This document shows positions 1 to 64,000 of a stretch of DNA of 64,000 nucleotides, piece after piece. A program made the position numbers and the translations under genes. The notes under the pieces are model-generated. The model had not been told where the DNA came from and did no database searches. It saw nothing but the letters and a program-made list of their open reading frames with translations. Source of the stretch: an uncultured Acidobacteriota bacterium (GTDB lineage Bacteria; Acidobacteriota; Terriglobia; Terriglobales; Acidobacteriaceae); NCBI GenBank assembly GCA_903873705.1, contig CAIQPK010000035.1:1-64000 (forward strand). The letters are read 5' to 3'. Each line of letters opens with the position of its first letter. Position 1 is the stretch's first letter.

Positions 1-60
1 CCCTGACCACCACCCTCCGCTCCACCCTCTTCCCACCCACCTAACCCTCAACAACCCTCT

Positions 61-169
61 GCTTTTGCCTCTGCTTTTGCTTTTGCCTCTGCCTCTGCCT
101 CTGCCTTTGCCTTTGCCTTTGCCTTATTCACTATTCACTACTCACTACTCACTACTCACTAATCACTAA
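61..169. repeat. short-period low-complexity tract
   Basis: Bases 61-125 are a run of 6-nt units of the type CTCTGC/TTTTGC/CTTTGC. Bases 127-169 are a run of units like CACTACTCACTA. No gene is seen from 1 to 192. Similar tracts recur in other spacers of the window (18921-18980, 42871-43026). Confidence 0.8.
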
Positions 170-192
170 TCCCCCCCACCCACGGAGCCCCC

Positions 193-837
193 ATGCCCCA
201 CGTCCGCGTCGCCGGTTTCGGAGTATCCCTCGACGGCTTTGCCGCCGGCATCGATCAAAGCCTCGACAACCCCCTCGGCAAACGCGGCCCCGAGCTCTTT
301 CAGTGGTTCTTCCCCACCAGAACCTTCCGCGCCATGCAGGGCAAAGACGACGGCGCCACCGGCCCCGACAACGACTTCGCCCACAGCGCCATGGACAACT
401 TCGGCGCCTTCATCCTCGGCCGTAACATGTTCGGCCCCGTCCGCGGCCCCTGGCCCGACGACGCCTGGAAGGGCTGGTGGGGTGACAACCCGCCCTACCA
501 CGCACCCACCTTCATCCTCACCCACCACGCCCGCGACCCCATCGTGATGGAAGGCGGCACCACCTTCCACTTCGTCACCGGCGGCATCCACGAGGCTCTC
601 GAAAAAGCCAAGGCGGCTGCGGGCGCAAAGGACGTCAAGATTGGTGGCGGCGTCTCCACCGTCCGCCAGTACGTCCAGGCCGGCCTCGTCGACAGCCTCC
701 ACCTCGCCGTCGCCCCCGTCCTCCTCGGCCAGGGAGAAAATCTCTTCGCCGGCCTGGACATGGCCAGCGTGGGCCTCGCCGTAACCCAACGCACGCCCAC
801 CGACCACGCCACCCACTACATCCTCACCCGGCGTTAA
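193..837 (+). CDS. dihydrofolate reductase family protein (RibD C-terminal type)
   Basis: 214 residues. The N terminus (VAGFGVSLDGFAAG) is the first strand of the DHFR/RibD reductase fold. Residues about 150-190 carry the family block IGGGVSTVRQYVQAG followed by PVLLGQGENLFAG. The family reduces pteridine-, pyrimidine- or similar substrates with NAD(P)H; the substrate here is unknown. GGAG lies a few bases before the ATG. It stands alone, ending before a secreted cupin gene in the same direction. It is not a chromosomal folA, which has different active-site spacing. Cytoplasmic, since no signal peptide is seen. Confidence 0.85.
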   Translation: MPHVRVAGFGVSLDGFAAGIDQSLDNPLGKRGPELFQWFFPTRTFRAMQGKDDGATGPDNDFAHSAMDNFGAFILGRNMFGPVRGPWPDDAWKGWWGDNPPYHAPTFILTHHARDPIVMEGGTTFHFVTGGIHEALEKAKAAAGAKDVKIGGGVSTVRQYVQAGLVDSLHLAVAPVLLGQGENLFAGLDMASVGLAVTQRTPTDHATHYILTRR

Positions 838-975
838 GCTCTGCCGCAAGCGATGCCAGCCCGCCGCATGATAGCTTCCCCACTCCCGGCCGGAGAAGCT
901 ATCATGGCCTGCCGCGCCGCGGTCGGTCCGCAAAGACGCCACGCCATACTCTCCGCCAGCAAAGAAAGGAACATC

Positions 976-1473
976 ATGAAGCTCTTCACGACGAGCACCC
1001 TCGCCCTCGCCTGCCTGCTCGCCCCCTCCACCCCATCCCTCGTCGGCCAGAGCACCCCCACTCCAACCATCGTCATCCACCACCCTGCCACCATCTCTCA
1101 CGAGCCCGGCCCCGCCACCCACTTCGCCGGCACCGTCACCATCGACATGCTCACCGTGCCTGAGGAAGCCAACCTCACCCGCACCGAAACCATCACCTTC
1201 GCCCCCGGCGGCCACACCAACTGGCACAGCCACCCCCACGGTCAGATCCTTGTCGTCACCTCCGGTTCAGGCGTTATCCAGCAGCGTGGCGGCCCCGTCC
1301 AGCACATCAAGCAGGGCGACGTCATCTGGACCCCACCCAACGTTCAGCACTGGCACGGCGCCACCCCCGGCGGCCCCATGGTCCACATCTCCATCTACCA
1401 GGAGCCCGCAGGCGAAGTTACAAAATGGCTCGAGCCCGTGCCCGACGCGCAGTACAGCGCCGCCAGCAAATAG
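976..1473 (+). CDS. secreted cupin-domain protein
   Basis: 165 residues from the ATG at 976, chosen because AAGAAAGGA lies just upstream (962-970) and the protein then begins with a Sec signal peptide (about residues 1-25). A longer reading from 853 would bury the signal. One cupin domain is visible: motif 1 GGHTNWHSHPHGQILV has the two His ligands but Q where Glu is usual, and motif 2 GDVIWTPPNVQHWHGA has the third His. Secreted single-domain cupins of this sort are common in soil bacteria. The substrate is unknown. Confidence 0.8.
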   Translation: MKLFTTSTLALACLLAPSTPSLVGQSTPTPTIVIHHPATISHEPGPATHFAGTVTIDMLTVPEEANLTRTETITFAPGGHTNWHSHPHGQILVVTSGSGVIQQRGGPVQHIKQGDVIWTPPNVQHWHGATPGGPMVHISIYQEPAGEVTKWLEPVPDAQYSAASK

Positions 1474-1496
1474 AACTCTAAAAATATAAGAGGGAA

Positions 1497-1573
1497 TGGT
1501 GCACCCGAGAAGATTCGAACTTCTGACCTACAGCTTCGGAGGCTGCCGCTCTATCCAGCTGAGCTACGGGTGC
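1497..1573 (-). tRNA. tRNA-Arg (anticodon CCG)
   Basis: On the minus strand the 7-bp acceptor stem GCACCCG/CGGGTGC closes at 1567-1573 and 1501-1507. The D stem GCTC/GAGC, an anticodon stem GCAGC/GCTGT with loop CTCCGAA, and the T arm AGAAG-TTCGAAT-CTTCT all fold. The anticodon is CCG, reading CGG (Arg). The discriminator is A (1500) and CCA is encoded (1497-1499). Confidence 0.97.
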
Positions 1574-1631
1574 ACATCGTGCCAATCAAGGAACGCGCAC
1601 CCTCTCAGCATATCAGAGCAGCCCCGTCCTT

Positions 1632-2093
1632 CTACTCCAGCATGAACTCCCGGTCCACCGGAATCTGCATCGCATTCGCCAGCGTATTCGTCTCCGCAGC
1701 CATCCCGATCACCGCCAGAAACTCCGCATACTGCTCATCCGTCATCCCCTTCGCGCGCGCCGCAGCCGTGTGCGAGTGCACGCAATAGCTGCAGCTGTTC
1801 ACCGTCGATACAGCGATATAAACCAACTCCTTCGTCAGCGGATCAAGCGCCCCCGGGGCCACCATCACCTGCTTCACGCTCGCCCACGTCCGCTCCAGCA
1901 CAGCCGGCTGGTTCGCCAGCGCTCGCCAGAAGTTGTTCACAAAATCCGACTTCCGCGTAGCGCGTATGTCCTCAAACACCGCCTTCACCACCGGCGACGC
2001 CGCAACCTCGTCATCACTCCAGAGTTTCACCGTAGCCACAATCGTCCCCCGGAAGACCACAGGCGGCAGACACACAGTCCGCCGCCCTCCCAT
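1632..2093 (-). CDS. carboxymuconolactone decarboxylase/AhpD-like protein
   Basis: Up to 153 residues. The C-terminal half contains VNSCSYCVHSHTAAARAKG, the CxxC-xxx-H motif of AhpD-like peroxidase-recycling proteins, followed by the helical CMD segment. The ATG at 2093 directly follows the stop of the CHRD gene (2094), so coupling is possible. An alternative GTG at 2039 has GGGGGA five bases upstream and would give 135 residues, dropping a non-conserved head; this start may be the real one. Likely a cytoplasmic thiol antioxidant; the natural substrate is unknown. Confidence 0.85.
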   Translation of the reverse strand: MGGRRTVCLPPVVFRGTIVATVKLWSDDEVAASPVVKAVFEDIRATRKSDFVNNFWRALANQPAVLERTWASVKQVMVAPGALDPLTKELVYIAVSTVNSCSYCVHSHTAAARAKGMTDEQYAEFLAVIGMAAETNTLANAMQIPVDREFMLE

Positions 2094-2534
2094 CTACTTA
2101 CCCTTCATCACCTGTCCGCGAATCTCCCCGCCGGGATTCGCGGCTGTGTGCACGTTGAAGTACCACTTCCCATCCAGCAGATCCTTAGCCTGGTCCGCCG
2201 TCAGCGTAGCGCTACCGTCGATAGGGCTGGCAACACCGCCCTTGATCGGCACCTGCGGCCCGGCATTCACGCCCTCGGCAGCCGGCCCATGGAAGTGCGC
2301 CGCCGTAGCCGCCCCAGTCAGTCCGCTGTAAACAATGTGATATTTGAACTCATTCGTCGTCGTATCCAGCGTCGCGGTCAACATCCCCGTCCCCGCGCTG
2401 TCCTTCGCCGGAACCTCCGACGATGCCTTCAACGTCGCCTTCAAATTCACCGTCGCCGCATGAGCCGCCACCGACACAAACGTCAGCGCCGTCGCAGCCA
2501 CCATACTCCGAAAAAAATGTGCCGTATGCTTCAT
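2094..2534 (-). CDS. secreted CHRD-domain protein
   Basis: 146 residues. A Sec signal peptide covers about residues 1-26 (ending AHAATV). The rest is one CHRD domain, recognised from the blocks LKASSEVPAKDSAGTG, AAHFHGPAAEGVNAGP and WYFNVHTAANPGGEIRGQV. CHRD domains occur in chordin and in many bacterial secreted proteins of unknown function. It is followed with no gap by the AhpD-like gene, suggesting one transcript. The spacer 2535-2707 holds only its promoter region, with no other gene seen. Confidence 0.88.
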   Translation of the reverse strand: MKHTAHFFRSMVAATALTFVSVAAHAATVNLKATLKASSEVPAKDSAGTGMLTATLDTTTNEFKYHIVYSGLTGAATAAHFHGPAAEGVNAGPQVPIKGGVASPIDGSATLTADQAKDLLDGKWYFNVHTAANPGGEIRGQVMKGK

Positions 2535-2707
2535 GGTTTCTCCTCTACATCACTTCCGGTTAAACCAACGTTGATGGGAGTCCACACAAAACCACTGACG
2601 CCATCTATCCCTAAGTGAGCCCTGAAATCCTGCCCTGGCGTCGCGCCCGTGGAGAGGCGCAATGATTCTAGTTCCCCACGCCCACCATAGAAAAGCGTCC
2701 CTCCCAC

Positions 2708-3334
2708 CTACGGCACAAACAACCGGTAAAACACCACGCACAACCCCACCGCCGCCGCCGCAAGAATCAACCCCGAGGTCCGCCGCTTATAAATAAACAA
2801 AAGAATCACCAGCCCCGTCACCGACACCAGCGTCAACAGCACCGCCGAAAAATCGATCAGCCATCCCCAGGCCTTTCCCGTATCCCGTCCCTTGTGCAGG
2901 TCATTAACGACGGCCACAAACCCGTTCCTGACCTCGGTCAGCTCATAAGTCCCACTCTCACGGTCAACGCTCACATCCGCGCTATACCCCGGCGCCTTGT
3001 ACGAAAATCTCACCCCCCTCGGATCGACCCGCACATCATCCGCGGCCACCGCGCCATGCAGATGTTCCTTCGCCCGCAAGCTCTCCACCAGCCCCGCCGT
3101 ATTAGGCGACCCACCCAGCAGCCCCCGGTCCACCGTCCCCTTGCTCTCCCGCGTCTTCACCGACCCCGAAAACCACTCCGGATGATTCAGCGTCAGCCCC
3201 GTCGCCGCAAAAAACAGCACCACCCCAAAGCTCAGCATCGACAGGTAGATATGCAGCCATCGCGCTGCCTTCGCCACCTTGTGCCGCAACGCCGCCCGCC
3301 GGCTGTCCCTCCCCCTAGCGTTTGCGATAGTCAA
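2708..3334 (-). CDS. PepSY-associated TM-helix membrane protein
   Basis: 208 residues. One membrane helix lies near residues 27-48, ending in the typical TGLTLNHPEWF. A PepSY-like periplasmic part follows, and two further helices lie near the C terminus (about 157-205). The start overlaps the end of the upstream ApbE-DUF2271 gene by 20 bases, so the two are translationally linked. In the PepSY-TM family such proteins sit in the inner membrane and are linked with flavin- or haem-based electron transfer across it. That role is inferred from the neighbour. Confidence 0.82.
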   Translation of the reverse strand: MTIANARGRDSRRAALRHKVAKAARWLHIYLSMLSFGVVLFFAATGLTLNHPEWFSGSVKTRESKGTVDRGLLGGSPNTAGLVESLRAKEHLHGAVAADDVRVDPRGVRFSYKAPGYSADVSVDRESGTYELTEVRNGFVAVVNDLHKGRDTGKAWGWLIDFSAVLLTLVSVTGLVILLFIYKRRTSGLILAAAAVGLCVVFYRLFVP

Positions 3335-4883
3335 TCTTCACCGCTCCCAGTTCGTGCGCCGCAGGCAGCGTCATTTGTTTCGGCTTCGCGTCGAACTCCA
3401 CTTCCTGCCGGTCGATATCGTACCCGCCGTGCTCCCGCGCAGCTTCAATGCACACCGTGTACTTTCCGGCCTTCACCGGCTTGCCGTCGTTGTCCTTGCC
3501 ATCCCACATCAGCGTGTACGTCCCCGGCGGCCGCGTCGCAGACGACACCGTCCGCCACAGATCCGTCACCCCCTGCTTCCGGCTCCGGTCCCAGTCCTCG
3601 CGATACCACTCCGTCAGCTCCGTAATGTACTTCGGCTTCTCTGACCACAGCGCAATCGTCCGCACCGGAAAACGGTCGCCGTCTTCAATCCACACCGCCA
3701 CATAAGGCCGTCGATAACGCCCATACTCAATCCGCGGCAGCGTCACCTCAATATTCAACTCATACGTCGGATCCCACATCCCCGCCGCCGGTGCTCCCAC
3801 CCTCGGACGCTGAAAAGCGGCCGCCCGCAACCCCGCAGCCGTCGGCCACCCCGCACTCCGAACCTCATCGCCACCCGACAGCACCAGCAGGTACTCCACC
3901 CCCGGCGTCCGCTCCGCCAGCCGCTCACTCTCCTCCACCGGCATCACCGAAAACGCCGTAGCCAGCGCCCCCGCCGTCACCGCATCCCGCGCCATCACCG
4001 TGGACGAAAGCACATGGCTCACCGGCCGCGCCGTCCGTGGGTCAATCAAATGCGAGTAAGCCGGAGCCCCCACCCGCACCGCCTCCGCCAGCTCAAACCC
4101 TCGCCGATAAGAACCGCTCGTCGCCACCGCGCCATCCCTTACCACCACGTGCTCCAGCGCCACCCCATTCTCCGCCGCAGCCCGCGGATCAGCCACCGCC
4201 ACCACCTGCGTCAGATTTCCCCGCACCACCACATCACCACCCACATTCAGCATCACCCCCGTCGCGCCCGCCTTCAGCGCCGCCTCCGCTGCCCGCGAGC
4301 TGATGTAACTCTTCGTAAACGAAGCCAGCGCCAGCGGCACATCGCTCAGCCGCGTAGCCGTCCCATGCTCGGCATCCAGCCGCCAGTGCGGCTGCTTCAT
4401 CGCCTCCACCGCCACCGCAATTTCCGCATCCGTCGGCACCCGTCCCTCCGCCGTCGCCCGCTGCCAAACCCGCGTAGCCGCTTCCACCGACGCATCCAGC
4501 GCTCCACCCGTCCGCTCCCGCCACCCATCAAACGCCGTCAGCACTTCAAACAGCTCCGGCGACACCGCCACCGGCTCAAACCGCGTACGCGCCCACCGCG
4601 AAACCTCGCTCTCAGCCCGCCACGTACTCAACCCCGCCTCATCCCGATCCATCTGCGCCAGCACCGCAGCCTCAGTCTTCTCCGCCGCCGCCAAACTTCC
4701 CGCCCGCACACTCATCTCCAGCGACGTCCCCAGCACATGCTCATGATGAAACGTCCAGATCCCGGTCGCCTCCGCCGCCGTCTCGTGCAACACAAACGAA
4801 GGCGCCTGCGCCGCCGCACTCACCGCAGCCGCGGCCCCCGGCAGCATAGCCCCCACTTTCCAATACCGAGACGCACTCTTCAT
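3315..4883 (-). CDS. ApbE-like FAD:protein FMN transferase fused to DUF2271
   Basis: 522 residues from the ATG at 4883, which has AAGGA upstream and opens a signal-like N terminus; in-frame ATGs up to 4961 exist. The N-terminal two thirds resemble ApbE: FTKSYISSRAAEAALKAGA, then VMLNVGGDVVVRG, then SHLIDPRTARPVSH and a TVMARDAVTAGALATAF segment that binds Mg-FAD. The last 180 residues match DUF2271 (YELNIEVTLPRIEYGRYRRP ... YTLMWDGKDNDGKPVKAGKY). ApbE enzymes attach FMN through a phosphoester to Thr/Ser of exported redox proteins. The fusion, together with the overlapping PepSY gene, suggests a compact extracytosolic flavinylation unit. Confidence 0.85.
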   Translation of the reverse strand: MKSASRYWKVGAMLPGAAAAVSAAAQAPSFVLHETAAEATGIWTFHHEHVLGTSLEMSVRAGSLAAAEKTEAAVLAQMDRDEAGLSTWRAESEVSRWARTRFEPVAVSPELFEVLTAFDGWRERTGGALDASVEAATRVWQRATAEGRVPTDAEIAVAVEAMKQPHWRLDAEHGTATRLSDVPLALASFTKSYISSRAAEAALKAGATGVMLNVGGDVVVRGNLTQVVAVADPRAAAENGVALEHVVVRDGAVATSGSYRRGFELAEAVRVGAPAYSHLIDPRTARPVSHVLSSTVMARDAVTAGALATAFSVMPVEESERLAERTPGVEYLLVLSGGDEVRSAGWPTAAGLRAAAFQRPRVGAPAAGMWDPTYELNIEVTLPRIEYGRYRRPYVAVWIEDGDRFPVRTIALWSEKPKYITELTEWYREDWDRSRKQGVTDLWRTVSSATRPPGTYTLMWDGKDNDGKPVKAGKYTVCIEAAREHGGYDIDRQEVEFDAKPKQMTLPAAHELGAVKIDYRKR

Positions 4884-4998
4884 CTGTCCGCAGTGTCCTT
4901 TCCCAAACCCATTCATCATCGCATTGCCCATTCGCAAGACGTGAGATGTTAGACGCAGCAATCGCCGCGCAGCCTACCCGCCTCAACCATTTTCCCCG

Positions 4999-5880
4999 CT
5001 AAGGCAACCGCAGCGACTCAATCAGCGCGGCCAGCGCCGCAGGCTGATGCCGGCGGCTCGGGTAATACAGAAAATAGCCTGGAAACCACGGGCACCAATC
5101 CTTCAGCACCTGCACCAGCCGCCCCTCCCCAATCAACCCTCGAAGGCTCTCCTCCATCGCCGTTCCAACCCCTACTCCCTCCAGCACCGCCTGGATCACC
5201 AGCTCCGGATCGTCAAACGACGCCGGCCCCTGCGGACTCACCGTCACTGCCTTCCGCCCCTTCTCAAACTCCCATCGGTAAAGCCCATTGCTGAACCGAA
5301 ATCCAATACACGCGTGGTCCTTCAACTCCCGCGGATGTTTAGGAATCGTGCGCGCCGCAAAATACGCCGGCGATCCCACCACCGCCAGCCGCAACGCCTT
5401 CGTCACCCGCACCGCAATCATCTCCCGTTGAATAAACTCGCCCAGCTGCACCCCCGCGTCATACCCGCCCGCCACCAGGTCCACCGGGTCGTTTGAAGAC
5501 GTCACCTCCAGCACAATCTCCGGATACCGTCGCGCAAACGCCGCCAACTTCGGCAGAAGGATCGCCTTCGTCGCCGTTCTCGGCATGATCAGCCGTATCC
5601 GTCCCGACGGACTCTCCTTCTGCTGCCGAGCCTCTGCCACCGCCCGCTCAATCCGCTCCAGAGCCGGCGCCACTTCACCCAGCAACGCAGCCCCGGCCGC
5701 CGTCACCGAAACACTCCGCGTCGTGCGCGCGAGCAGCTGCAGCCCCAGCCGCTTCTCCAGCCCACGCATCGCGTGGCTCAGCGCCGACTGCGAAACCCCC
5801 AGCCGCGCCGCAGCCCGCGTAAAACTGCGCTCCTCCGCCACCATCGCAAAAGCCGAAAGCTCGCCCAGATCATTCTTCAT
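4999..5880 (-). CDS. LysR-family transcriptional regulator
   Basis: 293 residues, the usual LysR length. The N terminus is a winged helix-turn-helix (FTRAAARLGVSQSALSHAMR, about residues 19-38). The C-terminal part (about 90-293) is a periplasmic-binding-like effector domain. It is divergent from the aldo/keto reductase at 5996 with about 115 bases between them, so it likely controls that gene and itself. The effector is unknown. Confidence 0.92.
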   Translation of the reverse strand: MKNDLGELSAFAMVAEERSFTRAAARLGVSQSALSHAMRGLEKRLGLQLLARTTRSVSVTAAGAALLGEVAPALERIERAVAEARQQKESPSGRIRLIMPRTATKAILLPKLAAFARRYPEIVLEVTSSNDPVDLVAGGYDAGVQLGEFIQREMIAVRVTKALRLAVVGSPAYFAARTIPKHPRELKDHACIGFRFSNGLYRWEFEKGRKAVTVSPQGPASFDDPELVIQAVLEGVGVGTAMEESLRGLIGEGRLVQVLKDWCPWFPGYFLYYPSRRHQPAALAALIESLRLP

Positions 5881-5881
5881 G

Positions 5882-5891
5882 ATTCATGAAT
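5882..5891. promoter_or_regulatory. 10-bp palindrome next to the LysR start
   Basis: ATTCATGAAT is a perfect palindrome directly upstream of the LysR start codon, in the A+T-rich divergent spacer 5881-5995. It could be an autoregulatory site. This is only a sequence observation, and a 10-bp palindrome can arise by chance. Confidence 0.3.
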
Positions 5892-5965
5892 TCTATACAT
5901 AACTCTTGTAACCGTATTCCATCTAGTTTCATAGACCACTGCCCCATAGACTGGAACATGTTTGA

Positions 5966-6991
<1,026 letters not shown>

Positions 6992-7541
6992 CCCATCAAC
7001 CTCAACAGCTCGCACCCCAAAACATCGGATCACCCCAAAACATCGGATCACCCAACCCCTCGGATCACCTCAATTTGTCTCCGGGTGCCCCATGTCCCTC
7101 GCACTTGGGGACATGGGCTTCCACCACACCCCGGGTGCCCCATTCGTGACAGCCTCACCCGTCACGGGTGGGCCGCCACCAATCCCTCAGAACCACCACG
7201 CCCCCAGAGGGCCGCACCAACCCCAGCCCACACCATCGCCCCACCACCAACTTCCCACCACCTCAACCCTGAGCGCTGAAGGCGCGACAACATACCAGCC
7301 TGGGCCGAAGGCCTGGGTAAACAGCCCGCCGCAGGCGCTTCCTCTCTGCCGAAGGCCGGAGTGCAGCGCAGCGAAACGACAAAATTGCCCTCCTCCACAC
7401 CGGCAACGCCTCCAAAACCTGTCAACCCCCCAAACCCCCACCACACCACGCAAACCCAACAAAACAAACGAAAGATACCCAAACAAACTTGGCGTACTTA
7501 TTCCCCTCAATCCGGTAAACTGGAAGAGCAGATCAAGTCAA
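6992..7541. other. 550-bp spacer of repeats, no gene
   Basis: I see no convincing gene here. It holds an 18-bp tandem repeat (ACCCCAAAACATCGGATC at 7014-7031 and 7032-7049, with a decayed third unit to 7067). It also holds two copies of CCGGGTGCCCCAT (7081 and 7131) with a CATGTCCC/GGGGACATG hairpin between them, and one copy of the GAGCGCTGAAGGCGCG repeat (7271-7286). Open frames crossing it are proline-rich chance frames. Confidence 0.7.
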
Positions 7542-7573
7542 AAGGCCGCTCCGGGAAATCCCGGAGCGGCCTT
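7542..7573 (-). terminator. Rho-independent terminator of the gcv operon
   Basis: A perfect 15-bp stem (AAGGCCGCTCCGGGA with its complement) has a 2-nt loop. Read on the minus strand it is followed by a short T run. It lies about 85 bases past the gcvPB stop. The stem is symmetric and could also act on plus-strand transcripts. Confidence 0.85.
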
Positions 7574-7659
7574 CAGCTTTTAGCAGACCCAGGCAGACCC
7601 TCACACCAGACCTGACCCAACAGAATCAGAGACTTTGCAGACCAGGTCTGGGGGGCACC

Positions 7660-9210
7660 CTACCACTCCTTGGCCGCCGTATCCACCGTCAGCGGAGTAG
7701 CCGCCACCGGCGCCTTCCACCGCAGCACCGGCTTCCGCGCCGCCGTCGTCTCATCCAGCCGCTGCAGCCGCGTCGTATGCGGAGCCGTCTGCACCAGCTC
7801 AGGATTCTCCTCAGCCTCCCGCGCAATCTGCTGCAGCGCGTCCACCAGCAGATCCAGCTCTTCCTTACTCTCGCTCTCCGTCGGCTCGATCATCATCGCC
7901 CCGCTTACCACCAGCGGAAAGCTGACCGTGTACGCATGGAACCCATAATCGATCAGCCGCTTGCCCATATCGCCGGTCTTCACGCCATTCTTGGCCTGCA
8001 GCTTGTCACTGAACACCACCTCATGCAGGCTAGGCGCCTTGTACGGCAGCTCGAACGTGTCCTTCAGCTTCGCCCGCAGGTAGTTAGCATTCAACACCGC
8101 ATCCTCGGTCGTCTGCCGCAGACCATCCGGCCCATTCGCCAGGATGTAAGCCAGCGCCCGTGTAAACATCCCGAAGTTCCCGTACCAGGCCTTCACCCGT
8201 CCCACGCTCTGCGGCCGATTGAACTCCAGTCCCAGCAACCCGTTCTCCCGCTCCACCACCACCGGAGTAGGCAGAAACGGCTCCAGTATCTTCTTGCAAG
8301 CCACCGGCCCCGACCCCGGGCCACCACCGCCATGCGGCGTGGAGAAAGTCTTATGCAGATTCAAATGCATCACATCCGCGCCAAAGTCCCCCGGCCGCGT
8401 CTTGCCGCACAACGCATTCATATTCGCGCCGTCCATGTACAGCAACGCTCCCTTGGCATGAAGGATGTCCGCGATCTTGTGAATGTCGGATTCAAACACA
8501 CCAATCGTCGAAGGATTCGTCAGCATCAGCGCAGCGACATCTTCCGTCACCAGCTTCTCCAGCTCCGCCAGATCAACCATGCCTTCGGAGTTGGACTTCA
8601 GGTTCGCCACCTGATAGCCACAAACCGCCGCCGTAGCCGGATTAGTCCCATGCGCCGAATCCGGAATCAGTATCTTCGTCCGCGGATTCCCCTGCGCCTG
8701 GTGATAAGCCCGCGCCAGCAGTATCCCCGTAAACTCGCCATGCGCCCCGGCAGCCGGCTGCAGCGTAATCGCATCCATGCCCGTAATCTCAATCAGGCAC
8801 GCCGACAGCAGCTTCATGATCCCCAGAGCGCCCTGGCTCAACGACTCCGGCTGATAAGGATGCGCCTCCGCCAGCCCTTCCAGCCGCGCCACCATCTCAT
8901 TGATCCGCGGGTTGTACTTCATCGTGCAAGACCCCAGCGGATACATCCCCAGGTCAATCGCATAGTTCCATGTCGAAAGCCGCGTAAAGTGCCGAATGAT
9001 CTCAATCTCACTCAACTCCGGCATAACGCCCAGCCCATCGGTCCGCACCGCATCGCCCAGCAACGCCGCCGCATCCACCGCCGGAACATCCAGCTCCGCC
9101 AGCCGGTACCCCTTCTTACCCGCCGAAGACTTCTCAAAAATCAGATCTTCATTCTGATTAACATGCGTAGTAACTTTCCGCGGTGTACCAACAAACTTTT
9201 CATCCGACAT
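7660..9210 (-). CDS. gcvPB: glycine dehydrogenase (decarboxylating) subunit 2
   Basis: 516 residues, the C-terminal half of the P protein in organisms with split GcvP. The PLP-lysine motif is visible (MHLNLHKTFSTPHGGGGPGSG), as is the N-terminal SEIEIIRHFTRLSTWNYAID. With GcvPA it decarboxylates glycine and passes the aminomethyl group to lipoyl-GcvH. It is the last gene of the operon, separated from gcvPA by three small genes and ended by the terminator at 7542-7573. Cytoplasmic. Confidence 0.97.
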   Translation of the reverse strand: MSDEKFVGTPRKVTTHVNQNEDLIFEKSSAGKKGYRLAELDVPAVDAAALLGDAVRTDGLGVMPELSEIEIIRHFTRLSTWNYAIDLGMYPLGSCTMKYNPRINEMVARLEGLAEAHPYQPESLSQGALGIMKLLSACLIEITGMDAITLQPAAGAHGEFTGILLARAYHQAQGNPRTKILIPDSAHGTNPATAAVCGYQVANLKSNSEGMVDLAELEKLVTEDVAALMLTNPSTIGVFESDIHKIADILHAKGALLYMDGANMNALCGKTRPGDFGADVMHLNLHKTFSTPHGGGGPGSGPVACKKILEPFLPTPVVVERENGLLGLEFNRPQSVGRVKAWYGNFGMFTRALAYILANGPDGLRQTTEDAVLNANYLRAKLKDTFELPYKAPSLHEVVFSDKLQAKNGVKTGDMGKRLIDYGFHAYTVSFPLVVSGAMMIEPTESESKEELDLLVDALQQIAREAEENPELVQTAPHTTRLQRLDETTAARKPVLRWKAPVAATPLTVDTAAKEW

Positions 9211-9213
9211 GAA

Positions 9214-9444
9214 CTACCTCTTTCCCGCCGAGTAAGCAGCAAACGCCCGCCGCTGCAGAATATTGAAAGTAATCGCCGCCGCCGGTATCAACACCAGCGC
9301 AGCAATAAAAAATGTCCTGCGATCCATCGCTTCAACAGCAATCAGCAACACAGCCACAAGCCCCAGCAACACAAACACCGCATCCCGCAACATCCGATTG
9401 CGAAACGCGCGCGTGATCTTCGGACGAGCTTGTGAAGTCATCAT
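9214..9444 (-). CDS. small membrane protein in gcv operon
   Basis: 76 residues, not recognised. A basic head (about residues 1-20) is followed by two hydrophobic segments (about 21-40 and 47-63) and a basic tail. Its ATG overlaps the stop of the upstream 121-residue gene (ATGA at 9441-9444), and it ends 3 bases before gcvPB, so it is translated with the operon. Probably an inner-membrane protein; no function can be named. Confidence 0.75.
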   Translation of the reverse strand: MMTSQARPKITRAFRNRMLRDAVFVLLGLVAVLLIAVEAMDRRTFFIAALVLIPAAAITFNILQRRAFAAYSAGKR

Positions 9445-9806
9445 CGAACGTATCTTTCATCTTTGCGTTCCGGTTGCTTTCGAATTTCTACCCAATACTC
9501 TTCGCGAACATCGTCATCGATTTCGGTTGGAATGTTCGTCGCGTACAGCGCATCGCCACCACGCTTCTTCGGTCCGGATATCCAGAACCACTCTCCGGTT
9601 TCGCAGCAGTAATTCGCCTTGAACCCGTTGGCCTTGGAGAACTCCTTGCCGCGATACATCAGACTGCGGCCCGTCTTCGAGAACGTGACCCGACCAATTC
9701 GGCCAGAACCAGTCAAGCTCGCGGGAGAGGTGGTTGTGCCCCACCAATGCTCCGCAACATCACCGCCCTTGTTCTCGATGTACATAATCCGCGTCGGGTG
9801 TGCCAT
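9441..9806 (-). CDS. conserved hypothetical protein in gcv operon
   Basis: 121 residues, soluble. The core GSGRIGRVTFSKTGRSLMY, GFKANYCCETGEWFWISGPK, and DDDVREEYWVEIR resembles a widespread family of small proteins that databases have at times mislabelled as deoxyxylulose-phosphate synthase. It lacks any thiamine-enzyme domain, so that label should not be used. It overlaps the next gene by four bases and follows the 114-residue gene closely. The role is unknown. Confidence 0.75.
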   Translation of the reverse strand: MAHPTRIMYIENKGGDVAEHWWGTTTSPASLTGSGRIGRVTFSKTGRSLMYRGKEFSKANGFKANYCCETGEWFWISGPKKRGGDALYATNIPTEIDDDVREEYWVEIRKQPERKDERYVR

Positions 9807-9809
9807 TAC

Positions 9810-10154
9810 CTAGAACTCCACTTCATCCGCTTCATTCCCGGTCTCGGAATACCTTCCCGCTTCCGGCCCGTCCAGATCCTCTTCATGCAGCGACAACCCA
9901 AGAACACTCCCGTTCTCCAGCTCAATCGTCAGCGACTCCATCTCTTCCAGCATCGCCTTCTCGACAATCTGCCCAATCTGCGCACACAGCGCATTCCGAT
10001 ACTCCGGCTCACCAAACGCCACACTAAAGTCCGCCAGCAACACAGTAGGCCAATCGAACAGCGTAAACACCGGCCCATCGAAGTGCAGTCGCAAGTGGTC
10101 ACCCACAAACTCCACGGACGTCAACTCCTGCCCTTCAATCGCAGTAATGTCCAT
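9810..10154 (-). CDS. conserved hypothetical protein in gcv operon
   Basis: 114 residues from the ATG at 10154, two bases after the gcvPA stop; an upstream reading to 10220 would overlap gcvPA and is not supported. Acidic and soluble. The phrase VTLFDWPTVL-like (here FTLFDWPTVLLADFSVAFGE) and the long acidic C terminus are notable. No family is recognised with certainty. Tight packing between gcvPA and the 121-residue gene places it in the gcv transcript. Confidence 0.7.
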   Translation of the reverse strand: MDITAIEGQELTSVEFVGDHLRLHFDGPVFTLFDWPTVLLADFSVAFGEPEYRNALCAQIGQIVEKAMLEEMESLTIELENGSVLGLSLHEEDLDGPEAGRYSETGNEADEVEF

Positions 10155-10156
10155 CG

Positions 10157-11527
10157 CTAACCCTTCACCGCTTCGGCAGCCGCATCCATCTGCACCTTCG
10201 TCACCAGCTCCGTCGCGCACCAGATCGCCGCACTCTCACCCAGCTCCGGATACCACTTGCCCAACGCCAGTCCGCCGACAATCTGCTTGCCCAGCAGCTT
10301 GGCGTTCACGCTCTCCGCGCTCGCCGGCAGCGCCACCGCAAACTCGTTGAAGCTCGGCCCGCTGAACAGCGCCTTCGCTCCCGCCTTCTCCAGCGCCGAC
10401 TTCAGATAAGCCGCCTTAGCCAGGTTCTGCTCCGCCAGCTCCTTCATGCCCTGCTTGCCATAAACCGTCATGAAGATCGTCACCATCAGGCTGACCAGCG
10501 CCTGGTTCGTGCAGATGTTCGAGGTCGCCTTCTCGCGCCGGATATGCTGCTCCCGCGTAGACAGCGTCAGCACCCATCCGCGCTTGCCATTCCGGTCCTT
10601 GGTCTCGCCGCAGATGCGTCCCGGCATCTGCCGCAGGAACTTCTCCTTGCACGCAATCACGCCGCAATAAGGCCCGCCAAACCCCACCGGCACACCAAAG
10701 CTCTGCGCCTCCAGCGAAACAATGTCCGCTTCAACCGGAGCCTTCACCACACCCAAACTAACCGCCTCAGCAATCGACACGATCAGCAGCGCGCCCTTCT
10801 CGTGCGCCACCTTCGCCAGCGCGGCCACATCCTCAATCGTCCCAAAGAAGTTCGGCGACTGCACCAACACACAAGCCGTATCGCTCGTAATCGCCGCCGC
10901 CAGTGCCTCCAGGTCAACGCGCCCCGTCTCGCGCACGTAACCCACCTCGGCGATCGGAATCCCCTGGTGCTGCACCGTCGTCGCCAGCACCTCGCGATAC
11001 TCCGGATGCACACTCCGCGCCACCACGCACCCATTGCGCCCCGTAACCCGCACCGCCATCAGCACCGACTCCGCCGCACCGGTCGACCCGTCATACATCG
11101 ACGCGTTCGCAATCTCCATCCCGGTCAGCTCGCAGATCATCGTCTGGAACTCGAACAGCGCCTGCAGCGTTCCCTGCGAAATCTCCGGCTGGTAAGGCGT
11201 ATAGCTGGTCAGAAACTCACCGCGCTGCACCAGCGAATCAATCACCACCGGCCGGTAGTGCCGGTACGCCCCAGCGCCCAGAAAGCTCGCAAACAAACGG
11301 CTTGCCGGCGCGGCCGCCAGTTCGGCCGCATCGCCGCTGGCCACATTGCCCGCGAACGCACGAAACCGGTCCAGCACCTCCGACTCCGAGTGCTGCCGCG
11401 GAATATCCAGATCACGCGTCAGCCGATACTCAGCCGGAATGCTCTCAAACAAGCTGTCAATGGACGGCACACCAATCGCATCAAGCATCTCAACGCGATC
11501 GGCAGGAGATTTAGGTAAATAGCGCAT
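10157..11527 (-). CDS. gcvPA: glycine dehydrogenase (decarboxylating) subunit 1
   Basis: 456 residues from the ATG at 11527 ([19 protein letters not shown]), the usual N terminus of GcvPA; an extension to 11623 has no family support. The family blocks [33 protein letters not shown] and [20 protein letters not shown] are visible. It pairs with GcvPB to form the P protein of the glycine cleavage system. It lies downstream of gcvH and upstream of three small unknown genes. Confidence 0.96.
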
Positions 11528-11643
11528 GAAGAATTCCCAGTTCCTGGTTGTAAGGTCGTAGCTTCGGTTGTCGGTCGAGAGCACGCAGCCGGTCACGCCG
11601 CTTCTGTCACTAACAACGCACAACTAACCACTAACAACTGTCT

Positions 11644-12033
11644 TTAGTGACCAGTCTCTTCGCTCACAAACTTCTCGTAATCCGCCGCCGACAACAGACC
11701 ATTCACCTCATCCGTATTCGTCAGCGTCACCTTGATGATCCACGTATCGTTAGCCGCTTCGTTGATCGTCTCGGGCTTGGCATTCAGGCTCTCGTTGATC
11801 TCCGTGACTACGCCCGTCACAGGCGCATACAAATCGCTGACCGCCTTAACGCTCTCCACCGAACCAAACGTCGACCCCGCCTCAATCTGCTGCCCCACCT
11901 TAGGCAGCTCGACGAAAACGATGTCGCCCAGCGAGCTCTGCGCATAGTCCGTGATGCCGACGGTGCCGTTCTCTCCATCGACCAGGAGCCACTCATGCTC
12001 CTTCGTATACATGTACTTCTCGGGATAAGCCAT
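11644..12033 (-). CDS. gcvH: glycine cleavage system H protein
   Basis: 129 residues, standard length. The lipoylation site is Lys63 in GSVESVKAVSDLYAPVTG. The N-terminal KYMYTKEHEWLLVDG and GITDYAQSSLGDIVFVELP are typical. It carries the aminomethyl group between P and T proteins. It lies 50 bases after gcvT and 116 bases before gcvPA. Confidence 0.98.
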   Translation of the reverse strand: MAYPEKYMYTKEHEWLLVDGENGTVGITDYAQSSLGDIVFVELPKVGQQIEAGSTFGSVESVKAVSDLYAPVTGVVTEINESLNAKPETINEAANDTWIIKVTLTNTDEVNGLLSAADYEKFVSEETGH

Positions 12034-12083
12034 TTAGAGTCTCCGTCTGAAATTGTATGGGATACACATTGCACAACGCCGCG

Positions 12084-13259
<1,176 letters not shown>

Positions 13260-13276
13260 GCTCTCTATCCTAAACC

Positions 13277-13306
13277 CCTTGTGGGAGGGGTAAGGGGCAG
13301 GCTAGA
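13277..13306 (+). promoter_or_regulatory. predicted promoter of first S41 gene
   Basis: TTGTGG (13277-13282) and TAGAAT (13301-13306) are 18 bases apart, about 30 bases before the ATG at 13337. The same arrangement precedes the paralogue at 14802, so the promoter was duplicated with the gene. Confidence 0.5.
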
Positions 13307-13336
13307 ATCGACCCCATTCCCGGCTTTCGGAGTCTT

Positions 13337-14676
13337 ATGCCCACGTCCTTTTTGCGCTCCCTCACTGTTTCCCTCTGCCTTTTACCCGCGTTTTCTCCTT
13401 CGATCTTCGCTCAGGGAGGAACATCACTGGGAGCCCTCGATCGGGATCGCGCTCACCAATGCTCCGAACCGCGCGCGATGAGGTCCGCAAAAATTATTAC
13501 GACCCTACCTTCCACGGCATCGATCTGGATGCCCGCTTTCGAACATTCGACAGTGGTATCGACAACGCAAAAAATACCGGCGACATTTTCACGGTCGTCG
13601 CTGCATTCCTAGCAGGATTCAAAGATTCGCATCTCTTCTTCGAGCCGCCAAGCCGCACCACGAAATATGAACCCGGCTACGAGATGCGGATCATCGGCGA
13701 TCGCTGCTTTGTTACCAACGTGAAGCCGAAAAGTTCCGCCGCCGCCCAGCTTCATCCCGGAGACGAGATTCTGAGCCTCAACGGATTCGCCCTGGCACGC
13801 AGAGATATGTCCGACGCCGAATACTACTTCCGCCTCCTTGCACCGCGCACCGTCGACCGACTCGAAATTCTTACGCCCGACGGTACCAAACGCACGGTCG
13901 ACGTGCAGGAGAAAACCAAAATTGACCGCAAAATCGTTGACCTGTCGGATCTCCTCAATGACGCCGACCTCTGGAATCTGCTTCGCCACGGAGAAGATGC
14001 CGAATACCTCGAACGTGAACGGGTCTTCAAATCCAATTCAGCCGTCATTTGGAAGATGGCGAGCTTCCACCTTGAGCGCGATAAGCTAGGCGCCATCATG
14101 AGCGATGTCAAAAAGCGGTCGGCGCTCATTCTCGACCTGCGCGGCAATCCCGGCGGCTACACCAGCTCGCTTCAGCAAGTCCTCGGCGAATTCTTCGATC
14201 ACGACGTTAAGATCGCCGACAGAGTCATGCGTAAGCCAGGCAAGCCCGAAATCGCCAAACATTGGACACTTACCGGCAAGCCCTTCGCCGGAAAACTCAT
14301 CGTCCTGGTCGATAGCGGCTCCGGCTCGTCCGCGGAACTCTTCGCCCGCGTTGTCCAGTTGGAGCATCGCGGCACTGTCATCGGCGATCACACCGCCGGC
14401 GAAGTGATGGAAGCCAGGAACTATGGCGAGCAGATCGGTGCAGACACAGCGATCTATTACGGCTTCTCCATTACCGACGCTAATCTCATCATGGCCGACG
14501 GTAAGAGTCTCGAAGGCACCGGCGTTACACCGGATGAACTGATCCTGCCGACGCCCGCCGACCTCGCCGCCGGGCGCGATCCCGTCCTCGCGCGTGCCAC
14601 CGAGCTCGCCGGCGACCCCATAACCCCCGAAGCCGCAGGCCGCTTGTTCCCGTATGAATGGGCCAGCGAGTACTAG
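13337..14676 (+). pseudogene. S41-family peptidase, frameshifted copy
   Basis: The reading frame from 13337 gives a signal peptide (ending SPSIFAQ) and then DRDRAHQ, after which it leaves the family frame. From 13459 the other frame continues with MLRTARDEVRKNYYDPT to 14676 (405 residues). The paralogue at 14802 reads CACCAGATG where this copy reads CACCAATG, so one base is missing near 13458. The rest looks intact: a PDZ-like segment (TNVKPKSSAAAQLHPGDEI), LILDLRGNPGG, and the Ser loop DSGSGSSAELFA. The position where CtpA-type enzymes carry Lys reads TAGEVMEA. Without the shift the product lacks its export signal. A sequencing error is possible. Confidence 0.8.
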
Positions 14677-14742
14677 CTAACGCCGCACCCGCCCAAAGCC
14701 AATCAGCGTGAAAATGCACAAACTCCTGTCTGGCCCAATCCG

Positions 14743-14771
14743 TTGTCCAGCAGGGATGCGCAGGCTAGAAT
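14743..14771 (+). promoter_or_regulatory. predicted promoter of second S41 gene
   Basis: TTGTCC (14743-14748) and TAGAAT (14766-14771) are 17 bases apart, with GGAG five bases before the ATG at 14802. It parallels the promoter of the first copy. Confidence 0.5.
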
Positions 14772-14801
14772 CTAACCACTTTCCCGGCCTTCGGAGCTCT
14801 A

Positions 14802-16142
14802 ATGCCCATTTCCCAGTTGCGCCTGCTTGCCGTCCTGCTCTGCCTTTCACCAGTCCTGTCTCCGCTTCTTTCCGCACAGGACGGCATGCTGCCCGGAGGC
14901 CACCTCGACCAGGAACGCAGCCACCAGATGCTGCGTATCGCGCGCTATGAGGTACGCAAAAACTATTACGACCCCACCCTCCACGGCATAGACCTCGACG
15001 CCCGATTCAACATCTTCGACAGCGCTCTGGAGAAAGCCCAGAACGTTGGCGCCATGTTTACGCTCATTGCGCAATTCTTGGACGGGTTCAACGATTCCCA
15101 TCTTTTCTTCGAACCTCCGCCGCGCTTGTCCCGGTATGACCCCGACTTTCGCATGCTGGCCATCGGGGAGCGCTGCTTCGTAACCGACGTCCGCCCAAAC
15201 TCGCGCACCGCCGCCCTGCTGCATCCCGGCGACCGCATCATCAAGCTTGACGGCATCCCGCTCACACGCAGAACCATCGCCGATGCCGAGTACTCTTCCC
15301 GCTTGCTTGTGCCGCGCACCGATGACAAGCTTGACGTTGTATCTCCCGATGGCGTCGCCCGTTCGGTCAACGTGCCAAGGCGGCTGGTCAAAGAGAGGGA
15401 GTATGTCAATCTGAATTGGCGACTCAACCAGGCTGAATACTGGAACATCCTTCGTCGCGGCGAGGATGCCGCAAACATTGCCCACGAACGTGTTAGTAAA
15501 TCCGACTCGGCCCTCATCTGGAAGGTGTCGTACTTCGGTTTCCAGGGCGACAAACTAGGCGCAACCATCGACGATGCCAAAAAGCGGCCTGCGCTCATTC
15601 TCGACCTGCGCGGGAATCCCGGCGGGGCCATCGAAGCGCTTCAGGGCCTCATCGCCCAGCTTTTTGATCATGATGTCAAGATCGCCGATCGCGTCATGCG
15701 TAAGCCCGGCAAACCCGCAATAGCCAGACACGCGATGCTCACCGGCAAGCCCTTCACCGGCAAGCTCATCGTCCTGGTTGACAGTGCATCAGGCTCATCC
15801 TCCGAGCTTCTCGCCAGGGTCGTCCAGCTCGAACATCGCGGTATCGTCATCGGTGACCAAACCGCCGGCGCCGTAACGGAAGCCAACAACTATAGTGAAA
15901 CCATCGGGGCCACCAACCAGATCTTTTATGGCTTTTCCATCCCCCACGCCAATCTCATCATGGCCGACGGCAAAAGCCTCGAAGGCACCGGCGTCACGCC
16001 CGATGAAGTAGTCCAGCCTACGCCAGCCGACCTCGCAGCGGGACGCGATCCCGCTCTGGCACGTGCCGCCGAGCTCGCCGGATGGACCATGAGCACCGAT
16101 GCCGCCGGACGCCTCTTCCCGTATGAGTGGTCTCCAGAGTAA
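14802..16142 (+). CDS. secreted S41-family peptidase
   Basis: 446 residues. Signal peptide about 1-25 (ending SPLLSAQ). A PDZ-like segment (TDVRPNSRTAALLHPGDRI) follows, then the S41 core LILDLRGNPGG and the nucleophile loop VDSASGSSSELLA. The CtpA-type Lys is not found at the usual spacing (TAGAVTEANN instead), so the catalytic arrangement may be of the tricorn-like kind or lost. It is the intact member of a tandem pair with the frameshifted copy just upstream. Periplasmic or secreted; the substrate is unknown. Confidence 0.85.
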   Translation: MPISQLRLLAVLLCLSPVLSPLLSAQDGMLPGGHLDQERSHQMLRIARYEVRKNYYDPTLHGIDLDARFNIFDSALEKAQNVGAMFTLIAQFLDGFNDSHLFFEPPPRLSRYDPDFRMLAIGERCFVTDVRPNSRTAALLHPGDRIIKLDGIPLTRRTIADAEYSSRLLVPRTDDKLDVVSPDGVARSVNVPRRLVKEREYVNLNWRLNQAEYWNILRRGEDAANIAHERVSKSDSALIWKVSYFGFQGDKLGATIDDAKKRPALILDLRGNPGGAIEALQGLIAQLFDHDVKIADRVMRKPGKPAIARHAMLTGKPFTGKLIVLVDSASGSSSELLARVVQLEHRGIVIGDQTAGAVTEANNYSETIGATNQIFYGFSIPHANLIMADGKSLEGTGVTPDEVVQPTPADLAAGRDPALARAAELAGWTMSTDAAGRLFPYEWSPE

Positions 16143-16619
16143 CTAGCGCCGCTCCCGCCGCCGCGCCCGCACAAAACTGCTCCCCGCAAAGTACCCAAAC
16201 AGCGCCCCCAGCCCCAGTGACAGGTAAAAATGCTGCTCGTCGCTGGCCACGTTAGCCGAGTGCAGAAAGTGCCGCAGCCGCCACGCGTTGCTGCACAACA
16301 CCACGGCAAACATCGTAAAGAATGTCCCTGTCACCTCCAGCCAAAGCACGCTGGAAAACCGCGCCACCGGGCTCAGCACCGACTTCTTCAGGTTCCCCGC
16401 CTGCGCCTTGACGGCCCTGGGGTCGACTATGGGCGGTACCGCCCGTGGCGTCGCCGCCCGCGTACTCGGCGCAGCCACCGGACGCTCGATCACCGGCTCC
16501 CCCCCCGGACGGCGTGGCGCGGGATCAGGCGCAGCAGCCGCTTCGGCCGCTGCCATCAGCGACTTCGCCACCTGCCGTGTCCCCATCCCGAGCGCTCGTC
16601 CAAACCGTACCTTGTCCAT
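16143..16619 (-). CDS. hypothetical membrane protein
   Basis: 158 residues from the ATG at 16619. The N-terminal half is a basic then Pro/Ala-rich linker (about residues 15-75). Two hydrophobic segments follow (about 90-112, SVLWLEVTGTFFTMFAVVL, and 127-147), with an Arg-rich tail. It ends directly against the stop of the S41 gene on the other strand. No family is recognised; similar acidobacterial proteins are annotated only as hypothetical. Confidence 0.65.
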   Translation of the reverse strand: MDKVRFGRALGMGTRQVAKSLMAAAEAAAAPDPAPRRPGGEPVIERPVAAPSTRAATPRAVPPIVDPRAVKAQAGNLKKSVLSPVARFSSVLWLEVTGTFFTMFAVVLCSNAWRLRHFLHSANVASDEQHFYLSLGLGALFGYFAGSSFVRARRRERR

Positions 16620-16735
16620 GTCCCTAGTGTATCCAGTCCCACTCTTGTGAGATAAGAAGTACGTCCCCGCAATTACCTGCATCCAAGCTCAAAGCAACGG
16701 CGTAAAACAGAAGTATGAAAGGGAGAAACAGCAAA

Positions 16736-16879
16736 ATGAAAAGCATTATCTGGATGGTGGGAGGAGCCTGCGCGGCGGTCGCCGGTTTCCTCGTCTGGGG
16801 TCCCAAGCGTGTTCAGCCCGTGCAGGAGCTCGCACACCGCCTCGAAGAGGCCTGGGCCGACCATCACACGACCGTATAG
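16736..16879 (+). CDS. small single-span membrane protein (47 aa)
   Basis: 47 residues: MKSIIWMVGGACAAVAGFLV begins the protein, then WGPKRVQPVQELAHRLEEAW and a His-rich end. AAGGGAGA lies about 10 bases before the ATG. One membrane helix (about residues 3-22) is followed by an amphipathic helix. I have the impression of near-identical small proteins in other Acidobacteria. It sits between divergent and same-strand genes and has no known function. Confidence 0.65.
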   Translation: MKSIIWMVGGACAAVAGFLVWGPKRVQPVQELAHRLEEAWADHHTTV

Positions 16880-17092
16880 CCCAGCCAGACCGGCCAGCCG
16901 CTCCCCCGCTCACGCTGATAGGCGATTAGCGTCCAAATCTCCACAGGCCGGCTTGCTTTGCGCGCGCGTTCGCTAGAGCATAATCTGAAGACAACGACCC
17001 AACGCGCCATTGCCGTTCCCTCAGTGCTTTTGGGAAGACCCGATGCGTGGTAATTCATCAGGACGGGAACTCCAGCGAGCCGGGAGGTGGCA

Positions 17093-17389
17093 TTGAAACA
17101 ACAGGTCAAAGATCTTATTCAGAAACTGGGCGAAGCGATCCACGAAACCGTGTCCGAGTCGGACCAGATCTCCGCCGTCGTCAAGGAGATCCGTGAACAG
17201 GGTTTCGACGTCCTGCTCATGCTCGAGGCCACCATCGGCCTCAACGAAATTGAAGAGGAAACGCTCGAAGCCGAGGAACAAGACTCCCCCGCCGACGGCC
17301 CCTTCACCCGCAACGACCTCACGTTCCTCAAGTCGCTCCGCATCACCACCGAAGAGCAATCCAGCGAAGGCGGCCCGCCTGACGCCTGA
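17093..17389 (+). CDS. conserved hypothetical protein, TTG start
   Basis: 98 residues. GGGAGG at 17082-17087 is five bases before a TTG at 17093 and overlaps the in-frame GTG at 17087, so TTG is the likelier start. The product is acidic and helical (MKQQVKDLIQKLGEAIHETV ...), with no signal peptide. Family unknown. A strong terminator follows at 17433-17463. Confidence 0.65.
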   Translation: MKQQVKDLIQKLGEAIHETVSESDQISAVVKEIREQGFDVLLMLEATIGLNEIEEETLEAEEQDSPADGPFTRNDLTFLKSLRITTEEQSSEGGPPDA

Positions 17390-17432
17390 GTCCATCGCCT
17401 CGCGTGGCCCTTCCGCAACACACCTGTGCTAG

Positions 17433-17463
17433 ACTCGCGTTCGTTCCACGGACGCGAGTTTTT
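17433..17463 (+). terminator. Rho-independent terminator
   Basis: A 12-bp stem (ACTCGCGTTCGT with ACGGACGCGAGT, one G-U pair) has a 3-nt loop and is followed by TTTTT. It ends the transcript of the 98-residue gene, before glgC. Confidence 0.85.
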
Positions 17464-17503
17464 GCATCTCTAACATTGGCACGGTAACTGAGGTAGTCCC
17501 ACC

Positions 17504-18766
17504 ATGAGAGATACGCTGGGTGTTTTACTCGCCGGAGGAACTGGCGAACGGCTCTTCCCGCTCACGCGCGACCGCGCCAAACCCGCCGTGCCCTTCGCCG
17601 GCCAGTACCGCATCATCGACATCACCCTCTCCAACTGCATCAACTCCGACCTCCGCCACGTCTACATCCTCACCCAGTACAAGGCCCTCTCGCTGAATCG
17701 CCACATCCGCGAAGGCTGGGGATCGGTCGTTGCCTCGGAGCTCGGCGAGTTCATCGAAATCCTTCCGCCCATGCAGCGCGTCTCCAAGTCCTGGTACCAG
17801 GGCACCGCCGACGCCGTCTTCCAGAACATCTACTCCATCGGCTCCGAAGAGCCCAAGCACGTCCTCATCCTCTCCGGCGACCACATTTACAAGATGAACT
17901 ACGCGCTCATGAAGGAGCAGCACTGCGAGTCCGGTGCCGATGTCACCATCGCCACACTCCCAGTCACTCCCTCCGAAGTCTCCTCATTCGGCGTAGTCGA
18001 AGTCGCCAAGAATGGTGAGGTCGTCGGCTTCATCGAGAAGCCGAAGGACACAAAAATCCGCTCGCCCTTCAACCCCGACATGGTCGACGTCTCCATGGGC
18101 ATATACCTCTTCAACACCGACGTCCTCATCCCCGAGCTCATGCGCGACGCCGAAGACCCCAACTCCAAGCACGACTTCGGCCACGACATTCTTCCCAAGA
18201 TCCTCGGCCGCGCTAAAATCCGCGCCTACAACTTCGTCGACGAAAACAAGAAAGGCGCACTCTACTGGCGCGATGTCGGCACCCTCGAGGCCTACTACGA
18301 GGCCAACATGGACATCGCCGCCGTAGCCCCAACCTTCAACCTCTACGACAAGTCCTGGCCCATGCGCACCCGCGCCTACCAGTACCCGCCCGCCAAGTTC
18401 GTCTTCGGCGAGCCCGGCCGCACCGGCATGGCCATCAACTCCATCGTCTCCGCCGGCTCCATCGTCTCCGGCGCGGTCCTGCGCAACTCCGTCCTCTCCC
18501 ACGATGTCCGGGTCAACAGTTACGCCGACGTCGACTCCAGCATCATCTTTTCCCACGTCAACATCGGCCGCCACTGCCGCATCCGCCACGCCATCATCGA
18601 CCGCGACGTCCACATCCCCGACGGCACCGTCATCGGATACGACCCCGCCGAAGACAAGAAGAACTACTTCGTCTCCCCCAGCGGCCTCACCGTCGTCACC
18701 CGTGACTACTCCGTCTACGAAAACCCCGTCTCCCCCGACTTCCTCAACGGCAACGAAGGCTGGTAG
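17504..18766 (+). CDS. glgC: glucose-1-phosphate adenylyltransferase
   Basis: 420 residues, typical of bacterial ADP-glucose pyrophosphorylase. The N terminus has AGGTGERLFPLTRDRAKPAV (nucleotide loop and activator site). LSGDHIYKMNY carries the catalytic Asp. The C-terminal third is a left-handed beta-helix with repeats such as VLSHDVRVNSYADVDSSI. It makes ADP-glucose for glycogen synthesis. No other glycogen gene lies nearby, so it seems to be a single-gene unit ended by the hairpin at 18890. Confidence 0.96.
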   Translation: MRDTLGVLLAGGTGERLFPLTRDRAKPAVPFAGQYRIIDITLSNCINSDLRHVYILTQYKALSLNRHIREGWGSVVASELGEFIEILPPMQRVSKSWYQGTADAVFQNIYSIGSEEPKHVLILSGDHIYKMNYALMKEQHCESGADVTIATLPVTPSEVSSFGVVEVAKNGEVVGFIEKPKDTKIRSPFNPDMVDVSMGIYLFNTDVLIPELMRDAEDPNSKHDFGHDILPKILGRAKIRAYNFVDENKKGALYWRDVGTLEAYYEANMDIAAVAPTFNLYDKSWPMRTRAYQYPPAKFVFGEPGRTGMAINSIVSAGSIVSGAVLRNSVLSHDVRVNSYADVDSSIIFSHVNIGRHCRIRHAIIDRDVHIPDGTVIGYDPAEDKKNYFVSPSGLTVVTRDYSVYENPVSPDFLNGNEGW

Positions 18767-18889
18767 GAGCAGAGAGCAGACGGTAGAGCATAGTGGGTAG
18801 TAAATGCCGGTCAACCGCAACGAAGGCGGGTGCGCCATTCTCGGATCCTCGGACATGAATCTAGCCCTGGCACCTTGTCCACCAACACA

Positions 18890-18920
18890 AAGGCCGCCCA
18901 TCCAGGCGGCCTTCGCTTTT
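18890..18920 (+). terminator. Rho-independent terminator of glgC
   Basis: AAGGCCGCC (18890-18898) pairs with GGCGGCCTT (18905-18913) over a 6-nt loop, with TTTT at 18917-18920. It lies about 125 bases after the glgC stop. The rest of the 18767-18981 spacer holds CACTACTCACTA-type tracts and no gene. Confidence 0.75.
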
Positions 18921-18981
18921 ACACCATTCACTACTCACTATTCACTCACTACCCACTACGCTCTACCATCTACCCACTGCC

Positions 18982-19737
18982 CTACCGATGCCCCAACCGC
19001 CAAACCACCCCACCCGACAGCGCAAAGAACTCCCGCGTTTCGGTCCCGAAGTGTTCAAACGTAATCTCCGGCTGGAACCGGATCGCAATATTGGCCTTGT
19101 AGTTGAAGTCCAGCGTCCCGCCGGCGGCTCCCCACGGGGTGCTGCCATTCGGATACAGCCCAACCTGCGCCGCAGTCACCGGACTTCCCCCCGGATATCC
19201 CTTGATCGCATGATCGAACGTACCCTGGGCCACGCCGCCCAGCGCATGATAGCCAATAGCCACATACCGGTTGTGCGGCCCACGCCACTGCACGCCTCCT
19301 GAGCCGATATTCTGCGTAATCAGTACCCGGTTGTAATAAGGATTCGGTATCAACGGCGTCGTTCCGCCCGCCCAGCGATAGTCGCCCGAAACGCCCAGGT
19401 GAGTACCCAGCCAGTACGTCACCATACCTTCACCGCCGCCCAGGTTGTAGCGCTTCGGGAGGTTCTGTCCGGCCTGGCCGTTCATCAGGCTCAACCCGCC
19501 ATAAATCTCCCAGCGGTTGTCGTAAGTCGCAGCCTTGCTGGCATCCAGTTTGGATGTGTCGTGGACCTTGGGCCCTGCGGAAGGCGCGGTGTCCTGTGCC
19601 GGCAGCGGCACCGCCTGCGAATACACCGCGGGAGCCATCGCCAGAACGGAAAGCAGGGCGAGTCCGCCCCAGGCTGTTTTCAAACGCGACGGCAATGCTG
19701 CCGCCCGGGGTCTTGCCGTATCAATCGTGTGAAGCAT
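18982..19737 (-). CDS. secreted outer-membrane beta-barrel-like protein
   Basis: 251 residues from the ATG at 19737 (GAGGAAG just upstream). An open extension to 20313 runs antisense across tatA and is rejected. The head is a long basic signal peptide (about 1-45, ending VYSQA). The rest has alternating aromatic strands (WEIYGGLSLMNG, GVSGDYRWAGG, NIAIRFQPEITFEHFG) and ends in ALSGGVVWRLGHR, as small barrels do. Function unknown; outer-membrane location is inferred. Confidence 0.7.
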   Translation of the reverse strand: MLHTIDTARPRAAALPSRLKTAWGGLALLSVLAMAPAVYSQAVPLPAQDTAPSAGPKVHDTSKLDASKAATYDNRWEIYGGLSLMNGQAGQNLPKRYNLGGGEGMVTYWLGTHLGVSGDYRWAGGTTPLIPNPYYNRVLITQNIGSGGVQWRGPHNRYVAIGYHALGGVAQGTFDHAIKGYPGGSPVTAAQVGLYPNGSTPWGAAGGTLDFNYKANIAIRFQPEITFEHFGTETREFFALSGGVVWRLGHR

Positions 19738-19938
19738 CTTCCTCACTGCGGGCGCGGGTGCGCAATTTCTCTCACTCGCAGCCTTCGCCGGAGCGTTTCC
19801 CCTAAGGATATAACGTATTGGCCCCGCTGGCGGCGGATTCCAGACGTCCAAACCACCATGCCGGCGCGTATACTCATTGTGCGACAATGGCTCAGGGCTA
19901 CCCTGTAGCCGTACGGCAATGCAGGAAGGATCATTACT

Positions 19939-20160
19939 ATGGAAATTTTTCAGCCTTGGCACCTCATTCTGGTGGCGATCGTTGCCATCGTCCTCTTCGG
20001 TGGACGTAAACTTCCCGAGCTCGGCAAGGGACTCGGCGAAGGCCTCAAGGGCTTCAAGGACGGCCTCAAGGGTATCCAGGACGAACCCAACGCCAACACC
20101 AAGCCCGGCGAAACCGCCCACATCGTTACGCCCAAGCCCGACGAGCAACAGAAAGCCTAA
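19939..20160 (+). CDS. tatA: Sec-independent protein translocase TatA
   Basis: 73 residues. One membrane helix (about 5-20) is followed by the FGGRKLPELGKGLGEGLKGFK amphipathic-helix signature, given here in outline, and an acidic polar tail. AGGAAGGA is upstream of the ATG. TatA forms the variable pore of the twin-arginine export system. tatB and tatC are not adjacent, so this is an orphan tatA/E gene. It is divergent from the barrel-like gene. The short family length fits. Confidence 0.95.
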   Translation: MEIFQPWHLILVAIVAIVLFGGRKLPELGKGLGEGLKGFKDGLKGIQDEPNANTKPGETAHIVTPKPDEQQKA

Positions 20161-20212
20161 CCTGCCGCTATCTCGCCTCGCTGCCTGCGTTCCGTAAAGG
20201 GTTTCGCCGCCA

Positions 20213-20317
20213 ATGAAGCTCAAATCCCCGTTTCTCGTAAAGCCGCACAACAAGGTGCGGCTTTCGCGTCTCTCCACATCGGAGCACCCCGGCTTCACCG
20301 GCAAGGAAGCCACCTAG
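20213..20317 (+). other. N-terminal PPK2 segment ended by in-frame amber codon
   Basis: From the ATG at 20213 the frame reads MKLKSPFLVKPHNKVRLS and continues for 34 codons to a TAG at 20315-20317. This is the usual start of PPK2 proteins. It is in the same frame as the PPK2 body that begins at 20321. A Gln codon (CAG) changed to TAG by one transition would explain it. The ribosome site before 20213 is weak (AAAGGG, 11 bases away). Confidence 0.75.
20239..20264 (+). terminator. hairpin downstream of tatA, inside PPK2 head
   Basis: AAAGCCGCAC (20239-20248) pairs perfectly with GTGCGGCTTT (20255-20264) over a 6-nt loop. It lies about 80 bases after the tatA stop and looks like a terminator stem. 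Only CTTT follows within the stem and there is no further T run, so termination would be weak. It overlaps codons 10-18 of the PPK2 head. Confidence 0.5.
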
Positions 20318-20320
20318 CCC

Positions 20321-21118
20321 GTGCTTGCCAAATTTCGCGACCAGCTCAACCCACTCCAGGAAGTCTTTTACGCCAGCCAGAAAAAGGCCCTCCTCATCGT
20401 CCTACAGGGCATGGACACCGCCGGCAAAGACGGCACCATCCGCCACATCTTCTCCGGCATCAATCCCCAGGGCTGCCAGGTCGCCAGCTTCAAGGTCCCC
20501 ACGCCGCTCGAAGCCCGCCACGACTTCCTCTGGCGCTGCCATCAACAAGTCCCGCCCCGAGGCATGATCGGCATCTTCAACCGCTCGCATTACGAGGACG
20601 TCCTCTGGCCCCACGTCCACGGCCAGATGGGCAACAAGGAACTCCACCGCCACCTCGAAGACATCAACGACTGGGAGCAGATGCTCGTCGACAACGATGT
20701 CGTCATCCTCAAGTTCTTCCTGAATATCTCCCGCGACGAGCAGACCCGGCGCCTGCAGGATCGCATCGACACCCCTGACAAGCACTGGAAGCTCTCCCCC
20801 GCCGACTTCGCCGAGCGCCAGTTCTGGCCTGCTTACATGGACACCTACCAGCAGCTGCTCTCCCGCACCAGCCACAAGCACGCGCCCTGGTTCATCATTC
20901 CCGCAGACAACAAATGGTTCCGCAACGTCGCTATCTCGCAGGTCATCGTCGAAGCCATGCAGGGCCTCCGCCTGAGTTATCCCGCGCCCACTTTCAACCC
21001 CGGTGGCATCAGGCTTGCCGACGAAAGCATCACTGCCGTAACAAAGAAAATTTCCACCCGCAAGAACGGCAATGCCGTTAAGCTCGACGCGCAGACCGTC
21101 ACCTTCGGCAAGAGATAA
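20321..21118 (+). CDS. polyphosphate kinase 2 family protein, N terminus interrupted
   Basis: 265 residues from the GTG at 20321, which lies four bases after the amber codon at 20315. The Walker A motif GMDTAGKDG, the segment RHIFSGINPQGCQV, IFNRSHYEDVLWPHVHG and DNDVVILKFFLNIS mark PPK2, which moves phosphate between polyphosphate and nucleotides. Family members usually begin about 36 residues earlier, and that segment is present but cut off by the stop. Re-initiation at the GTG (TAG CCC GTG) is possible, so the product may be made in shortened form. Cytoplasmic. Confidence 0.85.
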   Translation: MLAKFRDQLNPLQEVFYASQKKALLIVLQGMDTAGKDGTIRHIFSGINPQGCQVASFKVPTPLEARHDFLWRCHQQVPPRGMIGIFNRSHYEDVLWPHVHGQMGNKELHRHLEDINDWEQMLVDNDVVILKFFLNISRDEQTRRLQDRIDTPDKHWKLSPADFAERQFWPAYMDTYQQLLSRTSHKHAPWFIIPADNKWFRNVAISQVIVEAMQGLRLSYPAPTFNPGGIRLADESITAVTKKISTRKNGNAVKLDAQTVTFGKR

Positions 21119-21127
21119 CACGCATGT

Positions 21128-22075
21128 CTAGCGCCGCGGAGCATCCACCGCTACAGAAGATATGGGCGGCAGCGGCGCTGTCGGCTCAATCTGCTTCATC
21201 ACCATGATCCGCCCCGTAGCCGCAAAGGGCCTCACCTGGTCCCCTTCCACTGTAACCAGCAGCCCGGCCCTGCTCTCATAAGCCGGAATCGGAATTTCCA
21301 GCGGATAAACGTACTCCTGCGAAGATTCGCTGAACGGCGGCATCTGATCCAGTTCCTTGCCCAGCTCCGTATCTGAAACCACCATGAGTTCAGAAGATCC
21401 GGGCCGGATGGGAACATTGCTGTTGATGCGGATATGTGCGTGATGAATGTTGATCGCGCTCGTGTTGATCACAATCACGTTGATCTTGATGGAGTTCTCG
21501 CCGCGCAACAGCTTGACCGTCTTGATGGGGATACCGGACAACGAAAAAATCATGTCTTTGGCGTAGGACGGTATGCCCTGGAAAGACACATTCATCGCCC
21601 TGGTGCGACTCGAGTCGGCCAGAAACACTTCAAGTTTCTCCGGGTCCTTCGAGCTGGCTTCCAACCGGTACGACCCCAGCATCCGCATACTTGCCAGGCT
21701 GAAAATCGCTATCGAGGCAAACGCTCCGGCCACGCGCCACTTCTTGTTACGACGCTTGCGCCCCTGCGCCTTGCGGCGCTCACTGCGCTCCTTCCGATTC
21801 ATCGGATAATCGGCCGAGTAGGTCTCAATATAAGCGCGGCGAGACCGCCGCGAATCATGGGTCCACAACCACCCCAGCGACCAGACAAAAGCAATCACAA
21901 GACATACTGCGGCAGCAGCGAAAAACAGCTCGAAGGGAAAAACCACGACAGCCAGACCCCACAACAGACCAGCAAGCACAGCAAAAGTAGGCACCAGCGA
22001 GCCGGAATACCTCCAGGAAAACAGCCGTTCAAACATCCGCAACCTCTCCCCCATCGGTGGACATGCGAGGATCAT
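21128..22075 (-). CDS. hypothetical membrane protein
   Basis: About 300 residues, depending on which of several early Met codons is used. Two hydrophobic segments lie near residues 28-70, a basic loop (MNRKERSERRKAQGRKRRNK) follows, and a third helix lies near 113-131. The C-terminal 180 residues look extracytoplasmic and beta-rich. No family recognised. Its upstream spacer (22076-22186) was the native neighbour of the EamA gene before the IS insertion. Confidence 0.65.
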   Translation of the reverse strand: MILACPPMGERLRMFERLFSWRYSGSLVPTFAVLAGLLWGLAVVVFPFELFFAAAAVCLVIAFVWSLGWLWTHDSRRSRRAYIETYSADYPMNRKERSERRKAQGRKRRNKKWRVAGAFASIAIFSLASMRMLGSYRLEASSKDPEKLEVFLADSSRTRAMNVSFQGIPSYAKDMIFSLSGIPIKTVKLLRGENSIKINVIVINTSAINIHHAHIRINSNVPIRPGSSELMVVSDTELGKELDQMPPFSESSQEYVYPLEIPIPAYESRAGLLVTVEGDQVRPFAATGRIMVMKQIEPTAPLPPISSVAVDAPRR

Positions 22076-22186
22076 AAAATCCAGCCAGACCTGAACCGGT
22101 CTGTTGCTGGCAATTAGCTGTGGATGGTCACGTTACTACCATCGCACGAGCATCGTAACGGGCCGATAAGACATTATGCCTCAACT

Positions 22187-22194
22187 ACTTTACG
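22187..22194. repeat. left target-site duplication
   Basis: ACTTTACG directly abuts the left inverted repeat of the IS1595-family element. The identical octamer abuts the right end at 24613-24620. Confidence 0.93.
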
Positions 22195-22322
22195 GGCAAT
22201 TGTGTCGTTTACAAACCCAAAAATTTCTCATTTTGATAAATCTTGAGGAATTTTCCGAAATGGTGGTGAGATTTGGCGCGCGTTCGAGACTAACTATGTA
22301 TAGGCTTTGAAACCCATATCCC

Positions 22323-22608
22323 ATGACAGAACAAGAAATCCAACAGACCAAAGACACGGCGGTAGCGCGCGCTCCGCTGCAAACGAGCGGCGAATCTCGC
22401 CAATGAAGCACTCAACCAGACGGCACACCAATTTGAGGATATGGCGCGGGTTCTGCGATCACCGCAGCGAAGCGATTACGTGTTTGAGAATCGCAGTTGG
22501 CTCAACCCAGACGCACTGTATCGGATAATCCGGGAAGCGGATAAAGCCGAACAGGATTATGCCGACGCCAACATAATTGCTGCGTCATTGGGCGAAGCGG
22601 TTTTATAA
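22323..22608 (+). pseudogene. small passenger gene, apparently frameshifted
   Basis: A frame from the ATG at 22323 (MTEQEIQQTKDTAVARA) ends at an early TGA. Overlapping it, another frame reads KRAANLANEALNQTAHQFED and on through MARVLRSPQRSDYVFENRSW to a TAA at 22608. Joining the two by removing one base near 22360-22378 gives a continuous helical protein of about 94 residues. Alternatively a 55-residue protein starts at the ATG at 22441. Function unknown; it lies inside the IS1595-family element. Confidence 0.45.
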
Positions 22609-22614
22609 TTAGGC

Positions 22615-22734
22615 GTGGCGAACGCCTCAAAACCTATCGTTCTCGCGCCGCTGTCTGTTAAAGACGCGGTGTCGGCGTTGCTTAAAGTTCCGCCGCCAGA
22701 ACCCGCGCCTAAAGCTAAAAAGAATAAGCGTTAG
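22615..22734 (+). CDS. small basic passenger protein (39 aa)
   Basis: 39 residues from a GTG at 22615, six bases after the preceding stop. The order is a short hydrophobic segment (KPIVLAPLSVKDAVSALLKV), then a Pro-rich stretch and a Lys-rich tail. Its tight placement in the element supports it being real, but no function or sure family can be given. Confidence 0.5.
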   Translation: MANASKPIVLAPLSVKDAVSALLKVPPPEPAPKAKKNKR

Positions 22735-22774
22735 GCTGGAGAATCGCGGCTGCAATGTCTGTTAGGGGACGGCC

Positions 22775-22966
22775 ATGCACACTTCCCACCCGTTTGCACA
22801 TCGCGCGAATCCGGACGGCACGACCGATTCCATATGCAAAACCTGCTTCGCCACGGTCGGCACTTATGAAAACCCCGACTACCTGAAGGCCATCGAGGAT
22901 GCCCATGTTTGCGATGAATGGCGTTTGAAGGTCATTCAGGTAGCCACCAGCAAGAATTCCGAATAA
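22775..22966 (+). CDS. small CxxC zinc-finger-like protein
   Basis: 63 residues. AGGGGA lies before the ATG. The middle reads HRANPDGTTDSICKTCFATV, with a CxxC, and later HVCDEW gives a further His and Cys, a likely one-metal site. Similar small proteins with HR-xPDGT-DSIC-xCF are, as I recall, common in Acidobacteria, where they occur singly. Here it is carried inside the transposable element. The role is unknown. Confidence 0.7.
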   Translation: MHTSHPFAHRANPDGTTDSICKTCFATVGTYENPDYLKAIEDAHVCDEWRLKVIQVATSKNSE

Positions 22967-23115
22967 TGGAAAGTTTGGGGCGAGAACGGCTTTGGTTTCC
23001 CGTAGCTCTGAGCGGCATGTTGTTCCACCCCTTTACGGCCACTTGCGCTATCCGAGCCGCTTCCGTGGTTTCCGATGGGATGGCATGTAGGTGCTTGCTC
23101 TCGCCCCATTAGATT

Positions 23116-24093
23116 TTAGAACGTGGGTTTTTCCGGCACCAATTCCTTGTACATGAGCCGCTTGCCCGAAACCTTCCCAATCAGCTTGCACGACCGCTCG
23201 CCGTCTGTAATCTTCCGCGTGTTGTATTTGAAATCGAACTCGGACAGATAGCGGTGCAAGTGCTGACTTCCAACATGGTGATACGTGCCGATGATGCCGC
23301 GCTTGAGCAATGAGAAGAATCCTTCAACCGTGTTGGTTGATATGCACACGCCATTCTCATATCGCCCGTATTCTTCTTTCGAGTGATTCACCTGATCGTG
23401 TTTGCGCGGGTGAATTGCGCCATGCAAAACCGTTCCGGTATCGGTCATAATCCGTGCGCCGTATTCCACATCATGCCAGATGATAGGGCGAAGATTAGCG
23501 GAGTTTACGCGCTTGACGTGATGCGATCTGACTTCGCCGCCACGTTGAACCATTGCTAACACGGGCTGCTTTTTGTCCAGCGGCGACCGCGCGTCAACAT
23601 CACGCTCACCCGGTTTGGGTTTCTTCGGGCGATCTGCTTTGCGCTGCTTACCGCCAACGTATGTTTCGTCCATTTCTACAATGCCCGTTAGTTGCGGAGC
23701 CATTGCTTCGTGAGCGACCGCATACCGCAACCGATGCACCATGAACCAAGCGGATTTGTACGTTGTCCCCAACATGCGGTGTAGCTGGTGCGCGCTCATT
23801 CCCTTTTTGCTGGCGCATATCAAATGAATTGCCATTAGCCACGTATTCAGGGGGATGTGTGAATCTTCAAATATCGTGCCTTTGGTCACTGTGAACTGCT
23901 TGCGGCATCCCTTGCACTTCCACACGCCAGGACGAACCGGAGATTTAGATTCGGGCTTGGCTTTCAGGCGGTACGCTTCACCAACCACGCCACAAAAGGG
24001 ACATATCGTCCCATCCGGCCAACGCTGTTTCTCGAAGAATTCACGGGCGGCGTCAATGTCGGCATACTTCGCAGCAATGGATTTGAGGTTCAC
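23116..24093 (-). CDS. IS1595-family transposase (ISXO2-like DDE)
   Basis: 325 residues from the GTG at 24093, chosen because GAAGGA lies eight bases upstream and the start overlaps the stop of the previous gene (GTGA). Domains: an N-terminal zinc ribbon (CPFC ... CKGC) and then the ISXO2-like catalytic domain with VEMDETYVGGKQRK, an Asp in MTDTGTVLHG, and NTVEGFFSLLKRGIIGTYHH (the N/E position). It cuts and joins the element ends. No stop or frameshift is seen, so it may be active. Confidence 0.93.
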   Translation of the reverse strand: MNLKSIAAKYADIDAAREFFEKQRWPDGTICPFCGVVGEAYRLKAKPESKSPVRPGVWKCKGCRKQFTVTKGTIFEDSHIPLNTWLMAIHLICASKKGMSAHQLHRMLGTTYKSAWFMVHRLRYAVAHEAMAPQLTGIVEMDETYVGGKQRKADRPKKPKPGERDVDARSPLDKKQPVLAMVQRGGEVRSHHVKRVNSANLRPIIWHDVEYGARIMTDTGTVLHGAIHPRKHDQVNHSKEEYGRYENGVCISTNTVEGFFSLLKRGIIGTYHHVGSQHLHRYLSEFDFKYNTRKITDGERSCKLIGKVSGKRLMYKELVPEKPTF

Positions 24094-24521
24094 CGTGAAA
24101 TTCCTTCGAGATCGACTATTGAGATGGGCAGCGATAGAGCGTGTTGATTCTTGCAGGTTGGCTCGCCTGATCCGAAAGCTATTTTCCTTTGCATATCTTT
24201 CTGCATCGCGGGTACAGACCAAAATGCATATCCTTCAATGCGAGATTCGCAGCCTACGTGGTCGCATTGCAACCAAAGACGAATGGGCACGTTTTGTCGC
24301 CATAGACCGAAATCAGGAGATATACCCCACCGAACATCAGACTTCGTGTAGGTATACGTGTGACCGCACAAATGACACATTGCGAATGTTGACCAGTCGT
24401 CCTTGGGCCAGTCAGGCTGATGTATGGCTGTTTCTAGACGGCTGGGATAGGGGAGATATATCGGGCCGCGCAATACGCACTGCGGGTTGTTGCAATCCAC
24501 CTTCGCAAACCAAATAGACAT
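24090..24521 (-). CDS. zinc-ribbon passenger protein upstream of transposase
   Basis: 143 residues from the ATG at 24521; a longer open frame to 24911 crosses the element's end and is rejected. Three pairs of possible metal ligands are visible: CNNPQC, CHLCGH and CDHVGC. It ends four bases into the transposase gene (GTGA), so the two are translationally coupled. It could help the transposase or be an unrelated cargo; nothing in the sequence decides this. Confidence 0.75.
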   Translation of the reverse strand: MSIWFAKVDCNNPQCVLRGPIYLPYPSRLETAIHQPDWPKDDWSTFAMCHLCGHTYTYTKSDVRWGISPDFGLWRQNVPIRLWLQCDHVGCESRIEGYAFWSVPAMQKDMQRKIAFGSGEPTCKNQHALSLPISIVDLEGISR

Positions 24522-24607
24522 TCGTCTTTTCTCCAGTCGCCTCCCACAGCGGGAGGCTTTTCTATTGGAGAGTATGACTTGACGGCGTGGGTTTGTCAAA
24601 GGGATAA

Positions 24608-25483
24608 TTACCACTTTACGTTTAGAGTGATGAGGATCACTGCGCCCAACGCTACCACCATCCCGACAACCTGTCTGTGCGATAGCCGCTCCTTCAGCAG
24701 CCACGCCGCCAGCACAATGGTCGACGCCGGATATAGCGACGCCAACACCGCCGCCACATCCAGCCGACCCGCCCGTGTCGCGGCCACAAACAGCAGGTTC
24801 CCGCTCGTATCCAGGGCTCCCGCACTCAATGACCACCACACCGCCCGCTGGTTCATCGCTGCTCCACCGGCGTTGCCGCGCATGGCCAGCACCACAAACG
24901 TCAGCCCGCACGTCACCAGGCTCCCCACCCTCGCCAGCGCCATGGGCATGTAAACACCCAGCGGATTGGCCATCCGCAACGCCACAAAGTACACCCCGAA
25001 GCCCACCCCGGCCACCACTGCCAGCGGCAGCGTTGACTTCACCGCTCCCGGCGCCGCCGGCCCTGCGGCGATCATCCAGATCGCCACCGCCGCCACCAGG
25101 AACCCCACCACCCGCAGCGTAGAAGGCTCGCCTTCAACCACCATCGACACCATTGCCGGAATCGCCGCCGCCAGCAACCCGCTCACCGCCGCAGAAGCCC
25201 CCATCGCTCCCCGCGACAGTGCCATGTAAAAACACGTTAGCGAAACTGCGCCACAAAAGCCCGCCAGCAAGCCCCACGCCAGCAGCGCCCCATGCGGAAC
25301 ACCTTCGCCCCGCGCCAGCACAATCGCCAGCAGCACCGCAAAGCTTGAAATATGCGACAGGATCACCACCCGCAGCGCCGCCCCGGTATTACCTCCGGCC
25401 GCACCCACACCCATACCGCCGGAGAAATCCCCGCCACCCCACAGCGCTGCCGATCCCAGCGCCGTCAGCGCATTGCCCTGCAT
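24608..25483 (-). CDS. EamA-family (DMT superfamily) transporter
   Basis: 291 residues, ten hydrophobic segments in two EamA repeats (GSAALWGGGDFSGGMGVGAA ... and VVAGVGFGVYFVALRMANPL ...). Substrate unknown; such proteins move metabolites across the inner membrane. The last residue and stop (TGG TAA) come from the right end of the IS1595-family element. Without it the gene would end ...LNVK followed by TAG, so the insertion only adds one Trp. It follows the VWFA gene by 11 bases in the same direction. Confidence 0.9.
   Translation of the reverse strand: MQGNALTALGSAALWGGGDFSGGMGVGAAGGNTGAALRVVILSHISSFAVLLAIVLARGEGVPHGALLAWGLLAGFCGAVSLTCFYMALSRGAMGASAAVSGLLAAAIPAMVSMVVEGEPSTLRVVGFLVAAVAIWMIAAGPAAPGAVKSTLPLAVVAGVGFGVYFVALRMANPLGVYMPMALARVGSLVTCGLTFVVLAMRGNAGGAAMNQRAVWWSLSAGALDTSGNLLFVAATRAGRLDVAAVLASLYPASTIVLAAWLLKERLSHRQVVGMVVALGAVILITLNVKW
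24613..24620. repeat. right target-site duplication
   Basis: ACTTTACG abuts the right inverted repeat of the IS1595-family element and matches 22187-22194 exactly. It encodes the last codons of the EamA gene on the minus strand. Confidence 0.93.
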
Positions 25484-25494
25484 CGTCCCGGAGC

Positions 25495-26841
25495 CTAGGG
25501 CGTCGCCGTGGGCGAGACGGCCGTCGGACGCTCCGCACTCGCCGTCGGATAGTACCCATCCTTCGCAATCACCGTCAGGTTCGGCCGCAGCACGCGCACG
25601 TCGATCTTGCGATACTTCCCGTCGATCATTGGCTCGCGGCTGTAATAGCCCACCGTGTACTGGTTGCGCACTTCCTCGGTGATCCGCGCAAAGCTTTTCT
25701 CGATCCCGTTCTGCCGGAACTCTGCATCGATCTGTCCGGCCGTCGCTCCCGCATACCGCGGCAGCACGTTGTCGCGCATCGTCAGCGGCAGGTGGATCCG
25801 GTCAATGAAACCCATCCCCGGGATCGCCGTATCGCCCACCATGGTTGCCCATACAGCCACCTTGTTGGTCAGGCAATAGCGAATCACGTCTTTCTCTTTC
25901 GCCTTCGACCCGTACTCCTTACCGTCGGAGATCACATAAACAATCCGGCGCCGCCCCTTGGCCGCCTTGGTCGTCTCCTGCGCCGCCGCCAGGATCGCGT
26001 CGTTCAATGTGTGGAACTCCTTTGGCGCATACGCCGGAGAATTCGCCGTCGTACCGTTAGGCGCGCGGCCCGTCGTGTTCGGATCGAGAATCTGGTTGTT
26101 CTTCGTCAGACCCTGGTCGAGCGGGCTGTTGAAACCCATGTTCGCCTCTCGCCCCACAGACTTCGACCGCTCCAGGATGACGCCCAGCCGCGGACTCTGC
26201 GCCGCCGTGAACGGCGTCTGTTGCTTCACGCTGTTGTTGTACGTGAAGACCGAAACTTCGTCATAAGGCGTAAACGCACCCTGCAGCGCACCCAGCGCGT
26301 TATTGATCTTCGTCATGGTGTCCGGCGTCACGCTCTGGTCGATCACCAGCGCCACCGAAAGCGGGAACGGATCGGTCGTAAAGACGGCCATCCGCTGCCG
26401 CACGTTGTTCTCAAAAACCTGCACATCGCGGTACGTCAGCCCAGGGACCAGCTGTCCCTTGGAGTCCTTTACCGTGAACGGGACTTCAACAAAATTCACC
26501 TGTACGGCATTCAGCACAAACGGCTTGGTCCCCGCATCCGGCGGCGGGCCCTGATCTTCCGGCTCTCCGGTCGGTGCAGCTTGCGAAGCAGGAAGCGAGG
26601 TCCCCGGCCCTTGCTGCGCCGGCGGAGCCACAGGTGCGGGAGCGGTTACGGCGGCGCCTGCCGGCGTAATCGTCTTCAGATCAGGCAGCGCCTGCGGCCG
26701 CGGAGCATCGGGAATCGCCTGGGTCGAGCCGCTCTTCTGGCCGCTCTGCTGCTGCGCCGGCACCACCATCGGCGCTACGGTCAACGCCGCTGCTGCCATT
26801 ACCACCGCACCTGCCCACATCACGTACTTTCCCTGCGCCAT
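25495..26841 (-). CDS. secreted VWFA-domain protein, acidobacterial type
   Basis: 448 residues. Signal peptide about 1-30 and then a Pro/Ala-rich linker (about 35-110). The VWFA-like core follows, with SVALVIDQSVTPDT as a MIDAS-like strand and the C-terminal YTVGYYSREPMIDGKYRKID typical of the acidobacterial VWFA-related family. These exported proteins are numerous in Acidobacteria and have no proven role. It is followed by the EamA gene in the same transcript. Note Asp-Gln-Ser rather than the classical DxSxS. Confidence 0.88.
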   Translation of the reverse strand: MAQGKYVMWAGAVVMAAAALTVAPMVVPAQQQSGQKSGSTQAIPDAPRPQALPDLKTITPAGAAVTAPAPVAPPAQQGPGTSLPASQAAPTGEPEDQGPPPDAGTKPFVLNAVQVNFVEVPFTVKDSKGQLVPGLTYRDVQVFENNVRQRMAVFTTDPFPLSVALVIDQSVTPDTMTKINNALGALQGAFTPYDEVSVFTYNNSVKQQTPFTAAQSPRLGVILERSKSVGREANMGFNSPLDQGLTKNNQILDPNTTGRAPNGTTANSPAYAPKEFHTLNDAILAAAQETTKAAKGRRRIVYVISDGKEYGSKAKEKDVIRYCLTNKVAVWATMVGDTAIPGMGFIDRIHLPLTMRDNVLPRYAGATAGQIDAEFRQNGIEKSFARITEEVRNQYTVGYYSREPMIDGKYRKIDVRVLRPNLTVIAKDGYYPTASAERPTAVSPTATP

Positions 26842-27030
26842 CCGAACTCCTTCTTACCTTCGCTTCAAGCCCGAAATCGGGCCGCAATACCGCACCCTAC
26901 GAGACTATCAGCGCCAGGGCCATTCTTGTCAGACGCACTCACCCACCCCGGCGTTGCGCATCTTTCTGCTTACACCCGCTTTACCGGCCCCAATGTCGTC
27001 CAATTCTCCGATTCTGTCGTCTAATCAGTC

Positions 27031-28074
27031 ATGCGTTCCGTCCGCTCCTTCCTCGCGCCGACCCTCACCCTGACCCTCATCATCCTTTCTGCAGCCAGCC
27101 TCCGCGCACAGGAAGCCCCCGACGTCAGCGGACCGCCGCCCCGCAGCTCCGCCGCCGAGCAGGCCCCCGAGCTCCACGACACCCAAACCCTCAAGGTCAA
27201 CGTCAACCTCGTCAACGTCTACTTCTCCGTCCGCGACAAGTCCGGCTTCCTCACCGGCCTCAAAAAAGACGAGTGCACCCTCCTCGAAGAAAAAGAGCCC
27301 CAGACCTTCAAGCAGTTCACCCAGGAAAAAAACCTGCCGCTCACCATCGGCATCCTGCTCGACACCTCCGGCAGCCAGCAGTATGTCCTCCCCCTCGAGC
27401 AGGACGCCGGAGCCCGCTTCCTCAAAGAGGTGCTCACGCCCAAGGACGAAGCCTTCCTCATTTCCTTCGACATCAACGTCGACATGCTGGCCGACTACAC
27501 CAACAACGCCGGAGAACTGAAGCGCGCCATCAATAAGGCCAGCATCAACACCGGCGCCACCTCCGGCTCCATCACCGGCAACGCTCCGCCCCGCGGAACC
27601 CTTCTTTACGACGCCGTCTATCTCGCCGCCAACGAAAAGCTCCGCGCCGAAGCCGGCCGCAAAGTCATCGTCATGCTCACCGACGGCGGCGACCAGGGCT
27701 CCCAGGAAAATCTCAAGTCCGCCATCGAGGCCGCGCAGAAATCCAACGCCATCGTCTACGTCATCCTCATCGCCGACAACGCCTTCGGAGGCAGCTTCAA
27801 CCTCGGCTTCGGCTCACCCGTAGCCGACATGGAACGCCTCGCCGGGGACACCGGTGGCCGCGTCATCAACGTCGGCAACAACGGCCGCCGCCTCGAAGAC
27901 GCCTTCAACCAGATCCAGGACGAGCTCCGCACCCAATACCTCGCCAGCTACACCCCCAAGAACGCCGCCGCCGACGGCAAGTACCGCAAGATCGACATCA
28001 CCTGCGGCTCCGGCCGCAAAGTCCAGGCCCGCAAAGGCTACTACGCCATAGCCGGAGACAGCGACGGCCAGTAG
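27031..28074 (+). CDS. secreted VWFA-domain protein, acidobacterial type
   Basis: 347 residues. Signal peptide about 1-25 (ending SLRAQ). LKVNVNLVNVYFSVRDKSG is the usual entry strand, IGILLDTSGSQQY is the MIDAS motif (DTSGS), and KVIVMLTDGGDQGSQEN is a second acidic loop. The end DELRTQYLASYTPKNAAADG and KYRKIDI matches the family. It is divergent from the VWFA gene at 26841; the 189-bp spacer holds both promoters and no other gene. Confidence 0.9.
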   Translation: MRSVRSFLAPTLTLTLIILSAASLRAQEAPDVSGPPPRSSAAEQAPELHDTQTLKVNVNLVNVYFSVRDKSGFLTGLKKDECTLLEEKEPQTFKQFTQEKNLPLTIGILLDTSGSQQYVLPLEQDAGARFLKEVLTPKDEAFLISFDINVDMLADYTNNAGELKRAINKASINTGATSGSITGNAPPRGTLLYDAVYLAANEKLRAEAGRKVIVMLTDGGDQGSQENLKSAIEAAQKSNAIVYVILIADNAFGGSFNLGFGSPVADMERLAGDTGGRVINVGNNGRRLEDAFNQIQDELRTQYLASYTPKNAAADGKYRKIDITCGSGRKVQARKGYYAIAGDSDGQ

Positions 28075-28164
28075 CCCGGCGACGAACTCCCCGCAGACCT
28101 CCAGTACCTGCTCGCAAAACGCCGCGCCTAGGCTGCTCGCTCCGCTTCAACGCTCTCGCCCCCA

Positions 28165-28665
28165 CTACCCCTCGTGCGCCGTCTTCCCGGCCAGCAAATC
28201 CAGCGCATGCGGCAGCAGCCCCAACACCGCCCGTAGCGAGCTCACCGCCCCCGCCGGGCTCCCCGGCAAATTGACCACCAGGCTCGCCCCCACCGTCCCG
28301 CAAACGCCCCGGCTCAACGCCGCAAACGGCGTATGCTTCGCTCCATCAGCCCGGATCAGCTCCGCCAGCCCCGGCGCCAGCCGCTCGCACACCGCCAGCG
28401 TGGCCTCCGGCGTCACGTCCCGCGGAGCCAGCCCGGTCCCACCCGTCGTCACAATCAGCGCAGCCCCGCCCGCCGCTGCAGCCCGAATCGCCTCCGCAAT
28501 TCGCGGCACTTCGTCCGGAACCACCCTCACGCTCACGCTGAGCGCCCCCACCGCAGTCAGCAGTTGCGCCGCCGCCGGACCCGACAGGTCCTCCCGCGTC
28601 CCCGCAAAACTGCTGTCGCTCACCGTGATTACCGCAGCCGCTCGATTGTGAAGCGTCGCACTCAT
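28165..28665 (-). CDS. MogA/MoaB-like molybdopterin adenylyltransferase
   Basis: 166 residues from the ATG at 28665 (MSATLHNRAAAVITVSDSSF). The substrate-binding motif VTTGGTGLAPRDVTPEA and the end block VVNLPGSPAGAVSSLRAVLG are typical of the family. It adenylates molybdopterin before metal insertion. No other Moco gene is adjacent. MogA and MoaB cannot be told apart with certainty from this alone. Divergent from the TonB-like gene at 28804. Confidence 0.88.
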   Translation of the reverse strand: MSATLHNRAAAVITVSDSSFAGTREDLSGPAAAQLLTAVGALSVSVRVVPDEVPRIAEAIRAAAAGGAALIVTTGGTGLAPRDVTPEATLAVCERLAPGLAELIRADGAKHTPFAALSRGVCGTVGASLVVNLPGSPAGAVSSLRAVLGLLPHALDLLAGKTAHEG

Positions 28666-28803
28666 GCTGGAAGCATAGCGCGACCCGCAATCCGAGCGCC
28701 CTAACCCCGCCCGAAGATGAGAAAATAGAACCAGCGCGTCGCGCTCAATCCCGGTCGCCGCTGCAACTTTCCGGCGATTCAAGCGTCACAGACAGAAGCC
28801 CTG

Positions 28804-29841
28804 ATGCCCCTTTTCGAGACCCCCACCGAGCCCAACCCGCCGCAGCCAGCCAACGACCCCCCGGCCGCCGAAGGCTCGCAGCCCGTCAAGGTCCTCGCAG
28901 GTCGTCACGGCGAGTGGGACACCCACGAGCTCATCCGCCTCCTCGACACCATCGAAGACGAGCGCGCCCGCGGCCGTTTCCGCGAGTCGCTCTACGCCTC
29001 CATGCTGTTCTGGGTCATCGTCGGCTGGTTCCTCTTCTACGGCCCCCGGGTCCTCTGGCACCAGCCGCAACTACGCGACCCCGGTTCCGTCCTCAAGGAG
29101 CGCGAACTCACCGAACTGTCGCTTCCCATGCAGCGCCCCGCACCGGTCCTCAAGCAGGCCCAGCCCGCCATCGACAAAAACACAATGGAGCGCCTGAAGA
29201 AGATGACGCCCCCAGCCCCCGCCGCAGCGCCGGCGCCAGCGCCCGACGCTGCCACACCTCCGCCCGCTCCCGTCGCCTCCGCGCCACCGCCGCCCGCACC
29301 CGCAGTAGACAAACCCAAACTCCCCCAGCCCGTAGCCGACGCCCCCACCGCCCAGCCCACGCGCCCCGACTTCGGCCGTCCCACCAGCGCCGGAAACAGC
29401 ATCCAGGACGCCCTCAACGCCGCCGCCAAAAACCGTGGCGGCTTCGACGCCGGCGGCGGCACCCCCTCCCGCCGCCAGGGCGGCCCACTCAAGCTGGGCG
29501 GCGCAGAGGTCCTCTCCGACACCCAGGGCGTCGACTTCGACCCCTATCTCCGCCGCATCCTCTCCGACATCAAGCGCAACTGGGACCCTCTCATCCCCGC
29601 TGAAGCCGGTTCCCCTCTTTTCAAGCAGGGTGAAACCTGGATCCGCTTCTCCATCGGCCCCGACGGCTCCATCACCGCCATGCACCTCGACGGCTCCACC
29701 CACGACGAAGCCATCAACCGCTCCTGCTGGGGCTCCATCACCAGCGAAGGCCAGTTTCCCCCGCTCCCCACCGCCTTCCACGGCCCCAACCTCGAGCTCC
29801 GCATCCACTACCTCGTCAACAAGTCCCCGCCGGAGCAGTAA
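28804..29841 (+). CDS. TonB/TolA-like envelope protein
   Basis: 345 residues. An N-terminal soluble part, one membrane helix (about 63-80, SMLFWVIVGWFLFYG), a Pro/Ala-rich spacer (about 130-185) and a C-terminal domain (about 245-345, FDPYLRRILSDIKRNWDPLI ... GETWIRFSIGPDGSITAMHL) make the layout of TonB/TolA-type energy transducers. The helix is unusually far from the N terminus. exbB/exbD are not adjacent. It probably spans the periplasm; the partner is unknown. Confidence 0.78.
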   Translation: MPLFETPTEPNPPQPANDPPAAEGSQPVKVLAGRHGEWDTHELIRLLDTIEDERARGRFRESLYASMLFWVIVGWFLFYGPRVLWHQPQLRDPGSVLKERELTELSLPMQRPAPVLKQAQPAIDKNTMERLKKMTPPAPAAAPAPAPDAATPPPAPVASAPPPPAPAVDKPKLPQPVADAPTAQPTRPDFGRPTSAGNSIQDALNAAAKNRGGFDAGGGTPSRRQGGPLKLGGAEVLSDTQGVDFDPYLRRILSDIKRNWDPLIPAEAGSPLFKQGETWIRFSIGPDGSITAMHLDGSTHDEAINRSCWGSITSEGQFPPLPTAFHGPNLELRIHYLVNKSPPEQ

Positions 29842-29844
29842 ACC

Positions 29845-30066
29845 ATGGCCGGTCAGCACGCCTCGACGCCAGCAATCCCCGCCCCTACGCGGGAGCAGCA
29901 GCGGCTCCAGGCCGAAAACACCACGCGCCGCCAGGCCGCCGAACTCCTCGAACGCAAACGTCAAATCCGCGGCCTCCTGTGGCTCCTCGCCGCCGTCCTC
30001 GTCCTCAGCATCCTGCGCGCCGGGCTCTCCCGCGTTTTCGGCCCGCAATGGTGGCGGCTCTGGTAG
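29845..30066 (+). CDS. small single-span membrane protein
   Basis: 73 residues: a charged, Gln/Arg-rich first half with coiled-coil character (about 10-48) and one membrane helix near the end (LLWLLAAVLVLSILRAGL). It starts three bases after the TonB-like gene and ends 11 bases before miaA, so the three likely share a transcript. No family recognised. Confidence 0.65.
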   Translation: MAGQHASTPAIPAPTREQQRLQAENTTRRQAAELLERKRQIRGLLWLLAAVLVLSILRAGLSRVFGPQWWRLW

Positions 30067-30077
30067 CTTAGGCGGGA

Positions 30078-31031
30078 ATGCCTGACGCCGCACCCTACCC
30101 GCTGATCGCCCTGGCCGGCCCCACCGCCAGCGGCAAAACCGCGCTCGCCATCGCGCTCGCCGAAGCCCTCAACGGCGAAATCGTCAGCTGCGACTCCGTC
30201 TCCGTCTACCGGCTCATGGAAATCGGCACCGCCAAACCCTCCCCTGCCGAGCGCGCCCGAATCCCCCATCACTGCCTCGACCTCTACTGGCCCGACGAGC
30301 CCTGCACCGCCGGCGACTGGGCCCGCCACGCCCGCACCGCCATCGCCGGCATCCGCAACCGCGGCAAGCTCCCCATCGTCGCCGGCGGCACCGGCCTCTA
30401 CCTCCGCGCCCTCCTCGACGGCCTCGCCCCCGCCCCACCCCGCAACGACGCCCTACGCGACCGCCTCCGTCAGCGCACCCCCGCCCACCTCCACCGCCTC
30501 CTCCAGCGCATCGACCCCCGCGCCGCAACCCTGATCCACCCCAACGACGCACCCAAACTCATCCGCAGCATCGAGGTCACCCTGGCCGCCCGCACCCCGC
30601 AAACCGAGCAATGGAACTCCGGCCGCGACGCCCTCACCGGCTATAACGTCCTCCGCCTCAGCCTATCCCCCGACCGTCAGGCGCTCTACGACCGCATCAA
30701 CCACCGCGCCGCAGCCATGTTCACCCGCGGCCTCATCGCCGAAACCGCCACCCTCCGCGACCGCTACGGCGACGCCTGCCGCCCCCTCACCGCCCTCGGC
30801 TACGCCCAGGCCATGGCCGTCCTCCGCCACCAGCTCACCGAGCCCGAAGCCATCGCCGCCGCCCAGCAGGGCCACCGCAACTACGCCAAACGCCAGCTAA
30901 CCTGGTTCCGCAAAGAACCCCACACCCACTGGCTGGAAGGCTTCGGCGAACAAGTCACCACCCAGGCCCTCCAAGCCACCCATCCCCAACTAACAACCAA
31001 CCACCCTCACCGCTCCCCCTCCAACCAATAA
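30078..31031 (+). CDS. miaA: tRNA dimethylallyltransferase
   Basis: 317 residues, standard length. P-loop GPTASGKTALAIALAEAL near the N terminus, DSVSVYRLMEIGTAKPS, VAGGTGLYLRALLDGLA and the C-terminal RNYAKRQLTWFRKEPHTHWL all fit MiaA. It puts a dimethylallyl group on A37 of tRNAs reading UNN codons. The last 25 bases overlap the end of the convergent VWFA gene. Confidence 0.96.
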   Translation: MPDAAPYPLIALAGPTASGKTALAIALAEALNGEIVSCDSVSVYRLMEIGTAKPSPAERARIPHHCLDLYWPDEPCTAGDWARHARTAIAGIRNRGKLPIVAGGTGLYLRALLDGLAPAPPRNDALRDRLRQRTPAHLHRLLQRIDPRAATLIHPNDAPKLIRSIEVTLAARTPQTEQWNSGRDALTGYNVLRLSLSPDRQALYDRINHRAAAMFTRGLIAETATLRDRYGDACRPLTALGYAQAMAVLRHQLTEPEAIAAAQQGHRNYAKRQLTWFRKEPHTHWLEGFGEQVTTQALQATHPQLTTNHPHRSPSNQ

Positions 31032-32134
31032 GCCTTCCTCGCCTGCACCACCAGCCCCGGCCGGTCCTTCAGCGTCACCTCGATCGCATGCAGCCCCACA
31101 TGCGGGTCAGACGGCACAAAACTCAACACATACCGGTTCGGAATATGGTTCGAAATCGTCAGCAGGTCGCGCGCCAGCGTCTTCGGATTCCTGAACCCGA
31201 AATACTCCCCGCCCGTCAGCTTCGCCACCGTCTCCGGCACGTTCGTCTTGAAGCCGTCGATCGCAAACACCGCCAGCATCTTCGCCAGCCGCAGCGGCGG
31301 CGCCAGCATCGCCAGGCAGTCAAAATCCTGCGTCTTCCGGCTCACCGAAAGGTCCACGTTAGGGTCATCTGGATTCCGGCTGAAACACCCATGCGCCGGC
31401 CCCGGCTTGTCGGAAGAAAGCTTCCCCGCCTCCTTGCCCACATCCGCCTTCACACTCGAAAAACCGATGCTGTAAATCGCCGTATTCGTATCGGAAACCG
31501 CGCGTATCGCCTCCGCCAGCGAAGTCTGGCTGCCATTGTCCAGCGTCTCGCTCAGCAGCAGAATCGCCCGCCGGTACGTCGCCGGCTCCTTCCGCAGCAG
31601 GTCCACTGAAAACTTGATTCCATCCAGAATCGCCGCATGATTGTCGCCCTGGTCCAGGTCGCCCAGCACCTTCGCCGCCGCGTCAATGTTGGTCGTAAAC
31701 TTTTGCTGCACAATCGCGCGGCTGTCGAACCCCACCACCGCCACCTTGTACGGCACGCCGCCAACCACCTGCTCCAGGATCGGCGCCAGGTTGCGATACT
31801 CGTCCAGGTGCCGAACACCCGACCCACCCACTTCAGCCAGAATCACCAGCGCCAGCGGCTGGCTGTCGGTATTCTCTTCCAGCCTGAGCTTCTGCTCAAC
31901 ACCATCGTCGGTGACCACAAAATCATCCGCGGTCAGCGTATAAACCACCGCCCCGGCCTTCGTCTTCACCATCGCCGGAGCCAGCACCAGGTTCGACCGC
32001 ACCGTAATCGACGACTCCTGCGGCCCATCATCCGGCGCCGCACCTGGCGGTGCCTGAGCCAGCATTGGCCCACCCACCAGCAGCGTCGCAGCCAAAAGGA
32101 TGGTGGCAGAAGAAGTCATCAGTGGCCTCCGCAT
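31007..32134 (-). CDS. secreted VWFA-domain protein, acidobacterial type
   Basis: 375 residues from the ATG at 32134 (or 370 from 32119). Signal peptide about 1-30. An entry strand SSITVRSNLVLAPAMVKTKA leads into a VWFA-like domain in which the MIDAS motif is degenerate (LVILAEVGGSGVRHL in place of DxSxS). GGEYFGFRNPKTLARDL and the end NRYVLSFVPSDPHVGLHAIE match the acidobacterial VWFA family. It is the third member of this family in 7 kb, but not adjacent to the other two. Tail-to-tail overlap with miaA. Confidence 0.85.
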   Translation of the reverse strand: MRRPLMTSSATILLAATLLVGGPMLAQAPPGAAPDDGPQESSITVRSNLVLAPAMVKTKAGAVVYTLTADDFVVTDDGVEQKLRLEENTDSQPLALVILAEVGGSGVRHLDEYRNLAPILEQVVGGVPYKVAVVGFDSRAIVQQKFTTNIDAAAKVLGDLDQGDNHAAILDGIKFSVDLLRKEPATYRRAILLLSETLDNGSQTSLAEAIRAVSDTNTAIYSIGFSSVKADVGKEAGKLSSDKPGPAHGCFSRNPDDPNVDLSVSRKTQDFDCLAMLAPPLRLAKMLAVFAIDGFKTNVPETVAKLTGGEYFGFRNPKTLARDLLTISNHIPNRYVLSFVPSDPHVGLHAIEVTLKDRPGLVVQARKAYWLEGER

Positions 32135-32204
32135 CCAGTGTAGCGGCAGCCCGTTCCCCTGGCTGCCATCAAGCCCGCCACAGCCAGGGATGCCCGATCA
32201 CCAT

Positions 32205-32474
32205 CTACTTCTGTTCGTTGCTCACCGCAGCATCCGACCCATGCTGCTTAACGATCTTGTTGTAGATTCCCAGCAGCAGAAACGGCGCAACCCATTGCCC
32301 CACAAACAGCGCAGCATGGTCCCTCTTCGCAATCTTGAACGACACCGAAGCCGCAATCGAAGCCACCGCCAGCGCAAGGTAAGCGCTCGACGGCACCTGC
32401 GACGTCACCTTCTCAATCGCTGCTGTTACCTGGTCTTCCTGTGCTTCACCGGCATTGACACGTAAATCGGGCAT
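32205..32474 (-). CDS. small conserved membrane protein
   Basis: 89 residues. A short polar head is followed by two hydrophobic segments (about 30-46 and 58-72, ALFVGQWVAPFLLLGIYNK). No signal peptide. Proteins of this size and pattern recur in Acidobacteria as far as I recall, without a known function. It is divergent from the his leader region. Confidence 0.65.
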   Translation of the reverse strand: MPDLRVNAGEAQEDQVTAAIEKVTSQVPSSAYLALAVASIAASVSFKIAKRDHAALFVGQWVAPFLLLGIYNKIVKQHGSDAAVSNEQK

Positions 32475-32585
32475 GACATTATCTCCACGGCAGTTGCCGT
32501 CCGTAGACAGATGCCAACTCCTTGCAAAACGCCGTTTGCGAAGAAACTTAATTCCCGGGCAACGCCCGTCAACCCCGTGCGCCCG

Positions 32586-32614
32586 TTGACATAGCGCCGT
32601 CGTGGCGATAGCGT
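32586..32614 (+). promoter_or_regulatory. predicted promoter of his operon
   Basis: TTGACA (32586-32591) is a perfect -35 box. TAGCGT sits 17 bases later (32609-32614) as a weak -10. It lies just upstream of the His-rich leader. The short distance to the leader ATG leaves the exact start point open. The spacer 32475-32585 shows nothing else. Confidence 0.5.
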
Positions 32615-32622
32615 AGAAGGTA

Positions 32623-32706
32623 ATGAGCGTGCAGCTGCATCATCACGGACTCCATCATCACCATGCGGTTAGCGTGGCAGGGGATGTGTCCGGTGCGGCG
32701 AAGTAA
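32623..32706 (+). CDS. hisL: his operon leader peptide
   Basis: 27 residues: MSVQLHHHGLHHHHAV, then SVAGDVSGAAK. Codons 6-14 are CAT CAT CAC GGA CTC CAT CAT CAC CAT, so seven of nine are His. GAAGG is just before the ATG (spacing short). The bases right after the His run (32668-32678) can pair with the 5' arm of the downstream terminator (10 bp with one bulge), as an attenuator needs. hisI follows 109 bases after the stop. A peptide of this make-up ahead of eight his genes has one obvious reading: ribosome stalling at His codons when charged tRNA-His is low. Confidence 0.88.
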   Translation: MSVQLHHHGLHHHHAVSVAGDVSGAAK

Positions 32707-32731
32707 CCAAGCGCACAACAGGATTCGAACC

Positions 32732-32769
32732 AAGCCCGCTAACGCGCAACTATCGCGAGCGGGCTTTTT
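32732..32769 (+). terminator. his attenuator terminator
   Basis: AAGCCCGCT (32732-32740) pairs with AGCGGGCTT (32758-32766). An inner CGCG/CGCG stem (32743-32746 with 32754-32757) is separated from it by a 2-nt bulge, and TTTTT follows (32765-32769). The alternative pairing 32668-32678 with 32734-32743 would break it. It lies 46 bases before hisI and follows the His-rich leader peptide. Confidence 0.88.
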
Positions 32770-32815
32770 GCTGCGCGGCGATGCACTCCACAACCGCAGC
32801 AAAAAAGGATAGTCA

Positions 32816-33169
32816 ATGACCGCCGCAGCACTTCCCCAGATCGATTTCGAAAAAGCCGGCGGCCTCGTCGCCGGCATCGTCCAGGACGCCGCCACCGGCG
32901 AAGTCCTCATGCTCGGCTTCCTCAACGAGATCAGCTACCAGAAGACCCTCGAATCCGGCTTCGTCACCTTCTGGTCCCGCACCCGCTCCAAGCTCTGGAT
33001 GAAGGGCGAAACCAGTGGCAACCGCCTCCGCATCCTCTCCGCCGCCACCGACTGCGACAACGACGCCCTCCTCTTCAAAGTCGAAGTAGAAGGCGACGGC
33101 CTCGTCTGCCACGAAGGCACAGTAAGCTGCTTCACCAAACCGATAAAGTTCGAAGTGGTTAGTTCTTAG
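32816..33169 (+). CDS. hisI: phosphoribosyl-AMP cyclohydrolase
   Basis: 117 residues. The metal and active-site motifs VTFWSRTRSKLWMKGETSGN, DCDNDALLFKVEVEG and CHEGTVSCF are all present. AAGGA is seven bases before the ATG. It opens the purine-derived ring in step three of histidine synthesis. It has no fused HisE (pyrophosphohydrolase) domain, and no separate hisE is seen in the window. First structural gene after the attenuator. Confidence 0.97.
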   Translation: MTAAALPQIDFEKAGGLVAGIVQDAATGEVLMLGFLNEISYQKTLESGFVTFWSRTRSKLWMKGETSGNRLRILSAATDCDNDALLFKVEVEGDGLVCHEGTVSCFTKPIKFEVVSS

Positions 33170-33244
33170 TTCTTAGTTGCTAGTAGAACCATCACCACGC
33201 CAACCTCAACTGCCCACACCGGCACATCACTAACAACTAAGAAC
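33169..33244. repeat. inverted repeat between hisI and hisG
   Basis: GTTCTTAGTTGCTAGT (33169-33184) pairs with ACTAACAACTAAGAAC (33229-33244) at 15 of 16 positions, with 44 bases between. The first arm begins in the hisI stop codon. Similar ACTAACAAC tracts occur at 11610-11640. It could be a small hairpin repeat or a processing site. Confidence 0.55.
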
Positions 33245-33264
33245 CAACAACTCCCAAAGGGACC

Positions 33265-34140
33265 ATGGCAAACAAACTCAAACTCGGCATTCCCAAAGGC
33301 AGTCTCCAGGACGCCACCATCGCCCTCTTCCAGCGCGCCGGCTGGAACATCTACGCCAGCGGCCGCAGCTACTTCCCCTCCATCGACGACATCGAAATCG
33401 AATGCATGTTGGTCCGCGCCCAGGAGATGGCCCGCTACGTCGAGCACGGCGCCCTCGACGCCGGCCTAACCGGCAACGACTGGGTCCTCGAAAACCAGTC
33501 CGACGTGGAGCGCGTCACCTCACTCACCTACTCCAAGGCCAGCCGCACCCGCGTCAAGTGGGTCCTTGCCGTACCGGAAGACTCACCCTTCCAGAAGCCC
33601 GAAGACCTGGCCGGCAAAACCATCGCCACCGAGCTCGTCGAGTTCACCAAGCGCTACTTCGCTGAGAAAAACATCCCCGTCAAAGTCGAGTTCAGCTGGG
33701 GCGCCACCGAAGTAAAGCCACCCACCCTCGCCGACGCCATAGTCGAAGTCACCGAGACCGGCAGCTCCCTCCGCGCCAACCGCCTCCGCATCATCGAGAC
33801 CCTCATGGAGTCCGAGACCCAGCTCATCGCCAACCGCGCCGCCTGGTCCGATCCCTGGAAGCGTTCCAAAATCGAAACCCTCGCCCTCATGCTCAACGGC
33901 GCCATGGCCGCGCAAGTCCAGGTCGGCCTCATGCTCAACGCCAGAAAAGCGGACCTCGACGCCGTCCTCAACGTCCTCCCCGCCCTCAACTCCCCCACCA
34001 TCTCCCACCTCCGAGACCCAGAGTGGGTAGCGTTGAACACGATACTAGACCAATCGGTCGTCCGCGACGTCATACCCAAGCTAAAAGCCGCCGGCGGCAC
34101 CGGCATCGTCGAATACCCGCTCAGCAAAGTCGTCCTGTAA
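33265..34140 (+). CDS. hisG: ATP phosphoribosyltransferase, long form
   Basis: 291 residues, the long HisG with its own C-terminal regulatory domain (about 215-291), so no HisZ is needed. Motifs: [33 protein letters not shown] and the PRPP-loop region [28 protein letters not shown] precedes the ATG. It catalyses the first, feedback-inhibited step of histidine synthesis. Confidence 0.97.
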
Positions 34141-34152
34141 AGGAATAAGCCA

Positions 34153-34614
34153 ATGAAAATCACCTTCGAAATCCTCGGCATTCTGCTCGTAGTCCTCGCC
34201 GCCTACTCCGGCACCATGTACTTCATCCAGCGCAAGCGCGAGCAGCACGCGCAGGCCGAAGGCCTCGTCGTCTACGCCACGCTCGTCTCCAGCGAGCCGG
34301 TCAAGTTCATGAACTCCGTCGGCATGCGCAAGATCACCCTCAGCATTCAGGAGCCCGACAGCGCCCCCCGCGAAGTCGTGCTCCGCTCCCGCGTCGACCC
34401 CGGCCAGAAGCTCACTACCGGCGCCCGTATGCCTGTCGTCATCGACCCCAAAAAGCCCACCCGCATCTACCCCGCCACGCCCGAGTCCGCCAAGCGCGCT
34501 GTCCTCACCGGCTCCCGCCAGGAGCGCCGCGCCATGCAGTCGCAGATGCGCAACCCCCGCCTCCGCGAGCGCCCCCGCACCGGCTACCAACCGCCCGCCT
34601 CCAAACTCCGCTAA
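34153..34614 (+). CDS. hypothetical membrane-anchored protein in his operon
   Basis: 153 residues. One N-terminal membrane helix (about 5-24, FEILGILLVVLAAYSGTMYF), then a beta-rich domain with two similar blocks (VVYATLVSSEPVKFMNS; VVLRSRVDPGQKLTTGARMP) and an Arg-rich tail. The layout resembles DUF3592-type proteins but I cannot confirm it. It starts 12 bases after hisG, so it is cotranscribed. No link to histidine synthesis is visible. Confidence 0.65.
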   Translation: MKITFEILGILLVVLAAYSGTMYFIQRKREQHAQAEGLVVYATLVSSEPVKFMNSVGMRKITLSIQEPDSAPREVVLRSRVDPGQKLTTGARMPVVIDPKKPTRIYPATPESAKRAVLTGSRQERRAMQSQMRNPRLRERPRTGYQPPASKLR

Positions 34615-34722
34615 GCAAATTCACCATAGGTGTATCGCGAGGCTTAGAACTGATGGCCGTTTCCTCCCAAGGAAAACGGCACTGCACGAAATCTTCCACT
34701 CCACCGCATTGGTGAATTTGCT
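34614..34722. repeat. 109-bp nested inverted repeat before hisD
   Basis: AGCAAATTCACCA (34614-34626) is the perfect complement of TGGTGAATTTGCT (34710-34722). Inside, GCCGTTTCC pairs with GGAAAACGGC over a short loop with one bulge. The left arm starts in the stop codon of the 153-residue gene. It may be a small non-autonomous insertion or an intra-operon RNA structure. hisD begins 38 bases later. Confidence 0.7.
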
Positions 34723-34759
34723 GTAGGCATCTGAACCAAACCAGAAGACCGAGAAGGCA

Positions 34760-36031
34760 ATGAAGATCCTCAAAACATTCGGCGACTCCCAACAGCCCGC
34801 AGAAGCGGCCATCCAGTCGCTCGAGCAGCGCGGCGCCGTCAACACCGCCAAGGTCGACACCACGGTCCGCACCATCCTCGCCGACGTCCGCCAGGGCGGC
34901 GACGAAGCCCTCCGCGAGTACGCCACCCGCTTCGACGAACTCGCCGGCCAACCCCTCCAGGTCACCCCCGAAGAAATGCAGGCCGCCTGGGAGGCCACCA
35001 GCGAAGAGCTCAAAGCCGCCCTCCGCCTGGCCCAGGCCAACATCCGCGCCTTCGCTGAAAAGCAACTCCCCCGCGCCTGGAGCTTCCGCCCCGTAGAAGG
35101 CATGGAGGTCGGCCAGATCGTCCGCCCCCTCGGCTCGGTCGGCTGCTACGTCCCCGGCGGCCGCTACCCGCTGCCTTCCACGCTGCTCATGACGACCACG
35201 CCCGCTCAGGTCGCCGGCGTCACCCGCATCGTCGTCTGCTCCCCCAAGCCCGGCCGCGAAACCATGGCCGCCGCCTGGCTCGCTTCACAGGACGCCCCCG
35301 GCACCTTCGAGTTCTACCGCATCGGCGGCGCGCAAGCCGTCGCTGCCATGGCCTTCGGCACCGCCACCATCAAGCCTGTCGACAAGATCGTCGGCCCCGG
35401 CAACCTCTTCGTCACCGCCGCCAAGATCGCCGTCTCCGCCGAAACCGGCATCGACATGCCCGCCGGCCCCACCGAAATCGTCGTCACCAGCGAAACCGGC
35501 GACCCCTCCGGCATCGCCGCCGACCTCGTAGCCCAGGCCGAGCACGACCCCGAAGCCCTCGCCATCCTCATCACCACCAAGGCCGACCTCGCCGAAGAAG
35601 TAGCCCTCGAAGTAAAGCGCCAGTCCCAGACCAACGAGATCGCGCAGCAATCACTCGACGCCCAGGGCTTCATCTTCATCACGCAGACCGTCGAAGAAGC
35701 CCAGGACCTCACCAACCGCCTCGCCCCCGAGCACCTCACCGTCGACGCCGGCGCCGACGTCCGCTGGGTCAAAAACGCCGGCTCCGTCTTCATCGGCCAC
35801 CACACCCCGCAATCCATGGGCGACTACATCTCCGGCCCCAACCACGTCCTCCCCACCGGCCGCAACGGCCGCGTCCGCGGCGGCCTCAGCGTTCTCGACT
35901 TCGTCAAAGTCATCACCGTCCAGCAGTACACCCGCGAAGCCCTTCGCGAAGTCGGCCCCCACACCATCGCCCTCGCCGAAGCAGAAGGTTTAACCGGCCA
36001 CGCCGAAAGCGTGCGCGTGAGGATGCGCTAG
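34760..36031 (+). CDS. hisD: histidinol dehydrogenase
   Basis: 423 residues. GAGAAGG precedes the ATG. Motifs: GSVGCYVPGGRYPLPSTLL, DKIVGPGNLFVTAAK, MPAGPTEIVVTSETG, DLVAQAEHDPEA and LAPEHLTVDAGADV (zinc and catalytic residues). It performs the last two oxidations, histidinol to histidine. It follows the 109-bp inverted repeat. Confidence 0.97.
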   Translation: MKILKTFGDSQQPAEAAIQSLEQRGAVNTAKVDTTVRTILADVRQGGDEALREYATRFDELAGQPLQVTPEEMQAAWEATSEELKAALRLAQANIRAFAEKQLPRAWSFRPVEGMEVGQIVRPLGSVGCYVPGGRYPLPSTLLMTTTPAQVAGVTRIVVCSPKPGRETMAAAWLASQDAPGTFEFYRIGGAQAVAAMAFGTATIKPVDKIVGPGNLFVTAAKIAVSAETGIDMPAGPTEIVVTSETGDPSGIAADLVAQAEHDPEALAILITTKADLAEEVALEVKRQSQTNEIAQQSLDAQGFIFITQTVEEAQDLTNRLAPEHLTVDAGADVRWVKNAGSVFIGHHTPQSMGDYISGPNHVLPTGRNGRVRGGLSVLDFVKVITVQQYTREALREVGPHTIALAEAEGLTGHAESVRVRMR

Positions 36032-36036
36032 TTGTA

Positions 36037-36315
36037 ATGAAGAACGAAGATCAAATTCGATCGGTCATGCTCAACATCCTCAGTACGGGGCTGCTGAATA
36101 TTCGCGCTTACGGAAACGGTGCGATGGCTGCAGAGTGTGCCGCCGAAGCTGATCACTTACACAATCTTCCAGATCTGGTACGAAAACCCACCACCGAACT
36201 CTTGTCCTTCTATCTTCACAGGAGCAAACCTCACTACGAACGGCAAGTGAAAGACACGCGAGGTTTTGCGAATGACTGGAAACGACTTGAAGACCTACTG
36301 CTTGAACAGCAGTAA
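36037..36315 (+). CDS. hypothetical protein in his operon
   Basis: 92 residues, soluble, mostly helical (IRSVMLNILSTGLLNIRAYG near the N terminus). It begins five bases after hisD. Its codon use is visibly less C-ending than that of the flanking his genes, which suggests later arrival. No family recognised. Confidence 0.65.
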   Translation: MKNEDQIRSVMLNILSTGLLNIRAYGNGAMAAECAAEADHLHNLPDLVRKPTTELLSFYLHRSKPHYERQVKDTRGFANDWKRLEDLLLEQQ

Positions 36316-36366
36316 TTTGCGTTGGATTGATATACCGAAGGCCGCGCAAACGCGCGTGAGGATGAG

Positions 36367-37605
36367 ATGAGCGTCGCTTCAAAACTCGCAGCAGGAATCC
36401 CCCAATCGCTCCTCGACGAGCTCCGCGCCGAAGGCGGCCCCTTCGAAGACGATCTCCTGCACAGCCTCAGCCACCTGCCCAAAGCCACGCAGGTCGAGCC
36501 CCGCCGCGCCGTCCTCGCCATGCCCGAGTACCACCCGCCGCTCGCCGGCCGCGACGCCCTGCGCCTCGACTTCAACGAGAACACCCTCGCCCCCAGCCCC
36601 CGCGTCCTCGAAAAACTCCGCAGCCTCACCGCCGAAGGCCTCACCATCTACCCTGAGCGCACCACCACGGAGCGCATCGTCGCCGCCCACTTCGACCTCG
36701 AACCCAACCAGGTTCTCCTCACCAACGGCGTCGACGAAGCCATCCACCTCCTCGCCTGCGCCTTTCTCGACGAGGGCGACGAAGGCCTCCTCTGCACCCC
36801 CGGCTTCTTCATGTACGACGTCTCCATCAGCATGATGACCAGCCGCCTCATCAAGGTCCAGGCCGACGACTCGCTCGCCTTCCCCTTCGAGCGCTTTATC
36901 GCCGCCATCACCCCGCGCACCAAGCTCATCATCATCTCCTCGCCCAACAACCCCACCGGCGCCACCGTCAGCCGCTCGCACCTGCTCGCCATCGCCGCCG
37001 CCGCGCCGCAGGCCGTCCTCATGGTCGACGAAGCCTACTTCCACTTCCACGGCGAAACCACCATGCCCGACGCCGGCAAAATCCCCAACCTCCTCGTAGC
37101 CCGCACCTTCTCCAAAGCCTACGGCCTCGCCAACCTCCGCGTCGGCCTGCTCGCCGGCGACGCCCGCCTCATCGGCTTCCTCCACAAAGTCAGCTCGCCC
37201 TACAACGTCAACGGCGTCGCCCTCGCGGTCCTCCCCGAAGCCCTCGCTGACCAGGCCTACCTCGACTGGTACGTCGCCGAAGTCCGCACCGGCCGCGACC
37301 GCGTCTACGCCGCCCTCTCCGAGCTCGGCATCCGCCACTGGAAATCCGCCGCCAACTTCGTCCTCATGGACATCGGCCCCAAACACAAAGCCCTCGTCGC
37401 CGCCATGCGCTCCCGCGGCGTCCTCCTCCGCGACCGCTCCGCCGACCCCGGCTGCGACGGCTACGTCCGCATCACCGTCGGCGTCGAAGACCAGGTAACC
37501 CGCGGCCTCACCGCCCTCCGCGAGTCCCTCGAAGAAATCGCCTGGACTCCCGCCGAATCCATCCTCGCCCACGGCAAATCCGAAGGAATCAACGAATATG
37601 AATAA
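36367..37605 (+). CDS. hisC: histidinol-phosphate aminotransferase
   Basis: 412 residues, about 50 longer than common HisC because of a head of about 55 residues. PLP-enzyme motifs: LRLDFNENTLAPSPRVLEKL, IIISSPNNPTGATVSRSHLL, VDEAYFHFHGE and the Schiff-base lysine in ARTFSKAYGLANLRVG. It converts imidazole-acetol phosphate to histidinol phosphate. Followed by a repeat-rich spacer of 329 bp. Confidence 0.94.
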   Translation: MSVASKLAAGIPQSLLDELRAEGGPFEDDLLHSLSHLPKATQVEPRRAVLAMPEYHPPLAGRDALRLDFNENTLAPSPRVLEKLRSLTAEGLTIYPERTTTERIVAAHFDLEPNQVLLTNGVDEAIHLLACAFLDEGDEGLLCTPGFFMYDVSISMMTSRLIKVQADDSLAFPFERFIAAITPRTKLIIISSPNNPTGATVSRSHLLAIAAAAPQAVLMVDEAYFHFHGETTMPDAGKIPNLLVARTFSKAYGLANLRVGLLAGDARLIGFLHKVSSPYNVNGVALAVLPEALADQAYLDWYVAEVRTGRDRVYAALSELGIRHWKSAANFVLMDIGPKHKALVAAMRSRGVLLRDRSADPGCDGYVRITVGVEDQVTRGLTALRESLEEIAWTPAESILAHGKSEGINEYE

Positions 37606-37934
37606 GGAACCCCTTCAGCATCAAGCAATACTCTTCACAATGTCATCCCGTATGGATCTGCTTCTGTAGTTGCCGTTGCTGTTGCTGTTCTTTGACATTT
37701 TCTCGAAGAGAAATTGTCATCCTGAGCGAAGCGAATGGACCTGCTTCATCGCTCCTGCCTTCTCCCGTTGTTGCCGTTGCATGTTCTCGCACTTGCCTCT
37801 AGGTACCCCAAGGCTTCAGCCTTGGGTCTCATACGCCGCCTAAAGAAACGGGGCTTTAGCCCCTGGGGTATGCCCTCCTTTCCCGGCCACCATTTCAAGC
37901 CCGACGCGACCTCGGGCCGCACCAAAGGAGCACT
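37606..37934. repeat. repeat-rich spacer between hisC and hisB
   Basis: No gene is seen in this spacer. It holds a TTGCNG-type tract (about 37650-37690), a hairpin repeat at 37694-37752 (GACATTTTCTC ... GAGAAATTGTC, then CCTGAGCGAAGCGAA), and a two-hairpin repeat at 37801-37878 (CCCAAGGCTTCAGCCTTGGG; GGGGCTTTAGCCCC). Both repeats recur near 43-44 kb. The hairpins could weaken transcription from hisC into hisB. Confidence 0.8.
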
Positions 37935-38567
37935 ATGTCCGACCTCGTCAAAGAACTAGGCGTAGCCCCAACCACCGACGCCCGCATCGGCACGGTCAAC
38001 CGCAAAACCCTCGAAACCGACATCGCCCTCCGCCTCAACGTCGACGGCATGGGCACCTACACCGTCTCCACCGGCATCCGCTTCTTCGACCACATGCTCG
38101 AAAGCTTCGCCAAGCACGGCGGCTTCGACCTCCAACTCAAATGCCTCGGCGACCTCGACGTCGACCAGCACCACACCGTCGAAGACGTCGGCATCGCCCT
38201 CGGCGAAGCCTTCGCCGAAGCCCTCGGCGACAAACGCGGCATCCTCCGCGCCGGCTACTTCGTCATGACCATGGACGAGACCCTCGCCGTCTGCGCCGTA
38301 GACCTCTCCGGCCGCGTAGCCTGCATCGTCGACGACCAGCTAACCGCCCCCCTCGTAGGCGACCTCGTAACCGAACTCATCCCCGACTTCTTCGACGGCT
38401 TCGCCCGCGGCGCCAAGGCCAACATCCACGTCAAAACCATGTACGGCCGCAACAACCACCACAAAATCGAAGCCATCTTCAAAGCCTTCGCCCGAGCCAT
38501 GCGCGGAGCCTGCTCCCGCGACGAACGCATGCGCGAATTACTACCCAGCACCAAAGGCCTGCTTTAA
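37935..38567 (+). CDS. hisB: imidazoleglycerol-phosphate dehydratase
   Basis: 210 residues, the monofunctional dehydratase without the N-terminal phosphatase domain of enteric HisB. Motifs: [37 protein letters not shown] and [20 protein letters not shown] (manganese-binding His clusters). AAAGGAGCACT precedes the ATG. The phosphatase step must be done by a gene outside this window. Confidence 0.97.
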
Positions 38568-38693
38568 TCCCTACCCGTATTGCTTGTCATTCCGTAGCGA
38601 AGCGAAGGAATCTGCTTCTCTTCCACTCGCCACCGAACTCCACTTCAGCCATTGAACGCTCGCCGTTTATCTTCTACGCGAGCAAGTCCCGGG

Positions 38694-38981
38694 ATGAACA
38701 TGAAGAGTCTGACTAGCTCATTCATTTTGACCGCAGTCGCCGCCGCCACTTTCTTCTTCGGCCTCGCCTCATCCGTTTGCCCACCGTCTCTCCGCCTGCC
38801 GGAGATACTCGTTGACCTTGCACTTGTACTGTTCATCGTCGCCTTCATTCAGAATGTGCGCATATCGAAAAACCGACTCTCCGGCAGATTGGCAGCCGCA
38901 ATCATTCTTGGCCTACTGCAACTCGGTTCCGTCGCCATCATTGCCTGGGTAACCGCCATCACTCCACCGGCGACCAGGTAA
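38694..38981 (+). CDS. small membrane protein
   Basis: 95 residues from the ATG at 38694 (93 from 38700); the frame is open upstream to 38652 without a ribosome site. Three hydrophobic segments (about 5-25, 32-48 and 62-84). Codon use is less biased than in the his genes. Not recognised. The spacer before it contains one TGTCATTCC...GAATCTGC repeat (38585-38615). Confidence 0.5.
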   Translation: MNMKSLTSSFILTAVAAATFFFGLASSVCPPSLRLPEILVDLALVLFIVAFIQNVRISKNRLSGRLAAAIILGLLQLGSVAIIAWVTAITPPATR

Positions 38982-39018
38982 TAATCAGCATCATGAAAAT
39001 GAAAGCACCACCCAGCGC

Positions 39019-39288
39019 TTGAAGATCGAACTCCCCAACCAACACCGCGCCGACGCCATCGCCTACCTGCGCCGCTACTTCGACGAAAACATGCCCGAAC
39101 CCCTCGGCGAACTCCCCGCAGGCATCCTCCTCGACTTCTTCCTCGCCGACATCGCCCCCGCCATCTACAACCAGGGCGTAACCGACGCCCAGACCCGCAT
39201 CACCCAACGCGCCAGCGACCTCGAAGGCGAACTCTACATCGACGAATTCCAATACTGGAACCAACGCAACGCCGGCAAACGTAAGTAA
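39019..39288 (+). CDS. DUF2164-like protein
   Basis: 89 residues with a TTG start at 39019; the frame is closed upstream (TGA at 38995). The sequence AIAYLRRYFDENMPEPLGEL and LLDFFLADIAPAIYNQGVTD matches what I know of DUF2164, small soluble proteins of unknown role. No clear ribosome site is seen. It lies inside the his cluster between hisB and hisH. Confidence 0.8.
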   Translation: MKIELPNQHRADAIAYLRRYFDENMPEPLGELPAGILLDFFLADIAPAIYNQGVTDAQTRITQRASDLEGELYIDEFQYWNQRNAGKRK

Positions 39289-39351
39289 TGCAAAGGCGGC
39301 CGAGCGGGCTTCAACAAGGAACCACAACTTGTTAGAAAGGCGGATCAGCGA

Positions 39352-39693
39352 ATGACCATATTCCAGGCGCGCGAACTTTGGGGACGGATCATCCTCGCGC
39401 TTTCCGCCGCCACTGCCTGCCTGTTGCTTCTCGAAATAGCAGGATGTGAAATCACTTCCCGCATTTCTCGTCACACCCTTGCAACGATCCCTTGGGTCAG
39501 AACTCACCATGATGACAGGAGTCTTCTCCGCATCATGATGCCCACCTGGTTTGCAAGCATGGCCCTCTTCTTACTTTCGTTGTTCGCGGTCGGCAGAAGT
39601 CGACGCAGCCCCTTCATCGTGTCCGCAGGCTGCGCAGTGGGCGCGCCACTTCTCCTTTTTGCAATCGTGGCAATCGATGGATGGCTGCGTTGA
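39352..39693 (+). CDS. hypothetical membrane protein
   Basis: 113 residues with three hydrophobic segments (about 10-28, 60-80 and 88-108). AAGGCGG lies upstream of the ATG. Codon use is unlike that of the neighbouring his genes, suggesting an acquired gene. No family is recognised. Confidence 0.55.
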   Translation: MTIFQARELWGRIILALSAATACLLLLEIAGCEITSRISRHTLATIPWVRTHHDDRSLLRIMMPTWFASMALFLLSLFAVGRSRRSPFIVSAGCAVGAPLLLFAIVAIDGWLR

Positions 39694-39786
39694 ACGCAGC
39701 CGTTGAAGAGAGTCGCAGTGTCCGCAAAAGCAATCGAAAGGTACGAGCTTATACTTAACTCAAGAACGTTCTTGGAGGTGAAAACC

Positions 39787-40167
39787 ATGGCGCACACAGC
39801 ACACGTATTCTCCGAGAACGGTGAAAAACTCATTCGTCTTCCCGAAGGAGTTGAACCTGCAGCCTCGGAGTTCGACGTCCATCACGACGAGCATTCCGGC
39901 CAGATCACCCTCCTTCCTCATCGCCCCAAAGATCAGAAATCGTTGGATGATTTCTTCAAGCTGCGAGACGAAATCGGACCCATCGAAGAGGACTTCATGG
40001 CCTATCGTGACCGTGAAAGGCAGATCTTCGGCAAGGTCGCTCAGCAGGCCGCGAAGCCCGACACGCTGGATCGTTTCTTCGAGATACAACGTCAGACCGG
40101 TCCCGGCGAAGAAGACTTTCTTGCCGACCGCGATGCGTGGCCGTCTCCACCACGAGAAGTTTTCTAA
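39787..40167 (+). CDS. VapB-type antitoxin with duplicated C-terminal motif
   Basis: 126 residues from the ATG at 39787, preceded by TTGGAGGTG. The N terminus (HTAHVFSENGEKLIRLPEGV) is an AbrB/MazE-like DNA-binding fold as in VapB. The C-terminal part has two similar copies of a toxin-binding-like motif: SLDDFFKLRDEIGPIEEDFM and TLDRFFEIQRQTGPGEEDFL. Its stop overlaps the VapC start (TAATG), the usual vapBC coupling. It appears intact while the toxin is not. Confidence 0.8.
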   Translation: MAHTAHVFSENGEKLIRLPEGVEPAASEFDVHHDEHSGQITLLPHRPKDQKSLDDFFKLRDEIGPIEEDFMAYRDRERQIFGKVAQQAAKPDTLDRFFEIQRQTGPGEEDFLADRDAWPSPPREVF

Positions 40168-40346
40168 TGCCCGGATATCTGCTGGACACCAACATAGTCA
40201 GCTACTTTTTGAAGATGCCCGATAGCCCTCTCGCTAAACGCATTCATAGCGTACCTGCGCCCAGTATCTGCATTTCGACGATCACAGAAGCGGCGCTCCG
40301 CTACGGCATCCTCAGCATCTCGCCCGAAGATTGGACTACCGCATGA
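40167..40346 (+). pseudogene. truncated VapC toxin (PIN domain)
   Basis: 59 residues, less than half of a normal VapC (about 130-140). The beginning [20 protein letters not shown] has the first catalytic Asp, and [14 protein letters not shown] has the conserved Glu. The frame then runs into [10 protein letters not shown] and stops by overlapping the hisH start (ATGA at 40343-40346). The second half, with the remaining acidic residues, is missing. It looks like a deletion that joined the toxin remnant to hisH. It is probably inactive. Confidence 0.8.
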
Positions 40347-40954
40347 TCGCCGTCATCGACTACAAGGCCGGCAACCTCACCAGCGTCGTAAAAGCCCTGC
40401 GCTTCCTCGGCGCCACCGACGTCCTTGTCACCCAGTCGCCCGACGACGTCCTCCGCGCCGACAAAGTCGTCCTTCCCGGCGTCGGACACTTCCAGTCCAC
40501 CCAACTGCTCGCCGACCTCGGCCTAACCCAGGCCACCCGCGAAGCCGTAGCCAAAGGCACACCCTTCCTCGGCATCTGCGTCGGCCTCCAGTGGCTCTAC
40601 GCCGGCTCCACCGAAGCACCCGACACCGCCGGCCTCGCCCACTTCGCCGGCCAGTGCGAGCGCTTCCCCGCCACCTTCGAAAACTCCGAACTAAAGTCCC
40701 CGCACGTCGGCTGGAACTCCCTCGAAAACATCCGCCCCGACTCCCGCCTCCTCGCGGGCATCGCCCCCGGCAGCTTCGTCTACTACACCCACTCCTGGCG
40801 CGCCCTCATCTCCGCCGACACCGCCGCAGCCACCCTCTACGGCGGCCCCTTCACCGCCGCCGTAGAACGCAACAACGTCATGGGCGTCCAATTCCACCCC
40901 GAAAAATCCGCCGAAACCGGCCTCAAAGTCCTCACCAACTTCCTCAACCTCTAA
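40343..40954 (+). CDS. hisH: imidazole glycerol phosphate synthase, glutamine amidotransferase subunit
   Basis: 203 residues from the ATG at 40343 ([20 protein letters not shown]); an in-frame TTG at 40331 would add four residues. The nucleophile is Cys79 in [12 protein letters not shown], and the His-Glu pair is in [13 protein letters not shown]. It supplies ammonia to HisF. Its start overlaps the VapC remnant by four bases. Confidence 0.96.
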
Positions 40955-40998
40955 CGCGCTCACTACGCTCTACCCTCTACGCTCTACCCACTGACCCT

Positions 40999-41769
40999 AT
41001 GCTGACCAAACGCATCATCGCCTGCCTCGACGTCCGCGCCGGCCGCGTAGTAAAAGGCATCCAGTTCCTCGACATCATCGACGCCGGCGACCCCGCCGAG
41101 CTAGCCCACCGCCACGCCGCCGCCGGCGCCGACGAAATCGTCCTCCTCGACATCACCGCCACCCACGAAGGCCGCGGCACACTCCTCGACACCGTCAAGC
41201 GCACCGCCGCCAGCCTCTTCGTCCCCTTCACCGTCGGCGGCGGCATCCGATCAGCCGAAGACGCCGAAGCCGTCTTCACCGCCGGCGCCGACAAAGTCTC
41301 CATCAACTCCTCCGCCATCGCCCGCCCCGAGCTCATCGGCGAAATCGGCGCCAGCTTCGGCGCCCAGGCCGTCATCGTCGCCATAGACGCCCGCCGTGGC
41401 AACCGCCCCGCCCACGAAGCCGAAGTCTTCGTCTCCGGCGGCCGCAAACCCACCGGTCTCCGCGTCGTCGACTGGGCCCGCGAAGCCGAGCAGCGCGGCG
41501 CCGGCGAAATCCTCCTCCCCAGCATGGACACCGACGGCATGAGAAACGGCTTCGACTGCGAACTCACCCGCGCCGTCTCCGAAGCCGTCCAGATCCCCGT
41601 CATCGCCTCCGGCGGCGCCGGCTCAGCCGCCCACTTCGCCGAAGTCTTCAAGTCCGGCAAAGCCGACGCCGCCCTGGCCGCCAGCATCTTCCACTTCGGC
41701 ATCACCGACTCCCGCGCCCTCAAAGCCGAAGTAGCCGCCGCCGGTGTACCCATGAGGCTGCCATGCTGA
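40999..41769 (+). CDS. hisF: imidazole glycerol phosphate synthase, cyclase subunit
   Basis: 256 residues. Catalytic Asp11 is in [16 protein letters not shown], and the second Asp is in [30 protein letters not shown] and [18 protein letters not shown] are the phosphate-binding strands. The spacer after hisH is 44 bases of GCTCTACCC-type repeat. The last codons overlap the next gene (ATGCTGA). Confidence 0.97.
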
Positions 41770-42119
41770 CGCTTCCTTCATACCTCACCGTTGTCGAACG
41801 AGCAGTTCTTACCGCAATCCTTGAAGGCCCGAACGAACATAAAGAAATTCTTCAACAGCAAATATTGCTCAGCGAATTGAAGTCCCGCGACTTCAACGGA
41901 CATGGCTTCTTCACGGACTTTTCCATTCCCGAAGAATTATCAAGATACCCTAGCAGTCGCGAAATCCTGCATGCGTCAGCAGAAGTAGATGACGAGCTCT
42001 GCGGCTTCATCCTCTGGGTAATTAATGGTCAGGCTGATTCACTCGAGGGATATCCGCTTGGTGCACATTCTTGCCATCCGGACGGTAAACAAATCGAACA
42101 AGTAAAGTTGGAAGAATAA
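41763..42119 (+). CDS. hypothetical protein in his operon
   Basis: 118 residues, acidic, no signal or membrane segment. Its ATG lies inside the last codons of hisF, so it is coupled to it. Codon use is more A/T-rich than in hisF and hisA. I do not recognise a family; the segment [20 protein letters not shown] is the most distinctive. It ends four bases before hisA. Confidence 0.65.
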
Positions 42120-42123
42120 CCCC

Positions 42124-42798
42124 ATGCTCATCCCCTCCATCGACCTCATGAACGGCCAGATCGTCCAACTAGTCCAGGGCGAAAAACTAAAACTCTCCTT
42201 CGACGACTTCGACTACTGGATCAACCGCTTCTCCAAGTACCCGCTGGTCCAGCTCATCGACCTCGACGCCGCCATGCGCCAGGGCTCGAACAGCGCCCTC
42301 ATCGAGATGATCTGCAAGCGCCTTCCCTGCCAGGTAGGCGGAGGCCTCAGGTCCCCCGAAGACGGCCAGCGCCTCCTCGACGCCGGCGCAAAAAAGGTCA
42401 TCTACGGCTCCAGCCTCTTCACCGCCGACGGCATCAACAAGGCCTTCGCCGCCGAGCTCAAAAAGTCTCTCGGCGAAGACGCCCTCTGCTTCTCCGTCGA
42501 CACCAAAAATGGCCGCGTCGCCACCAAAGGCTGGAAAGACTCCGTCGACCTCACCCCCGAAGAAGCCGTCACCTGGCTCGAGGACTACACCTCCGCCTTC
42601 CTCTACACCCACGTCGACACCGAAGGCACCATGCAGGGTTTCCCCATCGACGTCGCCGCCATCCTCCGCGCCTGCACCGCCCGCCAGCTCATCGTAGCCG
42701 GCGGCATCAAGGAGCGCGCCGAAGTAGACGCCCTCGACGCCATGGGCGTAGACGCCGTAGCCGGCATGGCCGTCTACTCCGGAGCCATGGACGCCTAG
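42124..42798 (+). CDS. hisA: phosphoribosylformimino-AICAR ribotide isomerase
   Basis: 224 residues, slightly shorter than usual HisA (about 240). Catalytic Asp7 is in MLIPSIDLMNGQIVQLVQGE, and the second is in YTHVDTEGTMQGFPIDV. Phosphate-binding glycines lie in CQVGGGLRSPEDGQ and LIVAGGIKERAEVDAL. It performs the Amadori rearrangement before HisHF. Last his gene of the cluster. Confidence 0.93.
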   Translation: MLIPSIDLMNGQIVQLVQGEKLKLSFDDFDYWINRFSKYPLVQLIDLDAAMRQGSNSALIEMICKRLPCQVGGGLRSPEDGQRLLDAGAKKVIYGSSLFTADGINKAFAAELKKSLGEDALCFSVDTKNGRVATKGWKDSVDLTPEEAVTWLEDYTSAFLYTHVDTEGTMQGFPIDVAAILRACTARQLIVAGGIKERAEVDALDAMGVDAVAGMAVYSGAMDA

Positions 42799-43248
42799 CA
42801 AACCCATCCCCAAAACCCAACAATCGTCATCTCGACCGAAGCGCAGCGCAGTGGAGAGATCCCCGCATTAGCACTTGCTGTTGCACTTGCACTTGCACTT
42901 GCTGTTGCACTTGCACTTGCACTTGCACTTGCACTTGCTGTTGCACTTGCTGTTGCACTTGCACTTGCACTTGCTCTTGCTCTTGCTCTTGCTCTTGCCG
43001 TTGCAGTTGTTCTTGCCGTTGCCTCTAAGGTACCCCGAGGCTTCAGCCTCGGGTCTCACACACCCGCCACAAAATGGGCTTCAGCCCCTGGGGTATGCCC
43101 TCCTCCGCGCCCGCAACTAAACCATCCTCGAGTCCCCATCAGCTCAATCGCCTTCAACATCTGCCCGTGCCCCAGCGGCCCGCCCAGCCCTTCACTGATC
43201 CGCCGCATCCGTATCCGGCGCCCCACCGCCGCGATAGAATGAAGCTTC
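42799..43248. repeat. repeat-filled spacer after hisA
   Basis: No gene is seen. From left to right: one TCATCTCGACCGAAGCGC-type repeat (42827-42861); a 150-bp tract of TTGCAC, TTGCTG and TTGCTC hexamers (about 42871-43026); and one two-hairpin repeat (43028-43103) that matches 37801-37878. Both copies of the latter are preceded by TTGCCTCT, so tract and repeat travel or arise together. Confidence 0.85.
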
Positions 43249-43905
43249 GTGAAACTGCATCCCATAGCGTTACTGCACAAGTTCTCCGGGGCCCTTCTCC
43301 TCGTCCTCAAGCCGCTCGGCGTCTGGGGTGTCGGCGCGCTTGCACTTGTCGATTCCGCCCTCATCCCCATCCCGGTCTCCATGGACGGCATCGTCATCGG
43401 CTACGTCGCCGCCAACCCCCACAAGTTCATCCTCTACTGCCTGGCCGCCGCAGCCGCAGCCGCGCTCGGCTCGCTGGTCCCCTTCTACATCGGCCGCGCC
43501 GGCGGCGAGCTCGTCCTCCTCAAGCGCATCAACCGCGAGCGTTACGAGCGCATGCGCGACCGCTTCGAGCGCCAGGAATTCCTCGCCATCCTGATCCCCT
43601 CGATGCTCCCCCCGCCCACGCCCCTCAAGCTCTTCCAGTTCGGCGCCGGCGTCTTCGAAATGAAGCCCCTCCCCTTCGTCCTTGCCACCTTCTTCGGCAA
43701 ACTCACCCAGTTCATGGTCTGCTCATTAGCGACCATTTGGTTCGGCGCCACCATCGCCCACACCGTCATCCAGGCCTTCCACCAGCACCTCAACATCGTC
43801 CTGAGCTTCGCCGGCCTCGGCCTCCTCCTGCTAGCCCTCTACATAGCCCGCCGCATCTTCGACAAGCGCAAAGGTATCGAACTCCCCCTCGAAGAAGCCC
43901 AGTAA
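43249..43905 (+). CDS. VTT/SNARE-associated (YqaA/DedA-like) membrane protein
   Basis: 218 residues from a GTG at 43249. Membrane helices near 12-40, 55-80, 145-170 and 180-200. The loop ALGSLVPFYIGRAGGE and the IPSMLPPPTPLKLFQFGAGV segment are typical of the VTT domain, thought to act as lipid scramblase or transporter. An ATG ten bases earlier is in another frame and gives nothing. Single-gene unit. Confidence 0.82.
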   Translation: MKLHPIALLHKFSGALLLVLKPLGVWGVGALALVDSALIPIPVSMDGIVIGYVAANPHKFILYCLAAAAAAALGSLVPFYIGRAGGELVLLKRINRERYERMRDRFERQEFLAILIPSMLPPPTPLKLFQFGAGVFEMKPLPFVLATFFGKLTQFMVCSLATIWFGATIAHTVIQAFHQHLNIVLSFAGLGLLLLALYIARRIFDKRKGIELPLEEAQ

Positions 43906-43974
43906 CCGAGCACCGCCCCCACTCACTTGTTTGTCATTCCCGAAGGGAATCTGCATTTGCTGTTGCGGTTCTTA

Positions 43975-44034
43975 GACAATTTCTCGCCAGAGAAATTGTC
44001 ACCCTGAGCGCAGCGAACGGGCCTGCTTCATCGC
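43975..44034. repeat. dispersed hairpin repeat, second copy
   Basis: GACAATTTCTC (43975-) pairs with GAGAAATTGTC over a short loop, followed by CCCTGAGCGCAGCGAACG and CTGCTTCATCGC. It is closely similar to 37694-37752. A TGTCATTCCCGAAGGGAATC repeat lies just before it (43932-43954). Confidence 0.8.
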
Positions 44035-45024
44035 ACTTGCTTTCTCCCGTTCTTGCGGTTGCCCTTCTTGTCCCGGCCACGCGCACCCAATCCCCACCAA
44101 ATAAACCATCGACCCCACCCACGCCGGCAGCAGGTGCGACACGCTCGTGTACCCCATCGGATAGTGAATCCCGATCGCGCACCCAAACCCCGTCAACCCC
44201 GCCGCCAGCAATGCCTGCCACAGCGCGCGTGACATCCGAGCCTTCCACACCACCAGGAACACACAAATCCCACACGACACCAACCCACCCCCAAACCCAG
44301 CACGATCATGCGCAATCAGCGGTATCAGCCGCGGATTGATCGCATCCAGCTGCCCCGGCGTGTAGCCGAAATACACCAGGTCCTGCGGCACAAACACCAC
44401 CGTCGAACCCAGCAGCATAATCGTCATCCCTGCCGCCATCATCCCCAACCCAACAAACAGCAGACAACCACGCCCCCAACCCTCACGCGTCTTCATCGTC
44501 CACGCCGTGCCCGGCTTCAGCAGCGATCGCCAGCCCCGCTCCCCCTGTAGCAAGCCCCACGTCTTCACCATCCCAAAGATCCATAAAGGCAGCAGCGCCC
44601 CGCTCGCCGTCGCGTGCCACGTGTCCAGGTAGCGGAAGATCAGGTAGCAAAGGAAGCTGGCGAAACCGGCCGCGCCTGAAAGCAGCAGCGTCCACCAAGC
44701 CCAAGCCTCACCACACCGCAGCGGAAACGCCTGCAGCCACAGGTACAGCGTTCCCACCGCCATCAGCGTCCCGCCAAACGACACGCGATCGTGAAAGATG
44801 AAGTGCACGATCCGGCACTGATTCAAACTGCACAACACCCCGCGATCCATCCCCAGGAACGCCACATCCTGCGGCAAAAACGTGTTCGTCGCGGAAAGAA
44901 ACAGCGCGAAAATCCCTGACACCACCAAACCCAGCGCCAGCAACGCCAGCAGCGGCCTGCCATCGCCCACCAGCGCAGCGAGCAGTCCCGCCCGCTCGTC
45001 ATCCCCACGCGTCGCCGGCATCAT
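43999..45024 (-). CDS. polytopic membrane protein with internal duplication
   Basis: 341 residues with eight or more hydrophobic segments. Two halves repeat each other: TNTFLPQDVAFLGMDRGVLC ... FHDRVSFGGTLMAVG and STVVFVPQDLVYFGYTPGQL ... AHDRAGFGGGLVSCG. The conserved PQD and HDR-FGG motifs may be functional. No named family is recognised. The last residues (about ten) and the stop codon are supplied by a dispersed repeat (43975-44034). Confidence 0.72.
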   Translation of the reverse strand: MMPATRGDDERAGLLAALVGDGRPLLALLALGLVVSGIFALFLSATNTFLPQDVAFLGMDRGVLCSLNQCRIVHFIFHDRVSFGGTLMAVGTLYLWLQAFPLRCGEAWAWWTLLLSGAAGFASFLCYLIFRYLDTWHATASGALLPLWIFGMVKTWGLLQGERGWRSLLKPGTAWTMKTREGWGRGCLLFVGLGMMAAGMTIMLLGSTVVFVPQDLVYFGYTPGQLDAINPRLIPLIAHDRAGFGGGLVSCGICVFLVVWKARMSRALWQALLAAGLTGFGCAIGIHYPMGYTSVSHLLPAWVGSMVYLVGIGCAWPGQEGQPQEREKASAMKQARSLRSG

Positions 45025-45126
45025 CGCTCCAGCTTACGGCTCCCCGCACCACGCTACAACACGAACCTCGCGTTAAAAAGTGAAGGCCACGCTTCCGCGC
45101 AGCCTTCCCTTGAATCTTCCACTCAA

Positions 45127-45681
45127 CTAAACCAGCGGCGTATTCCGGTTCTCCATCGACCGCATCCACTCCACCATCCGCTCCGCCAAAACCGGCAGCC
45201 CAAACAACAGACCCGCCACCAGACCCGTCGAAGCCAGGTCGTTCATGTAGAACGGCACACCCGCCGCATAGCAGGCCGACAGTCCGCGCAAATCATGGGT
45301 GTACGAAACCTGCGAGCCGGCCCAAACCGCAAAGTTGCTCACCAGGAAGAAGCTCGTGGCCGAAGCCAGCACGCCAGCAACCACCCGCAGCGCCGTCACC
45401 TTACGCAGCACAACGGAGCCGGTCAGGCACACCGCGGCATACCACGCCCACGTCACCAGGTAGCTCGAAACCTGGAACGGATAGCCATACACCTGCGTCG
45501 TCAGGTAGTAATCCGACACCGCCATCACCCCGGCAGCCACCAGCGCCTGCCAGCGCGAACGCCGCGCGCCGAAGAACAGCAGCCCCGCACCCACGGCAGT
45601 AAAGTTCAGCCCATGCCCATGCAGCGCGTGGGGCAGCAGACGGCTCAACGCAGCCAGCAAAAGTACGAGATAAGCAGCCAT
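45127..45681 (-). CDS. DUF6580-like membrane protein
   Basis: 184 residues with five or six hydrophobic segments. The N-terminal LLPHALHGHGLNFTAVGAGL and the phrase VMAVSDYYLTTQVYGYPFQV are what I associate with the DUF6580 group of small membrane proteins, sometimes compared with energy-coupling substrate-binding subunits. That comparison is tentative. No riboswitch is seen in the 5' spacer (45682-45906). Confidence 0.65.
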   Translation of the reverse strand: MAAYLVLLLAALSRLLPHALHGHGLNFTAVGAGLLFFGARRSRWQALVAAGVMAVSDYYLTTQVYGYPFQVSSYLVTWAWYAAVCLTGSVVLRKVTALRVVAGVLASATSFFLVSNFAVWAGSQVSYTHDLRGLSACYAAGVPFYMNDLASTGLVAGLLFGLPVLAERMVEWMRSMENRNTPLV

Positions 45682-45906
45682 AATCTTTGCCTCTAAAAAG
45701 GGAGTACCCGCACAACACGGGCGTCATTCCTGATTGTACGCGATGCCGACACGTTCACACCCGCTACCGCATCAAGTGAAATGTCAGAGTTTTATCTGTG
45801 AGCAGCCAACCGGGTGGCGAAACGAGTGCTCACTCCAGCCATGATAAAACTCGTTCTGGCGGCGCAGATTCTTACCGAACAGGTCAACGCCCTGAGGTCC
45901 CTACCT

Positions 45907-48135
45907 ATGTCTTTCCCCGCGTCTGGTATCCGCCGAGTCTCCCTCGTGGCCATTACCCTCGTCGCGCTGCTCAGCCTGGGCCGGCCCGCCTGGGCCAGCG
46001 GCGACTACAACGACTGTTCCTCGGCATGGCGGCTGGTGCATCACGACTACCAGGGATGCAGCAACATGGTTTTGCTGTCACCCGCCAACGACACGCGCGT
46101 CAACCTTCTGCTATTAGTGGCCGACCTGAGATCGGCCCGGCCGGGTGCCGGGTTCAAAGCACGCGCAGCCACCTCTTCCGATTCTCCCTTGTTCTCCTGG
46201 GAAGATTTTTCCAGCGCACTCGAGCCCGCTCCTGACAAAACCACCCGGCCTGATAGCCCCGCAGCAGGGCAAGGCGACCCGGTCCCCTGCCCGCCCACGC
46301 TTTTTCCGGACGATCCCTTTCTCCTGGCCCTGCAGGCGGACCGCACCTTGCAGCCGGATGAACGCGACGCGCTCCTGACTGCGCGAAGAAAGACGGGAAG
46401 CGGCTGTGCCGCCGATATCGCGCTAAGCACCATTGCCGCCACAGAGAAAGTCACCAGGACGGCGCCAGCCAGGGCCTACGCACTGTATCTCGAGGGTGCC
46501 GCAGCCTTCTGGCGGGCGGACTTCGACAAGGCGGCCGCGACCTTCGCCTCGCTCGTCACGACGCAAACCCCATGGGTGCGTGAAACCGCGGCCTACATGC
46601 TGGGTCGCACCCTCATCAACCGCGCACAGGTTGGCGCGTTCGACGAATACGGTTCTTTCGCGAAGAACTGGCACGCCGAAGCGACAACCGTAACCGCCGC
46701 CGAGTCAGCACTGGACAAATACCTGCAGCAGTATCCGCAGGGCGCCTATGCGCAGTCGGCACGCGGTTTGAAGCGGCGGGGATACTGGCTGGCGGGGGAC
46801 ACCGCCAGGCTCGAAGAAGAGTATGGCGCGCTCCTGCTGCTGTCGCCGCAGGAGCGAGGTATAAGCGATGCGGACCTCGTGCAGGAGATAGACAACAAGG
46901 TCACCACGCCCCCGGGCGAAGACACCATCGATAACCACCGTGCCTCGGAAGAGGCGCTCATGAAAGCCACACAAAGCCCGCTGCTGCTCGCGATGCTCGA
47001 TCTGCGCGCGATGCGCACCGCGGAATTGACCGGGTCGAACGGCGACGGGGGACACAATCCACCTCTCTCACTTCCCGAACTGCAGCGGCAAAGAGCGTAC
47101 TTCGCCGCACAGATGCCGCTCTACGAATACCTCCTGGCCGCGCATGCATTCTATGTAGAGAACAAGCCTGCAGACGTGCTGCGCATGATCCCTGATGCCG
47201 CCCGGCAGAGCTCTTTCAGTTACGTCCAGTTCAGTCGGCAAATGTTGCGCGGCCTCGCGCTCGAAGCGGTGAAAGATCATAACGCGCTTCCCTTCTGGAT
47301 GCAGATGTTGCCCGGCGCTAAGGCCACAAACCAGCGCCCGGTGCTAGAGCTGGCCATTGCTTACCACGAAGAGCGCGCAGGCGAACTCCGCAATATCTTT
47401 GCAGCGGCGTCGCCAGTTCACTATCCCTATCTGCGCGAGGTGCTGCTGGCCAACATCGCTGATGCCGACCTGCTGCGTACGCAGGCCACAAACACCAATG
47501 CAAGCCAGCGTGAGCGCGACCTCGCACTCTTCACCCTGCTCTATAAGGAAACGGCGCACGGCGACTCGGTAAATTTTCTGAAGGACCTTGCGCTTGTTCC
47601 TCCCACCGCGTCCGCCAATGGCTCCTACACGCTCTATGACGGCATCGATATCTACTTCGCTTCCGACGAACCCAGGCGGCTCCCCTCCATTCCCCTCGGC
47701 GTCTTTCTGCATGACAAAACGGACGCAACCTTCGGCTGCCCCGGTCTAGGTGCGAGTGAGCAGCAGCTGGCGCACGATGCGGATAACCCGACGGCCCGGC
47801 TCTGCGTCGCGGAGTTCATGCGTCTCAACCAATCCGTTATGCCCCAGGCAGAGGCCACCTTCTCTGCCGATGAGTTGGGTGGCACCCCGTCGCTGTTTCC
47901 CGGCGGAAAATACGTGCGCATGGACACCTACATCGCCGTGCTCGCCAACCCGAAGGCCAGCAGGAACGACAAGGCCTTCGCCCTCTATCGTGCCGTCAAC
48001 TGCTACGGTCCCTCCGGCAGCAACGCCTGCGGAGGCAAAGATGTACCTCTGGCACAGCGCAAGGCGTGGTTCACCACGCTCAAGCGCGAATACGCGACCA
48101 CGCGGTGGGCCAATGCGCAAAAATATTTCTGGTAA
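45907..48135 (+). CDS. large secreted alpha-helical (TPR-like) protein
   Basis: 742 residues from the ATG at 45907 (TGAGG about ten bases upstream), which opens a signal peptide (ending RPAWASG); an upstream reading from 45814 buries it. Most of the protein is helical pairs such as EGAAAFWRADFDKAAATFAS and WVRETAAYMLGRTLINRA, as in tetratricopeptide repeats. Several Cys are present near the N terminus and in the last 60 residues. No named family. Its end overlaps the DUF3142 gene by 23 bases, so the two probably act together outside the cytoplasm. Confidence 0.72.
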   Translation: MSFPASGIRRVSLVAITLVALLSLGRPAWASGDYNDCSSAWRLVHHDYQGCSNMVLLSPANDTRVNLLLLVADLRSARPGAGFKARAATSSDSPLFSWEDFSSALEPAPDKTTRPDSPAAGQGDPVPCPPTLFPDDPFLLALQADRTLQPDERDALLTARRKTGSGCAADIALSTIAATEKVTRTAPARAYALYLEGAAAFWRADFDKAAATFASLVTTQTPWVRETAAYMLGRTLINRAQVGAFDEYGSFAKNWHAEATTVTAAESALDKYLQQYPQGAYAQSARGLKRRGYWLAGDTARLEEEYGALLLLSPQERGISDADLVQEIDNKVTTPPGEDTIDNHRASEEALMKATQSPLLLAMLDLRAMRTAELTGSNGDGGHNPPLSLPELQRQRAYFAAQMPLYEYLLAAHAFYVENKPADVLRMIPDAARQSSFSYVQFSRQMLRGLALEAVKDHNALPFWMQMLPGAKATNQRPVLELAIAYHEERAGELRNIFAAASPVHYPYLREVLLANIADADLLRTQATNTNASQRERDLALFTLLYKETAHGDSVNFLKDLALVPPTASANGSYTLYDGIDIYFASDEPRRLPSIPLGVFLHDKTDATFGCPGLGASEQQLAHDADNPTARLCVAEFMRLNQSVMPQAEATFSADELGGTPSLFPGGKYVRMDTYIAVLANPKASRNDKAFALYRAVNCYGPSGSNACGGKDVPLAQRKAWFTTLKREYATTRWANAQKYFW

Positions 48136-48844
48136 AACGCCCTTGCGTGCGCTGTTGCTGCTTTTAATAGGCGCTGCCAGCATTGCCCGCGCACAGTCCT
48201 CCGTCGTGCAGGCCAGCCGTTACGACGCCTTCTGGCTCTGGGCGGGAGTGGTGCCGCAGCCTGCGCTGGCGCACGCCCGCACCGTCTATCTGCTGGACGC
48301 CGAAGTAAGGCCCGGCAAGTCGGCGCTTATCTCCCAGCGCCCGGCAGTTCCCCACGTCCGCTACGCTGAAGTCTGGATGGTAGTCCGTGTCGAAACACTC
48401 GACTGGTCTCCGGGCCTCTACACACAGGTGCTGTCCGATCTCGCCCGCTGGCGCCAGGCGGGCAACCGCATCGCCGGTCTTCAGATCGACTTCGATGCCC
48501 ACACCCGCCATCTGGAATCCTACGCCATCTTCCTCCGCGACTTGCGCCGGCGACTCCCCGCCGGCTGCAGGCTCGGGATCACCGGGCTCCTCGACTGGAG
48601 CAGCCAGGGCGACCCCCAGGATCTTGACGCTCTCGCAGGGGCAGTCGATGAGGTCGTGCTGCAGATTTACCAGGGCCGCCACGTCATCCCGGGATACGAA
48701 CGTTATCTGATTCGCCTCGATCGGCTCAAGATCCCCTTCCGTATCGGTTTGCTGGAGGGAGGCGAATGGCAACAACCCGAGAACCTCGCCGCGAACCCCT
48801 ACTTCCGCGGCTTCGTCGTCTTCCTGCAGAATCCTCCACGCTAG
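48113..48844 (+). CDS. secreted DUF3142-like protein
   Basis: 243 residues from the ATG at 48113. Signal peptide about 1-27 (ending ASIARAQ). The remainder looks like a TIM-barrel-like DUF3142 protein: VVQASRYDAFWLWAGVV, GNRIAGLQIDFDAHTRHLES and DEVVLQIYQGRHVIPGYERY. The two Asp in QIDFDAH sit where glycosidase-like barrels have acids. It overlaps the preceding helical-repeat gene and is likely translated with it. Confidence 0.75.
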   Translation: MRKNISGKTPLRALLLLLIGAASIARAQSSVVQASRYDAFWLWAGVVPQPALAHARTVYLLDAEVRPGKSALISQRPAVPHVRYAEVWMVVRVETLDWSPGLYTQVLSDLARWRQAGNRIAGLQIDFDAHTRHLESYAIFLRDLRRRLPAGCRLGITGLLDWSSQGDPQDLDALAGAVDEVVLQIYQGRHVIPGYERYLIRLDRLKIPFRIGLLEGGEWQQPENLAANPYFRGFVVFLQNPPR

Positions 48845-48890
48845 CGGTGTCAGGCGCAGGCCAATAGCAGCAGCCCGCGTCAGGTCGGTG

Positions 48891-49991
48891 CTATCGCTGC
48901 GCCGCCCCATCCATCGTCTGCCGCACCACCCGCCCCTGCGCATCCACCTCCGCCGTCGCCGTCAACGGAGGCGCCGGTCTCGACCGCCAGAACGGAATAT
49001 CCAACATGAACCGCGGGTCCCGGAACGTCACCACCGCATCCTCCGCTTTCGCCACGCCCAGCCCCCGCGCCGGATCGTTCGCCGCGCTCTCCGTCACAAA
49101 CGGCATCGGCGACCAGCCCATATACGCCCGCCCCACCTGGCTCTCCATCGCCGCCAGCACCGCCGGCGTCCGTACCGGCTTCAGGTGGATGTCCTGCTCC
49201 GGCGTCAGCACGCCCGTCAGCACGTTGCCATCCGCCATCTGGTAAAAGCCGCCAAAATCCGACACCGTATGCCACGCAAACGGATTCAGCGGATCAGGAT
49301 TCGCCTCCACCGCCAGCGGCTGCGCATACTGCGGAGCCGCATCACCCGTCACCACCGCCATCGACTGCGACCGCGCAATCTCCGCCGCCCGGGCATGGGA
49401 AACCCCCCGCAAACCCCACCAGCTCACCACACCCAGCAACGCCGCCACCGCCCAGCCACGCCCGCGAAACACCTCCCGCCGCACCCCAACCTCGCTGCCC
49501 ACCAGCCCGAACAGCACCGGCATCACCAGCCCGCCCACCAGCAGCAAAATCATCACCGGGTCGACAATGAACACAAACGATCCCGCATACCAACGCCCGC
49601 TGAACGGAAAGAACGGCCGTATCCCGTAGTTGTTCGTGTAATCCAGTAGCAGGTGGCTCAGCAGCGCCACCATCGCAAACCCGTACAGCCATCCCCACCG
49701 CACCGGCGCCTGCGTCACGGCCGCATCGCCTCGCGCACGACTCACCCGCCAACGATGCAGCAGCCAAACCGCACCCACAATCAGCCCCGCTTCAAACGGC
49801 AGCCCCACAAACGTATGCGTAATCCCGCGATGATGCTGAAAGCCGTTCACCGGCCCGGTCCACGCCCACAGCGTATCGATGTCCGGGAACTCGGCCGCAA
49901 CCACCATGGTCAACGTGGCGTAAGCCGCCTTGCGGTTCAGGCCGGCACGCGACAGGCAGGCGCCCGTCAGGGAATGGGTTATAGGGTCCAT
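48891..49991 (-). CDS. membrane-bound metal-dependent hydrolase (YdjM/DUF457-like)
   Basis: 366 residues. The N terminus MDPITHSLTGACLSRAGLNR and then EFPDIDTLWAW and FQHHRGITHTFVGLPFEAGL carry the conserved His and Asp of this inner-membrane family. Four membrane helices follow and then a soluble C-terminal part of about 180 residues that is longer than in the short family members. The substrate is not known. Confidence 0.85.
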   Translation of the reverse strand: MDPITHSLTGACLSRAGLNRKAAYATLTMVVAAEFPDIDTLWAWTGPVNGFQHHRGITHTFVGLPFEAGLIVGAVWLLHRWRVSRARGDAAVTQAPVRWGWLYGFAMVALLSHLLLDYTNNYGIRPFFPFSGRWYAGSFVFIVDPVMILLLVGGLVMPVLFGLVGSEVGVRREVFRGRGWAVAALLGVVSWWGLRGVSHARAAEIARSQSMAVVTGDAAPQYAQPLAVEANPDPLNPFAWHTVSDFGGFYQMADGNVLTGVLTPEQDIHLKPVRTPAVLAAMESQVGRAYMGWSPMPFVTESAANDPARGLGVAKAEDAVVTFRDPRFMLDIPFWRSRPAPPLTATAEVDAQGRVVRQTMDGAAQR

Positions 49992-50003
49992 GCAGGACCA
50001 AGT

Positions 50004-50121
50004 CTAGAGCATTTTCTCTGCTGCTGGATTTCCCGGAAGCGTCCTGCAGTGGCATTTTCATTAGGGAAAATACCCATCGAGATCGCCTCCCCGGCCTAAA
50101 CCCACAGGGAAAACGCTCTAG
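50004..50121. repeat. 118-bp MITE-like inverted-repeat element
   Basis: CTAGAGCATTTTCTCTG (50004-50020) and CAGGGAAAACGCTCTAG (50105-50121) are inverted copies matching at 15 of 17 positions. An inner GCATTTTC ... GGGAAAATACC pair is also visible. The right arm supplies the stop codon of the gene at 50118. No coding capacity. It resembles short non-autonomous elements. Confidence 0.65.
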
Positions 50122-51038
50122 CTGTTGACTGCTACCGGCTGCAGAACACGAGGACCCTTTTCTTCCTCACGCGGTGTACTCGCCACGATCATCGCTGCCA
50201 GTTCACCCGGCGCCATGCAGTCTGGCGTGAAGCCGCTGATCGCCACAAACCCTGGCTCGTCGCCCAGCGCTTCGGAGATCTTGTTCCAGAAGAAGTACGG
50301 TGACGTCGTCGGCAGCAGCACCATCCGGCGTTCCGGTTCGGGCAGGGCAAAGTACGCTCCCCACACCACCAGCGCCGCGCACGCGCCCAGGCCGCTGTAA
50401 AAGTACAGGATCGAATAGATGTGCTGCGCTGAAGGCGTCGGGAACCAAGCCGACTGGATCAGCTGCGTCGTTGCCAGGATGCCCAGCCCGATGCTCGCGC
50501 CAAACGCCCGGCTGCCAAACGTCAGGCCCAGCGGACGAAGCGCGATGCACACAAAGAGCAGCAGGCAGAGCGTAAGTACACTGGCCGTCTGCTGCATCTG
50601 GCCAACCATGTTCACCAACTCAGAACGCCCAAACATATGCGGCCCGATCGCCACACCCAGTGAAACCGCCACCGAGATCGCCGCAATCCACCGGAAGATA
50701 ATCGCGCCCAGCTTCTTCAACGGCTCAAAGGGTGCCAGCGCCATGTTGTAGATGCCGTATACCAGCAACACCATCAGCACCGCCTCCATCACAGAAGAGG
50801 GCCAATAGCTGCACGCATAGATGTTGTAGGCCGCCGGCTTGCTCAGGCCAATCTCTTTGCGGAAGAAAAGGATGGGAATCGTAACCGCTGCATAAAGGCA
50901 GCGAATGCCAACGTAGGCCGCCAGCATGGGGAAATCGCGCATAACACGGCGCCGCAACATAAGGAGCAGTATGCCAGCGCAGAGAAACAACTCTGCGATG
51001 CTCACCCACTCAACTAATAGTTTCGGCGACAATGGCAA
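50118..51038 (-). CDS. hypothetical seven-span membrane protein
   Basis: 306 residues with seven hydrophobic segments (about 10-28, 40-60, 80-100, 115-135, 148-168, 180-200 and 212-235) and a C-terminal cytoplasmic tail of about 65 residues (PDCMAPGELAAMIVASTPRE). Many paralogues of this layout exist in Acidobacteria as far as I recall, all unnamed. Its stop codon lies in the MITE-like repeat. Confidence 0.7.
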   Translation of the reverse strand: MPLSPKLLVEWVSIAELFLCAGILLLMLRRRVMRDFPMLAAYVGIRCLYAAVTIPILFFRKEIGLSKPAAYNIYACSYWPSSVMEAVLMVLLVYGIYNMALAPFEPLKKLGAIIFRWIAAISVAVSLGVAIGPHMFGRSELVNMVGQMQQTASVLTLCLLLFVCIALRPLGLTFGSRAFGASIGLGILATTQLIQSAWFPTPSAQHIYSILYFYSGLGACAALVVWGAYFALPEPERRMVLLPTTSPYFFWNKISEALGDEPGFVAISGFTPDCMAPGELAAMIVASTPREEEKGPRVLQPVAVNS

Positions 51039-51165
51039 CTCCTCCGACCCCGATAGTAGGGGGAGCGGAGGAGTTACACAAGTGAAAATTTACGCGCTTA
51101 CGGCCAAAGTTGTATACCTCCCACTTTGGTGTTACGCTGATCCCGCGACCGGGACCGCGAATCGA

Positions 51166-51330
51166 CTAGTCGATTCCGCAGCCATTCGGATCGTTCAGCG
51201 GGCAAAGCGGCACGGGCATTGCCGAAGCATTGGCAACAACTACGCGGCCGGTGGTCTTCGAGTGAGCAGTGGAAACAGCGCCGGTGATGGCAAGGGCAAC
51301 AACGAAGACCCGAATCATGGTGTTTTTCAT
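51166..51330 (-). CDS. 54-residue secreted peptide with two Cys
   Basis: 54 residues: MKNTMIRVFVVALAITGAVS opens a clear Sec signal peptide (cleavage likely near residue 24), followed by about 30 residues ending VPLCPLNDPNGCGID. AGGAG is nine bases before the ATG. The two Cys could form a disulfide. I recall similar short peptides with a PLCP-DPNGC end in other Acidobacteria, often in several copies. It is divergent from rnr, with two 16-bp palindromes between. Signal, toxin or structural roles are all open. Confidence 0.7.
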   Translation of the reverse strand: MKNTMIRVFVVALAITGAVSTAHSKTTGRVVVANASAMPVPLCPLNDPNGCGID

Positions 51331-51390
51331 GGTGATACTCTCCTAGGGAATGTGGGGCTAATAAAGATTTCTCCGGTTCAACCGGATAGA

Positions 51391-51406
51391 TACAACTTAA
51401 GTTGTA
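51391..51406. promoter_or_regulatory. 16-bp palindrome, candidate operator 1
   Basis: TACAACTTAAGTTGTA is a perfect 16-bp palindrome about 60 bases upstream of the secreted-peptide ATG. It shares the core ACTTAAGT with a second palindrome 58 bases away. Confidence 0.6.
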
Positions 51407-51448
51407 CCCACCCCTAAGTCCACCAGGTTTCGAAACTTGCAATACTAC

Positions 51449-51464
51449 TAACACTTAAGTGTTA
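51449..51464. promoter_or_regulatory. 16-bp palindrome, candidate operator 2
   Basis: TAACACTTAAGTGTTA is a perfect 16-bp palindrome, 72 bases before the rnr ATG. A GTTTCGAAAC palindrome (51427-51436) lies between the two sites, and GTTAC/GTAAC arms follow (51461-51474). Confidence 0.6.
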
Positions 51465-51535
51465 CGCAGGTAACACCGATGGGTTAGTTAGTAGTACACA
51501 ACCCCCGTTACCCTAAACGGCGTATTCTGGCCTCA

Positions 51536-54500
51536 ATGCCTGCCCCTCAAAACCCCCGTTCCGACCGCGACCTGCTCGCCAGAATCAGCCGCGCAGCAGG
51601 CCAAAAGGCTGGATATAAGCAGCTAATCCGCGAACTCGGCCTCGGTGGAGGACGCGAGCGCCGCCTCCTCCTCGAGCAGCTCGCCACGCTCGTTGCCCGC
51701 AAGGAGCTGGTCGCTCTCAGCGAAAATATGTGGGCCCTTCCCAAACCCCAGCCAGAAGCCGCCCTACCGAAACGGGACCCAAGCGCCCGCTTTCAAGATT
51801 TCGAGACGCACGCACGCTCCGGACGCGACCGCTACATCTCTGGCCGCCTCGACCTCCACCGCGACGGCTTCGGCTTCGTCCGCCCCGACGCCCCCCGCAC
51901 CGGCAAACCCGCGCCAGAAGACATCTTTATCCCACCCAACGAGATCAACGGAGCCATGCAGGGCGACCTCGTCCTGGTCGACGAGCTCCCGCCTGACCGC
52001 ACCGGACGCCGCTCCGGACGCATCGCCCGCGTCCTCACCCGAAAAAATCCCACCGTCGTCGGCATTTTTCACTACGCCGTCCCCTCGCGATTACGAGAAC
52101 GCGGTGACCGGGGCACTTTGGTATCCGGCAACTTCGTTACCCCCCTCGACGAGCGCGTAGCCTCCCTCATCTCCATACCCATCGGCGCAGAACTCCTTCC
52201 CCCACAAGCAGATTCGCCCCACCGCACCATAGGCGACGAAGCCCGCCCGCAGTCCTGGCAGCCCAAAGACCCCCGCTACCCCCTCGAAGGCCTCGCCGTC
52301 GACGTCGAAATCACCAGCTTCCCCTCGCCCGGTCATCCCGCCCGCGGCCGCCTCATCGAAGTCCTCGGCCCGCCCGACGCCTTCGGTGTCGACGTCGAAA
52401 TCATCATCCGCAAACACCACATACCCCACACCTTCCCCCCGGACGTCCTCTCCGAAGCTGCGCAGCAGTCCGCGCAAACCGTTGCCGCGCTTGCCGCTGA
52501 AGATCCCGCCACCCTCGAAACCCGCGAAGACTTCCGCGGCCTCCCCATCGTCACCATCGACGGCGAAACCGCCCGCGACTTCGACGACGCGGTCCTCGTC
52601 CGCCCGCTCCCCAGCGGCAACACCGAGCTCCAGGTCCACATCGCCGACGTCAGCTTCTACGTCCGCCCCGGCTCCCCCCTCGACACCGAAGCCCGCGTCC
52701 GCGGCACCAGCGTCTACTTCCCCGACCGCGCCGTCCCCATGCTGCCGCACGCCCTCTCCAGCGGCATGTGCTCGCTCCTGCCCAACGAGGACCGCCTCGT
52801 CCAGAGCTGCATCATGGAAATCGACCCTCGCGGTGAAATCGTCGGCTACCGCGTCACCGAAGGCCTTATACGCAGCGTCCGCCGCTGCACCTACACCACC
52901 GTCCAGCACTGCCTCAACGCCTCTCCCGAAGCTGCGGCATGGAACCAGGGCCCAGGCCCCAGGACCCGGGGTCCAGAGAGCACGCAGGTAGCGCCTTCTG
53001 AACCCTGGGCCCTGGACCCTGCGCCCTCGTCTCGCCCGGCCGTCACCCCACCCCCCACCGCCGAAGACCTCGCCGAGCGCGAACTCATCGCCGCCACCCA
53101 CCCCGAGCTCCCCGCCGCCTTCGACCGCATGTTGGAGCTCGCCCTCCGCCTCAACGCCAAGCGCCGGCGTCGCGGCTCCATCGACTTCGACCTCCCCGAA
53201 CCCATCGTCGAGTTCGATCCCGACGGCAACATGAAAGCCATCGTCCGTTCCGAGCGCGGTTGGTCCCACCGCCTCATCGAAGAGTTCATGCTCTCCGCCA
53301 ACGAGTGCGTCGCCACCTGGCTCGAGCATAAGAACATCCCCTCTATATACCGTATCCACGAAATGCCCGACCCCAAGCGCATCGTCGATTTCGAGGAAAC
53401 CGCCGCCACCTTCGGCCAGACCCTCGGCATCGGCGGCCTCCCGGTCCGCAAGCTCACCATGAAAGCCGACCGCCGCGACGTCCAGCGCAACAAGGCAAAA
53501 GGCCGCGACACACGTTCACCCCAGCGCCACGAAATCCCAGACAAGATCCCCGTCACCCCGCAGATGTACCAGAAGCTCATCCGCCGCATCCAGGGCCACC
53601 CCGAAGAGCGCATCCTCGCCTACCTCATGCTCCGCTCGCTCAAGCAGGCCCGTTACGCCGAAAAGAACGAAGGCCACTTCGCTCTCGCCAGCCCCAGCTA
53701 CACCCACTTCACCTCCCCCATCCGCCGCTACCCCGACCTCATCGTCCACCGCCTCCTCCGCGCCATGCTTCACGCCGGCGCCGACCCCCGTGGCGGCCCC
53801 ATCACCTCCGCCGACACCCAACCGTGGCAAGCCGAACTCGACCGCAGCAAAGGTAAGGGTCCAGCGCCAAGGGCCCAGGTTCCAGCGAGCCTCGCCGCAC
53901 ATTTGTCATCTCGACTAGACCGCCCCGCCACAAATCTGTCATCTCGACCAGACCGCCCCTCCACAACTCTGTCATCTCGACCGGAGCGCAGCGCAGTGGA
54001 GAGACCTGCAGTTGAACCTGCCACCAATGCGAGATCGCAAGCTGCGCCTTCTGGGCCCTGGGCCCTGAACCCTGTCCCCTCGCTCCCCCCCATCTCCGCC
54101 GAAGAGCTAACCGACATCGCCACCGAGTCCTCCCAATCCGAGCGCCGCGCCGCCGACGCCGAGCGCGAGCTCATCGAGTGGAAAAAAATCAAATTCATGC
54201 AGGACCGCATCGGCGACGACTTCCGCGCCATCATCCTCTCCGTCACCAAATACGGCTTCTTCGTCGAGCTCGACGACATCTTCATCGAAGGCCTGGTCCC
54301 CCTCCAGTCCCTCGTCGGCGACTTCTACACCTTCCGCGACACCGACCGCACCATCGCCGGCGCCCGCACCGGCCACGTCTTTTCGATAGGCCAACGCGTC
54401 GAAGTCATCCTCGACCGCATCGACCGCCAGCAACGCCGCCTACAGTTCGCCCTCCTCCCCGGCACCGAACCCCAGCTCCCCACCCTCCGCCCCGGCTCCT

Positions 54501-54610
54501 CCAAAAAGAAAGCGAAACCCGATGCCGCCCCCATCCCCGCCAAACCCTCCAAGCGCAGCGGCAAATCCAAAACCCGCCAACGCAACAAGAAGACCAAGGG
54601 CCGCCACTAG
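51536..54610 (+). CDS. rnr: ribonuclease R with repeat-derived insertions
   Basis: 1024 residues, about 200 longer than usual RNase R. Order: N-terminal helix-turn-helix-like domain (about 1-65), cold-shock domains (about 95-270), catalytic RNB domain with TIDGETARDFDDAVLVRPLP (Asp cluster, about 341-360), S1 domain (FRAIILSVTKYGFFVELDDI) and a Lys-rich tail. It degrades structured RNA 3' to 5'. Two stretches, about residues 470-500 and 774-850, do not belong to the family: they are Pro/Arg/Ser-rich and are translated from DNA repeats that elsewhere lie between genes. Both are in frame and fall in linkers (inside RNB before the DFDLPEP block, and between RNB and S1). Confidence 0.95.
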   Translation: MPAPQNPRSDRDLLARISRAAGQKAGYKQLIRELGLGGGRERRLLLEQLATLVARKELVALSENMWALPKPQPEAALPKRDPSARFQDFETHARSGRDRYISGRLDLHRDGFGFVRPDAPRTGKPAPEDIFIPPNEINGAMQGDLVLVDELPPDRTGRRSGRIARVLTRKNPTVVGIFHYAVPSRLRERGDRGTLVSGNFVTPLDERVASLISIPIGAELLPPQADSPHRTIGDEARPQSWQPKDPRYPLEGLAVDVEITSFPSPGHPARGRLIEVLGPPDAFGVDVEIIIRKHHIPHTFPPDVLSEAAQQSAQTVAALAAEDPATLETREDFRGLPIVTIDGETARDFDDAVLVRPLPSGNTELQVHIADVSFYVRPGSPLDTEARVRGTSVYFPDRAVPMLPHALSSGMCSLLPNEDRLVQSCIMEIDPRGEIVGYRVTEGLIRSVRRCTYTTVQHCLNASPEAAAWNQGPGPRTRGPESTQVAPSEPWALDPAPSSRPAVTPPPTAEDLAERELIAATHPELPAAFDRMLELALRLNAKRRRRGSIDFDLPEPIVEFDPDGNMKAIVRSERGWSHRLIEEFMLSANECVATWLEHKNIPSIYRIHEMPDPKRIVDFEETAATFGQTLGIGGLPVRKLTMKADRRDVQRNKAKGRDTRSPQRHEIPDKIPVTPQMYQKLIRRIQGHPEERILAYLMLRSLKQARYAEKNEGHFALASPSYTHFTSPIRRYPDLIVHRLLRAMLHAGADPRGGPITSADTQPWQAELDRSKGKGPAPRAQVPASLAAHLSSRLDRPATNLSSRPDRPSTTLSSRPERSAVERPAVEPATNARSQAAPSGPWALNPVPSLPPISAEELTDIATESSQSERRAADAERELIEWKKIKFMQDRIGDDFRAIILSVTKYGFFVELDDIFIEGLVPLQSLVGDFYTFRDTDRTIAGARTGHVFSIGQRVEVILDRIDRQQRRLQFALLPGTEPQLPTLRPGSSKKKAKPDAAPIPAKPSKRSGKSKTRQRNKKTKGRH
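52945..53030. repeat. in-frame repeat insertion 1 in rnr
   Basis: CAGGGCCCAGG-type arms (from 52948) pair with CCCTGGGCCCTGG (about 53003-53016). The segment GCGCCTTCTGAACCCTGGGC (from 52991) recurs at 54044 as GCGCCTTCTGGGCCCTGGGC. The whole insert keeps the frame and encodes a Pro/Gly-rich linker. Confidence 0.8.
53856..54082. repeat. in-frame repeat insertion 2 in rnr, with 33-nt tandem units
   Basis: TCATCTCGAC-type units start at 53906, 53939 and 53972, exactly 33 bases apart, and encode LSSRLDRPATN, LSSRPDRPSTT and LSSRPERSAVE. The third unit continues as the 35-bp repeat also found between genes at 42827-42861. GGGCCC-rich arms flank the units at both ends. Confidence 0.88.
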
Positions 54611-54630
54611 CTCACCACGGCCACCGAACT

Positions 54631-54725
54631 TAGCGCTGAAGGCGCGGCCTATACCAGCATGGGGCGCAGCCCCATGTAAGCTCCGAAATAAGAGCGAAGG
54701 GCTGAAAGCCCGCCCTATCCCAGCC
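54631..54725. repeat. dispersed GCGCTGAAGGCGC repeat
   Basis: TAGCGCTGAAGGCGCG is followed by ATACCAGC, a GGGGCGCAGCCCC hairpin and AGGGCTGAAAGCCCGCCC. Related copies start at 7271 and 59554. Lies just after rnr, no coding capacity. Confidence 0.75.
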
Positions 54726-54763
54726 ACCACACTCCGTGCCGATTTGCTAGCCTTAACCTCACC

Positions 54764-55441
54764 ATGAAACTCGACGAGGTGCCCGCAGTGTTAGACGTCC
54801 ATCCCCCTCACCACCCCGCCCACGGTGTACGCGACTTCTTTCTCCACCTCTTCACCATCACCATCGGCCTGCTCATCGCGCTCAGCCTTGAAGGCCTGGT
54901 CGAGTGGCAGCACCACCGCCACCTCGTCCACGAAGCCGAAGCCAGCCTCCACGCCGAAATCGCCGCCAACGCTAAAGACATGCAGGCCAGCATCGACGAC
55001 CTCCACAAGCGCGAGCAGGTCCTCAAAGACGACGTCGTCGTCCTCAAGTACATCGTCAAAAACCACAAGGCCCCGGAGAAGGGCACGCTGGACATCACCT
55101 TCCGCATCCGCGGCTTCCAGGACGTCAGCTGGAAGACCGCGCAATCCACCGGCGCGCTCGCCTACATGCCCTACGACCGTGCCCAGCAGTACGCCGATAT
55201 CTATGCGACGCAGCAGGAGCTCCAGGCCGCCCAGCAGCTGGCCGCCCGCGACGCCATCATCGCCCTCGGCCCTTTCCTTAACTCAGCCGACGTCAAGGGC
55301 ACCGCCGACCCCACCGAGGGCGAAACCTCCGCCACCCGCGAAAAAATCGAAATCCTGCAAGGCCAGCTCCTGCTCATCGACTCCCTCATGCAGGCCCTCA
55401 ACACCAGCTACCAGAAATTCCTGACCACCCACCCCGAGTAG
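54764..55441 (+). CDS. membrane-anchored coiled-coil protein
   Basis: 225 residues. A short polar head, one membrane helix (about 24-45, DFFLHLFTITIGLLIALSLE), then a His-rich stretch (VEWQHHRHLVHEAEASLHAE) and long helices with coiled-coil spacing to the end. No enzyme motif. Family not recognised with certainty. Single gene. The spacer after it (55442-55594) holds TTGC-type and CTCTACCC-type tracts and one TGTCATTCCCGCAGGCAATC repeat. Confidence 0.65.
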   Translation: MKLDEVPAVLDVHPPHHPAHGVRDFFLHLFTITIGLLIALSLEGLVEWQHHRHLVHEAEASLHAEIAANAKDMQASIDDLHKREQVLKDDVVVLKYIVKNHKAPEKGTLDITFRIRGFQDVSWKTAQSTGALAYMPYDRAQQYADIYATQQELQAAQQLAARDAIIALGPFLNSADVKGTADPTEGETSATREKIEILQGQLLLIDSLMQALNTSYQKFLTTHPE

Positions 55442-55594
55442 CGAAAGCGATTACCGCTTCCTTCGCAGCAGCCGCTACCCTTGCCTTTGCAGTTGCCCTG
55501 GCTCTGCCTTTCTTTCTGTCATTCCCGCAGGCAATCTGCTTCCAACCGTCGCCACACCACTACGCTCTACCCTCTACCCACCACCCACTGCTTC

Positions 55595-55661
55595 AAAAAA
55601 ACAAGCCCCACATCTTCGCGATCCGGGCCGCTGAAACCCGAATCGCGAAGATGTGGGGCTT
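55595..55661 (-). terminator. strong Rho-independent terminator
   Basis: A perfect 20-bp stem (55603-55622 with 55642-55661) has a 19-nt loop that itself holds a CGGG/CCCG pair. On the minus strand it is followed by seven T (55595-55601). It lies 14 bases after the stop of the gene at 55676. Confidence 0.95.
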
Positions 55662-55675
55662 ATCCCTGAATCCGT

Positions 55676-57325
55676 TTACTTCACGGTCAGGGCAATCGAA
55701 GAAGTTTGTGTAACCGAGCCCGAAGTCGCGGTTACGGTCATCGTTGAAGTCCCCGCAGGTGTCGGCGTTGCCGCCGTCACGCTATCGTTGCCGCAACCCA
55801 CAACCGCTCCCAAAGCCAACGCCAGCATCACGAGGCTCAATACCCGTAGCGCCGCCGCGTTCCTGCCCAGCCGCCTGCGCGATCCGAACAGCAGCAGCCC
55901 CGCAAACGGCAACAGCATCGCGGCCATCACGCCGCCATTATTTCCGCCGCGCAGTGCCGCCACCTTAGCCGTAGTCGACACCGTCACCACCTCGGTCGAC
56001 AGCCCCGTGGACGTTACCCCCACCGACGACGGCGAAAACAGGCACGACGCCCCTGCCGGCAGCCCGCTGCAGCTTAGGTTTACGGTTCCCGAAAAGCCAT
56101 TCACCGGCGCCAGGTTCAACCTGAACGTGCTCGAGTTCCCTGCCGTCACGCTGAGCGTGGGGTCGGACATACTCAGCGCAAACGATGGCGTCGCGCCCGC
56201 CGTCACGCTGTTTGTAATCCCGGCAAACAACCCATGCACTTCGCCCGTCAGCCCGGCCGTAAAGTAAACCGTGCTCGTGTCGCCCCCGCTTACCGCGGTC
56301 GTTCCCGTCACCGTCGTGCCGCCCGGTAGAAGCTCCCACAGGCTCGCATAAACCAGCGGCTTCGCCGTCGAATCCACCAACTGGCCCAGGAACGCGAACG
56401 TGTTCGGGTCATACACGTTGATCTTGCCATCGCCAAAGTTGCCGATCAGGACGTCGTTGGAGTAAATCCCGAAGGTTGCCGGAGCAATCGCCACGCCCCA
56501 CGGCGAGTTCAGATTCCCGCCCGTCGCCAGCCGCGAAACAAAGTTCCCCGCGTTGTCGAAAACGTCTACCAGCCCATTGCCCGCCGCATCGATCGTGTGG
56601 AACGGAGCCGTAGCCGACCGCAGCGCATAGGTCACATACACCTTGGTCCCAATCACGTGAATGCCAAACGGCGAATACCCTGCCGGAAGCGTCGGGTCAG
56701 TGAAGGTCCCCGTCAGGTGGGTCAGCGCAAAGGTGCTGTCGTAAACCTCAATCTTGTTGCCGGTGCCAAAGTTCGGCGCCAGGATGTAGCTCGCCGAAGT
56801 TACGCCTGCCGTCGCAATATTCAGGATTGCCAGCCCCGGATACGAGGCTCCTCCCGTGGTGTTGTTCACCATGATCTGCGCAATCGCGCCGCCGGTCCCC
56901 AGCTTCGAGTTCCACCCCGAAATCGTTCCATCCAGTGTCGAGAAGATGAACGAAGCCTTGGTCCCGTTCGTCAGCACCATCCCCACCGCGCCACCCGTCG
57001 TCACCGACCCCGCCGGCAATCCCGTCGCCGTCGTCGATCCCGAAGCCGCCGGAACCACCACCTTGAAGTTCAGAATGCCAGTCGCAGGCAAAACAAAGTT
57101 CTGCCCGGTCCCCTGCGCGCTGATCCACCACGTCCCGCTCGTCGAAACTGCCCACGGGTTGATGAACCCCGCATCGGTCGCCGCCGCCGGAACCGACCCA
57201 TCGGAAAGAATGTTGGTCACCTTGTACGCCTGCGCCGCCGCCGGCGACACCCCCACAGCAGCGGCAAATACGCCCGCCGCCACCAGACTCACTGCAGCAA
57301 GACTCTTCGGAAATGGAAAACGCAT
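55676..57325 (-). CDS. secreted TIGR03118-like protein
   Basis: 549 residues. Signal peptide about 1-32. The main part (about 33-380) matches the TIGR03118 group: TNILSDGSVPAAATDAGFIN, NPWAVSTSGTWWISAQGTG, GYSPFGIHVIGTKVYVTYAL and SPWGVAIAPATFGIYSNDVL, a beta-propeller-like fold. An Ig-like domain follows (about 385-470, GFSGTVNLSCSGLPAGASCL), then a hydrophobic helix and a Ser/Thr-rich end. Extracellular or surface location is likely; function unknown. The 57326-57540 spacer holds its promoter and a GCGGGA/TCCCGC hairpin, no gene. Confidence 0.85.
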   Translation of the reverse strand: MRFPFPKSLAAVSLVAAGVFAAAVGVSPAAAQAYKVTNILSDGSVPAAATDAGFINPWAVSTSGTWWISAQGTGQNFVLPATGILNFKVVVPAASGSTTATGLPAGSVTTGGAVGMVLTNGTKASFIFSTLDGTISGWNSKLGTGGAIAQIMVNNTTGGASYPGLAILNIATAGVTSASYILAPNFGTGNKIEVYDSTFALTHLTGTFTDPTLPAGYSPFGIHVIGTKVYVTYALRSATAPFHTIDAAGNGLVDVFDNAGNFVSRLATGGNLNSPWGVAIAPATFGIYSNDVLIGNFGDGKINVYDPNTFAFLGQLVDSTAKPLVYASLWELLPGGTTVTGTTAVSGGDTSTVYFTAGLTGEVHGLFAGITNSVTAGATPSFALSMSDPTLSVTAGNSSTFRLNLAPVNGFSGTVNLSCSGLPAGASCLFSPSSVGVTSTGLSTEVVTVSTTAKVAALRGGNNGGVMAAMLLPFAGLLLFGSRRRLGRNAAALRVLSLVMLALALGAVVGCGNDSVTAATPTPAGTSTMTVTATSGSVTQTSSIALTVK

Positions 57326-57540
57326 AAATGCCTCACTGGTCCGCCCCCCGCGCGTTCCGGAGACGTTGGCTGATTGAGCGGGAACATCCCGCCACTCAGC
57401 AGCCTAGTCAGGCAGCCCCTTTTTCTTGTCAGGCTTCTGTCACCCGATTGTCATTCCACCGAGACACACCGCCGTTGCCCACGAGACAAACTAAAGACAT
57501 TAATTCTTTCGTGACAAAAACCCCAATGTTTACCACTAAT

Positions 57541-58005
57541 TCACTTCACCGCCGGCACCCGGACATAGTGAACCTCGTCACTGAACGTCTCCCCGCCCTG
57601 CCGCCCCTCACTCCGCGCCAGCACCTTCCCCGCACCCTCGCGCTGGTAAATCACCCGCTGCACATGCTCATCGCCACCCTCAAAAACCAGCTTCTCCGCC
57701 GTGGCAGACACCAGTTTGAACTCCGCCACCTTCTTCCCGTTCGGCGACGCGATGTAAAACACCTCCGTCCCCCGCAGCTCCAGCCGAAGATACTCAAAGC
57801 TCCGCGTCTGTCCGTCGCGCCACGCGTGGCTCAGGCCGACCATCATCGCCCCCGCCGGAGCGGTCCACCGCTCCTCAACCACACCCTGCGCGCTCTCTGA
57901 CCGCCAGTCCCCGCTCAGCCACGCCACCCGGCTCAAATCCGCCGCCTGCGCCCCCAGGCTCCCCGCCAGCAACACCGCAAACGCAACCGCGCGCATCAGG
58001 CTCAT
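57541..58005 (-). CDS. secreted DUF6265-like protein
   Basis: 154 residues from the ATG at 58005, with GAGGTG six bases upstream; the frame is open to 58290 but that overlaps the serine hydrolase gene. Signal peptide about 1-20. The block LSRVAWLSGDWRSESAQGVV, then EERWTAPAGAMMVGLSHAWR, matches what I know of DUF6265, lipocalin-like periplasmic proteins. It lies 62 bases after the serine hydrolase gene in the same direction. Confidence 0.78.
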   Translation of the reverse strand: MSLMRAVAFAVLLAGSLGAQAADLSRVAWLSGDWRSESAQGVVEERWTAPAGAMMVGLSHAWRDGQTRSFEYLRLELRGTEVFYIASPNGKKVAEFKLVSATAEKLVFEGGDEHVQRVIYQREGAGKVLARSEGRQGGETFSDEVHYVRVPAVK

Positions 58006-58067
58006 CGAGCTCACCTCGCCACCCAACCTACCGCATTCACTCCCCGCCCGCGCAAATCTGTGACGAA

Positions 58068-59456
58068 CTACCCCTTGCCCACCACCAGCAGCTGTTCGAT
58101 CTTCCCATCCGGCATCCGGTAGACCGTCACCACCACGCTCGTCCCGCCGGCAAACGTCACCCGATACAGCCCGAACGTCATCCCGCCGCGCAGCGCCGTC
58201 CGCAGCCGCACCGCATCGGTCACTTTGCCCATCGGCGCCAAGGTCGATTTGAAATCCGCCAGCGCGTCCTTGTCGAAGTAAGCATTGCAATCCACCGTAA
58301 ACAGCGTCCGGTCGATTTGCCCATCCTGCAACCCCGTCATGATCCCCTGCAGCGGCCCCGCGAACGTATCCGCACCATCACCGGCACTCGCCGGAAACAG
58401 CAACGGCGTAATCGCGCTCGCAATCTTCCCCGCCGCGCTCGACGCCACCTCGTTGGTCAGCACCACCACCGCCACACCGTCATCCGGATACATCACGTTC
58501 TCGGCCACAAAGCCGCCCACCTCGCCGCCATGCTCCAGCTCCCGCCGCCCATTGCGCACATGCACGTCGGTCCCCAGCCCGTAGCCCGAGTCCGTTCCGT
58601 CCTTCAGCTTCTGCGCCGTCTCAAACTCCGCATAGCTCGCCTTCGAAAGCAGCGACTGCTTCATAATCCCGATATCCCACTTCAGCAGCGCCGACGCCGG
58701 CATCGCCAGATCGCCATCCCCGAAGTACCACCCCGCCGCCTCCAGCGGCTGCTCCCGCGGCGGCGCCATCGCATACGACACGTACCCCGTCACCTGCAGC
58801 TTCTGCCGCTCCGTATAGGTGTTGACCACGCCTTCCAGCCCCGCCGGCCCCAGCACCCGCTCCCGCAGAAACCGCTCAAACGATTCCCCACTCACCTTCT
58901 CCACGATCAGCGCCGCCAGCACAAAGTTCGTGTTCGAGTACTGCCACTTCGTCCCCGGCTCAAAGTCCAGCGGCTTCTCCGCCCACTCATGAATGATGTT
59001 GATCGGCTGCGCTTCCTTCAGCCACGCCGGAATGATGTAATCCTGCGGCGCATAATCTTCGTAACCGGAAGTCATCGTCAGCAGGTTGCGAATCGTCACC
59101 TCATTCGCCCGCGTCAGCTCCGGAAAATACTTCCCCACCGGGTCATCCAGCTTCAGCTTCCCATCCTGTTGCAGCAGCAGCACCGCGGTCGCCGTAAACT
59201 GCTTGGAAATTGACCCGATCGGATAAGCCATCTCCGGCGCAGCCGGCTTCGGCGGCGACAACCGCGCCATCCCATAAGCCCGCGTGTAAACAATCTTCCC
59301 GTCCTTCACCACGCCCACCGATGCAGAAGGCACACCCGTATCGGCAAGGATCTTCGTCGCCGCGGCATCGATCTTCGCCGTCACATCCCCATTCAGTTGA
59401 GCGCAGGCAGCCGTCGAGACCGCCAGCAGGAAAGCAAGAGTACCAGTCTTCACCAT
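58068..59456 (-). CDS. serine hydrolase (class C beta-lactamase fold)
   Basis: 462 residues from the ATG at 59456, which opens a signal peptide (LAFLLAVSTAACAQ); earlier in-frame starts reach 59597. The nucleophile motif SISK (in YPIGSISKQFTATAVLLLQQ) and the YSN motif (WQYSNTNFVLAALIVEKVSG) are clear, and a HGGEVGG motif (LEHGGEVGGFVAENVMYPDD) serves as the third element. A C-terminal domain of about 100 residues follows. Such enzymes cleave esters or peptides; resistance to antibiotics is not implied. Confidence 0.9.
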   Translation of the reverse strand: MVKTGTLAFLLAVSTAACAQLNGDVTAKIDAAATKILADTGVPSASVGVVKDGKIVYTRAYGMARLSPPKPAAPEMAYPIGSISKQFTATAVLLLQQDGKLKLDDPVGKYFPELTRANEVTIRNLLTMTSGYEDYAPQDYIIPAWLKEAQPINIIHEWAEKPLDFEPGTKWQYSNTNFVLAALIVEKVSGESFERFLRERVLGPAGLEGVVNTYTERQKLQVTGYVSYAMAPPREQPLEAAGWYFGDGDLAMPASALLKWDIGIMKQSLLSKASYAEFETAQKLKDGTDSGYGLGTDVHVRNGRRELEHGGEVGGFVAENVMYPDDGVAVVVLTNEVASSAAGKIASAITPLLFPASAGDGADTFAGPLQGIMTGLQDGQIDRTLFTVDCNAYFDKDALADFKSTLAPMGKVTDAVRLRTALRGGMTFGLYRVTFAGGTSVVVTVYRMPDGKIEQLLVVGKG

Positions 59457-59553
59457 GATGCAGCCGAGCATAACACCCGCACGCAAATTCTCGTGGCCCA
59501 TCCTTCGCGCCTCATGCAAAGGGTTGGGTAGCGGGCGAAGCCCGACCGGAACC

Positions 59554-59641
59554 TGGCGCTGAAGGCGCGCCCAATACCAGCAAGGGCGACGCCCCATCTA
59601 TCGGCCCGAACACACTCCAAGGGCTGCAAGCCCGCCCCACA
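59554..59641. repeat. dispersed GCGCTGAAGGCGC repeat
   Basis: TGGCGCTGAAGGCGCG, ATACCAGC, then AGGGCGACGCCCC and AGGGCTGCAAGCCCGCCCC. It matches the copies starting at 7271 and 54631. No gene in 59598-59661. Confidence 0.75.
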
Positions 59642-59661
59642 AGGGGCATCGTTCCATTACG

Positions 59662-60138
59662 CTATTGCCGCGATTCGTGCCGCGCGTCCGGCAGCACCTT
59701 CCGCACCGCCACCTCGTACTCCCGCAGGTCATACAGCAGCTTCCGCGTCCACAGTATCCACTGGATAATCCCCAGCACCGGGCACACCATCGCCAGCACC
59801 GCCACCAGCGCGATCACCCGTGTCTGCTCCATCCGATCAGCATCGAAAATGTGCGCGGCGTTGTAAGCCAGCAGCACAAATACCCCCAGCGCCACCCACC
59901 GGATCAACAACTGGATGGACTGCCGGATAATCAGCACAATCAGCTGGTATGAGCTGTTGTAGACCTTCTTCAGCATCAGGAACCGCTTCGCGTCCGACGC
60001 CTTGATGAACCCACTGAAAACGGGCAGCGCCCCCAGCACCGAACGCATCGCCGGGCTGTAAGGCAGCGCCATGACGCCCAGCATGATGATGGCCAGGATC
60101 AGTCCCTGGCCAGTAAGCAGATTGAACAGTCGAACCAT
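59662..60138 (-). CDS. hypothetical membrane protein
   Basis: 158 residues, four hydrophobic segments (about 8-28, 63-78, 80-97 and 107-131). The C-terminal tail is charged. Not recognised. Single gene between the serine hydrolase and the M16 peptidase terminator. Confidence 0.6.
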   Translation of the reverse strand: MVRLFNLLTGQGLILAIIMLGVMALPYSPAMRSVLGALPVFSGFIKASDAKRFLMLKKVYNSSYQLIVLIIRQSIQLLIRWVALGVFVLLAYNAAHIFDADRMEQTRVIALVAVLAMVCPVLGIIQWILWTRKLLYDLREYEVAVRKVLPDARHESRQ

Positions 60139-60186
60139 TCCCGCAACTATAGCAGCGCCGGACCACCCCGCTGAACTTCCGCAAAC

Positions 60187-60220
60187 AAAAGGGGCGCAGC
60201 CCGCAGGCCGCGCCCCTTTT
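60187..60220 (-). terminator. Rho-independent terminator of the M16 gene
   Basis: AAAAGGGGCGC (60187-60197) pairs with GCGCCCCTTTT (60210-60220). On the minus strand it is followed by TTTTGTTTG-type sequence. It lies about 20 bases after the M16 peptidase stop, and can act on both strands. Confidence 0.8.
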
Positions 60221-60238
60221 TACCCCGATGAAGCAGCC

Positions 60239-63058
60239 TTACTTCGCGTCCTTCACCAGCACGCCCTGCCCATCGCGAACCTCGATCGGCCCCAGGTTCG
60301 CTTCCTTCATCTGGCTCTCGATCTTGGCGCGGTCGCCCACCACCACGATCACCATGTGGTCCGGATGGATGTACTCCTTCGCCACCCGCGCCACATCGGC
60401 CGACGTCACCGCCTCATACTTCCCAGGCAGCGTCGTGTAGTAATCCAGCGGACGGCTGTACAGGTAGATCGCACGCAGCGCACCGGCCGTTGCCGCCGAC
60501 GTCTCGAACTCACCCGGCAGCGAGTGAATGCTCGCGTCCTTGGCTTCCTTCAACTCCGCATCGGTCGGCGGTGCTGTCGGAAAGCGCTGCAGTTCGTACA
60601 TCAACTGCGTAGCCGCCTTGCCCGTCACGTCGGTCTTCACCAGTGTGCTGGCCAGGAACGGTCCGCCTTCGCGGAACGCTCTAAAACCAGAAGACGCGCC
60701 ATACGTGTAGCCGTTCTTCTCGCGCAGGTTCATGTTGATGCGGCTCGCAAAAGCCCCACCCAGCGTGTAGTTCATCACTTCCAGCGTCGGATAATCCGGC
60801 GACGTCACCGGAACGCCCACCGCCAGCGTGATCAACGCCGTCTGCGGCGCGCCAGGCTTGTCCACGATCACCACATGCGTCGCGGGCAACGTCGGAGCCG
60901 GAGGAATCGTCGCGCCAGACTTCGCCGTTCCCTTCCATCCGCCGAACGCACGCTCTGCCAGCCGCTTCGCCTCCACCTCCGTCACGTCGCCCACCAGCAC
61001 CAACGCAGAATCCGTCGGTCCATAGTGATCAGCGTAGAAGCCCGTCAGGTCCTCGCGCGTCAGCTTCGTTACGCTCTCCATCGTTCCAGTCGGAGACGCT
61101 CCATACGGCTGATCGCCATAGACCAGCTTCGGAGCTACCCGGCCAGCCATGGCGTTCACCGAGTCGCCTTCCTGCGCAAACCCAACCAGCCGCTGCTTGC
61201 GCAGGCGATCGATGTCATCCGGGCTGAACGCCGGATGCTCCACCACCTCGGCCAGCAGGTCCATGCCTTCGTTCACATGATTCGTCAGCACGGTCATGGT
61301 CGCATTCGCTCCATCCATCGTCGCGCCCACGCCCACCTGCGTTCCAATCTTCTCCTCGTCATCAGCCAGCTTCTTCTGATCCCGAGTCGTCGTCGCTTCG
61401 CCCATCACCTGCGCCGTCAGCGTGGCCAGTCCTGCCTTGTCCGCCGGATTGCTTTCGCTGCCCGCACGCACCGCCACCGAAGCCGAAACCACCGGCAACG
61501 ACTTCTCCTCGACGAAGTAAACCTTCATCCCGTTCGCCAGCGTGAACGTCTTCGGCACCGGCAACGCAAACTTGTTCAGCGGACCTGCCGTCGGCACCGT
61601 CTTCCGCCACATCTGCGAAGCTTCAAACGCATCCGTGTAAGGATTCGTGATCTTCACATCGGCGTCCGTGTCCTCCGGGCTCCGCGGAACATCGTTCAGC
61701 ACCTTCTTGCCCGGAACGCAGTAAATAACCACCGCTGCATCCTTGCTCAGGTACTTGGCCGCAGCCGCCTTCACACTCGCCGCCGTAACATTCTGCGTAG
61801 CCGCAATGTCCTTCGGCAGGTAGCCCGGATCGCCAACGTACTGGTTATACCGATCCAGCGTATCCGCCACGCCGCCAAACCCGCCCAACCGCTGCAGCCC
61901 ATTGATCTGCCGCGTCAGAGCCGTAGCCTTGGCCGATGCTACTTCGTCCGCCGTCGGCCCCTCGGCCTGCAGCTTCGCAATCTCGCTCCACGTCGTCGCT
62001 TCCAGGTCTTCCAGCTTCACGCCCGGCTTCGCGATAATGTTGCAGCTCGTCACGCCCACCAGCTTCTCCGCACGCGCGCCGCAGTTCACCCGCTGCGCCA
62101 CCTGCGTCTTGTAAACCAGCGCCTGCGTCAGCCGAGCCGCACGTGTACCGCCCAGTGCACGCACGGCAACCGCAATGTCCTTCTCGCCTGGCGTAAATGC
62201 CGCCGGAGTCAGCCACGCAATCGTCAGCAGCGGCAGGCGCACCGTGTCGGTCACCGTCACGCGCTTCTGCGCCGTGATCGGAGGCGTCACCACGTTCACC
62301 GGCTCAACCTTCGGCCCCGCCGGAATCGGCCCAAAATACTTCGTCAACAAAGCCTTCAGCTTCGCCGGATCAAAGTCGCCTGCAATCGCTATCGAAGCAT
62401 TATTCGGCGTATAGAACTGCTGATGAAAATCCCGAATATCCGCAATTCGAGCCGCTTCAATATCCGCATGGCTCCCAATCACGTTGCCGTAGTACGGATG
62501 CCCCGGAGAAAACAGGTTCTGATACATCGCCTCATCGGCTACGTCATAGGGCGTACCCTCACCCTGCCGGCGCTCGTTGCGCACCACGTCGCGCTGGTTG
62601 GTCAGCAGCTTGCGGTCCAGGCCTTCCATCAGGAAGCCCATCCGGTCGCTCTCCAGCCACAACCCCAGCTCCAGCTGATTGCTCGGCAGCGTCTCAAAAT
62701 AATTCGTACGGTCGAAGTCGGTCGTCCCGTTCACATCGGTCGCGCCGGCGCCTTCAACAAACTTGATGTGTGCCTTCTCGCCCACATGCTCGGCTTCTTC
62801 AAACATCATGTGCTCAAACAGGTGAGCAAACCCGGTACGCCCGGCCTTCTCATTCAACGGCCCCACGTGGTACCAGAGGTCGACCGCCACCAGCGGCAGC
62901 CGGTGGTCTTCATGCGTAATCACCTTCAGCCCGTTGGGCAGCGTGTACGTCTCGTACTTGATCTCGGGAATCTTCAGCGCGGCCTGTTGCGCCACCGCTC
63001 CGGTTACAACACAGCCAGCAATGGCCAGTGCTGCCAGGCTCTTCGAAAAATGCTTCAT
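60239..63058 (-). CDS. secreted M16 zinc peptidase, two-domain
   Basis: 939 residues. Signal peptide about 1-24. The zinc motif HxxEH is HLFEH at residues 79-83. The first M16 unit runs to about 460; a second, inactive unit (about 475-930) begins FTLANGMKVYFVEEKSLPVV and has no HxxEH. The full pair in one chain is the common layout for exported pitrilysin-like peptidases. It probably degrades peptides in the periplasm. Ended by the hairpin at 60187. Confidence 0.94.
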   Translation of the reverse strand: MKHFSKSLAALAIAGCVVTGAVAQQAALKIPEIKYETYTLPNGLKVITHEDHRLPLVAVDLWYHVGPLNEKAGRTGFAHLFEHMMFEEAEHVGEKAHIKFVEGAGATDVNGTTDFDRTNYFETLPSNQLELGLWLESDRMGFLMEGLDRKLLTNQRDVVRNERRQGEGTPYDVADEAMYQNLFSPGHPYYGNVIGSHADIEAARIADIRDFHQQFYTPNNASIAIAGDFDPAKLKALLTKYFGPIPAGPKVEPVNVVTPPITAQKRVTVTDTVRLPLLTIAWLTPAAFTPGEKDIAVAVRALGGTRAARLTQALVYKTQVAQRVNCGARAEKLVGVTSCNIIAKPGVKLEDLEATTWSEIAKLQAEGPTADEVASAKATALTRQINGLQRLGGFGGVADTLDRYNQYVGDPGYLPKDIAATQNVTAASVKAAAAKYLSKDAAVVIYCVPGKKVLNDVPRSPEDTDADVKITNPYTDAFEASQMWRKTVPTAGPLNKFALPVPKTFTLANGMKVYFVEEKSLPVVSASVAVRAGSESNPADKAGLATLTAQVMGEATTTRDQKKLADDEEKIGTQVGVGATMDGANATMTVLTNHVNEGMDLLAEVVEHPAFSPDDIDRLRKQRLVGFAQEGDSVNAMAGRVAPKLVYGDQPYGASPTGTMESVTKLTREDLTGFYADHYGPTDSALVLVGDVTEVEAKRLAERAFGGWKGTAKSGATIPPAPTLPATHVVIVDKPGAPQTALITLAVGVPVTSPDYPTLEVMNYTLGGAFASRINMNLREKNGYTYGASSGFRAFREGGPFLASTLVKTDVTGKAATQLMYELQRFPTAPPTDAELKEAKDASIHSLPGEFETSAATAGALRAIYLYSRPLDYYTTLPGKYEAVTSADVARVAKEYIHPDHMVIVVVGDRAKIESQMKEANLGPIEVRDGQGVLVKDAK

Positions 63059-63194
63059 GGGGAACGTCTCCTTGGAACTCCGTGCAGGGGCACACAGTCT
63101 GCCGTACTCAACCGGGGACCTGAATCAGAGGATCGATCTAGGATAGACGCTTTTACCACACAGACGTCAGCCCAGCGCCGAAAATGTGACCAGT

Positions 63195-63605
63195 TCACTT
63201 CCCGCTGTGTTCTGCCCGGTTCAGCGCTTCATTATGCGCCTCGATGGCTTGCGACTCCTCCGGCTCCAGCTTCTTCAGCAGCTCCAGCAGCGCTACCGGT
63301 GCAAACGTGTCCAGGTGAAAGTCGGCTCGACTGCAATGTGACCCGCCCGGCCCGCTGATCGCCACAATCGCCAGCTTCGGTTGGATTTCCTTCAGCGCCG
63401 CCGCCAGGTCATCGCACGGCATGTCGACCAGGTTGGCATCCATCACCACGCCGCTCACCGCTGGAAACCGCCGCAGCGTGTCGATCGCCTCAACACTGCT
63501 GTAAGCCGTAATCACGTTGAACTTCGCCGTTTCGATCACCAGCTTACGTGTCGAAATACTGCTCGCAAACTCGCGATCGATAACCAGAAAACAGGGCCTG
63601 ACCAT
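63195..63605 (-). CDS. response-regulator receiver-like protein
   Basis: 136 residues. [20 protein letters not shown] and then [20 protein letters not shown] give the order of a CheY-like domain, with Asp in VVMDANL at the phosphorylation site. The double-Asp acid pocket at the N terminus is reduced to a single Asp, and the C-terminal Lys is uncertain. No output domain and no kinase gene nearby, so signalling competence is doubtful. Confidence 0.65.
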
Positions 63606-63672
63606 CCCTCCATTATCCCTCGAATCCCCCCAGCGCGCCCAAATCCGCTCTGAACACCCCTATCCGCATAGA

Positions 63673-64000
63673 ATGAAGACGATGGCCTTTCCCGCCCAAT
63701 CCGCCGCCCCGCGCACCCCGCCACCGGGCTTCTCCGAAACCTTCGACGTCCTCGTCGTCGGCGCCGGACACGCCGGCTGCGAGGCCGCCGCCGCCGCCGC
63801 GCGCATGGGTCTCCGTACCGCGCTTTTCACCCTCAACCTCGACCTCATCGCCCAGATGTCCTGCAACCCCGCCATCGGCGGCGTAGCCAAGGGCCACCTC
63901 GTCCGCGAAGTCGACGCCCTCGGCGGCATCATGGGAGAAATTGCCGACGCCTGCGGCATCCAGTTCCGCCTCCTCAACACCTCCCGCGGCCCCGCCGTCT
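63673..64000 (+). CDS. mnmG: tRNA uridine 5-carboxymethylaminomethyl enzyme, partial
   Basis: The first 109 codons of MnmG (GidA), cut by the window end. The FAD motif is [20 protein letters not shown], followed by [20 protein letters not shown] and [11 protein letters not shown], all diagnostic. With MnmE it modifies U34 of several tRNAs. ATGs at 63673 and 63682 are both possible. Confidence 0.95.

Follow-up and report, generated by a model that had tools for sequence, protein, structure and literature searches.

The histidine genes in this stretch of acidobacterial DNA are preceded by a tiny reading frame crowded with histidine codons, which raises the question of whether a ribosome reading this frame governs transcription of the genes, and how it could do so. 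Attenuation of his operons by a peptide leader is a textbook mechanism, best known from gut bacteria. Our analysis suggests, at a probability of about 0.9, that the frame belongs to a histidine-sensing, ribosome-mediated transcription attenuator of the hisI-G-D-C-B-H-F cluster; Acidobacteriota soil bacteria appear to switch their his genes by means of a ribosome that reads a tiny His-rich peptide at the start of the message. The genes of the cluster, all within the window (the whole stretch analysed, 64,000 nucleotides), are as follows.

32816 to 33169, + strand: hisI (phosphoribosyl-AMP cyclohydrolase), which opens the his cluster (NF000768, 127.8 bits, cut-off 126)
33265 to 34140, + strand: hisG (NCBIfam match)
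34760 to 36031, + strand: hisD (NCBIfam match)
36367 to 37605, + strand: hisC (NCBIfam, 271.1 against a curated cut-off of 276.55, thus just below it)
37935 to 38567, + strand: hisB (NCBIfam match)
40331 to 40954, + strand: hisH (NCBIfam match)
40591 to 41769, + strand: hisF, a domain within the frame (NCBIfam match)

The order is hisI, hisG, hisD, hisC, hisB, hisH, hisF with small ORFs between, and the cluster after hisI spans 33265–41769 on the + strand; the small ORFs at 34153–34614 and 36037–36315 gave no NCBIfam or Pfam match. Among named records, the best matches of the window's HisI are from Terracidiphilus, Granulicella, Terriglobus, Edaphobacter and other Acidobacteriaceae. The parts of the putative attenuator lie immediately upstream.

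32586 to 32591, + strand: -35-like box TTGACA (read from the sequence; TTGAC is conserved upstream of the leaders)
32609 to 32614, + strand: -10-like box TAGCGT, with a 17-nt spacer to TTGACA and 14 nt 5' of the leader start codon
32623 to 32706, + strand: His leader ORF of 27 codons with His at codons 6–8 and 11–14, translation MSVQLHHHGLHHHHAVSVAGDVSGAAK and then the stop
32646 to 32692, + strand: sequestering hairpin (1:2), with an inner helix of 32661–32666 with 32672–32677 (minimum free energy (MFE) fold of 32644–32772)
32646 to 32650 with 32688 to 32692, + strand: outer helix of hairpin 1:2, lineage-specific (MFE fold of 32644–32772)
32653 to 32664, + strand: predicted control codons, the last four His codons (11–14), from His conservation in 99 aligned leaders
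32668 to 32678, + strand: antiterminator 5' arm (segment 2), inside the leader ORF (duplex folds; family helix 92.0% paired)
32732 to 32769, + strand: intrinsic terminator (3:4) with T5 at 32765–32769 (fold; family helix 93.3% paired)
32734 to 32743, + strand: antiterminator 3' arm (segment 3), part of the terminator 5' arm (folds; family helix)

An earlier note on this DNA had placed the leader, terminator, competing pairing, TTGACA and hisI at coordinates that proved correct, and the 27-codon leader with seven His within codons 6–14 reads as it had claimed. Across both strands of the 64 kb window, no other ORF of at most 45 residues has four or more His in ten codons. When 32400–32815 was shuffled 5000 times with dinucleotides preserved, 46 shuffles reached four His in ten codons, seven reached five, and none reached six or seven; the real leader has seven by the same count. 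The ORF continues for 13 codons beyond the His run, and the antiterminator arm is contained in it.

The bulged terminator likewise stands up to folding: the fold of 32728–32772 has an energy of -20.4 kcal/mol (z -3.62), which 0 of 200 shuffles equalled, and its T run ends at 32769, 46 bases before hisI begins. The proposed alternative pairing of 32668–32678 with 32734–32743 comprises seven plus three pairs with one bulged U, and lies within the MFE fold of 32665–32743 (-30.3 kcal/mol, z -2.29, 3/200 shuffles as good). The register of this antiterminator is slid relative to that of the family (32667–32680), and 0/11 family antiterminator pairs are present in the window's fold; the slid helix, GUUAGCG-GGC with GCC-CGCUAAC, is in the MFE fold of that stretch and is predicted to do the same job with other pairs. 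The outer helix of hairpin 1:2, in which Gly-His codons pair with GUGUCC, is plain to see in the window's genome but was rejected as a general feature, as the alignment mean is just 2.5/6 pairs, and is lineage-specific. Between the stop codon and the terminator, the window's close relatives frequently have an AGGATT element (32720–32725); as part of the antiterminator, its GGAU is able to base-pair with GUCC in the leader ORF. By informal reading, a sister group apparently has UGGCC/GGCCA in place of the AGGATT/GUCC pairing.

The earlier note had set comparison with relatives as its refuting test. That comparison did not refute it: the His run, terminator and antiterminator are kept in nearly every hisI-bearing genome of the order, and each of the three helices shows compensatory changes. 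Of the 249 genomes of the order, 212 have a HisI match, and 120 hisI loci were examined, comprising the 30 best matches, 60 hand-picked across genera among the matches listed, and 30 from distant genera and a second family. A His-rich leader ORF lies 5' of hisI in 119 of these 120 loci (30/30 best matches and 88/90 others at first scoring); of the two first-scoring misses, L100, whose contig starts 366 bases before hisI, has a leader on re-scanning, and L089 is a contig end with 118 bases. A terminator-like hairpin follows the leader in 118/118 loci first scored, some of which will be loose folds since the detection accepts any stem adjoining a T-rich stretch. A covariance model (R1) was built from 99 leaders and used in a genome search with strict filters. 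It matches 202/249 genomes of the order, all of them among the 212 that have hisI; the 37 that lack hisI gave no match. Where matches were spot-checked, they sit immediately 5' of hisI and share its strand. The ten hisI-bearing genomes lacking a match are G062, G174, G214, G220 and G234, together with G003, G009, G013, G015 and G019 of family f2; three of the five f2 misses (L117, L118, L119) still carry a His-rich ORF. One leader, L067, is degenerate. In the named collection, leader ORF and model match are present in 80/80 loci, from genomes that overlap with the order set and are not independent of it.

Ten genomes (G017, G021, G081, G091, G094, G100, G143, G175, G190, G222) have two leader-model matches each; the extra one could be a half-match due to a palindrome, or could mark another regulated operon. 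Some of the 37 genomes without a hisI match are near-complete, e.g. G043 of the same genus (completeness 100); these are possible histidine auxotrophs, or may have replaced HisI. A record titled Verrucomicrobia (L267, CAJCIP010000077.1) holds a hisI 88% identical to that of the window and the same kind of leader, and is probably a mislabelled bin.

The RNA helices were chosen after reading the leaders and arm-to-arm duplex folds, then counted on a structure-free MAFFT alignment (A1) of 99 of the 118 leaders. Left out were f2 (L114, L117–L120), L067 (as degenerate rather than duplicate) and thirteen near-duplicates judged by eye (L015, L029, L034, L035, L036, L042, L046, L057, L063, L066, L075, L086, L095); adding L067 and f2 would probably lower the paired percentages slightly. 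The antiterminator helix is paired in 92.0% of cells with 47 double-change cells, and slid versions of it are 29–46% paired. None of 500 shuffles matched it in percentage paired, in double-change cells or in covariation score; on a further measure, how many pairs show a double change, 102/500 did as well, which is not above chance. The terminator helix is 93.3% paired with 50 double-change cells. The inner helix of hairpin 1:2 is 90.7% paired with 35 double-change cells, its +2 slide still pairs 69.8%, and on two of the five shuffle measures it does not exceed chance (293 and 327 of 500). The shuffle test is inflated by related sequences, and a structure derived from sequences beats its own slides; concrete arm swaps weigh more than these statistics. 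Such compensatory pairs of segment 2 and its partner arm include GUGCCGGCGG/CCGCCGGCAC, AUGCCGGCGG/CCGCCGGCAU, GUGUCAGCGG/CCGCUGACAC and AAGUCAGCGG/CCGCUGGCUU. When arms were exchanged among 113 leaders, segment 2 paired with its own partner at -20.6 kcal/mol, with other partners at -18.3 and with shuffled ones at -14.3, a modest test in which a median of 26% of other terminators pair equally well. The arm swaps indicate that the peptide tail, V-S-A, V-P-A or V-L-A, follows the RNA pairing; the tail thus looks conserved because compensatory pairing sets it.

The folds and the geometry of the 99 leaders suggest how these helices could be exchanged. In the segment 2–3 domain, the antiterminator is in the MFE fold of 94/99 leaders; the family antiterminator is missing from five domains, those of the window (L001), L003, L010, L064 and L065. 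When the leader is folded from His run through T run, the MFE fold contains the terminator in 93/99, hairpin 1:2 (at least 4/5 pairs) in 42/99 and the antiterminator in 5/99. From segment 2 to the T run, i.e. with arm 1 removed, it contains the terminator in 76/99 and the antiterminator in 21/99. The terminator is therefore favored at equilibrium; for read-through, the antiterminator would have to be in place before segment 4 is transcribed, which is also how the textbook scheme works. In the 99 aligned leaders, the final four codons ahead of segment 2 specify His in 92, 97, 92 and 92 cases; in the five codon columns preceding them, some of which are gapped, His is found in 33–81. In 93/99, the distance from the start of the last His codon to segment 2 is exactly 10 nt, and the hairpin loop measures 5 nt. 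A ribosome extends about 15 nt from the first base of its P site to its leading edge. With one of the last three or four His codons in the A site, it would thus cover arm 1 and leave most of segment 2 free, and on this modeled geometry the last four His codons are predicted to be the control codons.

The proposed cycle would begin with transcription from a predicted start about 2 nt before the leader AUG, so that a ribosome could load on the 5' end once this is clear of RNA polymerase. With ample His-tRNA, the ribosome would reach the stop codon and hairpin 1:2 would re-form behind it, arm 1 (the last His codon and the next codon) pairing with segment 2; segment 3 would then be free for segment 4, and transcription would terminate at the U run. 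With scarce His-tRNA, the ribosome would presumably stall in the last four His codons and cover arm 1. Segment 2, left free, would pair with segment 3 ahead of the synthesis of segment 4, and polymerase would read on into hisI. The switching and the response to histidine, including read-through as a function of histidyl-tRNA charging, we infer from sequence. The elements of the peptide-leader class that can be read from sequence are found here: a short ORF upstream of the operon and rich in codons for its own end product, an intrinsic terminator between leader and hisI, an antiterminator that is mutually exclusive with the terminator and conserved by covariation, and a sequestering hairpin that overlaps the control codons, but is part of the MFE fold in 42/99 leaders only.

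The perfect TTGACA that had been reported upstream is present, and TTGAC lies at -35 to -41 from the leader start codon in 101/118 loci of the order. TANNNT lies at -13 to -17 in 96/118, and in 92/118 the two boxes occur together, their distance to the leader AUG being nearly constant; SD-like 5-mers at the leader start occur in just 4/118. For L012 and L019, the start codon was shifted by hand to a downstream in-frame codon in these start-site counts, and for L012 also in the leader reading. The hisI starts of the same genomes (n = 112 with an ATG found) have TANNNT in 0 and an SD-like site in 69. Outside the order, TANNNT is at -13 to -17 in 14 of 17 leaders tested. A -10 box 14–16 nt before the AUG places the start site 2–4 nt before it, which makes for a leaderless or nearly leaderless message; for the window, the start is predicted at about 32621, with a 5'UTR of about 2 nt. 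Together with the scarcity of SD-like sites, this spacing suggests that the leader is translated leaderlessly, a reading that we consider likely. Leaderless genes are predicted at a mean of 13.3% in three Acidobacteria genomes, in the figures given for that phylum by PMC3160421. A genome-wide search for the promoter–AUG pattern returned 13 matches, and its reversed control gave 7; taken alone, the pattern proves little.

The same attenuator could instead have an ordinary 5'UTR, with the true promoter further upstream and the box near the AUG incidental. A consensus scan of the window, the limits of which are stricter, reported neither the 32586–32614 promoter nor the 32732–32769 terminator, and its only promoter-like site is TTGACA-16-CATTAT (10/12 match) at 32455–32482, which would serve such a reading; GAAGG just 5' of the window's ATG also resembles a weak SD. 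Against it, the two boxes keep their near-fixed distance in 92/118 loci and SD-like sites number 4/118, the -10 spacing recurs in 14/17 leaders outside the order, and the pattern is reversed at the hisI starts (TANNNT 0/112, SD-like 69/112). We consider an upstream promoter unlikely, and favor the leaderless start.

The remaining alternatives concern what the leader does. That the His-rich peptide is itself the product, e.g. a metal-binding micropeptide, with its position before the operon incidental, is brought to mind by HHHGHHHHH, which resembles metal-binding stretches. Its tail residues, however, match the changed terminator arms in step with the RNA pairing, and 0/37 hisI-less genomes have a model match, making this reading highly improbable. 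Scarcely more credible is translational control, in which the leader would govern access to the hisI ribosome-binding site rather than termination: PMC13236596 cites the leaderless polycysteine uORFs of mycobacteria as working through translation attenuation, but the scored loci here have terminator-like hairpins with a T run before hisI. Least credible of all is a chance His run beside an unrelated terminator. The 46/5000 shuffles that reach four His in ten codons show that a lesser run can arise, whereas 0/5000 reach six and a His-rich leader is present in 119/120 loci; conservation refutes it. Transcription attenuation by a leaderless-type His leader thus remains the preferred reading.

The earlier note had called this attenuator classical, a term that has to be qualified; the leaderless-looking start, the antiterminator arm within the leader ORF and the want of an enterobacterial Rfam match set it apart. 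The Rfam His_leader family (RF00514) was not matched anywhere in the window at its gathering score, nor in 32500–32900 at E ≤ 10; sub-threshold hits in the latter are Trp_leader (14.2 of 41 bits), Thr_leader (13.4 of 55) and two Burkholderia sRNA families. No Rfam match to a T-box riboswitch was found upstream of the his operon, in the window or in 32500–32900. Unlike enterobacterial hisL, the leader here runs 13 codons past its His run with the antiterminator arm in the ORF, has a leaderless-type start, heads a cluster that begins with hisI, and lacks the RF00514 match. Like hisL (RF00514) as summarized in PMC3896937 and PMC9413887, it is short, has seven His codons, and precedes the his operon with alternative antiterminator and terminator structures. 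His-leader attenuators are predicted in Firmicutes, described in three lineages in the account of PMC9413887, and hisZ/hisS* leaders are treated in PMC2965389; these too have a short His-rich ORF and then alternative hairpins upstream of his genes, but in three lineages and on other genes, whereas here the leader is in nearly all hisI-bearing genomes of one Acidobacteriota order.

Leaderless leader peptides are described for Actinobacteria, namely leuL, trpL, ilvL, metL and thrL of S. lividans (PMC8079986). These resemble the His leader in an ORF at the transcript 5' end (predicted in our case), control codons and, for some of theirs, a terminator; there is no histidine case among the eight leaders described in that account. 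For Corynebacterium his, the discussion in PMC3896937 excludes a peptide-type attenuator and proposes a T-box. The polycysteine uORFs that head mycobacterial operons (PMC4633059) are likewise amino-acid-specific short ORFs, but theirs encode cysteine; they are cited as leaderless and reported for translation attenuation (PMC13236596, citing Canestrari 2020). A description of a His leader in Acidobacteria was not found in open-access literature, among the matches listed, and within that coverage priority is not certain. Amino acid, operon, structure and predicted control codons can all be named for this leader, which is kept in 202/212 hisI-bearing genomes of the order and found in several other families, and a leaderless attenuator makes testable how ribosome and polymerase get into step without a 5'UTR.

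Beyond the order, a sample of the phylum has hisI in 128/198 genomes. The DNA upstream of hisI was read in 50 genomes and that upstream of hisG in 30 loci, together 59 genomes. Leaders with at least five His in ten codons near the gene were found in 18/59 (17 scored, plus L157 on re-reading, a GTG-start leader inside a longer frame, read by eye). Sixteen of the leaders lie upstream of hisI, in seven further families, f3, f15, f24, f33, f44, f46 and f58, and many hisI loci outside the order have no leader in the DNA upstream of hisI and hisG to which the search was confined. As a second anchor, hisG yielded just two new candidates, in family f21 (L174, L177); these have no clear T-run terminator or -10 spacing and are doubtful. 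The f15 leaders (L146, L159) are without a clear hairpin and T run. Two far-upstream His-rich frames, L136 (-1374, four in ten) and L180 (-1469, five in ten), were not counted as leaders. Of the 57 genomes searched for both genes, 16 have hisI then hisG on the same strand within 600 bases (by eye), and 14 of these 16 have a leader; in the exceptions, another reading frame runs up to hisI (G269), or no leader is seen in the ~570 bases available upstream (G300).

The promoter–AUG spacing search in the window's own genome also returned an ORF of 26 codons, eight of them Cys (L204, G000:C30:27402-27442). A CCCACGC...GCGTGGG-TTTT hairpin lies 3' of it, then a cluster with a PF03601 protein (L214). 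A similar Cys-rich leader is present in 15 of the 20 PF03601-protein loci scanned in the genus (25 fetched), L228 being weaker, and by eye the promoter spacing is similar. L204 is a candidate cysteine attenuator of leaderless type. Its presence in the same genome suggests leaderless attenuators to be a design of the group and not a peculiarity of his; we lean towards seeing leaderless amino-acid attenuators as a general regulatory design of Acidobacteriota, of which His and Cys would be two instances. If so, an exposed 5'-terminal AUG would let the ribosome load at once and set it in register with polymerase in a message that has no 5'UTR, and the four codons being sensed would be marked out by the rigid 10-nt spacing. 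Similar proteins of 152 and 156 residues (L201, L209) lie directly behind the same promoter spacing, as leaderless-type genes, and by eye look like Fur-family repressors. Elsewhere in the window, an Acido-Lenti-1 RNA (Rfam RF01687) lies at 54632–54676 on the - strand, at 42 bits.
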